Source: Luteolibacter sp. LG18
GTDB taxonomy: Bacteria; Verrucomicrobiota; Verrucomicrobiia; Verrucomicrobiales; Akkermansiaceae
Length of the DNA stretch: 64,000 nucleotides
Direction of reading: 5' to 3'
NCBI RefSeq assembly: GCF_036322585.1
Contig: NZ_AP024600.1
Coordinates: 2,108,001 to 2,172,000, forward strand
The translations under genes were made by a program, and so were the position numbers. Within the stretch, counting starts at the first letter, position 1, and each line of letters begins with the position of its first letter. The notes beneath the pieces were generated by a model. That model was not told the DNA's origin and did not search any database. It saw only the letters and a list, made by a program, of their open reading frames with translations. Of this stretch, positions 1-64,000 are shown piece by piece.

Positions 1-147
1 GCCCCGTCCGTCGCCAAGATCGCCGCCGCGCTCCCGCGCATGAAGGAGATCGTCAACGTCGGCATCGACAAGCCCATCGCCAAAAAGAACGTCGACGAGC
101 TCCAGACGCTCGCCACCGACTGCATCAAGAGCGTCCTCGCGAAGTGA
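1..147 (+). CDS. C-terminal end of an unidentified protein (truncated by window edge)
   Basis: The first 48 codons form an open frame that ends in TGA at 145-147. The fragment is rich in Ala, Lys, Ile and Val (for example KIAAALPRMKEIVNVGID) and ends with CIKSVLAK. It has the high-GC, C-ending codon use of the surrounding genes. No catalytic motif is visible in so short a piece and I do not recognise the family. The next gene starts about 40 bases downstream on the same strand, so the two may share a transcript. Confidence 0.55.
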   Translation, partial: APSVAKIAAALPRMKEIVNVGIDKPIAKKNVDELQTLATDCIKSVLAK

Positions 148-188
148 GGGCCGCCCGCCTCGATCCTTCCCCGATCAAGAAGACTCCC

Positions 189-740
189 ATGAAAACCAAA
201 TCATCGTTGGCAACCCTTGCCTTGGGCCTCGCCGCCCTCATCCTGCCGACCGGCAAGCTGCTTGCCGATCCGGCCTCCGCCGAAGACGACGCCTACCAGA
301 TGGCCGTCAAATACACCCAGCGTGGCTACGCCATGGCTCCGACCAACACCAGCGGTGTGGGTGCCGGCGGCACGCTGATCCGGTTCATCGTCCCTGTCAG
401 CCGCGGTCTGGACTACGTCTTCCTCGCCGGCATCGATGATTTCGTCCGCGACATCGACATCTACGTCTACGATGAAGTGGGCAACCTGATCCTCGACGAC
501 CGCCGCCCGACGCGCCGCGCCGGTGTCCAGTTCCGCTCCGGCTACAACGGCACCGTCCAGGTCTACCTGCACCTTCGCCAGACCAATGGAATGGGTGCCT
601 ACTCCGTGCTCGTCGGCCGCCGCGGCGCCGTCCGTGACAAGAACGAGACCACCAATCCGGATGGCTCGCTCGTCACCGATCCCACCCTCCCGGGCGGTGG
701 CGCTCCCGCCACCACCAAGGAAACCCCGGCCGGCCCGTAA
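189..740 (+). CDS. Exported protein of unknown function
   Basis: This is a 183-aa protein with a classic Sec signal peptide: MKTKSSLATLALGLAALI, then a likely cleavage after LLADPASA. The ATG at 189 was preferred to an in-frame start at 144 because it places the positively charged n-region and hydrophobic core at the very N-terminus. The mature part has one compact beta-rich domain (about residues 50-145, with DIDIYVYDEVGN and VQVYLHLRQTNG), then a Pro/Thr/Gly-rich tail. The domain loosely resembles the beta-sandwich domains attached to secreted enzymes, but nothing else enzymatic is present. It probably acts in the periplasm or outside the cell. A small lipoprotein follows 48 bases downstream. 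Confidence 0.8.
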   Translation: MKTKSSLATLALGLAALILPTGKLLADPASAEDDAYQMAVKYTQRGYAMAPTNTSGVGAGGTLIRFIVPVSRGLDYVFLAGIDDFVRDIDIYVYDEVGNLILDDRRPTRRAGVQFRSGYNGTVQVYLHLRQTNGMGAYSVLVGRRGAVRDKNETTNPDGSLVTDPTLPGGGAPATTKETPAGP

Positions 741-788
741 GCCACCGATCCCTCCTTCGTCTTCCGAATTTCCATCCAACCTACTTCG

Positions 789-989
789 ATGAAATACCTC
801 ACCATTCTCGCCTCCGCCGTCGTCGCCCCGATGCTCCTGACCTCCTGCCCGGAGCCCCGCCGTGACGTCGTCTACTACGTCCCGGTCCAGCCGAAGAAGA
901 CCACCAAGACCACCGTCGTGGTGAAGCCGAAGCGCGAGTCCGCCGAAGGCTTCGAGGCCGTCAGCAAGCCGGGTTCCTACTCGAACTGA
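789..989 (+). CDS. Small lipoprotein
   Basis: This 66-aa protein has a lipoprotein signal peptide. Residues 1-20 are MKYLTILASAVV... ending in the lipobox LLTSC, so Cys20 would be lipidated. The mature chain is short and basic, with a K/T/V-rich stretch (PKKTTKTTVVVKPKRES) and no recognisable domain. It sits between two other exported proteins on the same strand and is followed directly by a strong hairpin at 1006-1037. It is probably a structural or envelope-associated lipoprotein; its function is unknown. Confidence 0.8.
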   Translation: MKYLTILASAVVAPMLLTSCPEPRRDVVYYVPVQPKKTTKTTVVVKPKRESAEGFEAVSKPGSYSN

Positions 990-1005
990 AAAACAACTTT
1001 CCTTT

Positions 1006-1037
1006 GCCGGGCCTGCAAAGGCCCGGCATAGTTGTTT
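1006..1037 (+). terminator. Strong stem-loop terminator between two lipoprotein genes
   Basis: GCCGGGCC at 1006-1013 pairs perfectly with GGCCCGGC at 1020-1027 around a 6-base loop. An outer AAACAAC/GTTGTTT pair (991-997 and 1031-1037) can extend it. A T-rich stretch follows. The hairpin ends only a few bases before the ATG at 1043, so it could terminate the upstream transcript or gate expression of the next gene. Confidence 0.75.
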
Positions 1038-1042
1038 TTACC

Positions 1043-1837
1043 ATGACCGCTTCCACCAAGATCGCGGTGCTCGCCACCGCCTGTGCCTGTGTCCTTTCCA
1101 GTTGCGATCGCCAGGGCGATCCCGGCCTCAAGGAACGGATTTCACTGCTGGAAGCGGAAGTTTCCCAGCGGGAGGATTCCCTGAAGAACCTCAAGGAGGA
1201 GATCACCGCGAAGGAAAAGGAATCCTCCGCGGCTTCCGAATCCGCGGCTCCCGCCGTCATCGATCCCGCCAAGGCCCGCCAGGCCTACCTCGCCGCCGTC
1301 GAGTCCATCCAGGCCTCGCTCGGCAAGGCCCTCGGCTCGGACGGCACCGTCCAGGGAGCCTCGATCTCCCCGGTCGTCGGCCCCGATCCGGACTACCCGA
1401 TCTCCTCGAAGGTTGCCTTCACCATCGTCGCGAAAAACGGCCGCAAGGGCGAAATCGTCGTCCCGCTCGTCGCCAATGCCGCGGGCGAGTGGAAACAGCC
1501 CTCCGCCGACTCCATCGCCGCCGATTTCCGCAAGTCCCTCTCGTCCCTGCCCGCCGTCGCCGACAACACCGGCACCACCCCGGCCCCGCAGCCCCAGCCG
1601 CGCCCTCAACCGCAGCCGCAGGCCAAGCCCCAGCCCACCGACGTCATGGGCGCGAACCGCACCGTCCAGGTCGGCTGGGACGAACCCACCGCCGCCCCGC
1701 AGCCACCGGCCCGTGCGACCAATCCCGCGCCCCAGCCGCAGCCGACGCCGCAACCGCCCGCGTCGAAACCCGCGCCCCAGCAGCCGGTGAAGCCGATGCC
1801 CAGCAACCGCGACGTCATCATCGACTTCGACCGCTGA
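1043..1837 (+). CDS. Coiled-coil lipoprotein with Pro/Gln-rich C-terminal region
   Basis: The protein has 264 aa. The ATG at 1043 gives a lipoprotein signal (MTASTKIAVLATACACV then LSSC, lipidated Cys about residue 20). An earlier in-frame ATG at 1004 lies inside the preceding terminator hairpin and was rejected. Residues about 28-60 form a charged heptad-rich coiled coil (KERISLLEAEVSQREDSL). Residues 75-175 form a small globular domain with VAFTIVAKNGRKGEIVVPL. From about residue 180 the chain is a low-complexity Pro/Gln/Ala segment of the kind that spans the cell wall, ending in DVIIDFDR. I do not recognise the family. It lies just upstream of the FHA-ABC gene. Confidence 0.78.
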   Translation: MTASTKIAVLATACACVLSSCDRQGDPGLKERISLLEAEVSQREDSLKNLKEEITAKEKESSAASESAAPAVIDPAKARQAYLAAVESIQASLGKALGSDGTVQGASISPVVGPDPDYPISSKVAFTIVAKNGRKGEIVVPLVANAAGEWKQPSADSIAADFRKSLSSLPAVADNTGTTPAPQPQPRPQPQPQAKPQPTDVMGANRTVQVGWDEPTAAPQPPARATNPAPQPQPTPQPPASKPAPQQPVKPMPSNRDVIIDFDR

Positions 1838-1910
1838 CCTCTCTCCCGGCGGCGCTTCCCCGAAGCGCCCCGCCCCTTTCTTCTCCCAAGACCTCCGCGT
1901 CCCTCATTTC

Positions 1911-4790
1911 ATGCTCGCACGGCTGATCGTCACCGACCCGAACGGCAACCGCATCGACGCGGAACTCCCCAAGGATCTCGCCACCCTCGGCAATACCCCC
2001 GCGGACAAGATCCGCGTCCCGGCCCTGCCGCCCACCCTCGGCTCGCTGCTCGAGTTCGCCTTCCAGCCGTCCCGCTCCACCTGGACCGTCCGCCCGCTGC
2101 CGAACACCGGCGCCGTCTGGCTCAATGGCAACGAGCTCCTGCCCTCGCCCGGCGGCATGCCCCTCCAGTCCGGCGATGAAATCCGCGCCGCCGGCATGCC
2201 CATCCGTTTCCAGGTCGCGCCCGCCTCGCCCCTCTTCAACGGCCAGCCCGTCACCACCATCCCCATGCCCGCGAAGGGCGAGCTGGTCATCGGCCGCTCC
2301 GCCGAGGCCGGGGCCGCCGCCTCGGCCACCCGTGTCGATCTCGATGCCGATGACCACCGCGTCTCCAGCGACCACGTCAAAATCCGCATCGAGGGCAAGG
2401 AAGCCGTCATCGAGGACGTCAGCCGCCTCGGCACCACCCTCAATGGCTCCGCCTTCTCAAAGGCCCCCCTCGTCTACGGCGACCGCTTCCAGATCGGCTA
2501 CTACGTCTTCGAATACGACGGCCGCTCGCTCCGCTGGCTCGACGACGCCTCCTCCGGCACCATCGAGGCCATCGGCCTCGTCCGCCGCGCCGGTGGCCGC
2601 ACCATCCTGAACAAGGTCTCGATGCACATCCGCCCCGGCGAGTTCGTCGGCATCCTCGGCGGATCCGGGCAGGGGAAATCCACCCTCCTCAATGCCCTCT
2701 GCGGCATCGTCCCCGCCTCGGAGGGCGAGGTCCGCATCAGCGGCCAGCCCCTCACCGACCGGAAAAGCATCCGCGACCTCGGCGTCGGCTACGTCCCCCA
2801 GGACGACATCGTCCACAAGGAACTCACCGTCGATGACGCCCTCCTCCTCAGCGGCCGCCTGCGCCTGAATCTCCCGCTCGCCGCCATCAAGGCCCGCATC
2901 GACCGCATCATCGAGCAGCTCGGCCTCCAGCCCCACCGGCACAAGCGCGTCTACATGCTCTCCGGCGGCCAGCGGAAGCGCGTCAGCATCGGCATCGAGC
3001 TCCTCTCGAACCCCTCCGTCCTCTTCCTCGACGAACCCTCCTCCGGCCTCGACCCCGCCACTGAGGAGAACCTGATGTCCCTCCTCCAGCGCCTCGCGCT
3101 CACCGGCATCACCATCGTCTGCACCACCCACGTCCTTCAAAAAGCCTACCTCTTCGACCGCCTCCTCTTCATCCAGGACGGCCGCCTCGTCTTCGCCGGG
3201 AATAGCGACGAAGCCCGCGCCCACTTCCTCGGCGGCGAAACCTCCCACCCCGGCCAGGTCGAGGCCCCGCTGGAGAAAATCTACGCCATCCTCGCCGATG
3301 GCGCCCACACCGGCGAGCAGCTCGAGCAGGCCTTCCGCCAATCCCCCTACGCCGCCTCCGTCGCCCCGCGCCAGGACATCGTCGCCCGCCCCGTGAAGCC
3401 GGACCAGGCCCGCAAGGTCCCCGCCCTCGTCTCCCTCTACATCCTTCTCAAGCGCCAGTGGAAGGTCCTCATGGCGGACCCGCTCAATCTCGCCTTCCTC
3501 CTCGCCCAGGCCGTCGTCATCGCCGTCCTCATCGCCTGGGTCAGCGATGACATCGGCATGCGGATGTTCCTCGCCGTCGTCGCCTCCATGTGGTTCGGCT
3601 GCTCGAATGCCGCCCAGCAGATCATCGGCGAGATCATGATCTTCCGCCGCGAGCGCGTCTGCGGCCTCGGCCTCCAGACCTACTACCTCAGCAAGGGCAT
3701 GTTCCTCTGCGCCCTCACCGGCGTCCAGACCCTCCTCCTCTTCGGCTGCGCCCACCTCCTCGGCCACGTCTGGCACCCCGTCGATTTCAACCGCGCCGAG
3801 TTCGACCGCCGCCTCACCGAGCGCGTCACCGCCGTCGCCGGAAAGGAAGACCCCGCCCCCGCCAATGACGAGGACTTCGATGTCGTCGGCGGCGAGGAAG
3901 AAGGCGCCGCTGCCAAGAAAACCGCCGCCGCCCGGCCCGCCGGACCCGTCGCCCCCCCGCCGCCCAGCGAGGGCACGAAGGGCCGACTCGCCTGGGTCGC
4001 CAAGTCCTTCTACCTCGAGCCCAATATCGTCGAAAGCGGCCCCCGCGACCTCCTCCTCACCAATGGCGAGCGCGCCCGGGGCAAGGACGGGAAGCTCCTC
4101 ACCTTCTCCGGCATCCCCATCAGCAAGGTCCTCTTCACCACCCTCGGCCTCCGCTTCGGCGGCCTCCTCGCCGCCGGCATGATCGGCGTCGTCCTCGGCC
4201 TCACCATCTCCGCCCTCGTCCGCAGCCCCACCCAGGCCGTCATGTGGGTCCCCCTCATCCTCATCCCCCAGATCCTCTTCGGCGGGTTTGTCATTCCCTT
4301 CCCGGAAATGAGCCCCTCCGCCCGCGGCTTCTCGCAGATGGTCCCCAGCTTCGCCGCCCAGCGCCTCATCGATGTCTCCCACGTCTTCGGCCGCGCCACC
4401 CCCTTCCTCGCCAACCGCACCAAGACCCCCGTCTTCCTCACCCCGGATGGCGCGAAGGAAACTGTCAAGTGGACCGCAACCGGCGGCGAAAAGAAGGACC
4501 TGAACCAGGACTACGACAAGATCTCGCCCTTCAACCGCTCCATGCAGAACCTCCTCGTCTACCCGGACATCCGCGGCCAGCACAAGCAGGAGGCCACCCC
4601 CGTCGCCGGCACCTTCACCACCATCCTCCGGGACTCCGTGAAGAAGCGGGACGACGTCATGTACCTCAAGGGCACCGTCTTCTCCACCGTCTGGCCCGCC
4701 GCCCGCGCCGCCATCACCCTCGCCGCCTGGGCCCTCCTCGGCTACATACTCACCGTCGCCGGCCTCGCCTTCAAGCAGTCCGGGAGCTGA
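1911..4790 (+). CDS. FHA-domain ABC transporter, ATPase and permease in one chain
   Basis: This 959-aa half transporter has its ATPase before its membrane domain, as in the ABCG/white arrangement. Residues 1-105 look like a diverged FHA-like fold. Residues about 120-205 are a clearer FHA domain (GR at 128-129, then RVSSDHV and LGTTLNG), which binds phosphothreonine. The nucleotide-binding domain follows: Walker A GSGQGKST at 251-258, signature LSGGQ at 350-354, Walker B LFLDEP at 371-376, H-loop His407. The C-terminal half carries about six membrane segments and a large Pro-rich soluble loop near residues 640-700. The substrate cannot be read from sequence. The FHA part suggests control by Ser/Thr kinases, and two such kinases are encoded in this window (10706-13930 and 34943-36685). 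ATPase identity is certain; regulation is inferred. Confidence 0.93.
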   Translation: MLARLIVTDPNGNRIDAELPKDLATLGNTPADKIRVPALPPTLGSLLEFAFQPSRSTWTVRPLPNTGAVWLNGNELLPSPGGMPLQSGDEIRAAGMPIRFQVAPASPLFNGQPVTTIPMPAKGELVIGRSAEAGAAASATRVDLDADDHRVSSDHVKIRIEGKEAVIEDVSRLGTTLNGSAFSKAPLVYGDRFQIGYYVFEYDGRSLRWLDDASSGTIEAIGLVRRAGGRTILNKVSMHIRPGEFVGILGGSGQGKSTLLNALCGIVPASEGEVRISGQPLTDRKSIRDLGVGYVPQDDIVHKELTVDDALLLSGRLRLNLPLAAIKARIDRIIEQLGLQPHRHKRVYMLSGGQRKRVSIGIELLSNPSVLFLDEPSSGLDPATEENLMSLLQRLALTGITIVCTTHVLQKAYLFDRLLFIQDGRLVFAGNSDEARAHFLGGETSHPGQVEAPLEKIYAILADGAHTGEQLEQAFRQSPYAASVAPRQDIVARPVKPDQARKVPALVSLYILLKRQWKVLMADPLNLAFLLAQAVVIAVLIAWVSDDIGMRMFLAVVASMWFGCSNAAQQIIGEIMIFRRERVCGLGLQTYYLSKGMFLCALTGVQTLLLFGCAHLLGHVWHPVDFNRAEFDRRLTERVTAVAGKEDPAPANDEDFDVVGGEEEGAAAKKTAAARPAGPVAPPPPSEGTKGRLAWVAKSFYLEPNIVESGPRDLLLTNGERARGKDGKLLTFSGIPISKVLFTTLGLRFGGLLAAGMIGVVLGLTISALVRSPTQAVMWVPLILIPQILFGGFVIPFPEMSPSARGFSQMVPSFAAQRLIDVSHVFGRATPFLANRTKTPVFLTPDGAKETVKWTATGGEKKDLNQDYDKISPFNRSMQNLLVYPDIRGQHKQEATPVAGTFTTILRDSVKKRDDVMYLKGTVFSTVWPAARAAITLAAWALLGYILTVAGLAFKQSGS

Positions 4791-4962
4791 TAGTTCGCTG
4801 CCGGGGAGGATACTTGGGACGCCTAATGTCGTAGGGCGATGAATTACGCCAATTACTTTTCGAGATCAGGAAACGTCCATCGCAATAATTGCTATACATG
4901 AGGATGAATGGCACGGTCGCTAAAAATCACTTATCGGCGTGCCTGAAAGCAGATGATATCCT

Positions 4963-5874
4963 ATGGGTAACAAATTTAAATTTCGAGCTAGCCCGGCTGG
5001 GGTTCATTTGTTCGATCGATCAACGGGCTTCAATGTGCTGATTGATGAGATAAGGCCGTCATCTCTCTTTTGGTCGAAAGCCCCTAGGCAAATATCAATC
5101 GCTTTAACGAACGCTTGTGATTTGTCGTGCCACTATTGCTATGCGCCAAAGCATTATTCAGTTGCGAATTTCGAATCACTCAAAAAATGGCTAATTGAAT
5201 TGGATGAGAACGGATGTATGGGAGTCGGGTTTGGTGGTGGGGAACCGACGCTATATCCAAAGCTGCAAGAGTTACTCTCATTCGCTGCGAAAGAAACCCG
5301 CATGGCGATCACGATGACCACCCATGGGCATCAATTGTCTGATCGTATCCTTTCGGGCATTGCTGGAAATATCAATTTCGTCCGAGTAAGCATGGATGGT
5401 GTTGGTGAGACATACGAATCGATCCGAGGACGTGCATTTTGCGATTTGTTAAAGCGGGTAGAAAAATTAAAACAAATCACGTTGTTTGGAATCAACTATG
5501 TCGTGAATTCCCAAACAATGAAAGACCTTCCTAAAGCTGTCGAAATAGCATCTGATATAGGAGCCTCCGAGTTCCTGCTATTACCCGAAGAGCCAGTCAA
5601 ATTGATGCCCGGCATAGATGAAGGGACAATGAGAATATTGATTGAATGGATTGAAAATTACAAAGGTTCACTCCCGATGTTCATCAGCGAAAGTCGAGCT
5701 GGATTCTTGAGCACTTGTGATCCATTGAAATCCGAAACTGCCTTAATGGCCTATGCTCATATAGATGCAGAAGGATGCATAAAAATCAATTCATATGAAT
5801 CTCAGGGGGTTTTTATTGAAAAAACGGGAATTGTTGACGCGCTTCAAAAACTAAAATTCAATCTTGGGAAATGA
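4963..5874 (+). CDS. Radical SAM enzyme of an AT-rich island cassette
   Basis: The protein has 303 aa. The radical SAM signature CxxxCxxC is C52, C56 and C59 (ALTNACDLSCHYCYAPKH) and should bind the 4Fe-4S cluster. GGGEPTLYP at 91-99 is the SAM-binding GGEP element, followed by VSMDG near residue 148. The N-terminal 45 residues (RASPAGVHLFDRSTGFNVL) are a short extension before the barrel. The C-terminal third has only scattered Cys residues and no clear SPASM or twitch cluster motif. It lacks the layout of prokaryotic viperins, so its product is unknown. It overlaps the next gene by four bases (ATGA), implying translational coupling. There is no strong Shine-Dalgarno at the chosen ATG. Radical SAM identity is firm; the role is not known. 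Confidence 0.92.
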   Translation: MGNKFKFRASPAGVHLFDRSTGFNVLIDEIRPSSLFWSKAPRQISIALTNACDLSCHYCYAPKHYSVANFESLKKWLIELDENGCMGVGFGGGEPTLYPKLQELLSFAAKETRMAITMTTHGHQLSDRILSGIAGNINFVRVSMDGVGETYESIRGRAFCDLLKRVEKLKQITLFGINYVVNSQTMKDLPKAVEIASDIGASEFLLLPEEPVKLMPGIDEGTMRILIEWIENYKGSLPMFISESRAGFLSTCDPLKSETALMAYAHIDAEGCIKINSYESQGVFIEKTGIVDALQKLKFNLGK

Positions 5875-6269
5875 AAATATGGAAAGCCTATGGGTCTGAG
5901 CATTCGATGAATCTTGTAATGGTTGGCCATTTCAAGAGCGAAAAGGATGCCGAAAAAACCCAAAAAATATTTGAGAATCTTGCTTCCGAATTAGCTGGAA
6001 AGGTCGACATTGGGTCGAATAATCAATATTTTGGGAGCGAAATATTGGATATAGTTGTCAAATTGGGATGTGGCATCTTAAGTCCCTCAGAACTGGAACA
6101 TTTCTTGTATGACGTTGACACCCGAGTCGAAGGTGACCGCATTGTGATTACCACAGACGAAACTGAAGTCGCCGGGTTCTTTAAGGTAATGATTGATAAT
6201 GGAGCCAAGGTAGAAATATACTCAGCCCATCATTATCCAGGAGAGCCTGAGAGTCAAGATGACAAGTAG
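5871..6269 (+). CDS. Small protein of unknown function in the island cassette
   Basis: This 132-aa cytoplasmic protein begins MKIWKAYGSEHSMNLVMVG. It has an alternating alpha/beta pattern (LVMVGHF, then a charged helix SEKDAEKTQKIFENLASEL, then ILDIVVKLGCG) and a hydrophilic acidic end. There is no signal peptide, membrane segment or metal motif. Its ATG overlaps the stop of the radical SAM gene, and the NTPase gene begins 9 bases after its stop, so all three are probably made together. It could be a partner, substrate or regulator of either neighbour. I do not recognise the family. Confidence 0.85.
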   Translation: MKIWKAYGSEHSMNLVMVGHFKSEKDAEKTQKIFENLASELAGKVDIGSNNQYFGSEILDIVVKLGCGILSPSELEHFLYDVDTRVEGDRIVITTDETEVAGFFKVMIDNGAKVEIYSAHHYPGEPESQDDK

Positions 6270-6278
6270 AATGCTTTA

Positions 6279-9200
6279 ATGACGACTCAACTGAATTGGC
6301 CTAAATTTCGCGAGCTTGCGGGTTCTTCTAGCCGAAATTTTGAAAATCTGTGTCGAGGTCTAATTCGATTGCACTTCGGGAGTTTTGGAGAATTTCGTGC
6401 TCTGAGAAATCAACCTGGCGTAGAGTTTCATCTTAAGCTCTCCCGCGATTGTCTAACACTTGGATCACCTCCTCGCTGGTGGGGTTGGCAGAGTAAAGTT
6501 CACGATTTGACGGTCGCTGGGCATATGCGAGCTGCGAGCAAGACAGATATCCAAGAATCGTTGAAGACGACTGAAAAGCATCTGCCATATTTGACCGACT
6601 GGGTGCTATGGACCCCTTATAGCCTTAGCAAGGAAGATCAGGAATGGTTTAGAGCTTTGGATACAAAAATGGAATTGCATCTCTGGTCGGAAGAAGAGGT
6701 GGATACCTATTTGAGTGGTCCTGGAATTGTCCTGAGAAATACATATTTTGGCGAGCTGATTGCAACCCATGAAGAATTAGAGATACGCCATCGACAATCC
6801 ATTCAGCCGATAAAAGAAAGATGGTTTTCGCCAGTTAATCAAATAACAGAAACAGAAAGAAGCCTTCGCCGTATGCTGGGCGAGGCCGGATCGTGGGAAC
6901 GGTTGATAGAGGTAGGCGAGCGATTACAAAATGCAGCCGAAAGAATCACTAAGTTTGTTGCATCCGCCGAATCGTTTCCAGAGGAAACCGTAGGAGATTT
7001 TTTGCAGTCGTGCGAGATGTTTGGCGAAGTTCTGCTTCAGTTCCACGAGCTTTTGTCAGATGGGGACCTTGAAATTATACAGCAACAGCTTCGTGATCGA
7101 CAACTGCTTCTCAATGATGTAGTCAAATCGACTCCCCGCCGCCTACGGAATTTAAGAGCTTCCATTGCGCCCTATGCCGCAAATGCACTGCATGATATGC
7201 GGATTGCCCAAGTTCTTCTCGATGAGGTTCAAGATTTTCTGTCGGTAGGGCTTGTTGCCGTAATGGCGGAGGCGGGTGGGGGAAAGACCCAATTGGCGGC
7301 TGAAATTACATCGTCTAACACGAGGCCTGCTGGCATTCTTCTTCATGGGCGTAGTCTTCATCGCGGCCAAGATCTCAATGATCTAGCGAGAAACTATACG
7401 CTCAACGGTAGTCAGATTGATGGATTCGAACGAATGCTGGCAGCCCTTGACGCCGCCGCCAAGCGATCCCGTTGCCGTCTACCGATTGTCATCGATGGCT
7501 TGAACGAAGCTGAAAATCCCAAAGATTGGAAAGCTCCTCTTGCATCATTGAATGAGACCTTGAAAGCGTATCCCAATGTCATCGTGATTTGCACACTTCG
7601 AACAGGGGAGCGTAATCGAGATGATGCAATGTGGGACAATCGCCCACGGGCGAATGATCGAGAATCGTTCGCAGTTATGGCTCTACCTAATGAAATACGG
7701 CGAATAGAGAGTAATGGATTTGGTTCCGATACGGGAGAAGCGGTCAAAAAGTATTTCGAATACTTTAAGATTGAAGCTACAGACATCGAGATCCCAATTG
7801 AATTTCTCCAGCATCCACTTACACTCAGGATTTTTTGCCAAGTCACAAACCCCAATCGTGAATCGATTGTCGTAGTCGACTATTTCCCGGCGTCCCTTAC
7901 TCCTCTGTTTGAGAAATACCTCGAAAACTCAGCCTTACGTATCGCCGAGTTGCCGAATCTCTTTCATCCATACACTACGCATGATGTGCGGGCAGCTCTG
8001 CATATATTTGGCGGAATGCTTTGGCGGCGAAAGACGCGGCACATTTCTGAAAAAGAGTTGAGAACAGAAATTGGAGACGCAAGTAGACCTTGGCAAAGCA
8101 GTATTGTAAATCTTCTTATACAAGAAGGTATAATTTTTCGTGATCCCGGAGATACTCCATGCGATTATGAAATTATTCCGGCCTACGATGCTTTGGGCGG
8201 TTTCGTTATAGCGAAATCGTTGCTTGAATCAAATGCTGGCGACATTTCGTTCAACTGGCTGAATGGGGCTGAGGTTGTTCCCGCGTTCTCAGGGGATGAT
8301 AGCCACCAATTGGCGTTTGATATTTTTAAAGCGCTTGTGGCTCTTACTCCCATAATGATGAGGGGGTGCCAATTATGGCGGGTTGCCCCAGAAAACTTCA
8401 AATATGCAGCTCTTAGATTAACGACCGAACTTGATTCAGAATATTTGGATGACGAGACAATTGGCGCTCTGAAGTCACTATTTGCGTCTCATCTGAAGGA
8501 GCGGAATCGTTTCTTTTCGCGTCTGTATGCGACTCGGGCTGCATCAAACCACCCGTTAAATGCAGTGTTTCTAGATGATGTCATTAGGCCCATGACTCCA
8601 GTTGCAGAAAGGGACATGTCATGGACCGAATGGGTTCGGCAGACTAGAGGAGAGCGCGTTTCCGATGTTCTTGCTTTGGAAAACAGATGGAAATTACGGA
8701 TAGTTGATCGGCCTAGGTCCGATGGCCTTCGAATGAAATGGCTCATGTGGCATCTAACGAGCACGGATCGCGAATTAAGGGATATTACGACTCGTGCACT
8801 TTATTGGTTTGGGCGAGGTAATCCTTCGGATCTCTTCGCAGAAACTATTAGATCTTTGGAAATAAACGACCCATATGTCCCGGAGCGGATGCTAGCGGCT
8901 AGCTATGGAGTGGCTATGGCTCTTTTTGGCGGGGATGACCGAGAAGCACTCGTGTCGAGCGGGTTTCTTGAATTCGCAAGATCGTTATATGAATCGATTT
9001 TCGCCTTGGGTGGAATGTTTCAAACGACCCATATTTTGCTTCGTGAGTATGCATTGCGAACTGTCGAACTTGCAGTTGTTTATGAGCCCTGCCTTTTCTC
9101 ATCTGAAGAAAAAAGCAGGTTTAGTCCGCCGTTTCGGATGGAAAATGCTCCTGGATGGGGTATGAGAAATGAATCCGAGAGAAAAGAAGGGCATTTTCCT

Positions 9201-10580
9201 CCTTCTCCATTCCAGATGGATTTTGAAAACTATACGTTGGGAAGATTAGTTCCGGATCGCGGGAATTATGATTACGAGCATGAGGGGTATAAGATCACGA
9301 GATCTCAAGTTCTTTGGCGTATTGACCAGTTAGGATGGTTTGAGAATGATTTGAATAAAATTGATCTCGAAATAAGCCGAGCCCAAAATTGGTCAAGATC
9401 CGACAACGATCCCCGGAAAGTCGATAGATATGGGAAAAAATACTCATGGGTTGCATATTTTGAGATGTCCGGCTTGCTGCACGATAATGGAGTCATCGAT
9501 AGAACTTATGATCGTGGCAGGACGTCAGATGTAGACATTGATCCGAGTTTTCCGGATAAAGTTTTGAAAGCCGTTTTCTTTGATGCTGATCTATTGGGAG
9601 CTCATGAAATGACAACGGCAGATTGGATCTCGGCGGGCGAAAAAATCGACATGGATCCTTACTTGAAAGCGCAAGCAATCGGAGGTCAAGAGGGGCCTTG
9701 GATTACACTGGATGGTTTTGTTGTTCAACAAGATGAAGGTCGAGGACGACGGGCATTTTGTTTTGTCAGATCCTTCATGGTGGAGGCGGCAACCTCAAAA
9801 GAGTTTTTAGATCATTTGACTCGGCAGAATCTCGAAGGACGGTGGCTTCCGGAGAAACCTTCAGTGATCTATACTTTCGGCGGGGAAATTCCGTGGTGCG
9901 CAACTTATCCGGGAAACGAACCAGTCGAATTCTCATTTGTCGAAGAGGAAAAGATCATCAAGGTTCAGAAGACTATGTCTGAATTTTATCTTGATGGTCA
10001 AAAAGTGAACTTTTCCCCCCTCGATTTAATGAGGCGGAAAATGTTCGGTTTGGCAAAGCATGCGGATAAGGAAGACGGGCTGTCTCAGGGTGATATTGAA
10101 AGAGTTGAAGTGAGGGAGGGCACGATGGAAGTGGAGGAGTTGCAGCAGAAATTCGTGGACTATATTGCAGCTATTCCCGTGTGCGATTTTGGGTGGGAAG
10201 GATATCATTCCGTAACCGGTAATGCTGGACACGCAGTTGCGCTCGAAAAGAAAATTGCTAACGATCTCGGGTTGGTTAGCCGCGCTCAAGAATTCGACTT
10301 GTTCTCGAAGGATGGCACTCGGGCGACCCTGAATATTTCGGATCATCGGGATGATTACAATAATCATCAATCCTTCTTTTTTCTTAAGGAAGATTTGCTG
10401 CGGTCTTATCTTGAAGAACGCGAACTGGTCTTAGTTTGGGCAGTCTGGGGTGAACGTGAGTATTCGGCAAAGCAAGTAGAAGCTTTGTTTCACGGCGCAA
10501 ATCGTCCAGCGGTGACTCACGGGAACATAAAGCACATTGATTCATATAATAGTGATAGAGGACTAGGTGTTGATTTTTGA
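6279..10580 (+). CDS. Large PD-(D/E)xK-like nuclease and STAND-like NTPase fusion
   Basis: This 1433-aa protein has three parts. Residues 1-160 resemble Mrr-type restriction nucleases: NFENLCRGLI (Glu22), QPGVEFHLKL (Glu49) and WGWQSKV (Gln71, Lys73), matching the E...D/E...QxK spacing of the PD-(D/E)xK fold. Residues about 310-560 are a P-loop NTPase: Walker A AEAGGGKT at 330-337 (the first Gly is Ala) and Walker B VIDGLNEAE with Asp406 and Glu410, the D-G-x-x-E form typical of STAND ATPases. Residues 560-1433 are a long helical and mixed region without recognisable repeats, in the position where Avs-type proteins carry a sensor. The layout nuclease-NTPase-sensor suggests a trigger-activated effector. 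Nuclease activity and a defence role are inferred. The gene is AT-rich and foreign-looking. Confidence 0.85.
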   Translation: MTTQLNWPKFRELAGSSSRNFENLCRGLIRLHFGSFGEFRALRNQPGVEFHLKLSRDCLTLGSPPRWWGWQSKVHDLTVAGHMRAASKTDIQESLKTTEKHLPYLTDWVLWTPYSLSKEDQEWFRALDTKMELHLWSEEEVDTYLSGPGIVLRNTYFGELIATHEELEIRHRQSIQPIKERWFSPVNQITETERSLRRMLGEAGSWERLIEVGERLQNAAERITKFVASAESFPEETVGDFLQSCEMFGEVLLQFHELLSDGDLEIIQQQLRDRQLLLNDVVKSTPRRLRNLRASIAPYAANALHDMRIAQVLLDEVQDFLSVGLVAVMAEAGGGKTQLAAEITSSNTRPAGILLHGRSLHRGQDLNDLARNYTLNGSQIDGFERMLAALDAAAKRSRCRLPIVIDGLNEAENPKDWKAPLASLNETLKAYPNVIVICTLRTGERNRDDAMWDNRPRANDRESFAVMALPNEIRRIESNGFGSDTGEAVKKYFEYFKIEATDIEIPIEFLQHPLTLRIFCQVTNPNRESIVVVDYFPASLTPLFEKYLENSALRIAELPNLFHPYTTHDVRAALHIFGGMLWRRKTRHISEKELRTEIGDASRPWQSSIVNLLIQEGIIFRDPGDTPCDYEIIPAYDALGGFVIAKSLLESNAGDISFNWLNGAEVVPAFSGDDSHQLAFDIFKALVALTPIMMRGCQLWRVAPENFKYAALRLTTELDSEYLDDETIGALKSLFASHLKERNRFFSRLYATRAASNHPLNAVFLDDVIRPMTPVAERDMSWTEWVRQTRGERVSDVLALENRWKLRIVDRPRSDGLRMKWLMWHLTSTDRELRDITTRALYWFGRGNPSDLFAETIRSLEINDPYVPERMLAASYGVAMALFGGDDREALVSSGFLEFARSLYESIFALGGMFQTTHILLREYALRTVELAVVYEPCLFSSEEKSRFSPPFRMENAPGWGMRNESERKEGHFPPSPFQMDFENYTLGRLVPDRGNYDYEHEGYKITRSQVLWRIDQLGWFENDLNKIDLEISRAQNWSRSDNDPRKVDRYGKKYSWVAYFEMSGLLHDNGVIDRTYDRGRTSDVDIDPSFPDKVLKAVFFDADLLGAHEMTTADWISAGEKIDMDPYLKAQAIGGQEGPWITLDGFVVQQDEGRGRRAFCFVRSFMVEAATSKEFLDHLTRQNLEGRWLPEKPSVIYTFGGEIPWCATYPGNEPVEFSFVEEEKIIKVQKTMSEFYLDGQKVNFSPLDLMRRKMFGLAKHADKEDGLSQGDIERVEVREGTMEVEELQQKFVDYIAAIPVCDFGWEGYHSVTGNAGHAVALEKKIANDLGLVSRAQEFDLFSKDGTRATLNISDHRDDYNNHQSFFFLKEDLLRSYLEERELVLVWAVWGEREYSAKQVEALFHGANRPAVTHGNIKHIDSYNSDRGLGVDF

Positions 10581-10705
10581 CCCCAGTTTGCCGCAGGCAC
10601 AGCGGTAAGCTCTCACCCCGCATTGACGCCCGCCGCTTCCCCCGGCTACGATCCCCACGCTAAGCCTGTGCTCTGGCCCCCGGCTTGCTTCACCCCACGC
10701 GCATC

Positions 10706-13700
10706 ATGGTCCAACCCGGCGAGAAATTCGGCAACTACGAGGTCCTTTCCAACCCCACCGGAGCGGCGGACGTCCTCGGCTCCGGCTCGGGCGGCACCAC
10801 GCTCAAGGTCAAGCACGTCCACCTCGACACCGTCGCCGCGCTGAAGATCCTGCGCCGCCGCGCCCAGGCGGATTCGCGGCAGGGCCAGAGCTTCCTGGCC
10901 GAGGCCCGCTCCGCCGCCTCGCTGACCCATCCGCACATCGCCCGCATCCTCGATTTCGGCGAGAACGCCGGGCTGCTCTACTATGTGATGGACCTCTGCG
11001 AGGGCGGCAGCCTGGAGGACTTCCGCACCGCCCGCGGCACCCCGCCGCCCGCCGTCGCGCTCGCCTGGTTCCACCAGTCCGCCGCCGCGCTGGCCCACGC
11101 CCACACCCAGAACATCCTCCACCGCGACATCAAGCCCTCCAACCTCCTCATCGCCAGGGAAGGGGACGTCGCCTCGCTGAAGCTCATCGACTTCGGCCTC
11201 GCCGGAAAAACCGATGCCGATGCCGGAAACGCTGCCAATGACCCGGTCATCGGCACCCCGCTCTTCGCCGCTCCGGAGCAGCTCCGCGGCCAGGCCGAGA
11301 AGGCGTCCGATGTGTTCTCGCTCGGCGCGTCGTTCCTGTGGCTGCTCACCGGAACCCACCTCGATACCGGCGATCTCGCGAAGGTCCTCGACCGCCGCCT
11401 GGCCGCGCAGACCTACGCGCCGCTGCTGGTGAACCTCCCGCCCGCGTGGCAGGAGGCCATCGGGGCCTTCCTCGCCGTCGACCCCGCCCAGCGCGCCACC
11501 GATGGCGCGGCCGCCGTGGCCGTGATCGAGCGCGCCTTCGCCGCCGATTTCCCGCTCCAGCCGGTGCCGTGGACCGCCGTCGGGGGCGGTGGCCCCGCGG
11601 CCGAACCCGCCGCCCCGGAGAACCCGGAGGAGGCTTGGGAAGCCGTCGCCTCGTCGGATTGGAAAGCCGTCTGGTCGCCGGTCGATGCACCCGGCGCAGA
11701 TGGCTGCCGCACCTTGTTCAAGGCCACCTCGTCGAAAGAGGAGGGGACCTGGGACGTCCAGCTCTTCCAGGCCCCGGAGGCCGCCATCGCGGATCTCGTG
11801 GTGCCGCAGGGCCACCAGCTTCGGAAACTCGCCGCCGGTCTCGGCCTTGGCCGCGTCGTCCTGCACCGTGGCGAAGGCTGGCTGTCCGTCGCGTGGCCCG
11901 CGCTGGCCGGAAAGGACGCGCTCGATTGGCTGCGCCTCGGCGGCGTCCCGCCCGCGGCCGACCTGCTGCCGCGCATCCGCGCCCTCGCCTCCGGCCTCGA
12001 CCTCGCCGCGCGCGAGGGCCTCGATGCCATGGAGATGCACCCGGCCCTGCTCCACCTGCTGGAGTCCCCGGAGCAGCCGGAGGCCAGCGGCTTCGCCATC
12101 GCCGTTTTCCTGCCCTCCGTGGCCGCCGAGAAAAGCTCGCGGGAAACCGCCAGCACCATCAGCGGCTCGGTCAATGCCCCGCTGCCGATCCGCTTCGCGG
12201 CCTGCCTTTACCACCTGCTCGGTGGCCGACCGCTCCCGCCCGCTGCCTTCCTGAACAACCGCGCCTACCCCGCGGTGCCGCGCCTCTCCGAGCGCTCGAA
12301 CCGCTACCTCGGCCAGGTCGTCTCCGGCCTCAATCCCGCCGGGGCCTGCGCCGAGATCGTCGACCGCCTGTCGATGGAGGAGCGCCTCCCCGGCGTCACC
12401 GGCGTGGCCTCGGAAACGCTCAGCCGCTCGATGTACTCGCCCTCGGTGAGCATGTCCGCCGGAGCCAGCGTGGCCCGCACCATGGAGACGCTCGCGCGGC
12501 CGCCGCAGCTTCCCGCTGCCGGAGCCACCGCCGCGGCCTCGGTTTCCACTCCGCCGCCGGTTTCCTCCACGGCCACCCCGGCCACCGCCGCCGCCGGTCC
12601 GGCCAAGCCGAAGCCGGTGAAGCTGATCCTCGCCATCGCCGCCGTGCTGGTGCTCGGCGTCATGGGCGTCGGCGGCACCGCCGTCTGGTACCTCTTCCTG
12701 CGGAAGCCCGCGCCCCCGGCCAAGAAGGAGGTCGTCTCGAACACCCCGGTTTCCACCACCCTGACCACGCCCACCAAGGTCGATCTCCCGCCGACCCCGC
12801 CGCCGACCGCCAGCGACAACTCGCTGAAGCAGGTGAAGGTCCCCGGCCAGGCCGCCACCTTGGCGGAGGCCGTCGCGAAGTGCGCGCCCGGCGGCACCAT
12901 CGAGGTCGCGGGCGGCACCTACAAGGAAGCCCTCGCCATCACCAAGCCGCTCACGCTTTCCGCCTCGGAGGGCGCGGTGTTGGAAAACGCCGCCGCCTCG
13001 AACAGCCTTGTCGCCATCAAGGGCAAGGTGGAGGTGAAGATCTCCGGGTTGGTGATCCGCGATGCCCGCCGCGAGGCCACCGGCAGCCCGGAATCCTCGC
13101 CGCCGCTGGTGCTCGTCGCCGATGGCGGCGTGATCACCCTCGACCGCTGCGTGATCGATGGCGGCATGGGCAGCGGCCTATCGGTCATCAACCGCGCCTC
13201 GGTCCGCCTTTCCGGCTGCCGCGTCCTGCGCCACCGCTGGTGCGGCCTCCAGGTCAGCGCCGGGGCCACCGTCGACATCGACCAGGGTTCCGTCATCGAG
13301 AACCGCTGCGGCATCATGACCACCGATCCCGGTTCCACCGTGCGCATCGGCTCCGGCTCGATCGTGTCCCGGAACAGCCGCAATGGCATCGAGGTCAACA
13401 ACGGTGCCGCCGTCCGCCTCACCGGTTGCGAGGTGTCGAACAGCCAGTCCGGCTGCGGCGTGCTCGTCAGCGGCGAGGGTTCCTCGCTGGAGGCCTCCGG
13501 CAAGAGCTCGATCTGCGACAACAAGACCAGCGGCGTCGAGGTCGCCGAGTCCGGCACCGTGAAGCTCGAGGACTGCCAGCTCGAGCGCAACCGCGAGCAC
13601 GGCCTCCACGCCGTGAAATCCGGTGCCATCACCATCACCGGCTCGCGTTTCGAAAACGACCTCACCGGCCTGTTCATCGATGGCGGCACCGCCCAGGTGA

Positions 13701-13930
13701 AGGTCGATCGCTGCGAGTTCTCGAAGCACGGCGATGGCGGCGTGGTCTTCGCCGGGGTCAAGGCGGACCTCACCAACAGCACCTTCACCGGCAACGCCGT
13801 CGCCGCCATCTTCTCCGATGGAGCCAGCGGCAGCGCCAAGGCCAACCGCGTTTCCCCCGGCCCCGTCGACGACGCCATCGTCCTCGAAAACGCCGGCCAA
13901 GTCACCCGCGAAGCCAACACCGCGGAGTGA
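10706..13930 (+). CDS. Ser/Thr protein kinase with extracytoplasmic beta-helix domain
   Basis: The protein has 1074 aa; ATG 10706 was preferred to an in-frame TTG at 10685. Residues about 10-275 are a Hanks-type kinase: Gly-loop LGSGSGGT, catalytic Lys47, HRDIKPSN with Asp141, DFG at 162-164 and an APE motif. Residues 300-560 are a poorly conserved intracellular region. A single membrane segment lies at about 639-668 (LILAIAAVLVLGVMGVGG), after a Pro/Ala-rich linker. Residues 705-1074 form a right-handed parallel beta-helix of repeated 20-25-residue units with GA/GG turns (for example TVDIDQGSVIENRCG), similar to pectin-lyase-like and NosD-type folds. The topology suggests that the beta-helix senses a polymer outside and the kinase signals inside. 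An FHA-bearing ABC protein upstream is a possible target. Kinase identity is firm; the sensing role is inferred. Confidence 0.93.
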   Translation: MVQPGEKFGNYEVLSNPTGAADVLGSGSGGTTLKVKHVHLDTVAALKILRRRAQADSRQGQSFLAEARSAASLTHPHIARILDFGENAGLLYYVMDLCEGGSLEDFRTARGTPPPAVALAWFHQSAAALAHAHTQNILHRDIKPSNLLIAREGDVASLKLIDFGLAGKTDADAGNAANDPVIGTPLFAAPEQLRGQAEKASDVFSLGASFLWLLTGTHLDTGDLAKVLDRRLAAQTYAPLLVNLPPAWQEAIGAFLAVDPAQRATDGAAAVAVIERAFAADFPLQPVPWTAVGGGGPAAEPAAPENPEEAWEAVASSDWKAVWSPVDAPGADGCRTLFKATSSKEEGTWDVQLFQAPEAAIADLVVPQGHQLRKLAAGLGLGRVVLHRGEGWLSVAWPALAGKDALDWLRLGGVPPAADLLPRIRALASGLDLAAREGLDAMEMHPALLHLLESPEQPEASGFAIAVFLPSVAAEKSSRETASTISGSVNAPLPIRFAACLYHLLGGRPLPPAAFLNNRAYPAVPRLSERSNRYLGQVVSGLNPAGACAEIVDRLSMEERLPGVTGVASETLSRSMYSPSVSMSAGASVARTMETLARPPQLPAAGATAAASVSTPPPVSSTATPATAAAGPAKPKPVKLILAIAAVLVLGVMGVGGTAVWYLFLRKPAPPAKKEVVSNTPVSTTLTTPTKVDLPPTPPPTASDNSLKQVKVPGQAATLAEAVAKCAPGGTIEVAGGTYKEALAITKPLTLSASEGAVLENAAASNSLVAIKGKVEVKISGLVIRDARREATGSPESSPPLVLVADGGVITLDRCVIDGGMGSGLSVINRASVRLSGCRVLRHRWCGLQVSAGATVDIDQGSVIENRCGIMTTDPGSTVRIGSGSIVSRNSRNGIEVNNGAAVRLTGCEVSNSQSGCGVLVSGEGSSLEASGKSSICDNKTSGVEVAESGTVKLEDCQLERNREHGLHAVKSGAITITGSRFENDLTGLFIDGGTAQVKVDRCEFSKHGDGGVVFAGVKADLTNSTFTGNAVAAIFSDGASGSAKANRVSPGPVDDAIVLENAGQVTREANTAE

Positions 13931-13933
13931 AGT

Positions 13934-13960
13934 AGTAGCGCAAGTTTCCAACTTGCGGCC
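13934..13960 (+). repeat. Short palindromic intergenic repeat after the kinase gene
   Basis: Immediately after the kinase stop, CGCAAGTT (13939-13946) pairs with AACTTGCG (13950-13957) around TCC. The flanking GTAGCG and GGCC match the ends of the palindromes at 44225-44332, so this is probably one family of dispersed repeats. There is no T-tract, so it is not a typical terminator. Confidence 0.5.
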
Positions 13961-14110
13961 AGGGTCCACTCGCCCCGGTCCTCGCACCTCCAGTCCTTCT
14001 CGGCATCCGGGCTCCCTCCCGTAGCCGCGTTCGGGAGAACGTGGGTGGGGAAGATCCACGAACATCCCCACGCTTCCGGTTCCCTCGTTGGCCCCACCCA
14101 AGGCATCCCT

Positions 14111-14157
14111 TCTTCCATCTGTGTCAATCCGTGTCCATTTACGGTTGAATTCTCCTC
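14111..14157 (+). repeat. ATCTGTGT-type intergenic repeat, copy 1
   Basis: The text CTTCCATCTGTGTCAATCCG, then TGTCCATTTACGGTTGAATTC, is near-identical in order to 16053-16093 and related in rhythm to 52211-52296 (ATC-x-G-x-G-T units). It lies in the 313-base gap between the kinase and the glycine-zipper lipoprotein. Apart from this repeat, the palindrome at 13934-13960 and a promoter, the gap contains no gene. Confidence 0.5.
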
Positions 14158-14188
14158 CCCCCGTGACCATCCCGCATCACGAACGGAA

Positions 14189-14218
14189 TTGACAAATCCT
14201 CACTCCATCGGACATAAC
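14189..14218 (+). promoter_or_regulatory. Candidate sigma-70-type promoter for the lipoprotein operon
   Basis: A perfect TTGACA at 14189-14194 is followed after 18 bases by CATAAC at 14213-14218 (four of six matches to TATAAT). It would give a leader of about 18 bases before the ATG at 14244. A second AT-rich box (TAACAT, 14230-14235) lies closer to the gene. Confidence 0.45.
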
Positions 14219-14243
14219 CTACCGGTTTCTAACATATAAAACG

Positions 14244-14900
14244 ATGAACCCGAAGAATCCTCTTGCCCGTCGCACCGTCATGTTGGGCGCCTCCCTCGTG
14301 AGCGCCACCTCGCTCCTTCTCACCAGCTGCGCTGACACCCAGGACGGCCGCCTCACGCAGGCCCAGGGCGCCGGCATCGGTGCCCTCGGCGGTGCCGCGC
14401 TCGGCGGCCTCATCGGTGCCGCCTCCGGCAATGCCGGCCGCGGTGCCCTCATCGGTGCCGCCCTCGGTGGTGCGGGTGGTTTCGCCTACGGCACCCACGT
14501 CGCCAACCAGAAGGCCAAGTACAAGTCCACCGAGGAGTGGCTCGATGCCTGCATCGCCGAAGCCGAGAGCAGCCGCCGCGCCGCCGTCGCCTACAACCGC
14601 AAGCTCGATGGCCGCATCGCCTCCCTCCAGGGTGAGGTCCAGCGCGCCAAGGCCAGCGGCAACAAGGGCGAACTCCAGCGCCTGAAGCAGGAAATCAAGC
14701 AGGAGCGCATCGAAGCCGAGAAGCAGGTCAAGTCCGTCAACGACGAGGTGAAGGCCCAGAACTCCGCCATCAGCCAGGCCGGCGGCGGTTCCCGCGTCAG
14801 CGCCCTCCGCTCGAAGACCAGCAGCGTCAGCGCCGAAGGTGCCGCCACCAAGCAGAAGGTCCAGCGCCTCGCCAGCCTCGAGAACCAGATCGGCGTCTAA
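14244..14900 (+). CDS. Glycine-zipper lipoprotein
   Basis: The protein has 218 aa with a lipoprotein signal ending in LLTSC (Cys about residue 29). A glycine-zipper stretch follows at about 42-80 (GAGIGALGGAALGG and repeats), a motif that makes tightly packed membrane-inserting hairpins in outer-membrane lipoproteins such as the SlyB/Rcp17 type. The C-terminal 130 residues are a charged coiled coil (RKLDGRIASLQGEVQRAKAS). It is first in a run of three exported proteins, 14244-15850, and is followed by a good terminator. The related gene 15266-15850 has the same lipobox plus zipper plan. It is likely an outer-membrane structural protein; the exact role is unknown. Confidence 0.82.
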   Translation: MNPKNPLARRTVMLGASLVSATSLLLTSCADTQDGRLTQAQGAGIGALGGAALGGLIGAASGNAGRGALIGAALGGAGGFAYGTHVANQKAKYKSTEEWLDACIAEAESSRRAAVAYNRKLDGRIASLQGEVQRAKASGNKGELQRLKQEIKQERIEAEKQVKSVNDEVKAQNSAISQAGGGSRVSALRSKTSSVSAEGAATKQKVQRLASLENQIGV

Positions 14901-14921
14901 CCGCCCGTCATCGATCCTTTG

Positions 14922-14948
14922 GCCTCCCCGGACCCGCTCCGGGGAGGC
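14922..14948 (+). terminator. Rho-independent-like terminator
   Basis: GCCTCCCCGG at 14922-14931 pairs perfectly with CCGGGGAGGC at 14939-14948 around a 7-base loop, followed by TTCCCTTTTC. It lies 20 bases after the stop of the glycine-zipper lipoprotein. Confidence 0.8.
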
Positions 14949-14978
14949 TTCCCTTTTCAATCCTCTCCCAGCCATCCA

Positions 14979-15242
14979 ATGAAACACACCATCGTCCGCC
15001 TCGGCCTGCTCTCCTCGCTGGTCGCTGGCTGTCTCGCCTCCGTGAGCTGCGAAACCACCGGCGATCCGTCCACCGGCGGTATCTTCTGGAGCGAGCGCAA
15101 GGCCCAGGCCCGCCTCGACGAGCGCCAGGCCCGCCTCAACCGCATCGAGGCCCGCACCGACGCCGCCCAATCCCGCGCCCGCGCCAAGCAGCGCGAGATC
15201 AACCGCCTCAAGAGCGAGAAGGCGGAAGAAGAGAAGCAGTGA
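14979..15242 (+). CDS. Small coiled-coil lipoprotein
   Basis: The protein has 87 aa. The ATG at 14979 was chosen because an earlier in-frame ATG (14919) would place the preceding terminator inside the coding sequence. Residues 1-25 are a signal peptide rich in Leu, Ser and Val, with lipobox-like SVSC. The mature chain is almost entirely a charged Arg/Ala/Glu helix (RKAQARLDERQARLNRIEAR) likely to form a coiled coil, as in Lpp-like lipoproteins. It is 23 bases upstream of a second glycine-zipper lipoprotein. A role in envelope spacing or anchoring is plausible but unproven. Confidence 0.75.
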   Translation: MKHTIVRLGLLSSLVAGCLASVSCETTGDPSTGGIFWSERKAQARLDERQARLNRIEARTDAAQSRARAKQREINRLKSEKAEEEKQ

Positions 15243-15265
15243 TCCTGCCCCGAATTTGACCGGCC

Positions 15266-15850
15266 ATGAACGCCAGCCGTGAAACTTTGCTAGGTTGCGC
15301 GCTGGTTTGCGGCCTGCTCGCCTCGTGTTCCACCCGGGAAGAGCAGGCCGCCTATGCGCCCGTCACCGGGCGTGCGGGCGGTGCCGCCATCGGCGCGGGC
15401 ATCGGCTCGATCTCCGGCCACGCCGGCACCGGTGCCGCCCTCGGCCTCCTCGTCGGTGGCCTCGGCGGCGATCTCTACCGCGCCCGAGAATCCTCCACCC
15501 GCCTCATCGACCCGGTCGGCACCGTCAAGGCCGCCCCGTCCACCATCCGCGAGGCCAGCCGCGTCCGCGCCACCATGGCCGAACGCCACCAGGTGCTCGC
15601 CGGCCGCATCGCCTCCGGTGATCCCAACACCGTTCTCATAGCCCGCGCCGAAGCCGCCCGCCGCGCCGACGAATGCCGCATGTGGCAGCGCCGCATGAAA
15701 GACACCGGCCGCGCCCTCGACCTCGCCGCCCAAGGCCGTCTCCCCGGCGCCGGTGGCGACCTCGCCACCCTCGACCGCAACCGCTCCTACGCCGGCGGCC
15801 TCGAATACGTCTTCGGCCAGCAAGCCAAAACCTTCGCCTCCCTGAAGTAA
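15266..15850 (+). CDS. Second glycine-zipper lipoprotein
   Basis: The protein has 194 aa with a signal peptide ending in the lipobox LLASC (Cys about residue 21). A glycine zipper lies at about 34-68 (GGAAIGAGIGSISGHAGTGA and onward), then a helical Ala/Arg-rich region and a short C-terminus. The plan is the same as the gene at 14244-14900, but the C-terminal half is unrelated in detail and shorter. Both probably sit in the outer membrane. It is the last gene before a 297-base gap filled with repeats. Confidence 0.78.
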   Translation: MNASRETLLGCALVCGLLASCSTREEQAAYAPVTGRAGGAAIGAGIGSISGHAGTGAALGLLVGGLGGDLYRARESSTRLIDPVGTVKAAPSTIREASRVRATMAERHQVLAGRIASGDPNTVLIARAEAARRADECRMWQRRMKDTGRALDLAAQGRLPGAGGDLATLDRNRSYAGGLEYVFGQQAKTFASLK

Positions 15851-15937
15851 GAAGGCCGTCCACCCATCGGGTCCTATGGGTCCTATTCCGCCCGCGGCTC
15901 ACCCTCACCTCTCCCGCCCCGGCAGGGGCATCAGAAA

Positions 15938-16010
15938 TTAGCCGGTGGTGAAACCACCGGACCCCGCCGCGCAACGGAGATGCGCCCCGGAGGGGCGCGA
16001 GAAACGCCCG
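15938..16010 (+). repeat. Double-hairpin intergenic repeat (PVC-type)
   Basis: Two adjacent hairpins follow ATTAG: CCGGTGG-TGAAA-CCACCGG (15942-15960) and GCGCCCC-GGA-GGGGCGC (15982-15998), ending in GAGAAACG. This order of two GC hairpins with those flanks is one I associate with dispersed repeats in verrucomicrobial and planctomycetal genomes (from memory, not searched). The rest of the gap 15851-16147 holds another repeat and no gene. Confidence 0.5.
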
Positions 16011-16052
16011 CTCACCCGTGACATCCTTTCTCTCCATCACTCCCCCAAACCC

Positions 16053-16093
16053 TCTCTTCCATCTGCGTCCATCCATGGTTGAAATTCTCTTCC
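16053..16093 (+). repeat. ATCTGCGT-type intergenic repeat, copy 2
   Basis: CTCTTCCATCTGCGTCCATC, then CATGGTTGAAATTCTC, matches the copy at 14111-14157 in order and orientation with a few substitutions. It also ends about 55-90 bases upstream of a start codon, as copy 1 does. Confidence 0.5.
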
Positions 16094-16108
16094 TCTTCCG
16101 CCTTTCCC

Positions 16109-16138
16109 TTGGCTTGTCCCCTGCTTGACGCCTAACCT
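16109..16138 (+). promoter_or_regulatory. Candidate promoter placed very close to the start codon
   Basis: TTGGCT (16109-16114), an 18-base spacer and TAACCT (16133-16138) end only 9 bases before the ATG at 16148. If real, transcription would begin almost at the start codon, giving a near-leaderless mRNA. Confidence 0.3.
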
Positions 16139-16147
16139 GCCGACGCG

Positions 16148-17350
16148 ATGAAGCCATTCCTCCGCACCCTTCTCGCCGCCCTGCTGCTGCCCGTGCTCCA
16201 AGCTGAGCCCGCGGCCAAGGAAACGCCCGTCAACCAGCGCGAGACCGGCGTCCAGCTCTGGGAAGACTTCCAGAAAAACTACGCCGAGTACTCCTTCGCC
16301 CCGCTCGCCCCCGCCGATCTCGACCTCCACGCCCGCAAGGCCCTCCTCGGTGCCCTCGGCACCCGCTACCGCGCTTGGGAACCGGACAAGGCCCCGACCC
16401 TTCCCGAACTGGCCGACGCCATCTGCAAGAACGACCCGGCCAACACCACCTACGACCTCGTCGAAAAGGCCCTCACCGCCCTCCTGCCCACCATCGACCG
16501 CTTCGGCCTCTACGAATCCGGTGCCGAGATGGCCCAGCTCCAGGAAGCCGCCCGCCAGAGCGGCGGGCAGATCGCCATGATCGTCGAGCGCGACGACAGC
16601 GGCCGCCTGCTCTGCTTCCCTGAACCCGAGGGCCCCGCCTCCGAGGCCGGCGTGAACTACGGCTCCGAACTGCTGCAGGTCGACGGTGTCTCGATGGAGC
16701 GCAAGCGCCTCGCCGCCGTGAAGCTCGCCTTCATCGGCCCCTCGCCCTCCGTCACCGTGAAAATCCGCCAGCCGCAGGGCAAGGAGGAGACCCTCACCAT
16801 CCAGCGCACCACCCAGGTCTTCCCCTCCGTCAGCGCGAAGAAGGGCCCCACCGGCCTCACCATCCGCATCCGCAAGTTCGACACCGGCTCCGCCGCCCGC
16901 TTCAAGGACCTCCTCAAGGAGAATCAACCCGTCACCCGCCTCACCCTCGACCTCCGCGGCAATCCCGGCGGCCTGCGCGATGAGGCAATGCTCGCCGCGT
17001 CCCTGTTCACTCCGGAAAAGACCGTCCTCGGCCGCCTCAAGGACGGCCAGGGCGAGCGCGACGTCAGCGATGGCAACGGCGTCTTCTGCGAGCCCCAGAG
17101 CATCCAGATCCTCCAGGACCGCCGCTCCGCCTCCGGCGCCGAGTTCCTCGCCGCCAGCCTCCGCGAGAGCCTCCCCGGCAAGGTCAAGATCTACGGCGAG
17201 CCCAGTTACGGCAAGAGCCACTCCACCGTGAAACTCCCGCTCTACGGCGGCGGCGTCATGACCGTCAGCGAAAGCCTCATGATGACCGCCAGCGGCAAAT
17301 CCTGGGACAAGACCGGTCTCCAGCCGGACGTCCTCCAGAAGGCCAAGTAA
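16148..17350 (+). CDS. S41-family (CtpA-like) serine protease with PDZ domain
   Basis: The protein has 400 aa with a Sec signal (MKPFLRTLLAALLLPVLQA). The middle part, about residues 135-220, looks like a PDZ domain (ASEAGVNYGSELLQVDGVSM). The peptidase domain follows: LTLDLRGNPGG near 262-272, the catalytic serine in DRRSASGAEFLAASL (about residue 325), and the general-base lysine in GEPSYGKSHST near 356. These match the Ser/Lys dyad of carboxyl-terminal processing proteases. The chain is at the short end for this family. It probably trims or degrades periplasmic proteins. It stands alone between two gaps with repeats. Confidence 0.85.
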   Translation: MKPFLRTLLAALLLPVLQAEPAAKETPVNQRETGVQLWEDFQKNYAEYSFAPLAPADLDLHARKALLGALGTRYRAWEPDKAPTLPELADAICKNDPANTTYDLVEKALTALLPTIDRFGLYESGAEMAQLQEAARQSGGQIAMIVERDDSGRLLCFPEPEGPASEAGVNYGSELLQVDGVSMERKRLAAVKLAFIGPSPSVTVKIRQPQGKEETLTIQRTTQVFPSVSAKKGPTGLTIRIRKFDTGSAARFKDLLKENQPVTRLTLDLRGNPGGLRDEAMLAASLFTPEKTVLGRLKDGQGERDVSDGNGVFCEPQSIQILQDRRSASGAEFLAASLRESLPGKVKIYGEPSYGKSHSTVKLPLYGGGVMTVSESLMMTASGKSWDKTGLQPDVLQKAK

Positions 17351-17708
17351 CCATTCCCTGAAAAGGGTCCCTGCGCCGCGGGGTCATGAGCACGTTGACA
17401 CCCGTCGAACCGCGCACCCGCGGCGCAGGGAATGAAACCATCATGGCAGGCCGCGCGTGGAACACCGCTACGAACGGGCCGCTTCTTTCGAATCGGATCG
17501 GGGCGGTGGTCCGGCGCGGCTTTTGGACCGGCACCATCTCTCCCGGCCCGTGTCACCAGTTCAAGCAGCATCCCGAACTTCACATGAAATTCACAGATCC
17601 CCGGGATATTGGGTAATCTCCATTTTACCTAACTCCCTCCTCCCGCGCTCATCCCCCCCTGATTTCACCCGATTGCACCCCACCCAACCTCTGCTAGGTT
17701 GGAGGACC
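17351..17708 (+). other. 358-base gap with a long interrupted inverted repeat, no convincing gene
   Basis: TCCCTGCGCCGCGGG (from 17368) is matched in inverse by CCCGCGGCGCAGGGA ending at 17431. About 35 bases separate the arms, and a partial outer ATTCCCTG/CAGGGAAT pair flanks them. Weak open frames exist on both strands but have atypical composition and no motifs. The segment could encode a structured RNA or be a degenerate repeat. A -10-like TAGGTT and a GGAGG lie just before the next ATG. Confidence 0.45.
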
Positions 17709-17975
17709 ATGAGCACCTTCATCGCATGGATCCTACTTGGCCTGATCGCCGGCGGCTTGGCCAAGTTCCTGATGCCCGGCGACCAGAAAGGCGGCTGCCT
17801 GATGACCACCCTGCTCGGCATCGTCGGTGCCGTCATCGGCGGCTGGCTCGGCCGCTACGCCACCTTCCTGCCCGCCGAACCCATCGGCACCTGGCTGCCG
17901 TCGCTCGGTTCGATCATCACCGCCACCGTCGGCGCCCTCGTCCTGCTCTTGATCTTCCGCCTCGTGAGTAAATGA
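17709..17975 (+). CDS. GlsB/YeaQ/YmgE-family small membrane protein
   Basis: The protein has 88 aa and three hydrophobic segments: WILLGLIAGGLAKFLMPG, LLGIVGAVIGGWLG and SIITATVGALVLLLIF. The Gly-rich MPGDQKGGCLMTTLLGIVGA pattern is the hallmark of the transglycosylase-associated (GlsB/YeaQ/YmgE) stress-response family. The start is set by GGAGG (17701-17705) in front of the ATG at 17709. A long upstream extension of the same frame lacks sense and was rejected. The gene is convergent with serS and shares a terminator with it. A general stress role is known for the family, but its molecular function is not. Confidence 0.9.
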   Translation: MSTFIAWILLGLIAGGLAKFLMPGDQKGGCLMTTLLGIVGAVIGGWLGRYATFLPAEPIGTWLPSLGSIITATVGALVLLLIFRLVSK

Positions 17976-18005
17976 AAAGGCGACTCCCGTGAGGAAGTCG
18001 CCTTT
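17976..18005 (+). terminator. Bidirectional terminator between glsB-like gene and serS
   Basis: AAAGGCGACT (17976-17985) and AGTCGCCTTT (17996-18005) form a perfect 10-bp stem with a 10-base loop. The A-run on one side and T-run on the other allow function in both directions, which suits two convergent genes. Confidence 0.85.
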
Positions 18006-18028
18006 CGAAGTGGGATGGGGAGATCGCC

Positions 18029-19309
18029 TCACCCGATCGTCTCCGCGCCGAAGTAGGGCACGAGGGCGGCCGGGATGCGGATCGTGCCGTCCGGCTGCTG
18101 GCATTGCTCCAGCAGCGCCACGTAGAGGCGCGGCAGGGCGGTGCCGGAGCCGTTCAGTGTGTGCGGGAAGCGGTTGCGGCCTTCGCTGTCCTTGAAGCGC
18201 AGTTTCATGCGGCGGGCCTGGTATTCCGCGAAGCACGAGCAGCTCGAAACCTCCAGGTACTTGCCCTGGCCGGGGGCCCAGACCTCAATGTCGTAGGTCT
18301 TTGCCGAGGAGAACCCGAGATCGCCGGTGCAGAGTTCGATCGTGCGGTAGTGCAGACCCAGCTTCTGGAGGATCGCCTCGGCGTGGCCGGTGAGCTTTTC
18401 CAACTCCTCGAAACCGTGGTCCGGGTGCACCACCTGCACCAGCTCCACCTTGTCGAACTGGTGCATGCGGATGATGCCGCGGTTGTCGCGTCCGGCGGAG
18501 CCCGCCTCGCGGCGGAAACACGGCGTGTAGGCCACCAGTTTCACCGGAAGCTGGTCCTCGGCCAGGATCGTGTCGCGGTAGAGGTTGGTCACCGGCACCT
18601 CGGCGGTCGGGGCCAGGAACAGGTTGTTCCGGCCGTCCTCACCGGCGTCCGTGCCGTACATGTCGTCCTCGAACTTCGGAAGCTGGCCGGTGCCTTCCAT
18701 GCACTCGCGTTTCACCAGATGCGGGACATTCACTTCCTCGTAGCCATGGCTGGCCTGGGTATCGAGGAGGAAGTTGATCAGCGCGCGCTCCAGCTTCGCG
18801 CCCTTGCCGCGGTACACCGCGAAGCCCGAGCCGGCGATGCGGGTGGCGTCGTCGATCGAAACCAGGCCGTGCGCCTCGTAGAGGGCCACGTGGTCCTTCG
18901 GCTCGGCGATGTCCGGCTTCTCGCCCCACACGCGCACCACCGGGTTGGCGGCTTCGTCGGAGCCCACCGGACAGGCCTCGTGGGGCAGGTTCGGGATGTT
19001 GAGCAGCAGGTCTTCCTGCTTCGCGGCTGCGGCCTCGGATTCGGCGTCGAGGGCGGCGATGCGGTCGTTGATGCCGCGCACCTGGGCCTCGATGGCGGAG
19101 GTGTCCTCGCCCTTGCCCTTGAGCATGCCGATCTGCTTGGACGTCGTCTTCCGCTCGGACTGGAGGGCCTGCTTTTCGGTCTCGGCCCGGCGGCGGGATT
19201 CGTCGCAGGCGAGGACTTCGTCGATGAGCTTCCAGTGGTCCCCGCCGCGGGGCTTCAGGCGCTCCTGAACGGCGGCGGGGTTTTCGCGGATGACGCGGAT
19301 ATCAAGCAT
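18029..19309 (-). CDS. serS: Seryl-tRNA synthetase
   Basis: The protein has 426 aa, the usual length. It charges tRNA-Ser with serine in the cytoplasm. The N-terminal 110 residues form the long antiparallel coiled-coil arm that recognises the tRNA extra arm (MLDIRVIRENPAAVQERL onward). The class II catalytic core follows: TAEVPVTNLYRD, motif 2 FRREAGSAGRDNRG, and motif 3 with NGSGTALPR near the C-terminus. All key elements appear intact. The start is the only sensible ATG. It is transcribed towards the glsB-like gene and ends 24 bases from the shared terminator. Confidence 0.97.
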   Translation of the reverse strand: MLDIRVIRENPAAVQERLKPRGGDHWKLIDEVLACDESRRRAETEKQALQSERKTTSKQIGMLKGKGEDTSAIEAQVRGINDRIAALDAESEAAAAKQEDLLLNIPNLPHEACPVGSDEAANPVVRVWGEKPDIAEPKDHVALYEAHGLVSIDDATRIAGSGFAVYRGKGAKLERALINFLLDTQASHGYEEVNVPHLVKRECMEGTGQLPKFEDDMYGTDAGEDGRNNLFLAPTAEVPVTNLYRDTILAEDQLPVKLVAYTPCFRREAGSAGRDNRGIIRMHQFDKVELVQVVHPDHGFEELEKLTGHAEAILQKLGLHYRTIELCTGDLGFSSAKTYDIEVWAPGQGKYLEVSSCSCFAEYQARRMKLRFKDSEGRNRFPHTLNGSGTALPRLYVALLEQCQQPDGTIRIPAALVPYFGAETIG

Positions 19310-19375
19310 GGCGGGGGAGCCTTTAGCGGGTCCGCGGCGGCTTGTGAACCCCCGAATCGCCCCGCTGGCGGGTCG

Positions 19376-20401
19376 TCACTTGCCGACTTCGTCGTCCCCA
19401 CCGGCACCGCCGAACATGTTGAGGAGGCCGCCGCCCTTGGTTTCGAGGTGGCTGCGGTACTGTTGGAGCTGGGTTTCGGACAGGTAGGGACGCAGGGATT
19501 CGACCTTGGCGTCGGTGCGCTGTTTGACCGTCGCCCGGAAGTTCTTCTGGATGTCGGCCATGGAGGTTTTCTCGCCGCCCTGCTGCTGTTGCATCTGGCC
19601 CTCCATCTGCTCCTGCATGAGGTCCTGGATGCCGAGTTCATCGTCGAACTGGATGCCCATGCCGTCGGAAAACAGGCTCATCATGCTGCCGGTCTTCTGG
19701 TTGTCCTCGCGGGTGGCGGCTTCGGTCATCAGGACCTGATAGACGTTGTCGCGCTGTTCGGCGGACAGGTCGAGGACGTTGGTGATGCTGCCGAGGTCCT
19801 TGAACGCCTTGGACTCGATGCGGGACTGGCGTTCCTTGCCCTTGAAGGCGGTGTATTGCTCCTTCTGCTCGTCGGTGAGAACGCCCTCGGTGGCCGTGTC
19901 GAGGCCGTCGGTTTTCATCAGCTCTCCGATCTCCTTCATGTGGGCGAGGTCGTTCGAGGAGTCTTCGTCGTGGGTCAGGAGCGAGCCGAAGGTCTCGAAC
20001 CGCTTTTCCATGGCGGCGCGGATTTTGGCCTTCTGATCGTCGTTGAGGTTCAGATCGGCGGCCAGCTTGTCGAGGCGGGCCTCGAACTTCTTCCGCTGGA
20101 CGTCGGTCATCCGCTTGGCCATCTGGTCTTGGGCCTTTTTGCCCATTTCCCGATTCTTGGCGTCGCGCTTGGCCTTGGCCTCGTCGTTGTCCGGCTTGGC
20201 TGGACGGCCCGTGGAGGTTTTGGCCGGGGCGGCTGCTGCGGCCTCGTTGGCCGCCACGGCGTCGGTCTTCGCGGTCTCCTTGGCTGGAGCGGCGGCGATG
20301 GATGCCGGGGCGGCTGGTGTGGCGGGGGTGGTCAGGGCGTGGGAGAACCAGCCGATGGCGATGCCACCGGCCACACAGGCGACGGGGATGAGGGGCTTCA
20401 T
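19376..20401 (-). CDS. Exported LTXXQ-like helical protein
   Basis: The protein has 341 aa. Residues 1-25 form a hydrophobic signal or anchor (MKPLIPVACVAGGIAIGWF). An Ala/Pro/Lys-rich linker to about residue 85 is followed by helical units. DLNLNDDQKAKIRAAM and LDLSAEQRDNVYQVL resemble the LTXXQ repeats of the CpxP/Spy family of periplasmic chaperones and sensors, and LTDEQKEQYTAF is a third copy. A Gln/Met-rich stretch lies near residue 265 and Gly-rich sequence near the end. It is probably a periplasmic chaperone-like protein, inferred from repeats only. It is 66 bases downstream of serS's start in the reverse direction and may have its own promoter. Confidence 0.75.
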   Translation of the reverse strand: MKPLIPVACVAGGIAIGWFSHALTTPATPAAPASIAAAPAKETAKTDAVAANEAAAAAPAKTSTGRPAKPDNDEAKAKRDAKNREMGKKAQDQMAKRMTDVQRKKFEARLDKLAADLNLNDDQKAKIRAAMEKRFETFGSLLTHDEDSSNDLAHMKEIGELMKTDGLDTATEGVLTDEQKEQYTAFKGKERQSRIESKAFKDLGSITNVLDLSAEQRDNVYQVLMTEAATREDNQKTGSMMSLFSDGMGIQFDDELGIQDLMQEQMEGQMQQQQGGEKTSMADIQKNFRATVKQRTDAKVESLRPYLSETQLQQYRSHLETKGGGLLNMFGGAGGDDEVGK

Positions 20402-20456
20402 GGGATGGGCGGTAGGTGGAAACCACGGCCGGCCGGCATGAGCCCGGCGGGGGTGG

Positions 20457-21671
20457 TTACTGATCTCCTGTCTTGGCGGGGGCGGCAGCGGACATCATTT
20501 CGCGCAGCCATGCCGTAACTTGGGCATCGGAGGGTAGTTCACCTTTCTCCAAGGCTGCCAGATAGTTCTGGAACGGGGCCGGATTGATGCGGGACCGGAC
20601 GGCGGTGTCAGAGGTGGCGGCGGCCACGGATTTTTTCGCGGTGGCGATGGCGGCTTCCTTGTCTCCACCACGCCACTGGAGGCGGGAGAGGGTCAGGAGT
20701 TCCACCGGCCCGCTTTTGGTCTCCAGGGCCGGAGCCAGGATATCCGCCAGCGACTTCATGAGCGTGCCCGGAGCCTCGTCGTTCGGCAGCACCGTGCGGG
20801 CGACGTTGAAGGCGAACACCGGCCGGGTCGGCGATTCCGGCAGGGCCTTTACGGCGGCCTCCAGCGCGGGCCAGTCTCCCTTGGAGGCCAGCAGGATCAT
20901 GTTGAAGTTGACCAGCGATTTGCTGGTGGGATCGAGGGCCTTGACGGTCTCGATGGCCTGGGTCATTCCGGCGATGTCCTTCTTCCGGGCGGCTTCGTTG
21001 AACGAACGTACCGCAGCGACGATCTGATCCTGTTTCGAATTGTCCTCACGGATCTGTTTCAGCGTCAGGTCCAGGGCTTCCCCGCCCTTGAGGAGACCTT
21101 CGATCACCTCGTCGGTGAGTTTCATGGGATGGCACATCAACACGATCTTCCCGTCCTTCACCACGAAGGTGTGGGGGATGCCATCCACGCCGGCGGCCTC
21201 CAGCCAATCCTTGGTGAAGGCTGCTTCCTTCGTGTTGTAGGACACGGGGTAGGACATGCCTTCGCCCTTGTTCTTCACAAAGGTCACGACCGGCTCCTTG
21301 CCTCCGCGCTCCCACACGTTCATGCCGAAGACGCGCAAGCCCTTGTCGGCGTATCTCTTGTGGAGGTCGTTGATGTGTGGAATCGCGGCGATGCACGGGC
21401 CGCACCAGGTCGCCCAACATTCGAAGACGTAAACTTTGCCCGGCTCCCAGCTTTTCGGGGCCTCGCCTTGGATCCACTCACCGGTGGCGAAGGCGTCCGG
21501 GGTCACGCTCGATCCGACGACCAGCGTCGGAGCAGGCTTTTCCTGCGGGGTCGCGGCGCTGGGCGGGTGGGGCACGACCGGCTTGGCGGGAATCGCGGCG
21601 GGCTTGGCCGGAGCGTCGGTTTCGGCGGCGGCGAGCGCGGCCGAGGCGAGGAGCAGGAGAATTGGTTTCAC
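20457..21671 (-). CDS. TlpA-like thioredoxin-domain protein
   Basis: The protein has 404 aa. A GTG start at 21671 gives a signal peptide (VKPILLLLASAALAAA); the frame continues upstream, but that extension is low-complexity and lacks a start with a signal. Residues 75-215 hold a thioredoxin fold with FECWATWCGPCIAAIP (the redox CxxC) and the cis-proline region GVDGIPHTFVVKDGKIV. The last 170 residues are a helical, TPR-like region. It is likely a periplasmic or envelope disulfide reductase of the TlpA/ResA group. The W-x-x-x-D-P repeat genes lie just upstream on the same strand, 53 bases away, so they may share a transcript. Confidence 0.85.
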   Translation of the reverse strand: MKPILLLLASAALAAAETDAPAKPAAIPAKPVVPHPPSAATPQEKPAPTLVVGSSVTPDAFATGEWIQGEAPKSWEPGKVYVFECWATWCGPCIAAIPHINDLHKRYADKGLRVFGMNVWERGGKEPVVTFVKNKGEGMSYPVSYNTKEAAFTKDWLEAAGVDGIPHTFVVKDGKIVLMCHPMKLTDEVIEGLLKGGEALDLTLKQIREDNSKQDQIVAAVRSFNEAARKKDIAGMTQAIETVKALDPTSKSLVNFNMILLASKGDWPALEAAVKALPESPTRPVFAFNVARTVLPNDEAPGTLMKSLADILAPALETKSGPVELLTLSRLQWRGGDKEAAIATAKKSVAAATSDTAVRSRINPAPFQNYLAALEKGELPSDAQVTAWLREMMSAAAPAKTGDQ

Positions 21672-21724
21672 GCACCACAAACGCCACCGAGGCCGGGATT
21701 TGTCCGGGCAATCTCCCACGGCGC

Positions 21725-23344
21725 TCAGGGGAGCTTGGAGGCCAGGGACCGCTGTTGGCTGTGGGATAGGCCCGGGTCCGCCGAGATGCGTGAGCGAAGG
21801 GCGGCGGCGACAGTGTCGCGGGTGTCGCCTTCCGGCAGGCGGGCGATCCAAGCCACCGTCGCGCCCCGATCGCTTTCATACCAAGTTTCCGCGAGGGCTC
21901 CCGCGCGATCCGCGGTGGCGAGAATGGGATCCGCGAGCATGCGGGAGGCGGCGGCTCCGGGGTCCTGGCGGGCCCACTGCGCGAAGGCATCGTCGAGCAA
22001 TCTCTCGCGGTTGATTCCTCCGGTGGGCTCAAGCAGTTCCACGGTGGCTCCGGGGTTTCGGGTGTCGATCACCAGAGTGGCCAGGCGATCGGGGAGAAGT
22101 GGGGTGTCTTCGTCGACGGCGTAAGTCCGGAACGCGGTCCATTGCTCCTTGTTCCACTCTTGGGAGACCCGGCTGAAATCGACGGGGCCTGCGGTGTCGT
22201 GCGGGAAACCCAGCCACCAATCCATGGCGGACACGGGGTCTGACTTCGCCCACGCCGCGGCCACCTTGGCGGCGGCGGCCTGTTGGGTGCCACCCGAGGG
22301 CAGGTCCGCCACCATTTCCCGAGCCCCGTCCGGATCGGTGCTGAAGCGGGTTGCGGCGATAGTGCCGATCGCCAGGGTCAACGGGTAGCCGGACAGCCGG
22401 GCGTTCGCCCATTCCAAGGCGGTGTCCGGTTGGCTGCGGGCGAGGGCTTCCACGTAGACCGGTCCCAGTCGGGCGACGTCGCCGGAGGGGGCGGATTTGG
22501 AAAGCCATTGCGCCGCCCAGGCGATCATCGGGCCCGCGTTGGGATCGTTCGAGCGGAAGGCGGTGGCGGCGAAGCGGGCTTCGAGTTTCTTCCGTGATTC
22601 AGGCGGGAGCGATTCCGACCACGTGGTGGCGGCGAGCCAATCACTCTTCAACCATCCATCGGCGATGCCCGCCCACAGGTTGTCCCTGCCGGTGGACGGG
22701 GGCAGGGACAACAACCGCGCCAGACAGCGGGTGCGCTCCGCTCCGGTCGGGCTGAGTTTGCCAGCCAGGGCCGGATCCTGGGCTACGAGAAGATCGAAGT
22801 GTCTCAACACCGCATCCGCGAGTGATGGATCTTCACCACAGAGGAAGTGGTCGAGAGCGGAGGAGACCACCGCACTCCGGTCGGATGGAGCCGGAGTCAT
22901 CCGCAGCACATCGGGGAGGATATCGGGAGACCTTCGCAACCACTCGGTGAGGACGATGCGAGCTTGGCCGGGAGTCACCGAGGCTGGGCCGGAAATAAGG
23001 AAGCGCCAGGTGGCCTCCGGGGCCTCGGCGGCACAGGCCTCGATGACCTCGGCCGGGAAATCGCCTTGGGAAGCTCCGGACGCCCGGAGCCGCTCCAAAG
23101 TCGACAAGGAGGAGGTCGATTCAAGCGCCACCAGCAAGCGGCGGCGGGCGAGGCCGTGGAGGTCGCGGGCGTTCCTGAGGGTCTCGCCGGTGTCGGGAGC
23201 GCGGCTTTCACGGGGAGGTTCGGTGCTTCGGTCGGATGCGAGAACGTGCTGCCATTGCTTGCCGATCCGGGCTGCCCCGTAGACGGCACAGGCGATGGCG
23301 AGCGGCGGCAGGGTGGTTTTCAGGAGCGGATGGAGCCGGTTCAT
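21725..23344 (-). CDS. N-anchored W-x-x-x-D-P repeat protein, shorter paralogue
   Basis: The protein has 539 aa. The ATG at 23344 overlaps the stop of the upstream gene by four bases and starts a membrane anchor (LLKTTLPPLAIACAVYGAA). The frame is open further upstream, but that part lies antisense-like over the neighbouring gene and was rejected. The rest is helical with recurring units of about 40-50 residues: AAWAKSDPVSAMDWW, QWARQDPGAAASRML, WYESDRGATVAWIARLP. The pattern W/A-x-x-x-D-P/R-x-x-A-x-x-W-x-x-x-L-P suggests an alpha-solenoid. It is a paralogue of its upstream neighbour. The function is unknown; the family seems enlarged in Verrucomicrobia (from memory). Confidence 0.8.
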   Translation of the reverse strand: MNRLHPLLKTTLPPLAIACAVYGAARIGKQWQHVLASDRSTEPPRESRAPDTGETLRNARDLHGLARRRLLVALESTSSLSTLERLRASGASQGDFPAEVIEACAAEAPEATWRFLISGPASVTPGQARIVLTEWLRRSPDILPDVLRMTPAPSDRSAVVSSALDHFLCGEDPSLADAVLRHFDLLVAQDPALAGKLSPTGAERTRCLARLLSLPPSTGRDNLWAGIADGWLKSDWLAATTWSESLPPESRKKLEARFAATAFRSNDPNAGPMIAWAAQWLSKSAPSGDVARLGPVYVEALARSQPDTALEWANARLSGYPLTLAIGTIAATRFSTDPDGAREMVADLPSGGTQQAAAAKVAAAWAKSDPVSAMDWWLGFPHDTAGPVDFSRVSQEWNKEQWTAFRTYAVDEDTPLLPDRLATLVIDTRNPGATVELLEPTGGINRERLLDDAFAQWARQDPGAAASRMLADPILATADRAGALAETWYESDRGATVAWIARLPEGDTRDTVAAALRSRISADPGLSHSQQRSLASKLP

Positions 23345-25254
23345 GGCGGAACCAAGGTTTGGCTGAGGGCGAGGAAATCGGCGGCGGAAAGGCCGGGGGC
23401 GGTGTCGAGAGCCGCGGCGGCCGCATCGGGATCGGCGGCCGCCCAGGCGGCGAAGGCTTCGCGCCGGGTTTGGCTGCGGAGGGTGGGGTTGGAGATCGTG
23501 CCCGCCCATTCCCAAGCGCTTTCCGGCTCGGTGTCCTTCAATTGGGCGACCAGTGGGAGGGTGGCGGCATCCCGGATGCTGCCGGGCGGCTGAGCGTCCA
23601 GCCAGACCGCGGCTCCGTTCGAATCGTGGTGGGCCCAGCCCTGGATGGCGCTGGCCACGCAGGCGGCGCGGGTTGGATTGTCCTTTTGCCTGCTTGCCCA
23701 CTCGATGGCGGCACGGGGATCGAGCTGGCTCCAAGTGCCGGCCAAGCTGGTGACGGCGCGGAGCGAATCGGCCGACGGAGGCAGGTCGGCCAGGAAGGGG
23801 GCGAGATTTTCCAACCGGAGACTTTCGATCGGCGATGGACCGGCCTCGGTGATCCACTGGTCCATGTTTTCCAACGAGGAGGCGATGACCGCGCCCCGGT
23901 CTTCCACCGGGACATGGCGCAAGGTCTCGAACGAGCCGGTGGCCAGATCGCCGACCAATTGCCGGTACAGCGCCCGGCGCAGTTCCGCATCCGCCACGCC
24001 CTTGCCGAAATCCAGTGCCGCGGAAGGTTCGGTGGCGAACCACGCTTTCATGATGCCACTCATGGCGGCCATCTTGGCTCCGGAGTCCGGTTCACGGGCC
24101 ACGGCTTCCGCGGCTCCACGGAGTTGGCCGGGCGGCAGGGCATTCCACATCCGGGAGAGCACGGCGGCGGGCACCGTGCCGTCCCCCGGCGAGATGGAAT
24201 CGATGGCGCGGAACGCCGTTGCTGGATCCAGTTTGCCAGCGGCCAGCGCCATTCCGAAGGTGTCGACGAGGCTGTTGACCGGCTCCAGCGCCGGATACTT
24301 CCGGGCGAGTTCCACGAGGATCATCGGATCCTGTTGGCCTAGCAGGGTCAGGGCGTTGGGGCCGTTGACGAAATCGTGGGGTCCTTCGGAGTCGAACAGG
24401 GACCGCAGCCACTCCGGGGACTTGCCCTTGGCGAGCATGTCCAGCCGGTCGAGCGCGATCTGGGGCGATACCCGCGCCAAGGTGGCAAAAGCACCTTTTA
24501 GCGCCTGGACGCGATAGGGGTCGGGAAGGGATCGCGCCCACTTGAAGACCGCCTTGGAATCGGTTTCCGCCCGCGCCGCACCCAGCAGGGTGAACAGCGC
24601 GCCGGTCTTCGGATTCCAAATCGGCGAGCCATTGCGGGCGGTGGGGGAGAGTTCGAGAATTTTCAGCGCGATGGCCTGAAGCTCCTCAGGCTTCGCCCGT
24701 GCGGCAGCCAGCCAGGCCGGGCTTCCGGCGTCCGGTTGGCCGAGATGGCCCGGAGCGCGCCAGAACCACTGGACGAACAACGCCGGATCCTCGGTCAGCA
24801 GGCCGGTGCCCACCGTCCGCAGGTCGTCATCGACCTCGCGTCCGGGGTGGGCGGCGAGGTAGTCCCAAGCCGCGTCCAAATCCTCGATCGCCCATTCCTT
24901 GAGCAGCATCACCCGCGGAGCGGGATCGGTATTTCCACCGAGACTGGCGACGAAATCCAAGCCGTTAGCCGGGTCGATCTCGGCCCAGCGGGCGCAGATC
25001 AACTCGAGGGCGTGGGTTCGTTCCATGCCGGGCGGCTGTTTCAAAGCCGCCAGCAGCCGCTCACGCAGTTCCGCGGTGCCTGCCTTCTCCAATCCCTGTC
25101 CGGGAAGAGGAGTGGCTTCTTCCGTCCGAGCGGAAGGAGCCTTGGGATGAGATCTGGCGGACTCTTCCGGAAGCGGTGCGAAGGCCCCCCACCATGCGGC
25201 GACGGGGACGGTCAGCCACAGCAAATGCGCAGGTCGGAATGGCTTTTCCCGCAT
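23341..25254 (-). CDS. N-anchored W-x-x-x-D-P repeat protein, longer paralogue
   Basis: The protein has 637 aa with an N-terminal hydrophobic segment (HLLWLTVPVAAWWGAFAPL). It is followed by a solenoid of recurring units: ICARWAEIDPANGLDF, GTWSQLDPRAAIEWA, QGWAHHDSNGAAVWL, AAWAAADPDAAAAAL. The shared spacing of Trp, Asp-Pro and the second Trp or Leu-Pro is the same as in the downstream gene, with which it overlaps by four bases (ATGA). This points to tandem duplication and coupled translation. It is probably a periplasm-facing or surface protein used for protein contacts; no catalytic motif is seen. Confidence 0.82.
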   Translation of the reverse strand: MREKPFRPAHLLWLTVPVAAWWGAFAPLPEESARSHPKAPSARTEEATPLPGQGLEKAGTAELRERLLAALKQPPGMERTHALELICARWAEIDPANGLDFVASLGGNTDPAPRVMLLKEWAIEDLDAAWDYLAAHPGREVDDDLRTVGTGLLTEDPALFVQWFWRAPGHLGQPDAGSPAWLAAARAKPEELQAIALKILELSPTARNGSPIWNPKTGALFTLLGAARAETDSKAVFKWARSLPDPYRVQALKGAFATLARVSPQIALDRLDMLAKGKSPEWLRSLFDSEGPHDFVNGPNALTLLGQQDPMILVELARKYPALEPVNSLVDTFGMALAAGKLDPATAFRAIDSISPGDGTVPAAVLSRMWNALPPGQLRGAAEAVAREPDSGAKMAAMSGIMKAWFATEPSAALDFGKGVADAELRRALYRQLVGDLATGSFETLRHVPVEDRGAVIASSLENMDQWITEAGPSPIESLRLENLAPFLADLPPSADSLRAVTSLAGTWSQLDPRAAIEWASRQKDNPTRAACVASAIQGWAHHDSNGAAVWLDAQPPGSIRDAATLPLVAQLKDTEPESAWEWAGTISNPTLRSQTRREAFAAWAAADPDAAAAALDTAPGLSAADFLALSQTLVPP

Positions 25255-25287
25255 TAGGACAAACCATCGCCTGTCACGCGCCGGATG

Positions 25288-27033
25288 TCACTTCGAAACG
25301 TCCTCTCCCTCCTGGCCGAGGAATGATTTCCGGCACAGCTCGGCGTATTTGCCGTCCAGGGCGAGCAATTCCTCGTGGTTGCCTTGCTCGATCACGCGGC
25401 CTTGTTCGAGGACGTAGATCCGGTCTGCATTGCGGATGGTGGAGAGGCGGTGGGCGATCACGAAGGCGGTGCGGTTTTCCATCAGCCGGTCCAGCGCGTC
25501 CTGGATCAGGCGCTCGGTTTGGCTGTCCACCGAGGCCGTTGCTTCGTCGAGCAGCAGGATCGGCGCGTTCTTCAGCAGGGCGCGGGCGATCGAGAGGCGT
25601 TGCTTCTCGCCGCCGGACAGCTTTACGCCGCGTTCGCCGACGTTGGTGTCCAGAAGCTGCGGCAGCTCGCGGACAAAGGGATCGGCGTGGGCGGCTTCGA
25701 GGGCGGTCCACAACTCGGCATCGGTGGCATCCCGCTTTGAAAGCTGGAGGTTTTCCCGCACGGTGCCATTGAAGAGGAAGGCCTCCTGGGTCACGTAGGC
25801 GAGATGGTCGCGGAGGTTTTCCTTCGAAAGCTCCGCGATGTCCTGCCCGTCCAGCCGGATGGTGCCGGCGGTGGCTTCGTAGAACCGGGCCAGCAACGAA
25901 AGCACGGTGGTTTTTCCGGCACCGGTGGCCCCGACCAGGGCGATCGTCTGCCCCGGCAGGGCTTCCAGCGAGACCTCGTGGAGGGTGGGCTGGTCTTGGT
26001 AGGAGAACGAAACCTGCTCGAAGGCCACCGCGCCCTTCACCGGCACCGGCAGGGTTTTGCCTTCGCGGGCATTCGGTTCCTCCTCGGCATCGAGGATCTC
26101 GAACACGCGGTCCGCGGCGGAGCGGCCGGAGAGGAGCATCTGGTTGAGGCTGTTGAGACGGTCGATCGGTTCGTAGAAAAGCCCCAGCGAAAGGAAGAAG
26201 CCGGTGAAGTCGCCGAGCGTGAGATCGCCCTTCATCACCGCGTGGCCACCGAAGGCGAGCACCAGCACGTAGCCGGTCATGCGGACGAAGGACATCAGCG
26301 GCGAGTAGATCGCCCACCATCTCATCATCCGCAGGGTGGCCTGGCGCAGCAGGTCGGAGAAGCGGTTGAAGCGGCCGAGCTCCTCGGTTTCGGCGGCGTA
26401 GGCCTTGATTTGGCGGATGCCGGAGATGTTGTCGTGAAGGATGGCGTTCAGGTCGGAGGATGCCTCGCGCTGGTTCCGGTAGCGGTCGCGGCCCTTGGTG
26501 GAATAAAACCACGCGCCGATGGCGAGGACCGGCACGGGCAGGGTGGCCCACAGCGCCACCACCGGATTGAGGTAGAACAGGAAGGCTCCCACCCCCAGCA
26601 CCTGGAGGGACGCGATCAGGCCCTGCTCGACGCCGTCGATCAGGACGCGTTCCATGTTCGTCACATCCTCGACGACGCGGGTCATGATGTCGCCGGTGCG
26701 GCGGGTATCGAACCAGCGCAGCGGCAGACGCTGGATTTTCGAGTAGAGGTCGGAACGGATGTCGTAGATCACCTTCTGCTCGAAGGTGTTGTTGATGAAG
26801 ATCCGCAGTGAGTTCAGGCCGTCCTTGGCGAGGAAGCCGAACAGGGCGAGGCCGATCCAGAGCGGGAATTCCCCGTGTTTCGCGGGATTCGGCAGGATGT
26901 GGTCGATCACGTGGCGGGTCGCGTTCGGGAACACGAACACCGCCAGGGTCATCCCCACGGCGCAGAAAATCTGGGCGGAAGCGAGGCCCGGGTAGTGGCG
27001 GAGGTAGGAAAAAACGCGGGAAATGGAACGCAT
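25288..27033 (-). CDS. MsbA-type ABC exporter
   Basis: The protein has 581 aa: a six-helix membrane domain (about residues 15-320) followed by an ATPase domain. ATP-binding parts are Walker A GATGAGKTT (near 375), Q-loop VTQEAFLFNG, signature LSGGEKQRLS, Walker B ILLLDEATAS and H-loop AHRLSTIRNA. The ATG at 27033 was preferred to a TTG four codons upstream. Fused half-transporters of this kind work as homodimers and flip lipids or export small molecules; MsbA (lipid A) and drug exporters cannot be told apart here. The gene ends about 33 bases before the W-x-x-x-D-P genes on the same strand. Confidence 0.92.
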   Translation of the reverse strand: MRSISRVFSYLRHYPGLASAQIFCAVGMTLAVFVFPNATRHVIDHILPNPAKHGEFPLWIGLALFGFLAKDGLNSLRIFINNTFEQKVIYDIRSDLYSKIQRLPLRWFDTRRTGDIMTRVVEDVTNMERVLIDGVEQGLIASLQVLGVGAFLFYLNPVVALWATLPVPVLAIGAWFYSTKGRDRYRNQREASSDLNAILHDNISGIRQIKAYAAETEELGRFNRFSDLLRQATLRMMRWWAIYSPLMSFVRMTGYVLVLAFGGHAVMKGDLTLGDFTGFFLSLGLFYEPIDRLNSLNQMLLSGRSAADRVFEILDAEEEPNAREGKTLPVPVKGAVAFEQVSFSYQDQPTLHEVSLEALPGQTIALVGATGAGKTTVLSLLARFYEATAGTIRLDGQDIAELSKENLRDHLAYVTQEAFLFNGTVRENLQLSKRDATDAELWTALEAAHADPFVRELPQLLDTNVGERGVKLSGGEKQRLSIARALLKNAPILLLDEATASVDSQTERLIQDALDRLMENRTAFVIAHRLSTIRNADRIYVLEQGRVIEQGNHEELLALDGKYAELCRKSFLGQEGEDVSK

Positions 27034-27104
27034 GGCGGGCGGCAAACCGTCACGCCGTGTGGGTGCTTTGTAAAGGCAAGCGGCAAAACCCGTGAAATTT
27101 GGGA

Positions 27105-27134
27105 TTGCCGCCGCAAAACAGACCTTCCTAATGT
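27105..27134 (+). promoter_or_regulatory. Candidate promoter for the coiled-coil gene pair
   Basis: TTGCCG (27105-27110), an 18-base spacer and TAATGT (27129-27134) lie 41 bases before the ATG at 27176. They are in the divergent gap between the ABC exporter and the coiled-coil genes. Confidence 0.4.
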
Positions 27135-27175
27135 CCGCTCACACGAGGAAACCCACCTTTTAAATCCCAAACCCT

Positions 27176-27943
27176 ATGGCCAAAACATTCGGCATTCTGA
27201 CCGCCATTGTTCTAGCGGCGTCGGCATTCGTCGGCTTCAAGAACAAGGAGAAGTACGACGCGGAAATCACCGCCCGCCAGACCGCGCAGACGAACCTCGA
27301 CACGAGCAAGAAGCGCTTGGCCAAGGCCGAGAAGGAGCTCACCGAGACCACCGCGAAGCGGAAAGAGACCGAAGCCACGGTGGCGGCTCTCAACACCCAG
27401 AAGGCGGAACTCACCGCGGCCAATGCCAAGGTCAAGGCGGAGATCGACGAGAAGACCGCCCAGACCGAGGCCAACAAGGCCAAGCTGGATGATCTCAAGA
27501 GCAAGCTGGAGAACGTCGGTGACCTCGCGACCCTCGGGCCGAAGCTGAAGGCCACCAATGCCCAGATCGAGGAACTCAACCAGACGATCGCCACCAACAC
27601 CGCGACGCTGGCCAACCTGACCGCCGATTCCGGCCGCCTCGACAAGGTGATCGAGAACTACCGCTCGATCAGCGCCCTCTACCCCGCCAAGAAATCCAAT
27701 CCGGCCCTGAAGACCCGCATCAGCGCCATCTACCCGAACTGGGGCTTCGTGACCCTCGCTGCTGGCAATGCCGCCGGTGTGGTGACCAACTCGACGCTGG
27801 AAGTCGTCCGCGATGGCGAGACGATCGCCAAGCTCCAGGTGAGCGCCGCCGAAGCGGGCTCCGCCTCCGCCAGCATCGTGCCGGACTCGGTGAAGGCCGA
27901 CACCGTCCTGATGGTCGGTGACACGGTGGTTCCCGCGAAATGA
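27176..27943 (+). CDS. Membrane-anchored coiled-coil protein, first of a pair
   Basis: The protein has 255 aa. An N-terminal hydrophobic segment (FGILTAIVLAASAFVGF) serves as signal or anchor. Residues 25-165 are a long coiled coil (KKRLAKAEKELTETTAKR and similar). The C-terminal 80 residues form a small beta domain: YPNWGFVTLAAGNAAGV, LEVVRDGETIAKLQV and VLMVGDTVVPAK, reminiscent of a beta-barrel fold seen in MreC-type proteins, though not assignable. It is closely matched by the next gene, 39 bases downstream, which has the same plan. The two likely interact or form a filament at the membrane. The function is unknown. Confidence 0.8.
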   Translation: MAKTFGILTAIVLAASAFVGFKNKEKYDAEITARQTAQTNLDTSKKRLAKAEKELTETTAKRKETEATVAALNTQKAELTAANAKVKAEIDEKTAQTEANKAKLDDLKSKLENVGDLATLGPKLKATNAQIEELNQTIATNTATLANLTADSGRLDKVIENYRSISALYPAKKSNPALKTRISAIYPNWGFVTLAAGNAAGVVTNSTLEVVRDGETIAKLQVSAAEAGSASASIVPDSVKADTVLMVGDTVVPAK

Positions 27944-27982
27944 GCTGAGTAAACAATCCCGAAACCCACGATCCGGATTTCC

Positions 27983-28792
27983 ATGAAACCCCTTTTCCAC
28001 ACTCTCGCGGTTCTTGCCACCGGCGGCGCCGTTTTCTTCTCGTTCCAGCTTTCGAAGAAGTTCGAAACGCAGCAGAGCGAGCGCCTCGCGGCGAACAAGG
28101 AGAACAAGGAAGTGACCGCCCACGCGGAAAGCACCGAGGCTGACCTCAAGAAGGAGCTGAACGCCCTCGCCAAGGCCCAGGATGAGCAGACCGCCGCCGA
28201 GCAGGCCGTGAGTTCGCTGAAGTCCGCCGGCTCCGGCCTGAAGCGCGACCTCGCCGCCCAGAACGCCCTGCTGGAAGAGCAGAAGGCCCAGTTCGCCGAA
28301 GCCGAGAAGGCCATCGAGCAGATCAAGGCGGCTCTTGCCGACCTCGGTGCCGATGTGACCCTTGAGAACCTTCCCGACAAGGTGAAAGAGCTCGAGAACA
28401 AGAAGCTCGACCTTGAGAAGAAGCGCGACGAACTCAACCTCCTCGTGGAGAAGGCGACCAAGCAGCGCGATGCGCAGAAGGACGAGACCGGTCGCTTGGC
28501 CGACGTGAAGGGCAAGCGCGACACCCGCATCCGCCGCAACTCGATGGAATCCGTGATCACCGCGGTGAACCAGGAGTGGGGCTTCGTGATGGTGGGTGCC
28601 GGCACCAACACCGGCTTCACCCCGCAGACCAAGCTGCTCGTCCTGCGTGACGGCCACTTGATCGGCAAGGTCCAGCCGACGTCGATCGAGCCGAACCAGA
28701 CGCTCGCCGACATCGATTTCGACAGCCTCGCCGAAGGCGTCCGCCTCCAGCCGGGTGACAAGGTCATCCTGGCCGAGCCGGCCACCAACTGA
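27983..28792 (+). CDS. Membrane-anchored coiled-coil protein, second of a pair
   Basis: The protein has 269 aa: N-terminal anchor (FHTLAVLATGGAVFFSF), then a Lys/Glu/Ala-rich coiled coil to about residue 180, then a beta domain. The domain carries QEWGFVMVGAGTNTGF, LLVLRDGHLIGKVQ and GDKVILAEPATN, aligning residue for residue with the end of the preceding gene (WGFV, L-V-x-R-D-G, I-x-K-x-Q, GD-x-V). It is clearly a paralogue from tandem duplication. A terminator hairpin follows its stop. No enzymatic feature is visible. Confidence 0.8.
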   Translation: MKPLFHTLAVLATGGAVFFSFQLSKKFETQQSERLAANKENKEVTAHAESTEADLKKELNALAKAQDEQTAAEQAVSSLKSAGSGLKRDLAAQNALLEEQKAQFAEAEKAIEQIKAALADLGADVTLENLPDKVKELENKKLDLEKKRDELNLLVEKATKQRDAQKDETGRLADVKGKRDTRIRRNSMESVITAVNQEWGFVMVGAGTNTGFTPQTKLLVLRDGHLIGKVQPTSIEPNQTLADIDFDSLAEGVRLQPGDKVILAEPATN

Positions 28793-28814
28793 GGTTTCTC
28801 CGAATCTTTTTTCC

Positions 28815-28853
28815 ACAACCTCCGCGGGCTTGCAGCCTGCGGGGGTTGTTTTA
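28815..28853 (+). terminator. Terminator after the coiled-coil gene pair
   Basis: ACAACCTCCGC (from 28815) pairs imperfectly with GCGGGGGTTGT ending at 28849. A short T-run follows. The hairpin overlaps a possible promoter for the small lipoprotein that begins at 28864. Confidence 0.6.
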
Positions 28854-28863
28854 TGTTCGGCCC

Positions 28864-29055
28864 ATGCGTTTGCTGTCGCTCGCCGCCGCCGTTGCCCTCA
28901 CGGGCCTGCTTTGCCCCTCCTGCGTGAACAAGGAGCCGGAGAAAAAGCCGGTGCCGCCGCCGTCCTCCGCCAGCAAGATGCCATGGAACGTGCCGCAGTC
29001 CGGTCAGGGAATGGGCGCTTTCGGCATGATGCCGCAGCTCCAGCAGCGCCGCTGA
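28864..29055 (+). CDS. Small lipoprotein
   Basis: The protein has 63 aa. The start at ATG 28864 gives a signal peptide (MRLLSLAAAVALTGLL) ending in CPSC, with Cys20 as the likely lipidated residue. The mature chain is a short Pro/Lys-rich and Met/Gln-rich peptide with no domain. It ends a few bases before the convergent rlmH gene. TATGTT at 28852-28857 with TTGCAG 16 bases upstream could act as a promoter close to the start codon. The function is unknown; many such small lipoproteins occur in this window. Confidence 0.65.
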   Translation: MRLLSLAAAVALTGLLCPSCVNKEPEKKPVPPPSSASKMPWNVPQSGQGMGAFGMMPQLQQRR

Positions 29056-29062
29056 TTCGCCT

Positions 29063-29506
29063 TCACTCGCGGTGATACGGCGAGCCTGCCTTCATCGAGG
29101 CCAGGCGATAGAGTTGCTCCAGCAGGACTACCAGCGCGAGTTCGTGCTGGAGCGTGAGGGCGGAGAGGGACAGGACCATGTCCGCCTTCTTGCGGAGTTC
29201 CGGCGTGTGCCCGTCCGAGGCTCCGATGAGGAAGGCCACGCACTTCACGTCGCCGCGGTGTTCGAGCGCGTCGAAGCGCTTGTAGAGCTCCGCGGTGGTG
29301 AGGCGTTCGCCGCGCTCGTCCATGGCGATGCGGTACATGCCTTCGGATTTTTCCAGCAGCCGCTGGGACACTTCCTCCGATCCTCCGGCCTTCACCAGTT
29401 CCATCGTGACCTGGCTGTAGCGGCCGAGGCGTTTCAGGTATTCGGCGATTCCGTCCTTAGCGTAGGAGAGGGCGGGCTTGCCGGCGGCGAGGATGAGCAG
29501 GCGCAT
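29063..29506 (-). CDS. rlmH: 23S rRNA pseudouridine-1915 N3-methyltransferase RlmH
   Basis: The protein has 147 aa, the normal size for RlmH, a SPOUT-class methyltransferase that methylates pseudouridine 1915 in 23S rRNA. Diagnostic features are the start MRLLILAAGKP, VAFLIGASDGHTPELR (the SAM-binding knot), and the C-terminal LQHELALVVLLEQLYR followed by GSPYHRE, which ends in the conserved P-Y-H. It is convergent with the small lipoprotein gene upstream of it in coordinates. The start ATG at 29506 is unambiguous. Confidence 0.95.
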   Translation of the reverse strand: MRLLILAAGKPALSYAKDGIAEYLKRLGRYSQVTMELVKAGGSEEVSQRLLEKSEGMYRIAMDERGERLTTAELYKRFDALEHRGDVKCVAFLIGASDGHTPELRKKADMVLSLSALTLQHELALVVLLEQLYRLASMKAGSPYHRE

Positions 29507-29571
29507 GCGGAAGGAAAGGATGGCGGAACCCGGCGTTGCTTTCGAGCCCGAATCCGCGATGGTGGTGTTAG

Positions 29572-29880
29572 ATGCGATACACGTTCCTGCTCCTGCCCTT
29601 GCTGGCCGTTTCCTGCGGTACTCCCGACAACATCGTTCCCGAGAACCACCGGGAGAAGAAGATGTTCGCCTTCCTGGAGAAGTTCGACCGCTTCGACTAC
29701 AACGGCGATGGCAAGCTGACGAAGAAGGAAGTCCGTCAGGGCCTGCGCGAGAGCGAGGTCCACGGCATCACCAACGAGGAGATCGACAAGGGTTTCGCCG
29801 AGTTCGACACGAACCACGATGGCGCGATCTCCTTCGCCGAGGCGCAGGGCGGCATGCGGCGCGAGTTTTCGGAACGTTGA
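29572..29880 (+). CDS. EF-hand lipoprotein
   Basis: The protein has 102 aa with a lipoprotein signal MRYTFLLLPLLAVSC (Cys15 lipidated). Two canonical EF-hand loops are present: DYNGDGKLTKKE at 42-53 and DTNHDGAISFAE at 79-90, both with Asp at positions 1, 3 or 5 and Glu at 12, so calcium binding is likely. It is divergent from rlmH and convergent with the ATP-grasp gene, which starts 12 bases beyond its end on the other strand. Such proteins may act as calcium-dependent adaptors in the envelope, but this is inference. Confidence 0.85.
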   Translation: MRYTFLLLPLLAVSCGTPDNIVPENHREKKMFAFLEKFDRFDYNGDGKLTKKEVRQGLRESEVHGITNEEIDKGFAEFDTNHDGAISFAEAQGGMRREFSER

Positions 29881-29891
29881 GCGCGTTCGGA

Positions 29892-31055
29892 TCAGAGCGG
29901 CGCATCCGGCAGCCGCTCGCCATTCCACTCCAGATCGTGGGTGGAGGCGTCCTTGATTTTCGCGCCGGGGCCGATCGTTTTGCGGATCCGCCGGAGTTCC
30001 TTGAACATCTCCCAGCCCGCGGCGTGGGGTAGCCGGTCGTCCGGGGCATTGACCACATCTTTGCCTCGGAAAAAATCCCGCCAGCGGGTGGGGCCGCGTC
30101 CGCGCTCGGTGAGCATGGCGAAGGTCACCATCCGGGGGGTGGGATCGGTGGGCCAGAGTCCCGGGCAGGCGGGATCGAGGTATTTGAAGGGATCATCCCG
30201 GGCCAGCAGGTGCAGGCCGCTGGTGGTGCGGGGATTGCACTCGATGACCTTGATGCCGTTCTCGCCCGCGATGAAGTCGAAGCAGATCTGGCCGGTGAAG
30301 CCGAGGTGCTCCACCACCGAGGAGCAGAACTCGAACAGGGGGGGAGAAGCCACCGGCTCGAAGAAGAACCCGGCCCCGTGGCCGACGCGGTGTTTCGGCT
30401 CGTAGGTGGAGTGAGCGGTGATCTTGCCGCCGATGGCGAGTGTGAAGGTGCACAGGGGCTTGCCCGGGGTGAACCGCTGCGCCACCCAGGGGTGTTCCGT
30501 GGAGGGCGAAATGCTTTTCCAACGGGACGGTTTCGGACGGATCAGCACCTCCGCGGCGAAGCGCGAGAACACCGGTTTCAAGACCCACTCCCGCAGGCCG
30601 GTGTGGGTGGAGGCGAAGGCTTCCAGCTCTGTCTTGGACCTCAGTTCATGCGTTTCCGGTGGTCGGATGGAAAGGCCGGGCGATGCATCGATGAAGGTCG
30701 CGAATTCGCCTTTGTGGTGCAGCCGGGCAAGCGTTTCGAAAGACGGCCCGAGGAACTTGGAAATGCCGGTGAACAGCTCGCGGTAGCGGGCGAGCACGAA
30801 GATTTCCTCACAGGTGGGGATGATCCATGCCGCCCCGCAGGCGAGGGCGGCATCCCGCACGGCGAGGGCATGTTCTAGCGGAGAGGTCCGCGGTGGGGGG
30901 ACCGGGATGAAGTCGGTGAGATAGCGGGAGGCGCGGCATATCGGGCTCCGGAAGGAATCGCACGCGGTCACGCGGTGGCCTTCCCGTCCGAAACGACGGA
31001 TCCAGTCCAGGGCGGCGAAGGCGCGCGCCCCGGTGACGAGAACGGAGGAGGGCAT
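29892..31055 (-). CDS. ATP-grasp family enzyme
   Basis: The protein has 387 aa from the ATG at 31055. A longer frame upstream overlaps recQ and was rejected. The N-terminus has a Rossmann-like start (VLVTGARAFAALDWIRRFG) typical of carboxylate-amine ligases of the CarB or PurK type. The middle third carries ATP-grasp elements: REWVLKPVFSRFAAEV, and later ICFDFIAGENGIKVIECNPR, where the Asp/Glu-x-Asn triad binds magnesium. It would activate a carboxylate for ligation to an amine or thiol. The substrate is unknown. It lies 15 bases downstream of recQ on the same strand. Confidence 0.85.
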   Translation of the reverse strand: MPSSVLVTGARAFAALDWIRRFGREGHRVTACDSFRSPICRASRYLTDFIPVPPPRTSPLEHALAVRDAALACGAAWIIPTCEEIFVLARYRELFTGISKFLGPSFETLARLHHKGEFATFIDASPGLSIRPPETHELRSKTELEAFASTHTGLREWVLKPVFSRFAAEVLIRPKPSRWKSISPSTEHPWVAQRFTPGKPLCTFTLAIGGKITAHSTYEPKHRVGHGAGFFFEPVASPPLFEFCSSVVEHLGFTGQICFDFIAGENGIKVIECNPRTTSGLHLLARDDPFKYLDPACPGLWPTDPTPRMVTFAMLTERGRGPTRWRDFFRGKDVVNAPDDRLPHAAGWEMFKELRRIRKTIGPGAKIKDASTHDLEWNGERLPDAPL

Positions 31056-31069
31056 GGAGGGGGGAGAGA

Positions 31070-32986
31070 CTACTGCGAACCGGCGATCGCCAACACCTCC
31101 GCGAAGGGGTAATGGGCGAAGAGTCCGAAGGCATCGTGCCGGGTGAGCTTTTCGCGCGTGGTGGCGGGACTGCTCAAGCCGCAAAGGAAGCGCGCGAGCT
31201 GGCGCGTGGTGCCCAGCGAGGCGTGACGCTCGCGGGTGAGCTGGCGGACCAGCTCCCAATCCCCGTCCGCGGGCGGAGCCGGGGTGGTGCGGGGAATGGA
31301 GGTGGCCGGGAGGCCTCGGCAGCGGTCGCAGTGACCGCAGGGGTGGGGGAGGGTTTCGCCGAAGTGGGCGGTGAGCGCGCCGGTGAGGCAGCCGGGCGCC
31401 TCGGCCAGCGCCACCACCTGGCGGAGCCGTTCGAGGTCGGCGTGCTCGCGTTGGCCGAAGCGGACATTCAGGCGTTCCGCCAGCGCGTGGAGGTCTCCCG
31501 GGTCCTTCAGCAGCCGGTAGCGCTGGCGGATGCCGGCCTTTTTCAGCGCCAGATCGCCCGCTTCCTCGAGGTGGACCAGCGCGCTGACGATGCGCTCGCG
31601 CGGTTCGCCGATGCGGGCGGCCACGGCATCGACCTCGAAGTTCGTCCACACCCGGCCTTTCGCGCCGGCGGCGAAGAGGCGGGTGAGGAAATTCTTACGG
31701 CGTTCATCGTAGCCCGCCAGCACCCGTTCGAAGGGGCGCAGCAGGTTCGCGGAGTAGGTGCCGTGGAACGAGCCGGTGGCTTCGATCACGCCCTCCAGTT
31801 CCAGGTAGGTCAGCACGGTGGAGACCACCAGCGGCCGGATGTCGCAGGACGAGGAGAGGTCGTATTGCGAGACATCGAAATTCTCGCCGAGCCGCAGCAC
31901 GCGGTCGATCAGGTGGCGGATCGCCTGCGGGGTCGGAGTATCGCCGTAGATGAAGTTCTCCAGCACCGGCAGGTCGTCGCCGCAGGCCAGCCATTCGCAG
32001 ATGGAGGGCTGTCCGTCGCGTCCGGCGCGGCCGATTTCCTGGGAGTAGTTCTCGAGGCTCTTCGGCAGGTTGTAGTGGTAGACGCGGCGGATGTCCGCCT
32101 TGTCGATGCCCATGCCGAAGGCGATGGTCGCGACGATCACGGAGGTGGTGCCGGTCATGAAGGCCTCCTGGGCATCCACGCGGAACTCATCCGGCAGCCC
32201 GGCATGATAGGCTCGGGCGGCGATGCCGTTTTTCTGGAGGAAGGTGGCGACCTCCTCGGCGGTTTCCTGGCGGGTGACGTAGACGATGGCGGGACCGGGG
32301 GCCTCGCGAAGCCGGTCGAGCAGCAGTGGCTTGCGTTCCGCAGGCAGGGCAGGGGTCACGCGCAGGTCGAGGTTCGGGCGGTGGAAACTGAGCTGGATGT
32401 GGTCGGCCTCGGTGATGCCGAACGCCTTGCGAATGTCCGCCGACACGGACGGGGTGGCGGTCGCGGTCAGGGCCAGCACCCGGGGGATGCGCAGGTCGCG
32501 GCACAGTTGCGCGAGCTTGAGGTAATCGGGCCGGAAATTGTGGCCCCATTCGGAAATGCAGTGGGCCTCGTCGATCGCGATCATGGCGATCCGGAGTTTC
32601 CCGAGGCGGTTGCGGAAGCCCTCGTTGGCGAGGCGTTCCGGGGCCACGTAGAGGAGGTTCAGCGAGCCATCGCGCAGGCGGTCGAAGACCTCGAAGGCTT
32701 CCTGCTGGCTGAGGGTGGAATCGAGGCGGGCGGCGGGGATGCCCTTGGCGACCAGCGAATCCACCTGGTCTTTCATCAGCGCGATCAGCGGCGAAATGAC
32801 CAGCGTGAGCCCGTCCAGGAGCAGGGCCGGGAGTTGGTAGCAGAGCGATTTTCCGCCGCCGGTGGGGAACACGGCCAGGGAGGATCGTCCCGCCAGCAGG
32901 GTGCGGACGACCTGCTCCTGTCCGGCGCGCAGCGAATCGAAGCCGAAGCGGGCGCGCAGGGTGTCGAGGACGGGATCAGGGGGCAC
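31070..32986 (-). CDS. recQ: RecQ-family ATP-dependent DNA helicase
   Basis: The protein has 638 aa from a GTG start. The superfamily 2 helicase core carries motif I FPTGGGKSLCYQLPA (Lys46), motif II IDEAHCISEWGH (139-150, DEAH box plus aromatic loop), and motif VI with QEIGRAGRDGQ. The RecQ C-terminal part has a zinc-binding Cys cluster (HPCGHCDRCRG). It unwinds branched DNA in repair. The C-terminal end after the zinc domain is short, so a complete HRDC domain is doubtful. The ATP-grasp gene follows closely on the same strand. Confidence 0.93.
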   Translation of the reverse strand: MPPDPVLDTLRARFGFDSLRAGQEQVVRTLLAGRSSLAVFPTGGGKSLCYQLPALLLDGLTLVISPLIALMKDQVDSLVAKGIPAARLDSTLSQQEAFEVFDRLRDGSLNLLYVAPERLANEGFRNRLGKLRIAMIAIDEAHCISEWGHNFRPDYLKLAQLCRDLRIPRVLALTATATPSVSADIRKAFGITEADHIQLSFHRPNLDLRVTPALPAERKPLLLDRLREAPGPAIVYVTRQETAEEVATFLQKNGIAARAYHAGLPDEFRVDAQEAFMTGTTSVIVATIAFGMGIDKADIRRVYHYNLPKSLENYSQEIGRAGRDGQPSICEWLACGDDLPVLENFIYGDTPTPQAIRHLIDRVLRLGENFDVSQYDLSSSCDIRPLVVSTVLTYLELEGVIEATGSFHGTYSANLLRPFERVLAGYDERRKNFLTRLFAAGAKGRVWTNFEVDAVAARIGEPRERIVSALVHLEEAGDLALKKAGIRQRYRLLKDPGDLHALAERLNVRFGQREHADLERLRQVVALAEAPGCLTGALTAHFGETLPHPCGHCDRCRGLPATSIPRTTPAPPADGDWELVRQLTRERHASLGTTRQLARFLCGLSSPATTREKLTRHDAFGLFAHYPFAEVLAIAGSQ

Positions 32987-33069
32987 CCGGCCAGTGAACC
33001 CGGCGCGGAGGTGGGAATCAAGCAGGTGAATGCCCGATAAGGACGGCTTCCCGGGCCGTATGGGACAGC

Positions 33070-34800
33070 ATGCTCCGTTTGTTTTCCGTGGTTCTCCTGA
33101 TCGCCGGTGCCCGTGCGGAAACGGTGTGGCAGCCGGTTCTGGATGCGGAGGTGTGCGTTCCGGAGTTCCGACCGGATGGGATGTCGTTCAACGGCTACCG
33201 CCAGCCGTCGAACTTCGGCGGTGACCTCGGGTTCATTCCGGCAAAGCCAGCCCGGATCTCTTTCCGGGACGGTGCCATGGTGGTGCGCCCTGGAGCCGCG
33301 GCCGAGGGGCTGTGGGCGTCGCTGGCCGGGCCATCCCACGAGGTGGGCCGTACTTTCGATGCCGGGGATCTGCTCGGAGTGGGTGGTTTGCCCGCGAGCC
33401 GGGTGCCGGTGACCGCGGTGGCGGTGGATGCGAAGGGGAAGGGGAGGCTGCACGTGGAAATCGCCGATGCCAGACGCGTGGCGTTGTGGAGCGGGGATAT
33501 GGCGGTGGAGTCCCGCGAGGTGGCCCGTCTCCGCCTGCCATTCGACGCGAAGCTGGCGGCCAAGGCGAAGTTCCTGTCCTGCACGGCGTCGCTGGATGGG
33601 GACATCACCCTGCGCCGGATCGGCTTCGAGGCGGAGAAACCGGACATCGAGCCGGCGGACTGGTTGTTCCGGATTTCGTGGGGGAAGCTCCGTCGTTGCC
33701 TGGACCCGTCGAGCGGGTTGGTGGCCGGTCGGGCGCATGTGAACCGAGGGCAGTTCCTGGCCCTGCCCGGGTCCGGGATGAATGCCCTGGCCACGGCGAT
33801 CGCGGCGAAACAGGGGCTACTCGATCCCGCCCAAGCCGCCGCGGAGGTGCGTCTGACTGCCCGCACCGTGCTGGGCATGAAACACTCGCATGGGTTCCTG
33901 CCGCATTTCGCGAGCCGCCAGCCGGATGGCCGGGTGGTGCCCACGGAGAAGAGCGAGTTCAGCTCGGTCGATACCGCTTTGACGCTCCAGGCCCTGCTTC
34001 TGGCTGCGGATGTCTTGGAGTTGACAGACACTGCTGCGGCGGTGCGGGAGCGCATCCGGGCGATCGATTGGACCGGCATGGTCGATGAGAACGGGTTTCC
34101 GCATCACGGCTACTCCGCGGCCAGCGGCCAGGTGTTGTCCGGGGCCTACCGTGGCTGGGGCGGCGAGCAGGCGCTGACGGTGCTGCTGGAGGCGATGGGC
34201 CGCGGCGACCAGGCGCGGGGCAAGCTGGCGACCACCGGCAAAGTTTACCGTGGCGTGGGCTTCATCGCCGAGATCCAGAGCCTGTATCATCCCGACTTCG
34301 ACCGCCCGGATCCGGACCGCCTCAGCGGGGTGGTCTGGCCGGAGGCGAGGCGGAAACTTCTGGTGGAACAGGCCGCCTATTTCACCAAGCGGAAGCCGGA
34401 CTGTCCCGCCAGTAAGCTGGGCCTGTGGGGCTTATCCGCCGGGGAGGGCGGCATGCCGGGGGCGGCCTATGCCGCGAATGGAAGCGATTTGCCGGACCGC
34501 GAGTGGATTCATCCGCACTATCCGGTGATGGCGGCGATGGGTGATCCGGCGCGTTTGCCAGCGGTGATCCACTCGTTCGAGCAGGCGGGCTTGTTGTTTC
34601 CCCGTGGCTTGCCGGAAACGGTGTCCATCGACGGGGTGCTTTACAATCCGCTGCAATGTTCGCTGAACGCGTCCTTTGAAACCCTGGCGGCGTATCACGC
34701 GTGGAAGCGTCCCGCCGGGCAGGACGTGGTGGACCGGGCCAGCCGGGCGGATCCGATGATCCGCACCGCGATGGCCCGATTCTACGCGCCCATGCCCTAA
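33070..34800 (+). CDS. Secreted toroid-like protein, possible glycoside hydrolase
   Basis: The protein has 576 aa with a signal peptide (MLRLFSVVLLIAGARA). Residues 20-200 are a beta-rich N-terminal domain. The second half is helical and rich in Trp and Gly, with recurring patterns such as GWGGEQALTVLLEAMG, TEKSEFSSVDTALTLQAL and LWGLSAGEGGMPGAAYA. This resembles the alpha/alpha barrel of six-hairpin glycosidases such as endo-beta-1,2-glucanases. No catalytic acid can be named with confidence. It probably degrades or remodels a polysaccharide outside the cytoplasm. It is divergent from recQ and stands alone, 142 bases upstream of a kinase gene. Confidence 0.7.
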   Translation: MLRLFSVVLLIAGARAETVWQPVLDAEVCVPEFRPDGMSFNGYRQPSNFGGDLGFIPAKPARISFRDGAMVVRPGAAAEGLWASLAGPSHEVGRTFDAGDLLGVGGLPASRVPVTAVAVDAKGKGRLHVEIADARRVALWSGDMAVESREVARLRLPFDAKLAAKAKFLSCTASLDGDITLRRIGFEAEKPDIEPADWLFRISWGKLRRCLDPSSGLVAGRAHVNRGQFLALPGSGMNALATAIAAKQGLLDPAQAAAEVRLTARTVLGMKHSHGFLPHFASRQPDGRVVPTEKSEFSSVDTALTLQALLLAADVLELTDTAAAVRERIRAIDWTGMVDENGFPHHGYSAASGQVLSGAYRGWGGEQALTVLLEAMGRGDQARGKLATTGKVYRGVGFIAEIQSLYHPDFDRPDPDRLSGVVWPEARRKLLVEQAAYFTKRKPDCPASKLGLWGLSAGEGGMPGAAYAANGSDLPDREWIHPHYPVMAAMGDPARLPAVIHSFEQAGLLFPRGLPETVSIDGVLYNPLQCSLNASFETLAAYHAWKRPAGQDVVDRASRADPMIRTAMARFYAPMP

Positions 34801-34942
34801 AATAACCTCCGGAAAGCCAACAGCCGCCTTGATTTCCGCTCCGATGAAACGACAGAGTTTGGAGGACGTTTGATTGGCCGCACTTTCAGGGTTGCGTCAG
34901 CCCCCCTCAAACGGACAAGGTTTGGGATACGGTTAGGTTCAC

Positions 34943-36685
34943 ATGGACGAACGTTACGAAATACGCGGCAAAATCGGCCAAGGTGGGATCGGTGCGGTCT
35001 ATCGTGCGTTTGACCAGCGCATGAACCGCGAGGTGGCCATCAAGCGCATCATTCCCGAGGGCAATGACGCCGACCACCAGGACGAGGCCACCAAGCAGCT
35101 CACCAAGGAGGCCGGTGCCCTGGCCGCGTTGCAGCATCCGCACATCGTGACCGTCTATGACGTGGGCGCGGACGAGGATGGGCCGTACGTGGTGATGGAG
35201 ATGCTCACCGGCAAGTCTCTGGACGAGCTGGTGGAGAAGGCTCCGCTGACCGTGGGGGATTTCCGCGAGGTGGCGATCCAGACCCAGGAGGCGCTGATCG
35301 CCGCGCAGGACCTGCACATCGTCCACCGCGACATCAAGCCGGGCAACCTGATGCTCACCTGGCTGCCGTCCGGCAAGTTCCAGGTGAAGATCGTGGACTT
35401 CGGCCTGGCCAAGTTCACGCCGAAGCCTTCGAAGCAGACGCTCGACCAGCAGGACGCGGTCTACGGTTCGATTTTCTTCATGGCGCCCGAGCAGTTCGAG
35501 CGCGGCCTCGTCGATGGCCGCACCGACCTTTACGCGATGGGCTGCGTCTACTACTTCGCCCTGACCGGGAAGTATCCTTTCGATGGCGAGACCGGACCGC
35601 AGGTGATGGGTTCGCATTTGAGCCACCTCGTTAAACCGATCGGCGAGGTCCGCCCGGACCTGCCGCCGTGGCTGCGGGATTGGGTGATGTGGCACATCAA
35701 CCGCGATGCGGCGGACCGCCCGGCCGACGCTCGCGAGGCGCTCCAGGTGTTCCTCCGCAACGAAGGCGCGGGAGCGACCATGCCCGCGCGGACCGTCGCG
35801 CCGCCTCCTCCGCGTCGGCCGGGGCTTGGCACCGGGCCTGTCCAGACCGTCACCGCCACCCAATCCGCGCCGCAGTCGCTGCAACCACCGGATGGTTCGC
35901 GGCCCAGCGTTCACACGACCTCGCACGTGCTCACGAAGGGCCCGGCCACCAGCTCGGTCCAGACGCACACGCGTCCGGTGACGCCCATCCCGCAGATCCC
36001 GAAGAAGAAGATGAGCAATGCCGCGAAGGCGGTGATCTCCGGCATCCTCGGCCTCGGTGTCATCATCGTCGGCATGACGATCATGAAGGGCGCGGAGAAG
36101 GAGAAGCAGGAGAAGGCTCTTCAGGCCCTGATCGACAAGGCGGCGGATCCCGCGAAGGAACTGGAAGTCACTTCCAAGCAGCTCAAGTCGTTGTTCGACA
36201 ACCTGAAGGTTCCCAAACAGCTTGCGCAGCATGCGCCGACAATGAGGGCGATCCGGCTCGCGAAGTCGTCCAGCTTTGATGTGGATGCGGACATTGCCAA
36301 GTTCGTGACGTCCTCCGCCTTCAACAATGACGAGGATCTGCGTCAGATGTTCTTCCGCGATGTGGTGGGATACCGTGACAAGTTTTCCGCGATCGGTCCG
36401 ATCATTGCCTATGCCCGCGCGGCGAAGGAGAAAAGCTCCGCCGATGCGGCGCTGGAATCGATCCGGCGCAAGGCGACGGACGACCATTTCGATGCCCTGC
36501 TCGAAACCATCGAGTCGGCCCAGTTGATCGAAACCAAGCGGGCGGCGGTTCGGGTGGCGACCGACGTGGTGACCCGTAGTTCGAACCGCGGGGTGCTGCG
36601 TGGAAAAATCGAGCAGCTGGTGAGCCGCGCGAAGGATGATATCAAGGGCGACCTTATTGGGCTCAAGAACGCGGCCAGCGATTGA
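34943..36685 (+). CDS. Ser/Thr protein kinase, membrane-anchored
   Basis: The protein has 580 aa. The Hanks kinase domain (residues 1-270) has Gly-loop IGQGGIGAVYRAF, catalytic Lys34, HRDIKPGNLML with Asp130, and DFG in VKIVDFGLAKF. A Pro/Thr-rich linker follows (about 275-350), then one membrane segment around 359-381 (AVISGILGLGVIIVG). The C-terminal 200 residues are charged, mostly helical and would lie outside the cytoplasm. The domain plan matches PknB-type sensor kinases, but the outer domain is not PASTA. It is a second kinase besides the beta-helix kinase at 10706. Its targets are unknown; the FHA-ABC protein is one candidate. Confidence 0.93.
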   Translation: MDERYEIRGKIGQGGIGAVYRAFDQRMNREVAIKRIIPEGNDADHQDEATKQLTKEAGALAALQHPHIVTVYDVGADEDGPYVVMEMLTGKSLDELVEKAPLTVGDFREVAIQTQEALIAAQDLHIVHRDIKPGNLMLTWLPSGKFQVKIVDFGLAKFTPKPSKQTLDQQDAVYGSIFFMAPEQFERGLVDGRTDLYAMGCVYYFALTGKYPFDGETGPQVMGSHLSHLVKPIGEVRPDLPPWLRDWVMWHINRDAADRPADAREALQVFLRNEGAGATMPARTVAPPPPRRPGLGTGPVQTVTATQSAPQSLQPPDGSRPSVHTTSHVLTKGPATSSVQTHTRPVTPIPQIPKKKMSNAAKAVISGILGLGVIIVGMTIMKGAEKEKQEKALQALIDKAADPAKELEVTSKQLKSLFDNLKVPKQLAQHAPTMRAIRLAKSSSFDVDADIAKFVTSSAFNNDEDLRQMFFRDVVGYRDKFSAIGPIIAYARAAKEKSSADAALESIRRKATDDHFDALLETIESAQLIETKRAAVRVATDVVTRSSNRGVLRGKIEQLVSRAKDDIKGDLIGLKNAASD

Positions 36686-36691
36686 GGTGCG

Positions 36692-37876
36692 TCATGGCGT
36701 GTAGACCGTCACCGGTCCCACGCCGCTGCCTTGCACGCGGCGGAGTTTCTCCACCGCCTTGCGCACCGCTTCGGCGGCCTGCATCGCCTCGGCCATGGTG
36801 TTGAGCCGGGAGAAGCCGAGGCGCAGGCTGCTCTTGGCCTTGGCATCGCTGAAGCCCATTGCCTTCTGGACATGGGACGGCTGCTGTTTGCCGGTCATGC
36901 AGGCGGAGCCTGCCGAACAGGCGATGCCCATGTCATCGAGCAGGATCAGCAGGCCCGCGGCCTCGCAGCGTTCGAAGGAGACATGGCTGGTACCGGGCAG
37001 GCGGTGGCCGGGATCGCCATTGATCTCGCACCCGGTGATGGTTTCCAACAGCTTCGCCTCGAAGGCATCGCGCAGGGCGCGGACGGAGCCGTCGCCGGAA
37101 TCGAGGAGCTGTTTGGCCCGTTCGGCGGCCTTGCCGAAGCCGACGATGGCGGCGGTGTTTTCGGTGCCGCTGCGGCGGCCCTTTTCCTGGCCTCCGCCGC
37201 GGAGCAGCGGCTCGAAGCGGCAGCCGCTGCGGACGTAGAGCGCGCCCACGCCTTTCGGCCCATGGAACTTGTGCGCGCTGATCGAGAGGAAATCGACCGG
37301 CACCGCGCGGACATCCACCGGGATCTTGCCCACGGCCTGGATGGCATCGGTGTGGAAGGCGAGGCCGTGTTCCTTCGCGATGGCGCAGGCTTCGGCGATG
37401 GGCTGGATCACGCCGGTCTCGTTGTTCGCCCACATGATCGAGGCGAAGCCGCCGCCGTCCTTGGCGGATAGGCACGCGGCACGGAGGGCGTCGAGATCAA
37501 GGCGGCCGAAGTGGCTGACGCCGATGCGGTCGAGCGGATAGCCGACTTCCTCGAAGGTCTCGCAGGGTTTGAGCACCGCGCTGTGTTCGATGGCGCTGGT
37601 GATGGCCCGGCCGGCCTTCCGGCCGACGAGGCGGGCGAGCCACTTGAGCGCGGTGTTGGTGCTTTCGGTGCCGCCACCGGTGAAGACGATCTCGTCCGGC
37701 TGCGCGCCGATCAGCGCCGCGACCTGCTCGCGCGCCGTTTCGATCGCCTGGCGCGCCGCCTTCGCGCCCCGGTAGGAGGCGTTCGGGTTGTGGAAGCCCT
37801 CCGTCAGCCATGGCAGCATGGCATCGAGGACTTCCGGCAGCAGGGGCGTCGTCGCGTTGGCGTCGAGGTAGATCAC
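36692..37876 (-). CDS. Cysteine desulfurase (IscS/NifS family)
   Basis: The protein has 394 aa from a GTG at 37876. The family start VIYLDANATTPLLP follows directly, and the longer upstream frame has no family similarity. The PLP-binding lysine is in SISAHKFHGPKG (Lys203). FTGGGTESTNTAL and HTDAIQAVGKI are also characteristic. The sulfur-carrying cysteine lies in the GSACMTG loop (Cys326). The enzyme takes sulfur from cysteine for iron-sulfur clusters or tRNA thiolation. The gene is convergent with the kinase and stands without visible iscU or other suf/isc partners, so its exact role is open. Confidence 0.95.
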   Translation of the reverse strand: MIYLDANATTPLLPEVLDAMLPWLTEGFHNPNASYRGAKAARQAIETAREQVAALIGAQPDEIVFTGGGTESTNTALKWLARLVGRKAGRAITSAIEHSAVLKPCETFEEVGYPLDRIGVSHFGRLDLDALRAACLSAKDGGGFASIMWANNETGVIQPIAEACAIAKEHGLAFHTDAIQAVGKIPVDVRAVPVDFLSISAHKFHGPKGVGALYVRSGCRFEPLLRGGGQEKGRRSGTENTAAIVGFGKAAERAKQLLDSGDGSVRALRDAFEAKLLETITGCEINGDPGHRLPGTSHVSFERCEAAGLLILLDDMGIACSAGSACMTGKQQPSHVQKAMGFSDAKAKSSLRLGFSRLNTMAEAMQAAEAVRKAVEKLRRVQGSGVGPVTVYTP

Positions 37877-37969
37877 GGGGGAAGAATAGGGTAGGCGGGC
37901 TCCATTTCCAGCCCCGTTCGACTTCCTGCCCGGGTGACAAAGCGGCCCGGGTGCGGCAGAATGCCAAGC

Positions 37970-38491
37970 ATGCCCCGCTACGTCGCCTTTCTCCGCGCCA
38001 TCAATGTCGGTGGCCGCAATGTGAAGATGGACGCCTTGAAGAAGATCTTCGAGGCGGACGGCTTCAAGAACGTGGCCACGTTCATCGCCAGCGGGAACGT
38101 GCTGTTCGATTCGAAGGCGAAGCCGGAGGGGCTGGAGCGGAAGATCGAGGCGCTGCTGCAGAAGGAGCTTGGCTACCGTGTGGACACTTTCCTCCGCTCC
38201 GTTCCCGAGCTGGCGGAGATCGCAAAGGCCAATCCTTTTCCGGACACGGAAGGCGGCACCACCCATGTTGGTTTCACCGCGGAACCGTTCGATCAGGAAG
38301 CCACCGCCAAGGTGCTGGCATTGAAGACGGACATCGATGGCCTCCACATCGCCGGGCGGGATCTCTATTGGCACTGCTCGATCCGCAGCAGCGATTCCAC
38401 GTTCTCCGGCGCGGTGCTGGAAAAGCTCCTGAAACGCCCTGCCACCTTCCGGAACATCAAGACCGTCCGGAGTCTGGCCGAAGCCAAGTGA
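37970..38491 (+). CDS. DUF1697-family protein
   Basis: The protein has 173 aa. The ATG at 37970 starts the diagnostic block PRYVAFLRAINVGGRNVKM. GFKNVATFIASGNVLF follows at about 30-46, and LKRPATFRNIKTV lies near the end, all typical of DUF1697. These proteins are small, cytoplasmic and widely spread; no function is established. In-frame ATGs at 37961 and further upstream give extra residues that are not conserved. It is divergent from the cysteine desulfurase. Confidence 0.9.
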   Translation: MPRYVAFLRAINVGGRNVKMDALKKIFEADGFKNVATFIASGNVLFDSKAKPEGLERKIEALLQKELGYRVDTFLRSVPELAEIAKANPFPDTEGGTTHVGFTAEPFDQEATAKVLALKTDIDGLHIAGRDLYWHCSIRSSDSTFSGAVLEKLLKRPATFRNIKTVRSLAEAK

Positions 38492-38534
38492 CCTTCAGGG
38501 AAAAGGCCGTGAGGGACGACCCTTGATTCAAAAA

Positions 38535-38575
38535 TTAATCATTCGTTTGACTTTTTTATGCGATCGTTTAATTTT
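38535..38575 (+). promoter_or_regulatory. AT-rich operator/promoter candidate of the cecR-like operon
   Basis: This short region is strikingly AT-rich in a GC-rich context. TTCGTTTGA (38542-38550) and ATCGTTTAA (38563-38571) are direct repeats 21 bases apart, two helical turns. TTAATCATTCG and CGATCGTTTAA also make an imperfect palindrome. TTGACT (38547-38552) is a good -35 with AATTTT 17 bases on. The TetR-type product of the next gene may bind here and repress its own operon. Confidence 0.5.
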
Positions 38576-38583
38576 TGGCCGTC

Positions 38584-39276
38584 ATGCAAGCGGAGCTGTT
38601 TCCATCCACTTCCGGCAAGGGCGAGCAAGCCCGCCGCCGGTTGCTGCTGGCGGCGTTGAAGGCGGTCGGCGAAAAGGGCTACGAGAACGCCTCGGTCCGG
38701 GAGATCGCCGATGAAGCCGGGCAGAACGTCGCCGCGATTTCCTATTACTTCGGCAACAAGGAGAAGCTCTACGCGGAGGTGCTCGATGGCATCGGCGCGT
38801 TCCTCCGCTCGCTGATTGGGCCGCTGGCCGAGGACAGCCGCGCGCGGCTCGAGGTCGGGACGATGACACCCGCTGACGCCGTCGCGGCGCTCAAGAAGGT
38901 CCTCGGGCTGCTGCTCGGCCGCCAGCTTGCGGGCTCGGAGTTCGACAAGATCCGGCTGGTGATGATGCGGGAGCAGGCGAATCCCAGCGAGTCCTTCGAC
39001 GTCCTTTACCAGAAGAGCCTGAAGCCGCTGCACCAGATCTTCTGCCGACTGCTCGCGGTGGCGGTGGGCGAGGAGCCGGAATCGATGAACGTGATCCTGC
39101 GCGGCCACGCGATCTTCGGCCAGGTGCTGGTGTTCACCGTCGCCCGCTCGACCATCCTCCGCCGCCTGGAGATCGACCATTTCGAGGCCCACCACGTTTC
39201 GGCCATCGCCACCATCATCGACCAACACCTCGACCGGCTCTGCTTGCCCGGTCCCTTCCCGAATCCCGCGTCATGA
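38584..39276 (+). CDS. cecR: TetR-family regulator of the efflux operon (CecR-like)
   Basis: The protein has 230 aa. The N-terminal helix-turn-helix is clear: ASVREIADEAGQNVAAISYY, followed by FGNKEKLYAEV, as in TetR regulators. The C-terminal ligand-binding part is helical and ends with HLDRLCLP. It heads an operon whose order, regulator-HlyD-tandem ATPase-two permeases, matches E. coli cecR(ybiH)-ybhGFSR; I name it on that ground. The stop overlaps the next start by four bases (ATGA). The AT-rich repeats just upstream (38535-38575) are a likely operator. ATG 38584 was chosen over a TTG at 38575. Confidence 0.85.
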   Translation: MQAELFPSTSGKGEQARRRLLLAALKAVGEKGYENASVREIADEAGQNVAAISYYFGNKEKLYAEVLDGIGAFLRSLIGPLAEDSRARLEVGTMTPADAVAALKKVLGLLLGRQLAGSEFDKIRLVMMREQANPSESFDVLYQKSLKPLHQIFCRLLAVAVGEEPESMNVILRGHAIFGQVLVFTVARSTILRRLEIDHFEAHHVSAIATIIDQHLDRLCLPGPFPNPAS

Positions 39277-40259
39277 AAAAGATCATCCCTGTGATTCTCC
39301 TGCTCGCCGTGGCCGGCGGTGGTGTCTGGTACTATCTGGATCGTATCAAACCGGAGCACGAGCCGCTGCAACTGCACGGCAACGTCGACATCCGCGGGGT
39401 CGACCTCGGTTTCCGTGTCGGCGGCCGGGTGGTGGAGGTGCTGAAGGACGAGGGCGACCTGGTGAAGACCGGCGACCTGCTCGCGCGTATCGATCCCGCC
39501 CCGTATGAGCGTGCCCTGGAGCAGGCGAAGGCCGCGCTCGCTTCCGCCGAGGCCCAGGCCCGCTTGAAGAAGGCGGGCTATCGACCCGAGGAGATCGAGC
39601 AGGCGCGCGCCACGCTCGCCCAAAACCGAGTGGTGGCGGACAACGCCGAGCGGGCCTACAAACGCCAGGCCGATCTGGTGAAACAGAGCAGCGTTTCCAG
39701 GCAGGAATACGAGAACGCCGAGGCCGCCCGCAACGAGGCGATCCAGCGGGTGCGGCTCGCGGAGGCGAATCTCAACCAGCTCGAGGCGGGCTTCCGCACC
39801 GAGGAGATCGATGCCGCGAAGGCCGCCGTCGAGCAGGCCAAGGCCGCGGTCGGTTCGGCGCAGATCCAGTTGGCGGACACCACGCTGATGTCGCCTTCCG
39901 ACGCGGTGCTCATCACCCGCGCCGTCGAATCCGGCGCGATCGTCCAGCCCGGCACCACGGTGCTGTCGCTGTCGCTGGAGAATCCGGTGTGGGTGCGGGC
40001 CTACGTGTCGGAGCCTGATCTCGGCAAGTTTCCGCCCGGCACCAAGGTGGAGCTGTTCACCGATGGCAAGCCGGACCACCGCTACCACGGCACGGTCGGC
40101 TTTGTCGCACCTTCCGCGGAGTTCACGCCAAAGTCGGTGGAGACGAAGGAGCTGCGAACCTCGCTGGTCTACCGCATGCGGGTGGTGGTTGAAGATTCCG
40201 ATGGTTCCCTGCGGCAAGGCATGCCGGTCACGATCCGGCTGCCCAATCCCACCAAGTGA
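39273..40259 (+). CDS. ybhG: HlyD-type membrane fusion protein (YbhG-like)
   Basis: The protein has 328 aa. It has one N-terminal membrane anchor (IIPVILLLAVAGGGVWYYL), a first lipoyl-type half (HGNVDIRGVDLGFRVGG), a long alpha-hairpin coiled coil (about 70-190) and a closing beta domain (LVYRMRVVVEDSDG). This is the layout of periplasmic adaptors that link an inner-membrane pump to the outer membrane. Together with the tandem ATPase and two permeases it forms an exporter for drugs or other small molecules. It overlaps the regulator by four bases and the ATPase by one. Confidence 0.9.
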   Translation: MKKIIPVILLLAVAGGGVWYYLDRIKPEHEPLQLHGNVDIRGVDLGFRVGGRVVEVLKDEGDLVKTGDLLARIDPAPYERALEQAKAALASAEAQARLKKAGYRPEEIEQARATLAQNRVVADNAERAYKRQADLVKQSSVSRQEYENAEAARNEAIQRVRLAEANLNQLEAGFRTEEIDAAKAAVEQAKAAVGSAQIQLADTTLMSPSDAVLITRAVESGAIVQPGTTVLSLSLENPVWVRAYVSEPDLGKFPPGTKVELFTDGKPDHRYHGTVGFVAPSAEFTPKSVETKELRTSLVYRMRVVVEDSDGSLRQGMPVTIRLPNPTK

Positions 40260-41980
40260 TGTCGAAGATCGTGGTCAGCTTCGAGGGTCTGGTGAAGACC
40301 TTTCCCGGGATGGAGGCACCCGCGCTGGATGCCGTCTCGGGCGAGATCCGCACCGGCGTCATCACCGGGCTGGCCGGTCCCGATGGTGCGGGCAAGACCA
40401 CGTTGCTGCGGCTGATCGCCGGCCTGTTGGAGGCGAAGGAGGGAACGGTGCGCACGTTGGGATTCGATCCCATCGCGGACGCCGCCGAGATCCGCGGGCG
40501 GGTCGGCTACATGCCGCAGAAGTTCGGCCTCTATGAGGACCTCACCGTGATCGAGAACCTCACGTTGCAGGCGGACCTGCGGAACGTGACCGGAGCGGAA
40601 CGCGAGGAGGCCTTCGAGCGTCTGCTCACCTTCACCGACCTGAAGCGCTTCACGAAACGTTTCGCGGGCAAGCTGTCCGGCGGCATGAAACAGAAGCTCG
40701 GTCTGGCCTGCGCCTTGTTGGGGAAGCCGGAGCTACTGCTGCTCGATGAACCCGGGGTGGGCGTTGATCCGATCTCGCGCAAGGAGCTGTGGGGCATGGT
40801 CGAGGACCTCGTGAACCAAGGCATCGCGGTGGTGTGGAGCACCGCCTACCTCGATGAGGCCGAGTTGTGCGGCACCACGCTGGTGTTGAACGAGGGCAGG
40901 ATGCTTTTCAGCGGCACGCCGCGCGAGATCGCGGAGCCGCTGGCGGGTCGCTGCTTCCATTTGAAGAACCTCCACGAAGGCAAGCGCCGCCTGCTCACGA
41001 AGGCGCTGTCGCGGCCCGAGGTGACCGATGGCACGATCCAGGGGCACAACCTGCGGCTGACGTTCCGGAAGGGCGCGCAACCGTTCGATCCGCAGGAAAT
41101 CGGCGCGGGCTCCGAGGCTGCGTGGGCACCGGTGAAGCCTCGTTTCGAGGACGCCTTCATCGATCTTCTCGGTGGCGGTCCCGAGGGGGAATCGGTGTTG
41201 GCGAAACACACCCGGGAGATTCCGCGCGATGGAGCCACGGTGATCGAGGCCGCGAACCTCACCAAGCAGTTCGGCGATTTCAAGGCGACGGACGACGTCA
41301 CCTTCCAGGTCGAGCGTGGCGAGATCTACGGCTTGCTCGGACCGAATGGCGCGGGCAAATCGACCACCTTCAAGATGATGTGCGGCCTGTTGGTGCCGAC
41401 CGCGGGCACGGCGAAGGTGGTGGGTCTGGACCTCCGCCACAGCGCGGGCAAGGCGCGCCAGAAGCTCGGCTACATGGCGCAGAAGTTCTCGCTCTATGGC
41501 AATCTCACCGTCGCGCAGAACCTCGCGTTCTTCTCCGGCATCTACGGCCTCACGGGGAAGTTGCAGAGGGAGCGGACCGGAGACATGGCGGAGATCTTCC
41601 ACCTGAAGCCGTTCCTGAACGCGCGCACCGATTCGCTTTCGCTCGGCTACAAGCAGCGGCTCGCGCTGGCCTGCTCGGTGATGCACGAGCCGGACATCCT
41701 GTTCCTCGATGAACCGACCTCGGGTGTCGATCCGGTGACGCGGCGCGAGTTCTGGACCCACATCAACGGGCTGGTCGAGCGCGGTGTGACGGTGATGGTG
41801 ACCACCCACTTCATGGACGAGGCGGAGTATTGCGACCGCATCGGGCTCGTGTTCCGCGGCCAGCTCATCGCGAATGGCACGCCGGACGAACTCAAGGCGG
41901 GCGTCGCCACCGCGGACGATCCCGATCCCTCGATGGAGGATGCCTTCATCCGCCTCGTCACCGGAAAGGAGGAGACATGA
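40259..41980 (+). CDS. ybhF: Tandem ABC ATPase (YbhF-like)
   Basis: The protein has 573 aa with two nucleotide-binding domains in one chain. First: Walker A GPDGAGKTT, signature LSGGMKQK, Walker B LLLLDEPGVGVD. Second, from about residue 325: Walker A GPNGAGKSTT, signature LSLGYKQR (degenerate) and Walker B FLDEPTSGVD, then H-loop TTHFMDEAE. Two ATPase domains driving two separate permeases is the YbhF arrangement. The start ATG at 40259 shares one base with the preceding stop (TGATG). It ends with ATGA overlap into the first permease. Confidence 0.92.
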   Translation: MSKIVVSFEGLVKTFPGMEAPALDAVSGEIRTGVITGLAGPDGAGKTTLLRLIAGLLEAKEGTVRTLGFDPIADAAEIRGRVGYMPQKFGLYEDLTVIENLTLQADLRNVTGAEREEAFERLLTFTDLKRFTKRFAGKLSGGMKQKLGLACALLGKPELLLLDEPGVGVDPISRKELWGMVEDLVNQGIAVVWSTAYLDEAELCGTTLVLNEGRMLFSGTPREIAEPLAGRCFHLKNLHEGKRRLLTKALSRPEVTDGTIQGHNLRLTFRKGAQPFDPQEIGAGSEAAWAPVKPRFEDAFIDLLGGGPEGESVLAKHTREIPRDGATVIEAANLTKQFGDFKATDDVTFQVERGEIYGLLGPNGAGKSTTFKMMCGLLVPTAGTAKVVGLDLRHSAGKARQKLGYMAQKFSLYGNLTVAQNLAFFSGIYGLTGKLQRERTGDMAEIFHLKPFLNARTDSLSLGYKQRLALACSVMHEPDILFLDEPTSGVDPVTRREFWTHINGLVERGVTVMVTTHFMDEAEYCDRIGLVFRGQLIANGTPDELKAGVATADDPDPSMEDAFIRLVTGKEET

Positions 41981-43104
41981 CGGGTCTTTCGCTCCGCCGC
42001 CTGCGCGCGCTGTGTTGGAAGGAAACGCTCCAGATCTTCCGCGATCCCAGCAGCAATCTGATCGCCTTCGTGCTGCCAGTGGTAATGCTGTTCATCTTCG
42101 GTTACGGCATCAATCTCGACGTGCCGAAGCTGCGGGTCGGCGTGTTGAACGAGGCGGGCGGAGTGGAGGCCAGCGGGTTCGACTCCGCGCTGGTGGCCTC
42201 GCCCTCGCTCGACGTGCGGCACTATCGGTCCCGCGAGGCGATGAGCCGGGACATGGTGGATTCCCGGATCCGCGGCTTCGTGGTCATTCCTCAGGATTTT
42301 TCGCGGCGGCTCCAGAGTCGCTCGGACACCGCCCCGGCGCAGGTGGTGGCGGATGGCTCGGAGCCGAACACCGCCCAGTTCGTCACCTCCATTGTCAGTG
42401 GCGTGTGGCAAACGTGGCTGCGCCAGAACGCGGCGGACCATGGTCGGGAGATTCCCGAGCAGGTCACGCTGGAACCGCGCTATTGGTTCAATCCCTCCGC
42501 GGAAAGCCGGAACTTCCTGATCCCCGGCTCGATCACGGTCATCATGACGGTGATCGGCGCGCTGCTCACCTCGCTGGTGGTGGCGCGCGAATGGGAGCGC
42601 GGCACGATGGAGGCGCTGCTCGCCTCACCGGTGACGCGGGCGGAGCTGCTGCTCAGCAAGATCCTCCCTTATTACGTGCTCGGCATGGTGTCGCTGCTGC
42701 TGTGCGTCGCGGCCTCGCGTTGGGTGTTGCACGTGCCGTTCCGCGGATCGCTGCTGGCGCTGGCGGTGGTGGGTTCGTTTTTCCTGCTGAGCGTGCTCGG
42801 CATCGGGCTCGCGATTTCCACCGCCACCCGCAACCAGTTCAATGCCGCGCAGGCCGCGCTCAACGCCGCCTTCCTGCCCGCGATGATGCTGTCCGGGTTC
42901 ATCTACGAGATCGCGAGCATGCCGGTGTTCCTGCGTGGTGTGACCCACCTGATTCCCGCGCGTTACTTCGTTTCCTCGATCCAGACGCTGTTCCAGGCCG
43001 GCACACGCTGGAGCCTGCTGCTGCCGGACATCGGCATGCTGGTGCTCGCCTCCGCGTTCTTCCTTGGCCTGACCGCGAAACTCACCCGCCGCCGCATGGA
43101 GTGA
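41977..43104 (+). CDS. ybhS: ABC-2 permease (YbhS-like)
   Basis: The protein has 375 aa. The ABC-2 layout shows one early membrane segment (IAFVLPVVMLFIFGYGI), a large periplasmic loop of about 150 residues, then five segments in the C-terminal half, including SITVIMTVIGALLTSLV, then the cytoplasmic motif REWERGTMEALLASPV. It starts in a four-base ATGA overlap with the ATPase gene. A longer frame upstream is an artefact. It would pair with the next gene to form the channel. Confidence 0.9.
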   Translation: MTGLSLRRLRALCWKETLQIFRDPSSNLIAFVLPVVMLFIFGYGINLDVPKLRVGVLNEAGGVEASGFDSALVASPSLDVRHYRSREAMSRDMVDSRIRGFVVIPQDFSRRLQSRSDTAPAQVVADGSEPNTAQFVTSIVSGVWQTWLRQNAADHGREIPEQVTLEPRYWFNPSAESRNFLIPGSITVIMTVIGALLTSLVVAREWERGTMEALLASPVTRAELLLSKILPYYVLGMVSLLLCVAASRWVLHVPFRGSLLALAVVGSFFLLSVLGIGLAISTATRNQFNAAQAALNAAFLPAMMLSGFIYEIASMPVFLRGVTHLIPARYFVSSIQTLFQAGTRWSLLLPDIGMLVLASAFFLGLTAKLTRRRME

Positions 43105-43111
43105 CCTCGCC

Positions 43112-44224
43112 ATGAACTTTTTCCACCGCATCCACGCCCTCGTCCGCAAGGAGCTCCAGGCGCTGTTCGGCGATCCGTCGAGCCGCGCGCTGCTGCTGAT
43201 GCCGGTCATCCTGCAAACGGTGCTGTTTCCCTTCGCCGCCACGCTGGACGTCACCAATGCCTCGATCGCGATCTACAACCGCGACTCGGGCCTGCCCGCC
43301 ACCGAACTGGTCCAGCGCTTCGCCAGTTCCACGGCCTTCACGCACGTGATCCCGGTGACCAGCCAGCAGCAGATGACGGAGGCCATTGAGACCCGCGAGG
43401 CGCTGCTCGCCGTGAGCATCCCGGAGGATTTCTCGCGGGAGCTGGCGGCGGGGAAAGGCGCGCCGGTGCAGGTGCTGCTGGATGGCCGGCGTTCGAACAG
43501 CGCGCAGATCGCCTTCGGCTACCTCCAAGGGATCGTTGAAGGTTTCACCAAGGACCGCATGGCGGCGTCCGGACAGGTGCAGCCATCCGAAGTGGTCGGG
43601 CGGTATTGGTTCAATGAGAACCTGATCTACCGGAACTTCACGCTGCCGAACCTGGTGGCCGTGATCACCACCATCGGCGCGCTGGTGCTCACCGCGCTAT
43701 CGGTGGCGCGCGAGCGCGAGCAGGGGACCTTCGACCAGCTTCTCGTGTCCCCGTTGACTCCCGAGATGATCATGATTGGCAAGGCCGTGCCCGCGATGGT
43801 GGTGGCGTTCTTCCAAGCCACGATCATTCTCTGTGCCGCGGTGTTCGCCTACCACGTGCCGTTCCGCGGCAGCCTGCTGCTGCTCTATGTCGGCATGTTC
43901 TTCTACGCCCTCTCGTTGGTGGGCGTGGGCTTGTTCATTTCCTCGCTGTGCGGCACCCAGCAGCAGGCGTTCCTCGGCGCGTTCTCGTTCATGATGCCGG
44001 CGATGATGTTATCGGGCTTTGCCGCGCCGGTGGAGAACATGCCGCACTGGCTTCAGATCGCCACCTGGCCGAATCCGGTGCGCCACTTCGTGGAGATCGT
44101 GAAGGGCGTGTTCCTGAAGGATTCGTCGCCGGAGCGGGTGCTTTCCTTGATCGTGCCGTTGATCGTCATCGGCTTCGGCACGCTCAGTCTGGCCGCAATC
44201 ATGTTCCGTCGGAAGTCGGCGTAA
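43112..44224 (+). CDS. ybhR: ABC-2 permease (YbhR-like)
   Basis: The protein has 370 aa and shares its layout with the preceding permease: early segment (LLLMPVILQTVLFPFAATL), large loop, and a C-terminal set of membrane helices with REREQGTFDQLLVSPL as the conserved cytoplasmic element. The two permeases are related to each other and probably form a heterodimer. It begins 7 bases after its neighbour and ends the operon. Its stop is followed at once by an inverted repeat pair. Confidence 0.9.
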   Translation: MNFFHRIHALVRKELQALFGDPSSRALLLMPVILQTVLFPFAATLDVTNASIAIYNRDSGLPATELVQRFASSTAFTHVIPVTSQQQMTEAIETREALLAVSIPEDFSRELAAGKGAPVQVLLDGRRSNSAQIAFGYLQGIVEGFTKDRMAASGQVQPSEVVGRYWFNENLIYRNFTLPNLVAVITTIGALVLTALSVAREREQGTFDQLLVSPLTPEMIMIGKAVPAMVVAFFQATIILCAAVFAYHVPFRGSLLLLYVGMFFYALSLVGVGLFISSLCGTQQQAFLGAFSFMMPAMMLSGFAAPVENMPHWLQIATWPNPVRHFVEIVKGVFLKDSSPERVLSLIVPLIVIGFGTLSLAAIMFRRKSA

Positions 44225-44332
44225 GTAGCGCGAAGCTTGGCTTCGCGTGCTTCCAGCGCGGCATTCCGGTGAAGGGGTGCCCCGACCTTGCATCGAGCTC
44301 TCCACCGCACGCGAAGCTCAGCTTCGCGCTAC
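44225..44332 (+). repeat. Pair of inverted palindromic repeats between convergent genes
   Basis: The left copy (44225-44250) begins GTAGCGCGAAGC and is itself a hairpin. The right copy (44307-44332) is its reverse complement with two mismatches. Fifty-six bases separate them. The copies resemble the shorter hairpin at 13934-13960 in their GTAGCGC start. They sit between the ends of ybhR and the SGNH gene and may end transcription from both sides. Confidence 0.65.
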
Positions 44333-44338
44333 GTCGGC

Positions 44339-45568
44339 TCACCTATCGAACTTCTCCATGTTCTCCTGCACCCACTTGTAGTCCTCGGGGTGCTCGAGCT
44401 TGTAACGCTCGTAACCGTCCGCGATGTGCTGGATGCGGGTGTCGAGCGTCGAGAGGTCGAGCTTCTCGCCGTAGTCCGCGCCCTTCGGGTCCTCCACCGG
44501 CCAGCCCATCATGCGGGACAGCATGGTCTTGCCCAGTGATGGCAGCGCGTGGGTGCCGTCCGCCCAATACTGCGCGAAGTGATCGCCGTCCGGCGGCAGC
44601 GGCTCGCAGTTGAGCGGATGGAAATCGTTGAAGTCCCACAGCTCCACCTTCGGGCCTTCCGGATGCGCGGCGGCTTCCTCGGCGAGGACGGTGGTGAAGG
44701 CGAGACGGTCGGTGCGGAAACACGGATCGGGATCGTGCTTCAGGCGGAAGCCGGTGAGGTAGGCCGCGTGGTTCGGCGGGATGCAGAGGATCAGCCGGAT
44801 GTTCTTCTCGCGGCAGAGCTTGAGGATGCCGTGGAGCGCGTTGGTCTTCGGCGTCTTGACCTCCAACGAGGCCTTGCGCTGGCGGGTGAAGATGTCCACC
44901 CAGCGGAACGATTCCTTCTCCAGCACCTGGCGCAGCGGGCGCTTGTCGAGCTGGCGCACCCACTGGCCTTCGCGCGAGTAGGAGGCGAGACGCGGTTTCT
45001 TGCCGTAACGGTAGTTCAGGCACTTCACCGTCTGCACGAAGGTGGAAACACCGGAGATGTAGCGCAGCTCGCGTTCCACTTCGTCGTTGCTCTCGGCCAG
45101 CGGCGATTCCTCGAAGCCGGAGCCCGCCGGGATCGTGACCGGGTTGGTGACGTCGGCCAGGTCGATGCCGATGATGGCGAGATCGAGCTTCTGGTGGTTC
45201 GCGGCGTAGGTGAGCATGGCCAGGTGCTCGTTGAGCGTGCCGCCGCGCAGGGCGAGGTTCGCCACCTTGCGTCCCTGCCACTGCGGCAGCGTGGGATCGA
45301 AGGCGATGTCCACGCGCGAGGAGCCGAGCATGACGGTGTCCCAGGTGCCGGAGCGGACGATGCCTGCCTTGCCGGAGCGCGGGTACTTGTGGATCGGCTT
45401 GTAGTCGGCGAAGCCCGGATCGCTCCACGGCGCGGGGGTGAGCCACAGCGGGTTCACCCAGGTGTTCAGAAGGCTGACCAGCAGCATCACCACGGCAAAC
45501 GGCACCGCCAGCCACAGGAAGTAGCGGCGGGACACCCGTCCGGCGGATCGTTGGGAAGGAGTGGCCAC
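44339..45568 (-). CDS. SGNH-like partner of MBOAT acyltransferase, copy 1
   Basis: The protein has 409 aa from a GTG start one base after the MBOAT stop. It has one N-terminal membrane segment (LWLAVPFAVVMLLVSLL) and then an extracytoplasmic domain. VMLGSSRVDIAFDP carries the likely nucleophilic serine block, and ADGTHALPSLGKTML holds the Asp-x-x-His pair, as in AlgJ/AlgX-type SGNH proteins. With the adjacent MBOAT protein it would move acetyl groups from the cytoplasm to a surface glycan. The paralogue at 48010-49425 shares most blocks. Confidence 0.8.
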   Translation of the reverse strand: MATPSQRSAGRVSRRYFLWLAVPFAVVMLLVSLLNTWVNPLWLTPAPWSDPGFADYKPIHKYPRSGKAGIVRSGTWDTVMLGSSRVDIAFDPTLPQWQGRKVANLALRGGTLNEHLAMLTYAANHQKLDLAIIGIDLADVTNPVTIPAGSGFEESPLAESNDEVERELRYISGVSTFVQTVKCLNYRYGKKPRLASYSREGQWVRQLDKRPLRQVLEKESFRWVDIFTRQRKASLEVKTPKTNALHGILKLCREKNIRLILCIPPNHAAYLTGFRLKHDPDPCFRTDRLAFTTVLAEEAAAHPEGPKVELWDFNDFHPLNCEPLPPDGDHFAQYWADGTHALPSLGKTMLSRMMGWPVEDPKGADYGEKLDLSTLDTRIQHIADGYERYKLEHPEDYKWVQENMEKFDR

Positions 45569-45569
45569 G

Positions 45570-47117
45570 TCAGAACTGGAAGTAGATGAACTCGCTGATC
45601 TTGTCGAATTCGCGGGCGGTCAGGTAGAGCATCGCCAGCGTCAGGCAGGCGAAGATGGGCGTGGGCCGCCATTCCCACCAGCGGCGCTTGCCGGGGTTCG
45701 GCTCGAATTCCAGGTAACCCAGCGCCGGGCGGTAGCGGCGGAGGATCTGCTGGGTGTTCGGCAGGAAGAAGACGGCGGCCAGCGCGGCGAGGATCGGCTT
45801 CCACACCCGCGATTCCTTCACGACCTGGATCGCCAGCTCCGGCAGGCCCTTGAAGCCATGCACGCCGACCATCGAGGACAGCATGGTGGCGGTGGCGTGG
45901 ACTGCCTTGGAGGTGCTGCCGTTCTTGCCGTGTTCGTAGACGCCCGCCTTGAACGGCACCCAGGCGATCAACACGGCGAGGAAGGTGAGCGCGACGGACA
46001 GCGGTTTCACCAGCGGCTTGATGCCGTGTTTTTTCCGGAAGGCGAACCACGCGTGGTTCACGCACAGGTAGAGACCGTGGAGGAGACCCCACAGCAGGAA
46101 GGCGAAACCGGCGCCGTGCCAGATGCCGCCGAGCACCATGGTCAGCAGCAGGTTGATGTAGCGGCGGGCCTTGCCCTTGCGGTTGCCGCCGAGCGGGATG
46201 TAGAGGTAGTCACGCAGGAAGCGGGACAGGGTCATGTGCCAGCGGCGCCAGAACTCGACGACGGAGTCCGCCTTGTAGGGCGAGTGGAAGTTGAGCGGGA
46301 AACGGATGCCGAACAGGCGGGCCGAACCGATGGCCATGTCCGAGTAACCCGAGAAATCGAAATACAGGTGCAGCGCGTAGGCCAGCGCTCCGGCCCAGGC
46401 TTCCCCGAAGGTCGGCGGGCGTCCGCTGCCTGCCGCCAGGTCGAAGAAGCCGGAGGAAACCGTCGAGAGGTTGTCGCCCACCACGACCTTCTTGAAGAGA
46501 CCGATCGCGAGGATGGTGAGGCCCACCGAGAGATCGAGCGTGCGGCCCGAGGCTTTCTTCCGCGCGAACTGCGGCATCATCTCCTTGTGGTGGACCAGCG
46601 GCCCCGCGATGAGGTGCGGGAAGAAGGTCACGAACAGGAGGTAGTCGGTGAAATGGTATTCCTCGGTTTCACCGCGATAGGCATCCACCAGGTAGGCGAT
46701 CTGGAGGAAGGTAAAGAACGAGATCGCGAGCGGCAGGACGATGTGCGGCACCTCCGCGGGCCAGCCGGTGGCTCCCTTCGAGAGTCCCGCGAGGAACCCG
46801 GCGTATTTGTAGTAACCCAGCAGCCCGAGGTTCACCGCCACGCCGAGGGTGAGGATGCCCTTCCCCTTCGGGGTGTGCTTGTGGCCGGACAGGTAGCGCC
46901 CGAAGAAGTAGTTGCCGACACAGCTCCCGAGGATCAGCGCGATGTAGAACGGCGTCCACGGTTCGGACGGCTCCGGGTTCCACCAGCCGTAGAAGGCCAG
47001 GCTCATGAGCACCAGCCAGCCGAAGGCGACCCGGAGCGGCGCGCGCTGCAACAGCAGGAAACCGATCAGGGTGACCGGCAGGAACAGCAGCAGGTAGATG
47101 TAGGAATTGAAAAGCAT
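45570..47117 (-). CDS. MBOAT O-acyltransferase, copy 1 (AlgI/DltB-like)
   Basis: The protein has 515 aa from ATG 47117; further upstream the frame runs over the fucosyltransferase end and was rejected. It has about ten membrane segments. Diagnostic blocks are FWRRWHMTLSRFLRDYLYIP and GGIWHGAGFAFLLWG, where the second contains the catalytic histidine. MBOAT proteins of this type pass acetyl groups across the membrane to polysaccharides. The gene lies between a fucosyltransferase and its SGNH partner. It is strongly similar to 49431-50981, including long stretches of nearly identical DNA. Confidence 0.92.
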   Translation of the reverse strand: MLFNSYIYLLLFLPVTLIGFLLLQRAPLRVAFGWLVLMSLAFYGWWNPEPSEPWTPFYIALILGSCVGNYFFGRYLSGHKHTPKGKGILTLGVAVNLGLLGYYKYAGFLAGLSKGATGWPAEVPHIVLPLAISFFTFLQIAYLVDAYRGETEEYHFTDYLLFVTFFPHLIAGPLVHHKEMMPQFARKKASGRTLDLSVGLTILAIGLFKKVVVGDNLSTVSSGFFDLAAGSGRPPTFGEAWAGALAYALHLYFDFSGYSDMAIGSARLFGIRFPLNFHSPYKADSVVEFWRRWHMTLSRFLRDYLYIPLGGNRKGKARRYINLLLTMVLGGIWHGAGFAFLLWGLLHGLYLCVNHAWFAFRKKHGIKPLVKPLSVALTFLAVLIAWVPFKAGVYEHGKNGSTSKAVHATATMLSSMVGVHGFKGLPELAIQVVKESRVWKPILAALAAVFFLPNTQQILRRYRPALGYLEFEPNPGKRRWWEWRPTPIFACLTLAMLYLTAREFDKISEFIYFQF

Positions 47118-47128
47118 CCGCGGGAAAA

Positions 47129-48013
47129 TCAGCGCTCCAGATCGTTGGCGATCGCGGTCCATCCGGCCGCGGGTTTCACCGGCCAGCCGGGATCGGCGGG
47201 CGTCCACACCTGCTGGCCGGGGTGGTGGCCGAGCCACGCGCCCCACCACGAGAACGAGCTGTTCGCCACGATGGCGTGGCGGCAGCAGGTCATGAGGTGC
47301 AGGTCCTCGATTTCATCCGCGCCCACGCGGTCGAGGAAGCGCACCGAGGCACCCTCGAACACCAGGTGCTCGCGGGCCCACGCGAAGTCGTCGCCGAAGA
47401 CGAAGAAGGTCGCGTTCGGGAATTGGTCGAGGCAGGCGGAGATGCAGTCGTTGTAGTACTTCTCGCCGAGCCGCGGCGTGTAGCGCTCGCGGCGGATGTG
47501 CAGCATCACCGGGGTGGCCGCGGAGAGGATCAGGCGGCGGGCCTCCAGGGCCGCTTCAGAAACCGGGACCGGCGGGGCCAGGTCCTTGCGCAGGCGGTCG
47601 GCGGCGTTGGCGAAATAGGCCTCGTCCTGCCAGTAGCCGTTGAGATAGGCGGGTTTGTCAGTGGACGGTGCGAGCCGGGCGAAGGCCACCGGCGTGATGC
47701 CTTCCTTTTCGGCGACGTAGGAGCGGGACTCCGGCTTGCTCCATTTCGAAAACGTGCGGGCCAGCTTGTGCGACCACGATCGGGTGTCGCCGCCGAGGCA
47801 GAGCTTTTCGGTGGCCTCCGTGGCGATGATCGGGAAACGGTTCAGCCGGTAGCTGCGGCCGTAGTCGTCACGCTGGAAGCCGGTGCGGACATCGAGCTGG
47901 AACTCGCGGCCCAACCGCAGCGCCAGGGCGCGGCCCGCGGCGTAGCAGAACATCTGGTTGCCGAGGCCGCCTTTGATCAGGGCCACCACCGGCGAGGTGG
48001 AAGCGGGTGTCAT
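47129..48013 (-). CDS. Alpha-1,2-fucosyltransferase (GT11 family)
   Basis: The protein has 294 aa. The ATG at 48013 overlaps the preceding gene's stop by four bases. Family features include GGLGNQMFCYAAGRALALRL at the start, HIRRERY (HxRRxDY-like, here with Glu in place of Gly-Asp), FVFGDDFAWAREHL and NSSFSWWGAWLG. The enzyme adds fucose from GDP-fucose in an alpha-1,2 link. It lies between two MBOAT-SGNH cassettes, which suggests that the acylated glycan is also fucosylated. Confidence 0.92.
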   Translation of the reverse strand: MTPASTSPVVALIKGGLGNQMFCYAAGRALALRLGREFQLDVRTGFQRDDYGRSYRLNRFPIIATEATEKLCLGGDTRSWSHKLARTFSKWSKPESRSYVAEKEGITPVAFARLAPSTDKPAYLNGYWQDEAYFANAADRLRKDLAPPVPVSEAALEARRLILSAATPVMLHIRRERYTPRLGEKYYNDCISACLDQFPNATFFVFGDDFAWAREHLVFEGASVRFLDRVGADEIEDLHLMTCCRHAIVANSSFSWWGAWLGHHPGQQVWTPADPGWPVKPAAGWTAIANDLER

Positions 48014-49425
48014 TGGCCGGGAGTCGGATTGTCCTGGTCCTCGCCCTCGGCGGCTCCCTGTTTCTCGGGGCCGACGCTGGCGTATTTGCTCATGATCTCC
48101 TCCACCCACTTGATGTCCTCCGGATAGGTTTTCCGGTAGGTCTGATATTGGGCGCGGATTTCCTTCAGACGGTCCTGGACGTTGTGGACATCGATCTCGC
48201 GGCCGTAGTCCGCTTCCTTCGGGTCATCGATCGGCCAACCGTTCATGCGCTTCAGCATGACATGGCCGAGGGTTTCCAAGGAGTGGGTGCCGTCCGCCCA
48301 ATAGTGCAGGAAACCGGTCTTCGGATCCACCGATGACAGCGGCTCGGCATTGAGCGGGTGGAAATCGAAGAAGTCCCACACGGTCACCGGCTTCGCCTCC
48401 GGGTGGGCGGCATTCGCCTTCGCGACCATGTCCACGACCAGCTCGCGGACCTTCGAGAAGGACGGATCCGGATCGTTGTCGATATGGAACACGGCGAGGT
48501 AGGCCGCATAGTTCGGCGGCAGCAGCAGCTTCAGCTCCACACCTCTGGAAAGGCAGTTGTCGAGGATGTGGGCGAGGGCCTTGACCTTGTTGTCCGCGAT
48601 CTTCTCCTGCTTCGCCTTGCGCTGGCGGATCATGCGCAGAGCGTGGGGGATGGAGTCGGTTTCAAGGATGGCGCGCACCGGCCGCACCGAGCGGTCCCGC
48701 AGCCAGTGGCCGAGACCGGTGTAGGGCGGGAGGTGCTTGTTGTCCATCGTGTCGCGGGTGCGGATGGCTTCCTTCAGGTGGGTGAGGAAGGAGGGATGGA
48801 GCTTTTTGTCCTTCTGCTCGTCCCCGGGGAGTTCGACCCAGAAGCGGGTCTTCAAGGTGCGGCTGGAGGCGATGAAGGAGGAAACGCCGGTGACGTAGCG
48901 CATCTCGCGCTCGACCACGTCTCCGGCGGGATTCATCGGGGACTCGTAGAAGCCGGCGTTCCGCGCCATGTCGGTGGCGTCGGTGAGGTCGGTGGGATCA
49001 ACACCGAGGTAGATGGTTTTGACGCCCTTCTGCTTCTCGAAGATGTAGTTCACGAAGGCGTCCTGCTCGGTGAGCGAGCCGCCGCTGAGGCCGAGGTTCA
49101 CGACCTTGTGATCGCCCCACTGAGGCATCGCCGGATCGAAGGCGATGGCGATGCGTGAGGAGCCGAGGAAGACGGTGTCCCACTGCTTCGAGCGCACCAA
49201 GCCGGCCTTCGCGGTGCGCAGGTCGCGGTAGATCTGGCGGCTGTCGGCGAACAGGTGGTCGCTGGTCCAGGGGGACGGGGTGACCCACAGCGGGTTCACC
49301 CACGTGTTCACGAGGCTGAAAAGCCCCATGACGCCCACGAAGCTCCCGACCATGCGGGTGAAATACTTCCGGTGTGCCCGGGAGGGGCCGCCGAGGCCGG
49401 TACGGATGTCGGTTGGAGTGGCCAC
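48010..49425 (-). CDS. SGNH-like partner of MBOAT acyltransferase, copy 2
   Basis: The protein has 471 aa from a GTG start. It is a paralogue of 44339-45568 with the same order of blocks: membrane anchor, LVNTWVNPLWVTPSPW, VFLGSSRIAIAFDP (serine block), LLPPNYAAYLAVFH and WADGTHSLETLGH (Asp and His). It has an extra charged insertion near residues 215-260 and a Pro/Gly-rich tail (EKQGAAEGEDQDNPTPGQ). It overlaps the fucosyltransferase start and follows the MBOAT copy 2 by five bases. Confidence 0.8.
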   Translation of the reverse strand: MATPTDIRTGLGGPSRAHRKYFTRMVGSFVGVMGLFSLVNTWVNPLWVTPSPWTSDHLFADSRQIYRDLRTAKAGLVRSKQWDTVFLGSSRIAIAFDPAMPQWGDHKVVNLGLSGGSLTEQDAFVNYIFEKQKGVKTIYLGVDPTDLTDATDMARNAGFYESPMNPAGDVVEREMRYVTGVSSFIASSRTLKTRFWVELPGDEQKDKKLHPSFLTHLKEAIRTRDTMDNKHLPPYTGLGHWLRDRSVRPVRAILETDSIPHALRMIRQRKAKQEKIADNKVKALAHILDNCLSRGVELKLLLPPNYAAYLAVFHIDNDPDPSFSKVRELVVDMVAKANAAHPEAKPVTVWDFFDFHPLNAEPLSSVDPKTGFLHYWADGTHSLETLGHVMLKRMNGWPIDDPKEADYGREIDVHNVQDRLKEIRAQYQTYRKTYPEDIKWVEEIMSKYASVGPEKQGAAEGEDQDNPTPGQ

Positions 49426-49430
49426 GGCGA

Positions 49431-50981
49431 TTAGAACTGGAAGTAGATGAACTCGCTGACCTTATCGAACTGGAACAGCGTCGCGAGCAGGAGGATCAGG
49501 GTGAAGGCGAACCACACCGGGGTGGGGCGCCATTGCCACCAGCGGCGGGGGCCGACCCGGTTGTCATCGAAACTGCCCGCATCCAGTGCCGGGGAATAGC
49601 GGCGCAGGAACTGCTGGGTGTTCGGCAGCAGCCAGCAGGCGAGGATGCAGAGGCAGGCGCGGAAGGCGTGGGTGTCCTTCGCCACGTAGGCGCTCTTGTC
49701 CGGCCAGCCGCCGAAGCCGTTGAGCCCGAACATCGCCGAGAAAACGTTCTTGGTGACCTGGATCGCCTGGCCGGTGGAGCCGCTGGTGCCGTGCTCGAAG
49801 GCTCCGGCGCGGAACGGCACCCAGGCGATCAGCACGGCAATGAAGGTCAGCGCGATGGCGAGCGGCTTCGGCAGGGCCTTGACGCCGTGCTTTTTCCGGA
49901 ACGCGAACCACGCGTGGTTCACGCACAGGTAGAGGCCATGGAGGAGGCCCCACAGCAGGAAGGCGAAACCGGCGCCGTGCCAGATGCCGCCGAGTACCAT
50001 GGTCAGCAGCAGGTTGATGTAGCGGCGGGCCTTGCCCTTCCGGTTTCCGCCGAGCGGGATGTAGAGGTAGTCGCGCAGGAAGCGGGACAGGGTCATGTGC
50101 CAGCGGCGCCAGAACTCGACGACGGAGTCCGCCTTGTAGGGTGAGTGGAAGTTGAGCGGGAAACGGATGCCGAAGAGGCGGGCCGAACCGATCGCCATGT
50201 CCGAGTAGCCGGAGAAGTCGAAGTAGAGCTGGATGGCGTAGGTCAGCGCCCCGGCCCAGCCTTCCAGGAAGGTGAGTTCGCGGTCGCCGCGACCGGCCAG
50301 GCCGAAGATCGCGTTGGCGATGGAGGCGGCGTTGTCGGCGATGACGACCTTCTTGAAGAGGCCCAGGATCAGGTAGGTCAGGCCCACCGAAAGGCTGGTC
50401 CACAGGCGGTGGCGGCAGGTGCCCTTCGTGAACTGGGGCAGCATCTCCTTGTGGTGGACCAGCGGACCCGCGATCAGGTGCGGGAAGAAGGTCACGAACA
50501 GGAGGTAGTCGGTGAAATGGTACTCCTCGGTTTCACCGCGGAAGGCGTCCACCAGGTAGGCGATCTGGAGGAAGGTGAAGAACGAGATCGCGAGCGGCAG
50601 GACGATGTGCGGCAGGTCGTGGGGGAAGCCGGTGGCGGCCTGCGAGAGCCCGGCCAGGAAGCCCGCGTACTTGTAATAGCCGAGGAACCCGAGGTTCGCG
50701 ACCACCCCCAGGGTCAGGATGCCTTTCCCCTTCGGCGTGTGCTTGTGGCCGGAGAGGTAGCGGCCGAAGAAATAGTTGCCGACGCAGCTCCCGAGGATCA
50801 GCAGGACGTAGAACGGGCTCCAGGGTTTCGAGGGGTCCGGATTCCACCAGCCGTAGAACGCCAGGCTCATCAACACCAGCCAGCCGAAGGCGACCCGGAG
50901 TGGTGCCCGCTGTAGCAACAAATAGCCGATCAAGGTGATCGGCAGGAACAGGAGCAGATAGACGTAGGAATTGAAAATCAT
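49431..50981 (-). CDS. MBOAT O-acyltransferase, copy 2
   Basis: The protein has 516 aa from ATG 50981. It has the same membrane layout and blocks as copy 1 (FWRRWHMTLSRFLRDYLYIP; GGIWHGAGFAFLLWG). The N-terminal third and the region around these motifs are almost identical to copy 1 at the DNA level. The segment at about residues 190-265 and the C-terminal 130 residues have diverged clearly. Such a mosaic suggests gene conversion between the copies after duplication, or different acceptor specificity. Confidence 0.92.
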   Translation of the reverse strand: MIFNSYVYLLLFLPITLIGYLLLQRAPLRVAFGWLVLMSLAFYGWWNPDPSKPWSPFYVLLILGSCVGNYFFGRYLSGHKHTPKGKGILTLGVVANLGFLGYYKYAGFLAGLSQAATGFPHDLPHIVLPLAISFFTFLQIAYLVDAFRGETEEYHFTDYLLFVTFFPHLIAGPLVHHKEMLPQFTKGTCRHRLWTSLSVGLTYLILGLFKKVVIADNAASIANAIFGLAGRGDRELTFLEGWAGALTYAIQLYFDFSGYSDMAIGSARLFGIRFPLNFHSPYKADSVVEFWRRWHMTLSRFLRDYLYIPLGGNRKGKARRYINLLLTMVLGGIWHGAGFAFLLWGLLHGLYLCVNHAWFAFRKKHGVKALPKPLAIALTFIAVLIAWVPFRAGAFEHGTSGSTGQAIQVTKNVFSAMFGLNGFGGWPDKSAYVAKDTHAFRACLCILACWLLPNTQQFLRRYSPALDAGSFDDNRVGPRRWWQWRPTPVWFAFTLILLLATLFQFDKVSEFIYFQF

Positions 50982-51129
50982 CGGGTCACGGTGCCGGCCG
51001 GCCGCTGCGTATCGCATGGTTGGGTCCGGGTGGTCAAGGCGGGTGCCGTGTCTCCGGCCCGGTGGCGGGCCCGTTTCCGGAAATGCACGGAAATGTCATC
51101 CGGCTGGGTAGGGCCGGGGTGCGCGCGGC

Positions 51130-51159
51130 TTGACCGCCGCCCGTTCCGCCCGGTTTAGT
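51130..51159 (+). promoter_or_regulatory. Candidate promoter of the CgeB-like gene
   Basis: TTGACC (51130-51135), an 18-base spacer and TTTAGT (51154-51159) lie 35 bases before the ATG at 51195, in the divergent gap from the MBOAT gene. Confidence 0.45.
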
Positions 51160-51194
51160 CGGCCCGCGCGGCCGCGGTGGCCGCCGGAATCCAC

Positions 51195-52187
51195 ATGAGC
51201 CAGCAACGCGTCGCCATCCTCGGGAAATCCCGCAGTATCCTCACGTGGTTCGATGACACGCTGGACGGGTTCCGGCAGCAGGGCTGCGAGGTGGCGGCGA
51301 TTTCCTTCCAGGCCGACACCCCCGCCGAGCGGATTTCCCAGAAGCGCGGCGAGGGCAAGGAACTGCACAATCCGGAGGTGGTGCGCCGCAGCGCCGCCGA
51401 ACTGGCCGCGTTTTCCCCGGATCTGGTCCTGGTGCTGAACAAGGCCGGGGTGCCCCAGCCTGCCGCCGAGGCTTGGAAAAAGGCTGTCCGCTCCGGCGTG
51501 CCGGTGGTCGGCTGGCTGTGCGATTGCATCAATCGCGTGCCCCAACAGCAGGTGCCGGCCTTCGACGGGGTCTACTACTTCGACAGCCACTGCGTCCCGG
51601 TGCTGGAGCAATTTTACGCCGCCCATGACCGCCCGGCCTGGTTGAAATACCTGCCGCTGGCGGTCAATCCGGCCCGCTATCCCTTTCAGAAGCCCGCGAA
51701 ATCGGTGCCGAAGCTGGTGTTCGCGGGGAAATGCAGCCCGCACCGCCACCAGATCTTCGCCGAAATGCGGGCGGCCGGCATTCCGCTGGACCTCTACGGC
51801 CCCGGTTCCCGCAACTGGCTGAAACCGTGGCGGAACCTCCGCTTGTCCTCGGACACCATCGCGGAACTCTATCGGTCCCATGCCGCGGTGCTCAACCTGC
51901 CCCAGCCCGGCAATACCGAGCGAGGCCTGAACCTGCGGGCCTTCGAAATCCCCGCCGCCGGCGGCATCGGCACCTATCCGGATGTTCCGGACCTGCCGCT
52001 GTGCTTCCTGCCCGGGAAGGAGATCGTCGTCTACAAGGACGCCGCCGACCTGGCTGCCCGGCTCGCCGACCTCCGATCCGACCCCGCCCGGGCCGCGGCC
52101 ATGATCGAGGCCGGGCACGCCCGCGTCCTCCGCGACCACACCTTTGCCAAGCGCGCCGAGACCGTCCTTGCCGATTGGCTTCGATAG
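51195..52187 (+). CDS. CgeB-like glycosyltransferase
   Basis: The protein has 330 aa with a GT-B-type look. VAILGKSRSILTWFDD starts the first Rossmann half. The second half contains KLVFAGKCSPHRHQIF, LDLYGPGSRNW, YRSHAAVLNLPQPGNTERGL and RAFEIPAAGGIGTY, a block typical of CgeB and related glycosyltransferases (nucleotide-sugar binding). The start ATG 51195 was chosen over one six codons upstream. It probably adds a sugar to a surface glycan built by the neighbouring genes; donor and acceptor are unknown. Confidence 0.85.
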   Translation: MSQQRVAILGKSRSILTWFDDTLDGFRQQGCEVAAISFQADTPAERISQKRGEGKELHNPEVVRRSAAELAAFSPDLVLVLNKAGVPQPAAEAWKKAVRSGVPVVGWLCDCINRVPQQQVPAFDGVYYFDSHCVPVLEQFYAAHDRPAWLKYLPLAVNPARYPFQKPAKSVPKLVFAGKCSPHRHQIFAEMRAAGIPLDLYGPGSRNWLKPWRNLRLSSDTIAELYRSHAAVLNLPQPGNTERGLNLRAFEIPAAGGIGTYPDVPDLPLCFLPGKEIVVYKDAADLAARLADLRSDPARAAAMIEAGHARVLRDHTFAKRAETVLADWLR

Positions 52188-52210
52188 CTTCGGTTCGATC
52201 TTCAAATTTT

Positions 52211-52296
52211 CACTGACCGCAGATTTCGCAGATGACGCAGATTGAAGAAAATTCTGATTCTTAAAAATCAGCGCAATCAGCGTAATCTGTGGTTTC
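52211..52296 (+). repeat. GCAGATT/ATCAGCG-type intergenic repeat
   Basis: The left half reads ACCGCAGATTTCGCAGATGA, CGCAGATTGA; the right half reads AATCAGCGCAATCAGCG, TAATCTGTGG. The two halves are roughly inverse to each other and consist of repeated ATC-x-G-C-G units. The rhythm is that of the copies at 14111-14157 and 16053-16093. I know this kind of element from many genomes, including verrucomicrobia, but no search was done. Confidence 0.55.
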
Positions 52297-52346
52297 TATT
52301 CCGAAGTCCGAACGATCCGCTCCGTTAGGAAGCCCGCCTTCAGCCC

Positions 52347-53075
52347 ATGATCATCTCCCACAAGTACCGCTTCATTTTCGTCAAGACCGCCAAGACCGCC
52401 GGCACCAGCCTGGAGGTCTTCCTCGGCAAGCACTGTGGCGAGGATGACATCATCACCCCGACCTACCCGGAGGTGGAGGGCCACCGCCCGCGGAACTACG
52501 AACAGTCGTTCTGGCCGTTCCCGGAGCTGTTCAGCTTCAACTACCCGCGGGACAACTCGATCTTCTGTGAGCGGCGGTTCTTCACCCCGGTCCGCACCTT
52601 CAAGGACTGCTACAAGCGCCGCCGCTATCACGAGCACATCCCGGCCCGCGTGCTGAAGCAGCGCGTCGACCCGGAGATCTGGAACTCGTACCACAAGTTC
52701 TCCTTCGAACGAAACCCGTGGGAGAAGACGCTGTCCCACTACCACATGCAGCGGACCACCCGCGGCGGCACGATGACGCTCGACGAGTACTTCGACCGCG
52801 GCGATTACTGTCTCAACTACCCCTTCTACACCGATGAGAAGGGCGGGGTGATGGTCGACCAGATCATCAAGTATGAGAACATGAAGGAGGAGTTCGGCGC
52901 GTTCTGTGCCCGCTTCGGCATCCCGTGGGAAGGCTCCCTCGGCGTCCGCGCCAAGGCCGAATACCGCGAGGACCGCCGCCCCTACACCGAGGTTCTCACC
53001 CCGGAACAGGCCGACCGCATCACGAAGATCTTCAAGCGCGAGATCGACATGCACGGGTACCGGTTCGGGGGGTGA
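52347..53075 (+). CDS. Sulfotransferase
   Basis: The protein has 242 aa. FIFVKTAKTAGTSLEVFLG is the 5'-phosphosulfate loop that binds PAPS, and FSFERNPWEKTLSHY is the 3'-phosphate block (S/F-x-R-N-P). These two motifs define carbohydrate-type sulfotransferases of the Sulfotransfer_1/2 group. The substrate is likely a glycan or lipid. It lies among genes for acylation and glycosylation, which supports a sulfated surface polysaccharide. The start is the first ATG after the repeat region. Confidence 0.87.
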   Translation: MIISHKYRFIFVKTAKTAGTSLEVFLGKHCGEDDIITPTYPEVEGHRPRNYEQSFWPFPELFSFNYPRDNSIFCERRFFTPVRTFKDCYKRRRYHEHIPARVLKQRVDPEIWNSYHKFSFERNPWEKTLSHYHMQRTTRGGTMTLDEYFDRGDYCLNYPFYTDEKGGVMVDQIIKYENMKEEFGAFCARFGIPWEGSLGVRAKAEYREDRRPYTEVLTPEQADRITKIFKREIDMHGYRFGG

Positions 53076-53085
53076 AAAACGAAAA

Positions 53086-53110
53086 CCCCTTCCATGCGTG
53101 ATGGAAGGGG
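53086..53110 (-). terminator. Terminator of the minus-strand SEC-C gene
   Basis: CCCCTTCCAT (53086-53095) and ATGGAAGGGG (53101-53110) form a perfect 10-bp stem with a 5-base loop. The A-rich plus strand before it becomes a T-tract on the minus strand, so it ends transcripts coming from the SEC-C gene at 53133-53374. It could also serve the sulfotransferase from the other side. Confidence 0.75.
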
Positions 53111-53132
53111 CGCGTAAAGGCTCACTCAGTCC

Positions 53133-53374
53133 CTAAAAGTAGTGGTCGCGGAGTGAGCCGTCGTGTCTGCCGCCGCGGAGGCAGCAGTTCCGGAAATTTC
53201 CGGGTGGAACCGCACGGGCACGGATCGTTCCGGCCGAGCTTTTCCACGAGTTCCTTGTCGCCATGGACCACGCGGTGGCCGCGTTTCACATGGGTTTCGG
53301 AGGGGTAGCCCTTACGACGCTTGCTGGAGCGTTCGAAAAAAGGACCCGTTCTGGTGTTGCGTGTGTTTGGTCAT
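53133..53374 (-). pseudogene. SEC-C motif protein gene with two frameshifts
   Basis: Reading the minus strand from ATG 53374 gives [13 protein letters not shown], then the frame is lost at a six-T run (plus-strand A6, 53336-53341). Dropping one T gives [19 protein letters not shown], then [21 protein letters not shown] second shift lies at the TTT of minus AAATTT (plus 53194-53196). Dropping one T there gives [20 protein letters not shown] and a TAG at 53133-53135. The repaired product has 79 aa with the SEC-C zinc motif PCPCGS...CC, as at the end of SecA and in small SEC-C proteins. The start has a good AGGAGG. The gene is either a recent pseudogene or carries two homopolymer sequencing errors. 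Confidence 0.8.
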
Positions 53375-53434
53375 ACAGCCTCCTGGTTGGGGTTGGGGCG
53401 ACCATCGCGGAATAGATCCGCGACGTCGAGCCTA

Positions 53435-53530
53435 ACTGGGAGTAGGGACATTCTTGTCCCGTTTTCAAAAATACCCAGCTCTGCTGGCAAACATTCAAGA
53501 GACGGGACAGGAATGTCCCTACTCCCAGTC
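53435..53530 (+). repeat. Inverted pair of REP elements
   Basis: The left copy (53435-53466) contains GGGACATTCTTGTCCC. The right copy (53499-53530) is its inverse, GGGACAGGAATGTCCC, with matching flanks CTGGGAGTA and TACTCCCAG. About 32 bases separate them, giving a BIME-like unit. They are of the same family as the copies at 59565-59668, 62683-62714 and 63432-63463. The right end touches the stop codon of the SGNH gene at 53529. Confidence 0.9.
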
Positions 53531-54731
53531 ATTTTTTCGGCTGCACCTTCGGCTGGCTGTCGGCGGCCAGGGCCTTGCGCAGGCCTTCGCGTTCCGCGGG
53601 CAGGGCGGTCGCGGCGGCTTTGAAAAGCTGCTCCACTTTCGTGAGATAGGGCTCCGGCTGTGAGGGATCCACATGGATGCCCAGCGTCGGATCTTCCTGC
53701 GCGGTGCCCAGCATCAGGCCGGCGTAGCGGCCACCGGCGGCGGGGGTGAAATGGATCGGGTCCAGCCAGTTCTCCATCGGCGTCTTCCGGTCCGCCGGGA
53801 AGGGCTCCAGCGTGGCGGGGGAGGGGATATTGAGATCCCAGAGCTGGCACGGGTGTTCCGGGTGGGCTTGGTTGGCCTCCGCCACCAACGCGGCAATGGC
53901 GCGGCGCTCGGCGAGGAAATAGGGATCGGGAGCACCGCGCTCCTCCATGGCCTGGCACAGCGTGAGGTGGTTCGGCGGGATGGCGAGGATCGCATCGACT
54001 CCATCCTTGGCGCAGGCATCGAGCATCGCCCGGACCACGGTCAGCTTGTCCTGCTGGATGCCGAGGTTACGCTTCTGCACGTCCGCCAGAACCACCGCCC
54101 ATGGCAGGTAGAACTTCTCCATGGTCTCGAAGTAGTCGAGACGCGGCGGCTTCTTCAAATGCAGGCCCAGCGGCGTGTAGTGCGGGGCCTGGTGCTTGGC
54201 CGCGAAGGTCAGCGTCACGACGGAGGAGTCCATCGCCCGCTGGCTGAAGACGTATTTCAGGTCCCGCTCCAGCGGATCGCTCTGCGCGAGCGGGGAGAAC
54301 TCGAAATCGCTCTCGATCGGCATCTTGCCGGGGCGGGTCAGGTCACCCGCGTCCAGGAACAACAGCGCGCGCTTCGGCGCTTGATACTTGAGCGCGTGAT
54401 CGAGCATCGCGCGGGTCTCGAACAGGTCGCCGCCGGGCATGCCGAGGTTAATCGCCTTGCCCCCGAAGACGGGCAGCGAAGGGTCGATGCCGGTGTTCGG
54501 GCGCGAGCTGCCGATGACCAGGACATCCCAAGGTCCACGCATCGCGAGGCCTGCCTTGCAGGTGCGGATCTCGGCGTCGATTTCCCGGTAGGGATCGAGG
54601 GATTTGACCTCGGTCTTTTGCGGGAGGACGCGCCATGGGTTGACGGCGACGTTGGTGGCGCCGGTGGCCACGAGACCCAGGGTCCCGAGGCCGAGCAGCC
54701 ACTTCAGATGCCGTTTGGCGTGACGCGTCAT
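53529..54731 (-). CDS. SGNH-like protein, third diverged copy
   Basis: The protein has 400 aa with one N-terminal membrane segment (LKWLLGLGTLGLVATGA). It keeps VLVIGSSRPNTGIDPSLP (serine block), LAIPPNHLTLCQAM and WLDPIHFTPAAGG (Asp and His) at positions equivalent to those of the two MBOAT-linked paralogues, but is otherwise diverged and has no MBOAT gene next to it. It may use one of the two MBOAT proteins nearby or act alone. The REP pair lies directly at its stop codon. It starts 12 bases downstream of glyS on the same strand. Confidence 0.78.
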   Translation of the reverse strand: MTRHAKRHLKWLLGLGTLGLVATGATNVAVNPWRVLPQKTEVKSLDPYREIDAEIRTCKAGLAMRGPWDVLVIGSSRPNTGIDPSLPVFGGKAINLGMPGGDLFETRAMLDHALKYQAPKRALLFLDAGDLTRPGKMPIESDFEFSPLAQSDPLERDLKYVFSQRAMDSSVVTLTFAAKHQAPHYTPLGLHLKKPPRLDYFETMEKFYLPWAVVLADVQKRNLGIQQDKLTVVRAMLDACAKDGVDAILAIPPNHLTLCQAMEERGAPDPYFLAERRAIAALVAEANQAHPEHPCQLWDLNIPSPATLEPFPADRKTPMENWLDPIHFTPAAGGRYAGLMLGTAQEDPTLGIHVDPSQPEPYLTKVEQLFKAAATALPAEREGLRKALAADSQPKVQPKK

Positions 54732-54742
54732 GAGGGTGGGGA

Positions 54743-56323
54743 TCAGCGCACGCGCTCAAGCAGCCAGGGCAGCAGCGCGTCGATCGCGATGCGTTCCTGC
54801 TCCATCGAGTCGCGGTGGCGGACGGTGACAGTGCCCTTCAGTTCCTCGCCGTTTTCGCCGATGGTGTCGAAGTCCGCAGTGATGCAGAACGGTGTGCCGA
54901 CCTCGTCCTGGCGGCGGTAGCGGCGGCCGACGGCACCACCGTCGTCGTAGAAGACGGTCATCCACGGCTGGAGCTTTTCCTGGATCTCGCGGCAGATGCG
55001 GACCTGCTCCTCGTTCTTCTTCAGCAACGGGAAGATGCCGACCTTGACCGGGGCCATGCGCGGCACGAAGCGCAGCACGGTGCGGACGTCCTTGTTGCCC
55101 TTCTCATCGGTGAGTTCCTCCTCGTCGAAGGCCTCGCAAATGAGGGCCAGCACGGTGCGGTCGCAGCCGGCGGACGGTTCGACCACGTGCGGGAGGAAAC
55201 GCTCCTTGGTTTCCTCGTCGAAGTACTGGAGCGGCTTGCCGGAGTGCTGCTGGTGCACGCCGAGGTCGTAATCGGTGCGGTAGGCCACGCCTTCCAGCTC
55301 CTGCACGCCGAAGGGGAACTCGTATTCGATGTCGTAGGTCTTCTGCGAGTAGAAGGCGCGCTCGCCATCGGGGATGTCGAGGATGTGCAGCTTCTCGCGC
55401 GGGATGCCGATTTCGCCGTAGAACTTGAGGCGGGCTTCCAGCCACTCGTCGGTCAGGCGCAGGCCGTCTTCCGGGCGGCAGAAATACTCGATCTCCATCT
55501 GCTCGAACTCCCGCGAGCGGAAGGTGAAGTTGCGCGGGTTGATCTCGTTGCGGAACGACTTGCCGACCTGCGCGATGCCGAAGGGCAGCTTCACGCGGTT
55601 GGAATCGAGCACGTTCTTGTACTGCACGAAGATCGACTGGGCGGTCTCCGGGCGGAGGTAGGCGATCGCGTTCGGATCGTTTTCGTCCGCGGACGCGCCC
55701 ATCCGGGTCTGGAACATCAGGTTGAACTGGCGCGGCTCGGTGAGCAGGGAGCCGTTCTCCGGGTTGAAGGAGGTGGTGCCGGTGAGTTCCTCGCGGCGTT
55801 CTTCGATGAGCTCGAGCTCCTTCGGGGACACCTTCTTGTCCGGCATCAGCTCGCCGTAGAACTTGCGGGCGGTCTTGTGGGACTCGATCGGGTCCTTGCC
55901 CGGAGCCACGAGCACGGCGAACTGGCGCTCCACGCTCCAATCGGAGGCAGGGAGCTTCGCCCCGGAGAACCACACCGCGGTGCCGTCCTGGGCGGGCACC
56001 TGGTCGGCGCGCAGGCGGGCCTTGGAAAGGAGACAGTCGGACATCGGGTCCGAGAAGCTGCCGACGTGGCCGGAGGCGACGAGGACCTGCTGCATGGTGA
56101 GGATCGAGCCATCCATGCCCAGCACGTCATCGCGCTCCTGCACGGTCTTGCGCCACCAGTAGTCCTTGAGATTGCGCTTCAGTTCGGCACCGAGCGGACC
56201 GTAGTCCCAGCAACCGTTGAGACCGCCGTAGAGCTCGCCTGCTTGGAAAATGAAGCCGCGGCGTTTGCACAGGGAGACGATTTTCTCCATGCGGGCGGGG
56301 TCGGTATTGTCCTTGTTGGCCAT
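54743..56323 (-). CDS. glyS: Glycyl-tRNA synthetase (single-chain, alpha2 type)
   Basis: The protein has 526 aa. It charges tRNA-Gly in the cytoplasm. The class II core has the N-terminal block CKRRGFIFQAGELYGGLNGC followed by WDYGPLGAE, motif 2 GKSFRNEINPRNFTFRSREF, and motif 3 HVVEPSAGCDRTVLALICEA. The C-terminal 100 residues are the anticodon-binding domain (MAPVKVGIFPLLKKNEEQV). This is the homodimeric type, not the alpha/beta type. It is complete and has a clear ATG. A rhomboid gene lies 100 bases upstream on the same strand. Some databases name this gene glyQS. Confidence 0.95.
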   Translation of the reverse strand: MANKDNTDPARMEKIVSLCKRRGFIFQAGELYGGLNGCWDYGPLGAELKRNLKDYWWRKTVQERDDVLGMDGSILTMQQVLVASGHVGSFSDPMSDCLLSKARLRADQVPAQDGTAVWFSGAKLPASDWSVERQFAVLVAPGKDPIESHKTARKFYGELMPDKKVSPKELELIEERREELTGTTSFNPENGSLLTEPRQFNLMFQTRMGASADENDPNAIAYLRPETAQSIFVQYKNVLDSNRVKLPFGIAQVGKSFRNEINPRNFTFRSREFEQMEIEYFCRPEDGLRLTDEWLEARLKFYGEIGIPREKLHILDIPDGERAFYSQKTYDIEYEFPFGVQELEGVAYRTDYDLGVHQQHSGKPLQYFDEETKERFLPHVVEPSAGCDRTVLALICEAFDEEELTDEKGNKDVRTVLRFVPRMAPVKVGIFPLLKKNEEQVRICREIQEKLQPWMTVFYDDGGAVGRRYRRQDEVGTPFCITADFDTIGENGEELKGTVTVRHRDSMEQERIAIDALLPWLLERVR

Positions 56324-56422
56324 GGTGCTGGGATTGGGGCGGGGATGGAACCAGCCCCGGGGCCGGGGGGCAAGGCGGGATTCTGGGGACGTTTCCCGGG
56401 CCCGGCTCCGGCGGATGGCGGC

Positions 56423-57394
56423 TCAGTCCCGCCTCGGCAGGTGGTCCCGGCAGTATTCCTGGTGGTCCTCGCCATCCACATAGAACTCCAGATGGGGGGA
56501 ATCGCGTTCGGTTCTCCCGCAAACCGCGCAGTGGTGGAGGGCGTTGGTGCTCGAGGCCAGCGCCGAGCGGAACTGCTGGCGGCGCTTCAGGACGGACCAG
56601 CCGCCTGCCAGGAGGGCGTTCGTGGTTCCCGCGGCGGCTCCGGCCACCAGCCCCATCAGGTGGGCTGCGTTGGCGATCGGGCCGACAATGCCGGTGAAAC
56701 ACACCACCATCCAGACCAGCATCCCTGACACCGTCTCGCGGGTCAGCGCGAATTCCGGGCTCGGGTGCAGCTTGCCCCGCAGCCAGACGAACCCGAACAG
56801 GCCGTAGACGACCCCGGACATGCCGCCGAAGGCGGTGCTGCCGCTCCAGAAGGCCTGGCAAACGTTCGAGACCACCGCCACGAACCCGACCAGAGCGAGG
56901 AATCTCAGGGACCGGAAGCGGATCTCCAGGAGCATCCCGAGCTGCCACAGCCACATCATGTTGAAGGCGATGTGGAGGATGCCGAAGTGGAGGAAGATCG
57001 GGGTGATCAGCCTCCAGACCTGCCCCTTGCGGATGTCCACGAGCGGGTCGTGCAGCCTGGCTTTCAGCTCATCGAGCTGTCCGGCGCTCGCCAGCATCTC
57101 CCGCATCTGAGCTTCCGAGACCTCTTCACCGGCGTCCGGGGAATCAGGAATCATTGTTCTCAGCAGGCGGGCGAATTCATCCCGCGGAGCTTGGGATGAG
57201 AAATAGAGTACATCGGTTTTTCCTGGCTGCTCGTCCTCGCGGTCCTCTCGCTTCGAATCTTCGAGAAAGCCGAGCACGAACACCACCACCGAGGCGAGGA
57301 TCAGCAGCAGCGTCGCCGGCATGTAGTGGGCGGCGGTCAAAAATCCGCCGCCGCGGGCGTTGCGGGGATCACGCGGCCAAGGGCGCATGGACAT
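56423..57394 (-). CDS. Rhomboid-family intramembrane protease
   Basis: The protein has 323 aa from ATG 57394. It has six or so membrane segments. The catalytic serine is in GGMSGVVYGLFG (Ser193) and the histidine in ANAAHLMGLVAG (His245). HFGILHIAFNMMWLW is the conserved first-loop block (with the HxxxN pattern). The N-terminal 120 residues hold one early membrane segment and a charged soluble region. The C-terminus ends with a Cys/His-rich tail (LHHCAVCGRTERD, EYCRDH) that could bind zinc, an unusual addition. It would cleave membrane proteins. Its substrate is unknown. Confidence 0.9.
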   Translation of the reverse strand: MSMRPWPRDPRNARGGGFLTAAHYMPATLLLILASVVVFVLGFLEDSKREDREDEQPGKTDVLYFSSQAPRDEFARLLRTMIPDSPDAGEEVSEAQMREMLASAGQLDELKARLHDPLVDIRKGQVWRLITPIFLHFGILHIAFNMMWLWQLGMLLEIRFRSLRFLALVGFVAVVSNVCQAFWSGSTAFGGMSGVVYGLFGFVWLRGKLHPSPEFALTRETVSGMLVWMVVCFTGIVGPIANAAHLMGLVAGAAAGTTNALLAGGWSVLKRRQQFRSALASSTNALHHCAVCGRTERDSPHLEFYVDGEDHQEYCRDHLPRRD

Positions 57395-57499
57395 GGGTGC
57401 GGGGAATGGGGTGGTTGGGCGATGCACCGTGCATCACGGGGATTCCATCGTGCCGCTTCGGCTGCATGCAAGGACTTTCGGGTGACGGTGGGCGCTCCG

Positions 57500-57519
57500 T
57501 TTTAACGCCTTTTTAACGC
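57500..57519 (+). promoter_or_regulatory. Tandem TTTTAACGC repeat upstream of the kdp operon
   Basis: TTTTAACGC occurs at 57500-57508 and again at 57511-57519, exactly 11 bases apart (one helical turn). This is the usual spacing for an OmpR-type response regulator such as KdpE. A TTGACT follows at 57534-57539. No kdpE gene is within the window. Confidence 0.45.
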
Positions 57520-57589
57520 TTCCGGCCGGGCCTTTGACTCCCCGATTCCGGGAACCGTGGGACCATGATTCCAACCTCCAATCAAGGCC

Positions 57590-57673
57590 ATGACCGATCT
57601 CCTCTACATCGCCGCCACCGCCGGATTCTTCGCCCTGGCGGTGGGATACGCCCGGTTCTGCGACCACCTCTGA
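57590..57673 (+). CDS. 27-aa single-span membrane peptide upstream of kdpF
   Basis: The sequence MTDLLYIAATAGFFALAVGY ends in ARFCDHL. It is a one-segment membrane peptide of the kind often found ahead of kdp genes. The ATG is preceded by AAGG. Its stop is 11 bases before the kdpF ATG. It could stabilise the Kdp complex, as KdpF does, but the role is not established. Confidence 0.7.
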   Translation: MTDLLYIAATAGFFALAVGYARFCDHL

Positions 57674-57684
57674 ATCCTCCTGCC

Positions 57685-57768
57685 ATGGAAACGATCCTCA
57701 CCGGCGTCATCGCCTTCGCCCTCCTCGCCTACCTGTTCGTGGCGATGATCCACCCCGAACGCTTCTAA
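57685..57768 (+). CDS. kdpF: KdpF, small subunit of the potassium pump
   Basis: This 27-aa peptide is METILTGVIAFALLAYLF followed by VAMIHPERF. One membrane segment with the C-terminal P-E-R/K-F ending is the family mark of KdpF, which stabilises KdpFABC in the inner membrane. It is five bases upstream of kdpA. A longer in-frame start exists further upstream but has no support. Confidence 0.9.
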   Translation: METILTGVIAFALLAYLFVAMIHPERF

Positions 57769-57773
57769 CCGCC

Positions 57774-59561
57774 ATGCAAACGACCGACTGGTTGCAGTTC
57801 TCCCTCTTCATCGGCCTGCTCGCCCTGATCACGAAGCCGATCGGGATCTATCTCCACCGGGTCCTCGATCCGGCTGGGAAAACGTTCCTCGATCCCGTGA
57901 TCCGCCCGTTCGAGCGGCTGACCTACCGGCTGATGGGCGTGGACCCGGCCAGGGAGCACGATTGGAAGGGTTACACCTTCGCCATGCTGTTCTTCAGTCT
58001 GGTGGGGATGCTCTTCACCTACGCGGTGCTGCGGCTCCAGGACCTCCTGCCGCTGAACCCGCAGGGCCTACCGGGCCTGGGGCACGCGCTGGCGTTCAAT
58101 ACCGCCGCCAGCTTCACGACCAACACCAACTGGCAGAGCTACGGGGGCGAAGGGACGATGTCCTATTTCTCGCAGATGGTAGCGCTGACGATCCACAACT
58201 TCACCTCGGCGGCGGTGGGGATCGCCATCGCGGCGGCGCTGGTCCGCGGGATCGCCCGCCACTCCGCCGCCACGCTGGGGAACTTCTGGGTCGATCTGGT
58301 CCGGGTGACCTACTACCTGCTGGTGCCGCTCAGCCTGGTGTTCGCGGTGTTCCTCGTCTCGCAGGGGATGATCCAGAACTTCAAGCCGTATGACACGGCG
58401 AAGCTGGTCGAGCCGCAGGTGGTGGAAGTGGCGGTGACGAATGCGTCCGGACAGGGTGTTACCGAGAAGAAGACCCTCACCGAGCAGACCATCGTGCAGG
58501 GCCCGATGGCGTCCCAAGCCGCGATCAAGATGCTCGGTACCAACGGCGGCGGATACACCAATGCGAACGCGGCCCACCCGTTCGAGAACCCCACGCCGCT
58601 TTCCAACTTCGTGCAGATGCTTTCGATCTTCGCGATCGGCAGCGGTCTGACCTGGTATCTCGGCAAATGCACCGGCAACCAAGCGCACGGCTGGTCGGTG
58701 TGGGCGGCGATGATGATCCTCTTCACCGCGGGCACGCTCGCGTGTTGGTGGGCGGAGGCGAAGGGCAACCCGATCCATCAGTCGCTGGGACTCATCGCGG
58801 CCGATGGCAATTTGGAGGGCAAGGAGGTGCGTTTCGGCATTTTCCACTCCGCGCTCTTTGCCACCGTGACCACCTCGGCGTCGTGCGGCGCGGTCAATGC
58901 GATGCACGATTCTTTCACCGCCATCGGCGGGTTGGTGCCGCTGTTCATGATGGAACTCGGCGAGGTGGTGATCGGCGGTGTTGGCGCGGGGCTCTACGGC
59001 ATGCTGGTGTTCGTGGTGCTGGCGGTGTTCATCGCCGGGCTGATGGTCGGCCGCACGCCGGAGTATCTGGGTAAGAAGATCCAGGCCTTCGAGGTGAAGA
59101 TGGCGATGCTTTCGCTGCTGGTGCTCACCGCCACGATCCTCGGCTTCACCGCCTGGGCCGCCGCCTCGCCGTGGGGGCAGGCCGGATTGAACAACGCCGG
59201 ACCGCACGGATTCAGCGAGATGCTCTACGCCTACAGTTCCGCCACCGCCAACAACGGCAGCGCCTTCGCCGGGTTGACCGCCACGCCGGCCGATGGCGAT
59301 CCGCATTACAATGTGACGCTCGGTCTCGCGATGCTCATCGGGCGCTTCCTGATGATCGTGCCGATTTTGGCGATGGCTGGCTCGCTGGCGAAGAAGAAGT
59401 TCTCGCCGCCCAGCGCGGGCACCTTCCCGGTATCCGGCACGACGTTCACGGTGCTCTTGATCGGCACGGTACTGCTGGTCGGCGCGTTGAACTTCCTGCC
59501 TGCCCTCGCGCTGGGCCCGATCGTCGAGCACTTCCTGATGCTGAAGGGCGCGTTGTTCTAA
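57774..59561 (+). CDS. kdpA: Potassium-transporting ATPase subunit A
   Basis: The protein has 595 aa and about ten membrane segments. It forms the potassium channel-like part of KdpFABC. The four selectivity-filter-like loops are visible: SFTTNTNWQSYGGE, MLGTNGGGYTNANA, TTSASCGAVNAMHD and YSSATANNGSAFAG. The length is normal. Directly after its stop comes an inverted pair of REP elements that separates it from kdpB. In most genomes kdpA and kdpB are almost contiguous, so this is an insertion. Confidence 0.97.
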   Translation: MQTTDWLQFSLFIGLLALITKPIGIYLHRVLDPAGKTFLDPVIRPFERLTYRLMGVDPAREHDWKGYTFAMLFFSLVGMLFTYAVLRLQDLLPLNPQGLPGLGHALAFNTAASFTTNTNWQSYGGEGTMSYFSQMVALTIHNFTSAAVGIAIAAALVRGIARHSAATLGNFWVDLVRVTYYLLVPLSLVFAVFLVSQGMIQNFKPYDTAKLVEPQVVEVAVTNASGQGVTEKKTLTEQTIVQGPMASQAAIKMLGTNGGGYTNANAAHPFENPTPLSNFVQMLSIFAIGSGLTWYLGKCTGNQAHGWSVWAAMMILFTAGTLACWWAEAKGNPIHQSLGLIAADGNLEGKEVRFGIFHSALFATVTTSASCGAVNAMHDSFTAIGGLVPLFMMELGEVVIGGVGAGLYGMLVFVVLAVFIAGLMVGRTPEYLGKKIQAFEVKMAMLSLLVLTATILGFTAWAAASPWGQAGLNNAGPHGFSEMLYAYSSATANNGSAFAGLTATPADGDPHYNVTLGLAMLIGRFLMIVPILAMAGSLAKKKFSPPSAGTFPVSGTTFTVLLIGTVLLVGALNFLPALALGPIVEHFLMLKGALF

Positions 59562-59564
59562 CGG

Positions 59565-59668
59565 CCCAGGGAGCAAGGACATTCCTGTCCTTGTTCAACC
59601 TCTCCGAGACTCACTTCGATTTCCGAACCTCAAGAAACAAGGACAGGAATGTCCTTGCTCCCAGTCAT
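59565..59668 (+). repeat. Inverted pair of REP elements between kdpA and kdpB
   Basis: The left copy (59565-59596) has the palindromic core AAGGACATTCCTGTCCTT. The right copy (59636-59668) is its inverse, AAGGACAGGAATGTCCTT. Both carry GGGAGC or GCTCCC at the outer side. The unit fills the whole gap between the two pump genes. The right copy contains the ATG (59649) that is in frame with kdpB. Confidence 0.92.
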
Positions 59669-61688
59669 GTCCCATCAATCTCCATCCCTCTTTGACCGGT
59701 CGATCCTGGTGCCCGCGATTGGCGGAGCTTTCAAGAAGCTCGATCCGCGGCTCATGATCCAGAACCCGGTGATGTTCGTCACCCAGGTCGGCGCGGTGCT
59801 GACCACCGTGGCGGTTTTCACCTCGCCGACCGACCACGGGTTCATCCTCCAGCTCGCGGTGTGGTTGTGGTTCACGGTGCTGTTCGCGAACTTCGCCGAG
59901 GCCATCGCCGAAGGCCGCGGCAAGGCCCAGGCCGACAGCCTGCGCAAGGCGCGGAAGGACACCGTCGCGCGGCGCTTGAAAAACGGCCGCGAGGAACAGG
60001 TGCCCGCGCCGATGTTGGAAAAGGGCGACCATGTCGTCTGCGAAACCAACGACGTGATCCCCGCCGATGGCGAGGTGATCGAAGGCATCGCCAGCGTGGA
60101 TGAGGCCGCCATCACCGGGGAATCCGCGCCCGTGATCCGGGAGAGCGGTGGCGACCGCAGCGCCGTGACCGGCGGCACCCGCGTGATCAGCGACCGCATC
60201 GTGATCCGCATCACTTCGGAAAAGGGCAATACCTTCCTCGACCGGATGATCTCGATGGTGGAGGGCGCGAAGCGGCAGAAGACACCGAACGAAATCGCGC
60301 TCACCATTTTGCTGTCCGCGATGACGCTGATCTTCCTGCTGGTCTGCATCACGCTGAAACCTTTCGGCGCTTACGCGGGCATGGAGTTCACCCTTCCGGT
60401 GCTGGTCGCGCTGCTGGTGTGCCTCATCCCGACGACCATTGGTGGCCTGCTCAGTGCCATCGGCATCAGCGGCATCGACCGTTTGATCCGCCGCAATGTG
60501 ATGGCCACCAGCGGACGTGCGGTGGAGGCCGCGGGTGATATCGATGTGCTGCTGCTCGACAAGACCGGCACCATCACCATCGGCAACCGCATGGCCTCGG
60601 ACTTCATCCCGGCTCCGGGCATCACCGAGCAAGTTCTGGCCGACACCGCGCAACTCGCCTCGCTGGCGGATGAAACGCCGGAGGGCCGCAGCATCGTTGT
60701 GCTGGCGAAGGAGAAGTTCAACATCCGCGGCCGCGAACTCCAAGAGCCACACGCCACCTTCGTGCCCTTCACCGCGCAGACCCGCATGAGTGGTGTCGAT
60801 CTGGATGGCCGCAGCATCCGCAAGGGCGCGGCGGAGTCCGTGAAGCAATGGGTGGAGCAACAGGGCGGCGCTTATCCCACCGAGATTGCTCGTGCCGTGG
60901 AGGCATCCGCGCGCGCCGGACGTACGCCGCTGGTGGTGGCGGAAGGATCGAGCGTCCTCGGCGTGGTCGAGCTGAAGGATGTGGTGAAAGGCGGCATCAA
61001 GGAGCGCTTCGCCCAGCTCCGCAAGATGGGCATCCGCACTGTGATGATCACCGGGGACAATCCGATGACCGCTGCCGCCATCGCCGCCGAAGCGGGCGTG
61101 GACGACTTCATGGCCCAGGCCACGCCCGAGGACAAACTGAAGCGCATTCGCTCGGAGCAGGCCGCCGGACACCTCGTCGCCATGACCGGTGACGGCACCA
61201 ATGACGCGCCCGCGCTGGCCCAGGCTGATGTCGGCGTGGCCATGAACACCGGCACCCAGGCCGCGCGCGAGGCGGGCAACATGGTCGATCTCGACAGCAA
61301 TCCGACCAAGCTCATCGAGATCGTGGAGATCGGAAAACAGCTCCTCATGACCCGCGGCTCGCTGACGACCTTCTCCATAGCCAATGACGTGGCGAAGTAC
61401 TTCGCGATCATTCCCGCGATGCTGATGGTGACCTTCCCCGCGATCTCGCCGCTCAACATCATGGGCCTGGTTTCGCCACAGAGCGCTATCCTCAGCGCCG
61501 TGATCTTCAACGCGCTCGTCATCATCGCGCTCATTCCTCTGGCGCTGAAAGGTGTGCCTTACAAGGCCATGGGCGCAGCCGCCGTGCTGCGCCGGAATCT
61601 TCTCGTCTACGGACTCGGCGGCCTAGTGGTGCCCTTTGTCGGCATCAAGGCCATCGACCTTCTCATCACCACCCTTCACTTCGCCTGA
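59649..61688 (+). CDS. kdpB: Potassium-transporting P-type ATPase subunit B
   Basis: The protein has 679 aa if it starts at ATG 59649, or 673 from ATG 59667. The phosphorylation motif [12 protein letters not shown] has Asp304. [20 protein letters not shown] and the membrane segments are those of KdpB. The start at 59649 lies inside a REP element and adds MSLLPV. It has AAGGA at a suitable distance, while the ATG at 59667 has no Shine-Dalgarno. I therefore favour 59649, which means the repeat supplies the ribosome-binding site and first codons. The pump takes up K+ at low external potassium. Confidence 0.95.
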
Positions 61689-61690
61689 TC

Positions 61691-62272
61691 ATGAAAGCCA
61701 TCGTTTCCGAACTCCGTGGCGCCATCGTCTCCACCGCCGTGCTCGCCGTGGTCTGCTGCGGGCTCTATCCCGCCGCCGTCACCGGCATCTCCCGCCTCTG
61801 CTTCAAGGCGAAGGCGGACGGCAGCCTGATCGTGGACAAGGACGGCACCTTCCGCGGTTCCGCCCTGCTCGGCCAGAGCTTCAGCGGGGAGAAATACTTC
61901 CAATCCCGTCCGTCCGCCGCGGGCAATGGCTATGACGCCTCCGCCTCCAGCGGCAGCAACCTCGGGCCCACCTCGCGGAAGCTGGCCGATCAGATCCAGG
62001 AGCGCGTGGCTTCGTATCGGGCCGCCAATGGTTTGGCCGCTGACCAGCCCGTTCCGGCCGATGCGGTCACCGCGTCCGCCAGCGGCCTCGATCCCCACAT
62101 CAGTCCGGCCAATGCCGCGCTCCAGGTCGCCCGGGTCGCCAAGGCCCGCAACCTGCCCGCGGAAAAAGTCCGTGAACTGGTTGCGGCGAACACGGATACG
62201 GAGGACCTTGGCTTGCTGGGGGACCCCGGAGTGAACGTGCTGAAGCTGAACCTGGCTCTCGATAACCTCTAA
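61691..62272 (+). CDS. kdpC: Potassium-transporting ATPase subunit C
   Basis: The protein has 193 aa with a single N-terminal membrane segment (GAIVSTAVLAVVCCGLYPAA). The outer domain carries FRGSALLGQSFSGEKYFQ, SSGSNLGPTSRKL and, near the end, DPHISPANAALQVARVAKAR and VLKLNLALDNL, all usual for KdpC. It assists ion and ATP affinity of KdpFABC. It begins three bases after kdpB and is followed by a second KdpC-like gene. Confidence 0.96.
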   Translation: MKAIVSELRGAIVSTAVLAVVCCGLYPAAVTGISRLCFKAKADGSLIVDKDGTFRGSALLGQSFSGEKYFQSRPSAAGNGYDASASSGSNLGPTSRKLADQIQERVASYRAANGLAADQPVPADAVTASASGLDPHISPANAALQVARVAKARNLPAEKVRELVAANTDTEDLGLLGDPGVNVLKLNLALDNL

Positions 62273-62284
62273 CCGCCACACACC

Positions 62285-62680
62285 ATGAACCCGATCCGTC
62301 TCAAACTCGCCGTTGTTCTCGCCGTCGCCATCGCGTTGGTGGCGATCGGCTTGGTGCAATGGAAGCATCGGGATGGCCTCTCGATTCCGGATGAGAAGGT
62401 GGCCGGAGTGGAGTTGCTCGCAAAGACCCAGAGCGGGCCGGGCTATTTCCATGCCGCCAATGAGTCCACCGCCGAAGATGGTGGTCCATGGATCACCCCG
62501 GACGAGGCGAACGCGCAACTCGACCGCGTGGTGTCGGTACGGAAGCTCTCCGGGGCGGGGATGGAGAAGGTGAAGCTGCTCGTTTCCAAACTCACTGAAC
62601 CGCATCCCTCGCGCTTGGTCGGCGGCGAGCGCATTCCGCTCGTGCGGCTCAATTTGGCTCTCGACGAGATCAAGGAGTGA
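62285..62680 (+). CDS. Compact KdpC-like paralogue
   Basis: The protein has 131 aa: one N-terminal membrane segment (LAVVLAVAIALVAIGLVQW), then SGPGYFHAANEST, which aligns with SGEKYFQSRPSAA of KdpC. WITPDEANAQLDRVVSVRKL then matches KdpC's HISPANAALQVARVAKAR, and IPLVRLNLALDEI matches VNVLKLNLALDNL. The central part of KdpC is missing. It is thus a short, diverged second KdpC, 12 bases after kdpC and part of the operon. It might replace or modulate KdpC, or be a decaying duplicate; the frame is intact and the key ends are conserved. Confidence 0.8.
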   Translation: MNPIRLKLAVVLAVAIALVAIGLVQWKHRDGLSIPDEKVAGVELLAKTQSGPGYFHAANESTAEDGGPWITPDEANAQLDRVVSVRKLSGAGMEKVKLLVSKLTEPHPSRLVGGERIPLVRLNLALDEIKE

Positions 62681-62682
62681 GC

Positions 62683-62714
62683 CCCAGGGAGCAGGGACAT
62701 TCTTGTCCCTGTTC
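62683..62714 (+). repeat. REP element, left of the RAYT gene
   Basis: It contains GGGACATTCTTGTCCC inside CCCAGGGAGCA and TGTTC flanks, beginning three bases after the stop of the KdpC-like gene. The orientation is the same as the left copies of the other pairs. Confidence 0.9.
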
Positions 62715-62732
62715 TTCTGTTGGAAAAACGTT

Positions 62733-63404
62733 ATGAATGGTTCCGCACGCTTCATGGAAACCACTCCCAAATTCTGGAATCCGAACGAGGAAATCGCCAG
62801 ACACGGAGTCCATCTGCCGCATTGGCAGCAAGACCATTCCACATTCTTCCTGACCTTCCGGCTGGCGGACTCGATTCCCCAATCCAAGTTGGAGAAGTGG
62901 AAGGAGGAGCGGGTCGTCTGGTTGGAGATGCATCCGAAACCGTGGACCGAGGATGAAGAGCGGGAATACCACACCCGCTTTTCAAATCTGATCGAGCGAT
63001 GGCTGGATGGAGGGGAGGGCGAGTGCCTGTTGGGGCGACCGGCAGCAGCCTCAGCCTTGAGGAAGGTGCTGCTCACCAAGGATCAGGAGCGCTATACCCA
63101 GCACTCCTTCGTGATCATGCCGAATCATCTTCATGTTCTGGCGTCGATTGGAACGGCTGAGACCCTTGAGGGCTTGGTGAAGATTTGGAAGGGAGCGTCA
63201 TCGCGGAGAGTGAACGTGGCGTTGGCTCGTTCCGGGGAGCTTTGGCAGGCCAATTACTACGACCGCTTGATTCGTGATTCGGAGCATTTTTGGAACTGCG
63301 CCCGCTACATCCGACGGAATCCGGTCAAAGCGCGTCTTAGTGCCGGGCAATACGTGCTCCATGAATCAGATTGCGTGAGGGAGGCTTTGAATACCTTGAG
63401 ATGA
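62733..63404 (+). CDS. REP-associated tyrosine transposase (Y1, IS200-like)
   Basis: The protein has 223 aa. The HUH motif is HLH at 132-134 in VIMPNHLHVL, and the catalytic tyrosine is Tyr192 in ARYIRRNPVKARLS, the standard block of TnpA_REP/RAYT proteins. HGVHLPHWQQDHSTFFLTF at the N-terminus and LWQANYYDRLIRDSEHFWN are also typical. RAYTs cut and copy REP palindromes as single strands; the matching palindromes lie on both sides. ATG 62733 has a weak GGA ahead; ATG 62754 is an alternative. The stop overlaps an in-frame upstream ATG of kdpD (63401). Confidence 0.92.
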   Translation: MNGSARFMETTPKFWNPNEEIARHGVHLPHWQQDHSTFFLTFRLADSIPQSKLEKWKEERVVWLEMHPKPWTEDEEREYHTRFSNLIERWLDGGEGECLLGRPAAASALRKVLLTKDQERYTQHSFVIMPNHLHVLASIGTAETLEGLVKIWKGASSRRVNVALARSGELWQANYYDRLIRDSEHFWNCARYIRRNPVKARLSAGQYVLHESDCVREALNTLR

Positions 63405-63431
63405 AGGTTTTCCGTTCAGATGACCCTTCAG

Positions 63432-63463
63432 ACACAAGGACAGGAATGTCCTTGCTCCCTGAT
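63432..63463 (+). repeat. REP element, right of the RAYT gene, overlapping kdpD start
   Basis: It has the core AAGGACAGGAATGTCCTT with the outer GCTCCC. It is inverted relative to the left copy at 62683. Its ATG at 63446 is in frame with kdpD. Confidence 0.9.
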
Positions 63464-64000
63464 GGCCGTCCCGATCCCGATGCGCTGCTCGCGCAGGTCC
63501 AGCGTGAGGAAAACCAGGGCAAGCGCGGCCGCTTGTTCCTGTTCCTCGGGATGTGCCCGGGAGTGGGGAAAACCTACGCGATGCTGCTCGCCGCGCGCCA
63601 GCGTCGGAAGGAAGGACTGGAGGTGCTGGTGGGCGTGGTGGAAACCCACGGCCGCGTGGAGACCGAGGCCTTGCTCGACGGGCTGGAGGTGATGCCGCGC
63701 AAGAAGCTCTCCCACGGCGGCCACCTGTTGGAGGAGTTCGATCTCGATGCCGCGCTGGCCCGCCGCCCGGACCTGCTGCTGGTGGACGAGCTGGCGCACA
63801 CCAACGCGCCAGGCACCCGCCACCGCAAGCGCTACCAGGACGTCATCGAATTGCTGGACGCCGGGATCGATGTCTGCACCACCGTCAACGTCCAGCACAT
63901 CGAGAGCCAGGTGGACATCGTGCGTCAGATCACCGGCGTGGCGGTGATGGAAACGGTGCCGGACTCGATGCTCGACCGCGCGCACGAGATCCAGCTCGTG
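63446..64000 (+). CDS. kdpD: KdpD sensor kinase, N-terminal part (cut by window edge)
   Basis: At least 185 codons are present. RPDPDALLAQVQREE and FLGMCPGVGKTYAMLLAARQ (Walker A) are followed by LLVDELAHTNAPGTRHRK and CTTVNVQHIES, which identify the KdpD N-terminal domain. KdpD senses potassium limitation and passes phosphate to KdpE to switch on kdp. The frame is open from ATG 63401, which overlaps the transposase stop, and from ATG 63446 inside the REP, which has AAGGA five bases ahead. The first conserved residues follow just after the REP, so 63446 is preferred. The histidine-kinase part lies beyond the window. Confidence 0.92.
   Translation, partial: MSLLPDGRPDPDALLAQVQREENQGKRGRLFLFLGMCPGVGKTYAMLLAARQRRKEGLEVLVGVVETHGRVETEALLDGLEVMPRKKLSHGGHLLEEFDLDAALARRPDLLLVDELAHTNAPGTRHRKRYQDVIELLDAGIDVCTTVNVQHIESQVDIVRQITGVAVMETVPDSMLDRAHEIQLV

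Follow-up and report, generated by a model that had tools for sequence, protein, structure and literature searches.

How does a gene within an operon begin its translation once a mobile element has come to lie against its start? The kdp operon of Luteolibacter sp. LG18 raises this question, as a RAYT (REP-associated tyrosine transposase) gene flanked by REPs sits immediately ahead of kdpD, and a further pair of REPs lies between kdpA and kdpB. The DNA analysed here, referred to as the window, is a stretch of 64,000 nucleotides from this genome (NZ_AP024600.1, positions 2,108,001 to 2,172,000, forward strand). We favour, at roughly two chances in three, the explanation that a REPtron and a separate REPIN have been inserted into the operon, and that kdpD is now read from a start carried by the REPtron, most likely the ATG of its REP.

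Layout of the kdp operon

The genes and repeats of the operon are collected in Table 1. An earlier note on this DNA, made from the letters alone, had placed a Y1 transposase with facing REPs between a KdpC-like gene and kdpD, and a REP pair between kdpA and kdpB. Both descriptions are borne out, the former by the RAYT open reading frame, its match to Y1_Tnp and the inverted REPs around it, and the latter by a perfect inverted repeat of 27 nt. The full kdpD reading frame, which extends past the window, was found in locus L038 of the same genome.

Table 1. Features of the kdp operon, in coordinates of the window
Feature	Position	Strand	Evidence and remarks
kdpA	57774..59561	+	NCBIfam kdpA, 694 bits; stop 7 nt before first arm of REP pair
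REPIN left-arm REP (kdpA-kdpB)	59569..59595	-	GCAA head; 0 mismatches in 18-nt core
REPIN right-arm REP (kdpA-kdpB)	59636..59662	+	AAGGA-N5-ATG; ATG 59649 in kdpB frame
kdpB, native ATG 59667	59667..61688	+	NCBIfam kdpB, 1053 bits; start motif aligns with relatives
kdpC	61691..62272	+	Pfam KdpC, E=9e-71
kdpC2, second, truncated KdpC-like gene	62285..62680	+	Pfam KdpC, E=8e-11; profile positions 125-182 of 182
REPtron left REP	62685..62712	-	GCAG head, GGGACAAGAATGTCCC core; fold -24.9 kcal/mol, z -4.4
RAYT, 216 aa	62754..63404	+	His125, His127, Tyr185; stop TGA overlaps ATG 63401 (ATGA)
REPtron right REP	63434..63461	+	AAGGA 63436-63440; ATG 63446-63448 in kdpD frame; hairpin -11.9 kcal/mol
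kdpD from REP ATG (MSLLPDGRPDPDALL...)	63446..64000, runs past window	+	Pfam KdpD, E=4e-70; 898 codons in total

The second KdpC-like gene, kdpC2, is by its Pfam match a genuine but truncated KdpC that retains the C-terminal third of the family only. Homologues occur in relatives G001, G072, G027 and G032, and the gene precedes kdpD in several species (L213, L219, L221 and L230). It is a fast-evolving gene, with a dN/dS of 0.325 (dS being close to saturation) and 53% identity to the G001 counterpart, and its product is possibly an accessory subunit. KdpB finds its nearest named match, at 89%, in an Akkermansiaceae metagenome bin. A plasmid source for the DNA was considered and rejected: of 65 matching plasmid records, 64 show 60-80% identity and one 80-90%, and none matches over 80% of the query.

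The RAYT transposase

The RAYT frame extends without interruption from TTG 62703 as far as its stop codon (63402-63404), and ATG 62754 is the likely start because three paralogues from the same genome align from there. Counted from this codon, the catalytic residues that the earlier reader had numbered HLH 132-134 and Tyr192 (a numbering that fits ATG 62733) become His125, His127 and Tyr185. These three residues, together with Asn189 and Pro190, are invariant across 21 aligned RAYTs, comprising the one in the window and 20 others of the genus. The protein thus carries both the HUH motif and the catalytic tyrosine of IS200/IS605-type Y1 transposases, and its gene is flanked on either side by inverted REPs whose family is spread over the genome. 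It matches Pfam Y1_Tnp (E=9e-7), and the NCBIfam RAYT model, REP_Tyr_transpos, matched all 21 RAYTs of the genus set, with the window RAYT at 79.3 bits falling just below the cut-off of 80.

When the 21 sequences are used as a profile, the top match in the PDB is TnpA_REP of Escherichia coli (4ER8, E=4e-9), whereas the single RAYT sequence as query ranked ISDra2 TnpA before 4ER8. The predicted model (pLDDT 88) also finds 4ER8 as its top Foldseek match (E=6.5e-5), yet identity in that fold match is only 14%. The alignment starts at profile position 97 and at residue 33 of 4ER8, which makes the N-terminal part of the RAYT about 60 residues longer. Besides TnpA_REP, the TnpA proteins of ISDra2 and IS608 count among the closest known systems. 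Judging by its family, the enzyme presumably mobilizes these REPs, or did so in the past, through HUH-type cleavage of single strands.

Seven matches to the window RAYT, itself counted, are present in the genome. The three paralogues have REPs around them and are 64-65% identical to the kdp RAYT but 79-88% identical among themselves, a pattern that rules out the kdp RAYT as a very recent copy. One of them (L084) ends in LKE followed by a TAG inside a REP, and another (L078) ends in LKE and a stop before a decayed hairpin. Outside this genome, identities reach 53% among the matches listed. The nearest relative, G001, has two RAYT matches only (38-39% identity), yet it holds 18 exact REP cores.

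A dispersed REP family that lies close to gene ends

The two REPs that flank the RAYT are inverted, 28 nt long and 89% complementary. Five matches to the 18-nt core (at most 3 mismatches) occur in the window, compared with a mean of 0.02 in shuffled sequence, and none of 100 shuffles reached five. Throughout the genome (5.80 Mb, one contig), the pattern GGGACANGAATGTCCC is matched 62+67 = 129 times with at most 2 mismatches, versus 3+2 times for the reversed control pattern. The genome-wide count proposed in the earlier note thus reveals a family of more than 100 copies, and the idea that these REPs might be absent elsewhere falls away.

Our REP analyses cover at least 117 REPs of this genome, with frames and stops called by a codon-usage score whose training set was the window or the loci. 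GTAG heads are found on 57 of these REPs, GCAG on 36, GCAA on 12 and other heads on 12; the four kdp REPs all bear GCAA or GCAG. Many sites show the arrangement of a REPIN, a minus-strand match followed by a plus-strand match about 35-100 nt away, and the kdpA-kdpB gap holds a perfect pair. REPINs are reportedly the subject of work by Bertels and Rainey in 2011. Another REP pair lies in the window at 53447-53517.

Members of the family tend to lie close to gene ends. Sixty-six of the at least 117 REPs follow a co-oriented gene, and in 60 of these the stop codon is within 30 nt before the hairpin, compared with 72 of 425 intergenic controls for which a co-oriented stop was located. In six of the 66 the REP's own TAG is the stop of the gene, giving proteins that end in KE. 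Among relatives the stop is within 30 nt before the hairpin in 12/15 cases in G001, 5/7 in G028 and 12/14 in G024, but in only 2/13 in G025 and 2/6 in G048, and closeness to stops is therefore not uniform in the genus. The earlier note had started from the premise that REPs avoid the interiors of operons. That premise is not upheld: Di Nocera et al. (2013; PMC3733652), in the portion of the paper drawn on here, find REPs chiefly between ORFs in unidirectional or convergent arrangement and near their 3' ends, and the same pattern is seen here. TAG stops supplied by REPs and the nearness of REPs to 3' ends were both already published there.

Two further observations concern the sites occupied. 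At many loci of G024 (L278-L294), G028 (L273-L277 and L215) and G025 (L295-L319) the foot of the REP reads TAAGGAG or TGAGGAG, in which a stop codon runs directly into a Shine-Dalgarno (SD)-like string; this may mark a preferred landing site. The REP loci L046 and L103 (870 kb and 5476 kb), as well as L047 and L102 (880 kb and 5466 kb), have identical flanks in opposite orientation and are mirror-placed, which suggests an inverted duplicated segment.

The insertions appear confined to one lineage of those sampled

We compared 19 other kdp stretches of the genus, 14 of which span kdpC and kdpD; three of these 14 (L226, L228 and L229) are divergent kdp loci with another gene order. No match to the RAYT occurs in any of the 19 stretches, including the 14 kdpC-kdpD junctions, and the kdpA-kdpB gaps of 13 other operons are free of REP-like cores. 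Here 105 nt separate the stop of kdpA from the native ATG of kdpB, versus 8-22 nt in 12 other operons and 222 nt in one. The nearest relative, G001, whose KdpB is 95% identical, lacks a RAYT at the kdpC-kdpD junction and a REP between kdpA and kdpB, and G027 provides an empty-site counterpart, with 8 nt between the kdpC2 stop and the kdpD ATG. By this comparison, both insertions look lineage-specific among the species sampled, this species being represented by one genome. The recent remodelling proposed in the earlier note is accordingly supported, and the alternative it had named, that all relatives share the arrangement, does not apply.

REPs as such have a longer history in this operon. A decayed class-B REP occupies the last kdpD codons both here (3 of 29 positions mismatched; L038:10081-10109, genome 2174080-2174108, just past the window) and in G001 (5 of 29; L213:895-923), whereas 0.79 Mb of control DNA held no REP match with fewer than 9 of 29 mismatches. 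This relic is common to both species, and REPs were therefore in the operon before the two split. The REPtron and the kdpA-kdpB pair would be later than that split, or else were lost in G001. With the relic at its 3' end, kdpD now carries sequence of REP origin at either end.

Insertion between kdpC and kdpD has happened repeatedly in the genus, and the junction, in the manner of an insertion hot spot, has received inserts that differ from species to species. G001 carries a 482-aa gene with no Pfam family (L213 3562-5010), G039 a PIN gene with a Phd/YefM-like partner (L214 4579-5261; the partner scores 26.1 bits, below the cut-off of 29.8), G041 nearly the same DNA as G039, and G027 an amino-acid permease gene (L221 5581-7557). 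A REP pair occupies the junction in G028 (L215) and a variant REP occupies it in G037 (L218). In these last two, the kdpC stop lies within the foot of the REP (AAG GAG TAG; judged by eye in L218), so that KdpC ends in KE.

Origin of the kdpD start codon

In all 11 operons of relatives that were compared, kdpD begins with an ATG located 4-6 codons ahead of a conserved RPDP. That ATG is absent here, where the DNA instead reads from the REP through CTCCCT into GATGGCCGTCCCGAT, in the frame MSLLP-DGRPDPD. As the comparison with relatives shows, the native kdpD start has been lost, and the REPtron must therefore provide the start of kdpD if the gene is used. The right edge of the REPtron is fused at about kdpD codon 3, and it follows from the sequence that kdpD, if made at all, would be read from a start within the REPtron. 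From the RAYT stop to RPDPD, only three starts are available in the kdpD frame: ATG 63401, overlapping that stop, and two codons inside the REP, ATG 63446 and TTG 63452. The most likely start is the REP's own ATG, which the string AAGGA precedes by 5 nt. The start pattern matched 23 native starts at kdpB and kdpD in relatives (a count that omits the L220 kdpB, an off-target match, and the kdpC starts of L213 and L214, the L220 kdpD being unmatched), and none of them has an SD-like string at -18 to -4. The REP therefore brings in such a string, and the type of initiation would change. A REP ATG is in the kdpD frame in G028 as well, where a different REP pair occupies the junction and the native kdpD ATG is retained.

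One difficulty for the REP ATG is that it lies, along with its SD-like string, inside the REP hairpin, which would tend to hide both. The fold is -11.9 kcal/mol with a z of -1.8, and 12 of 200 shuffles are as stable. Reinitiation at ATG 63401 by ribosomes that terminate at the overlapping RAYT stop (TGA 63402-63404) sidesteps this hairpin; kdpD would then be translated with the REP read as coding sequence, and 15 codons (MKVFRSDDPSDTRTG) would be added ahead of MSLLPD. ATG 63401 is in the kdpD frame, as this route demands, but the closest SD-like string, GGGAGG, ends 16 nt before it (judged by eye), the route needs a well-translated RAYT, and the RAYT paralogues have different ends. RAYT-type genes are usually weakly expressed. 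We consider reinitiation unlikely, if a serious contender, and favour the REP ATG over ATG 63401 by about two to one. The two starts predict different N-termini for KdpD, (M)SLLPDGR from the REP ATG and MKVFRSDDPSDTR from reinitiation at ATG 63401. The same hairpin over the new SD-like string and ATG, along with the missing native start, could also be taken to mean that kdpD has been silenced or is decaying since its start was destroyed. This is improbable, as the gene keeps 898 open codons, 92% identity to G001 and an in-frame ATG with AAGGA. Its dN/dS versus G001 is 0.076, a value that covers mostly the time before the insertion.

REP starts look rare elsewhere

Twenty-six of the at least 117 REPs lie upstream of a co-oriented coding frame, and these fall in frames 0, 1 and 2 in 10, 7 and 9 cases, so that in-frame REP starts are not favoured genome-wide. 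Seven REPs are open from their ATG into the gene, and the five outside kdp have a later in-frame ATG before the coding part (judged by eye). In G048, where 32 distinct REPs were found in 30 loci (of 60 places), none of four downstream co-oriented genes is in frame, and neither of two genes downstream of REPs is in frame in G001. On these counts, the idea that REPs serve generally as start codons was rejected, and the replacement of a native start by a REP looks rare. Since there is no frame bias, the in-frame REP ATGs at kdpB, at kdpD and at kdpD of G028 could be chance; the probability of the three as a set, reckoned after the fact, is about 1 in 27.

Locus L277 of G028 (near position 1045) was considered as a second captured start and set aside, as an upstream ATG (MKSALTQ...) is also in frame. 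By eye, a REP pair appears to have been inserted here, in frame, into what is likely the signal peptide of a protein with no Pfam family (MKSALTQ-[REP]-MSTLLIALTGLCLAQ); a start at the REP ATG would make that signal peptide compact.

A broader and rather doubtful proposal is that the REPs of this genus act as portable gene-boundary modules that rewrite where one gene ends and its neighbour begins. One strand would carry a stop signal (AAGGAGTAG, giving proteins that end in KE, or TAA/TGA-GGAG), and the other an AGGA-type string and an ATG in a hairpin. Candidate instances are the kdpC-kdpD junction of G028, with a REP stop for kdpC and an in-frame REP ATG before kdpD, and the REP start of kdpD described here.

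The kdpA-kdpB pair and the effects of the insertions

The REP pair between kdpA and kdpB is predicted to fold as one long hairpin of -57.5 kcal/mol (z -9.7; none of 200 shuffles as stable), spanning from 7 nt past the kdpA stop to 4 nt short of the native kdpB ATG. The in-frame REP ATG 59649 would add MSLLPV to KdpB; the native start, ATG-TCC-CAT, is kept. A hairpin of this kind should break the close coupling of kdpA and kdpB translation. In E. coli, a REP that lies within 15 nt of a stop codon reduces translation (Liang, Rudd and Deutscher 2015, as cited in the part of PMC12306157 drawn on), and by this analogy the output of both kdpA and kdpB may be affected, with the stop-proximal REP perhaps dampening kdpA.

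Two further readings are compatible with the one we favour. Along the lines of the earlier note, the REPs might mainly alter mRNA stability or cause attenuation at the kdpA-kdpB and kdpC-kdpD gaps. Stable hairpins are predicted for the kdpA-kdpB pair and for the left REP of the REPtron, and REP effects on mRNA are named in the consulted sections of PMC3733652, but the kdpD REP hairpin alone is modestly stable, and we hold this to be somewhat unlikely. A real possibility, if short of even odds, is that the insertions are neutral hitchhikers, that the kdp genes still work and that the kdpD fusion is accidental. The closeness of this REP family to stop codons, the absence of a frame bias and the unrelated inserts at the same junction in relatives are all consistent with neutrality. 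However, neutrality leaves the change of start codon standing, and a predicted hairpin as strong as the one beside kdpB is hard to imagine without effect. The favoured reading, REPtron and REPIN insertion followed by initiation of kdpD within the REPtron, has its better-supported consequence at the level of translation, where comparison with relatives indicates that the native kdpD start was replaced by one from the REPtron.

Relation to known RAYT-REP systems

The REPtron itself is of a known, ordinary kind. As in the RAYT-REP systems described in the available parts of Nunvar et al. (2010; PMC2817692) and of PMC3733652, an HUH-Tyr transposase gene lies between inverted REPs, and more than 100 dispersed REPs, many in inverted pairs, hug the 3' ends of genes. 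Several REPtrons per genome, and GTAG repeats in a Verrucomicrobium, had already been reported in those parts. GTAG-head REPs that give TAG stops are likewise known there and are common to this genome, but the kdp REPs have GCAG or GCAA heads. The arms that lie 7 nt past the kdpA stop and 4 nt past the kdpC2 stop resemble in their position the stop-proximal REPs of E. coli (at most 15 nt; PMC12306157, in the text drawn on), although sequence and organism differ.

The fusion to kdpD is unusual. In contrast to the REPtrons in those parts of the sources, this one is situated within an operon, where its outer REP has taken the place of the following gene's start codon. REP DNA as N-terminal codons has parallels in REPs at the 5' ends of ORFs (Di Nocera et al. 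2013, PMC3733652) and in RPE-1 of Rickettsia, cited there. However, the excerpted text of that paper judges many 5' REPs as possibly extragenic, with translation perhaps starting downstream, whereas kdpD here is without any native start. Searches of the open-licence PubMed Central literature turned up no case of a native start codon being replaced by a REP.

REPs have been taken as mostly extragenic sequences that act 3' of genes, and those at 5' ends are often blamed on start misannotation. If our reading of kdpD is correct, repeats regarded as decorations of gene ends can also become gene beginnings. The gene would offer an example, open to direct testing, of how a mobile palindrome turns into a translation initiation region, and the kdp operon of this organism may exemplify how a K+ pump operon copes after the loss of gene-to-gene coupling.
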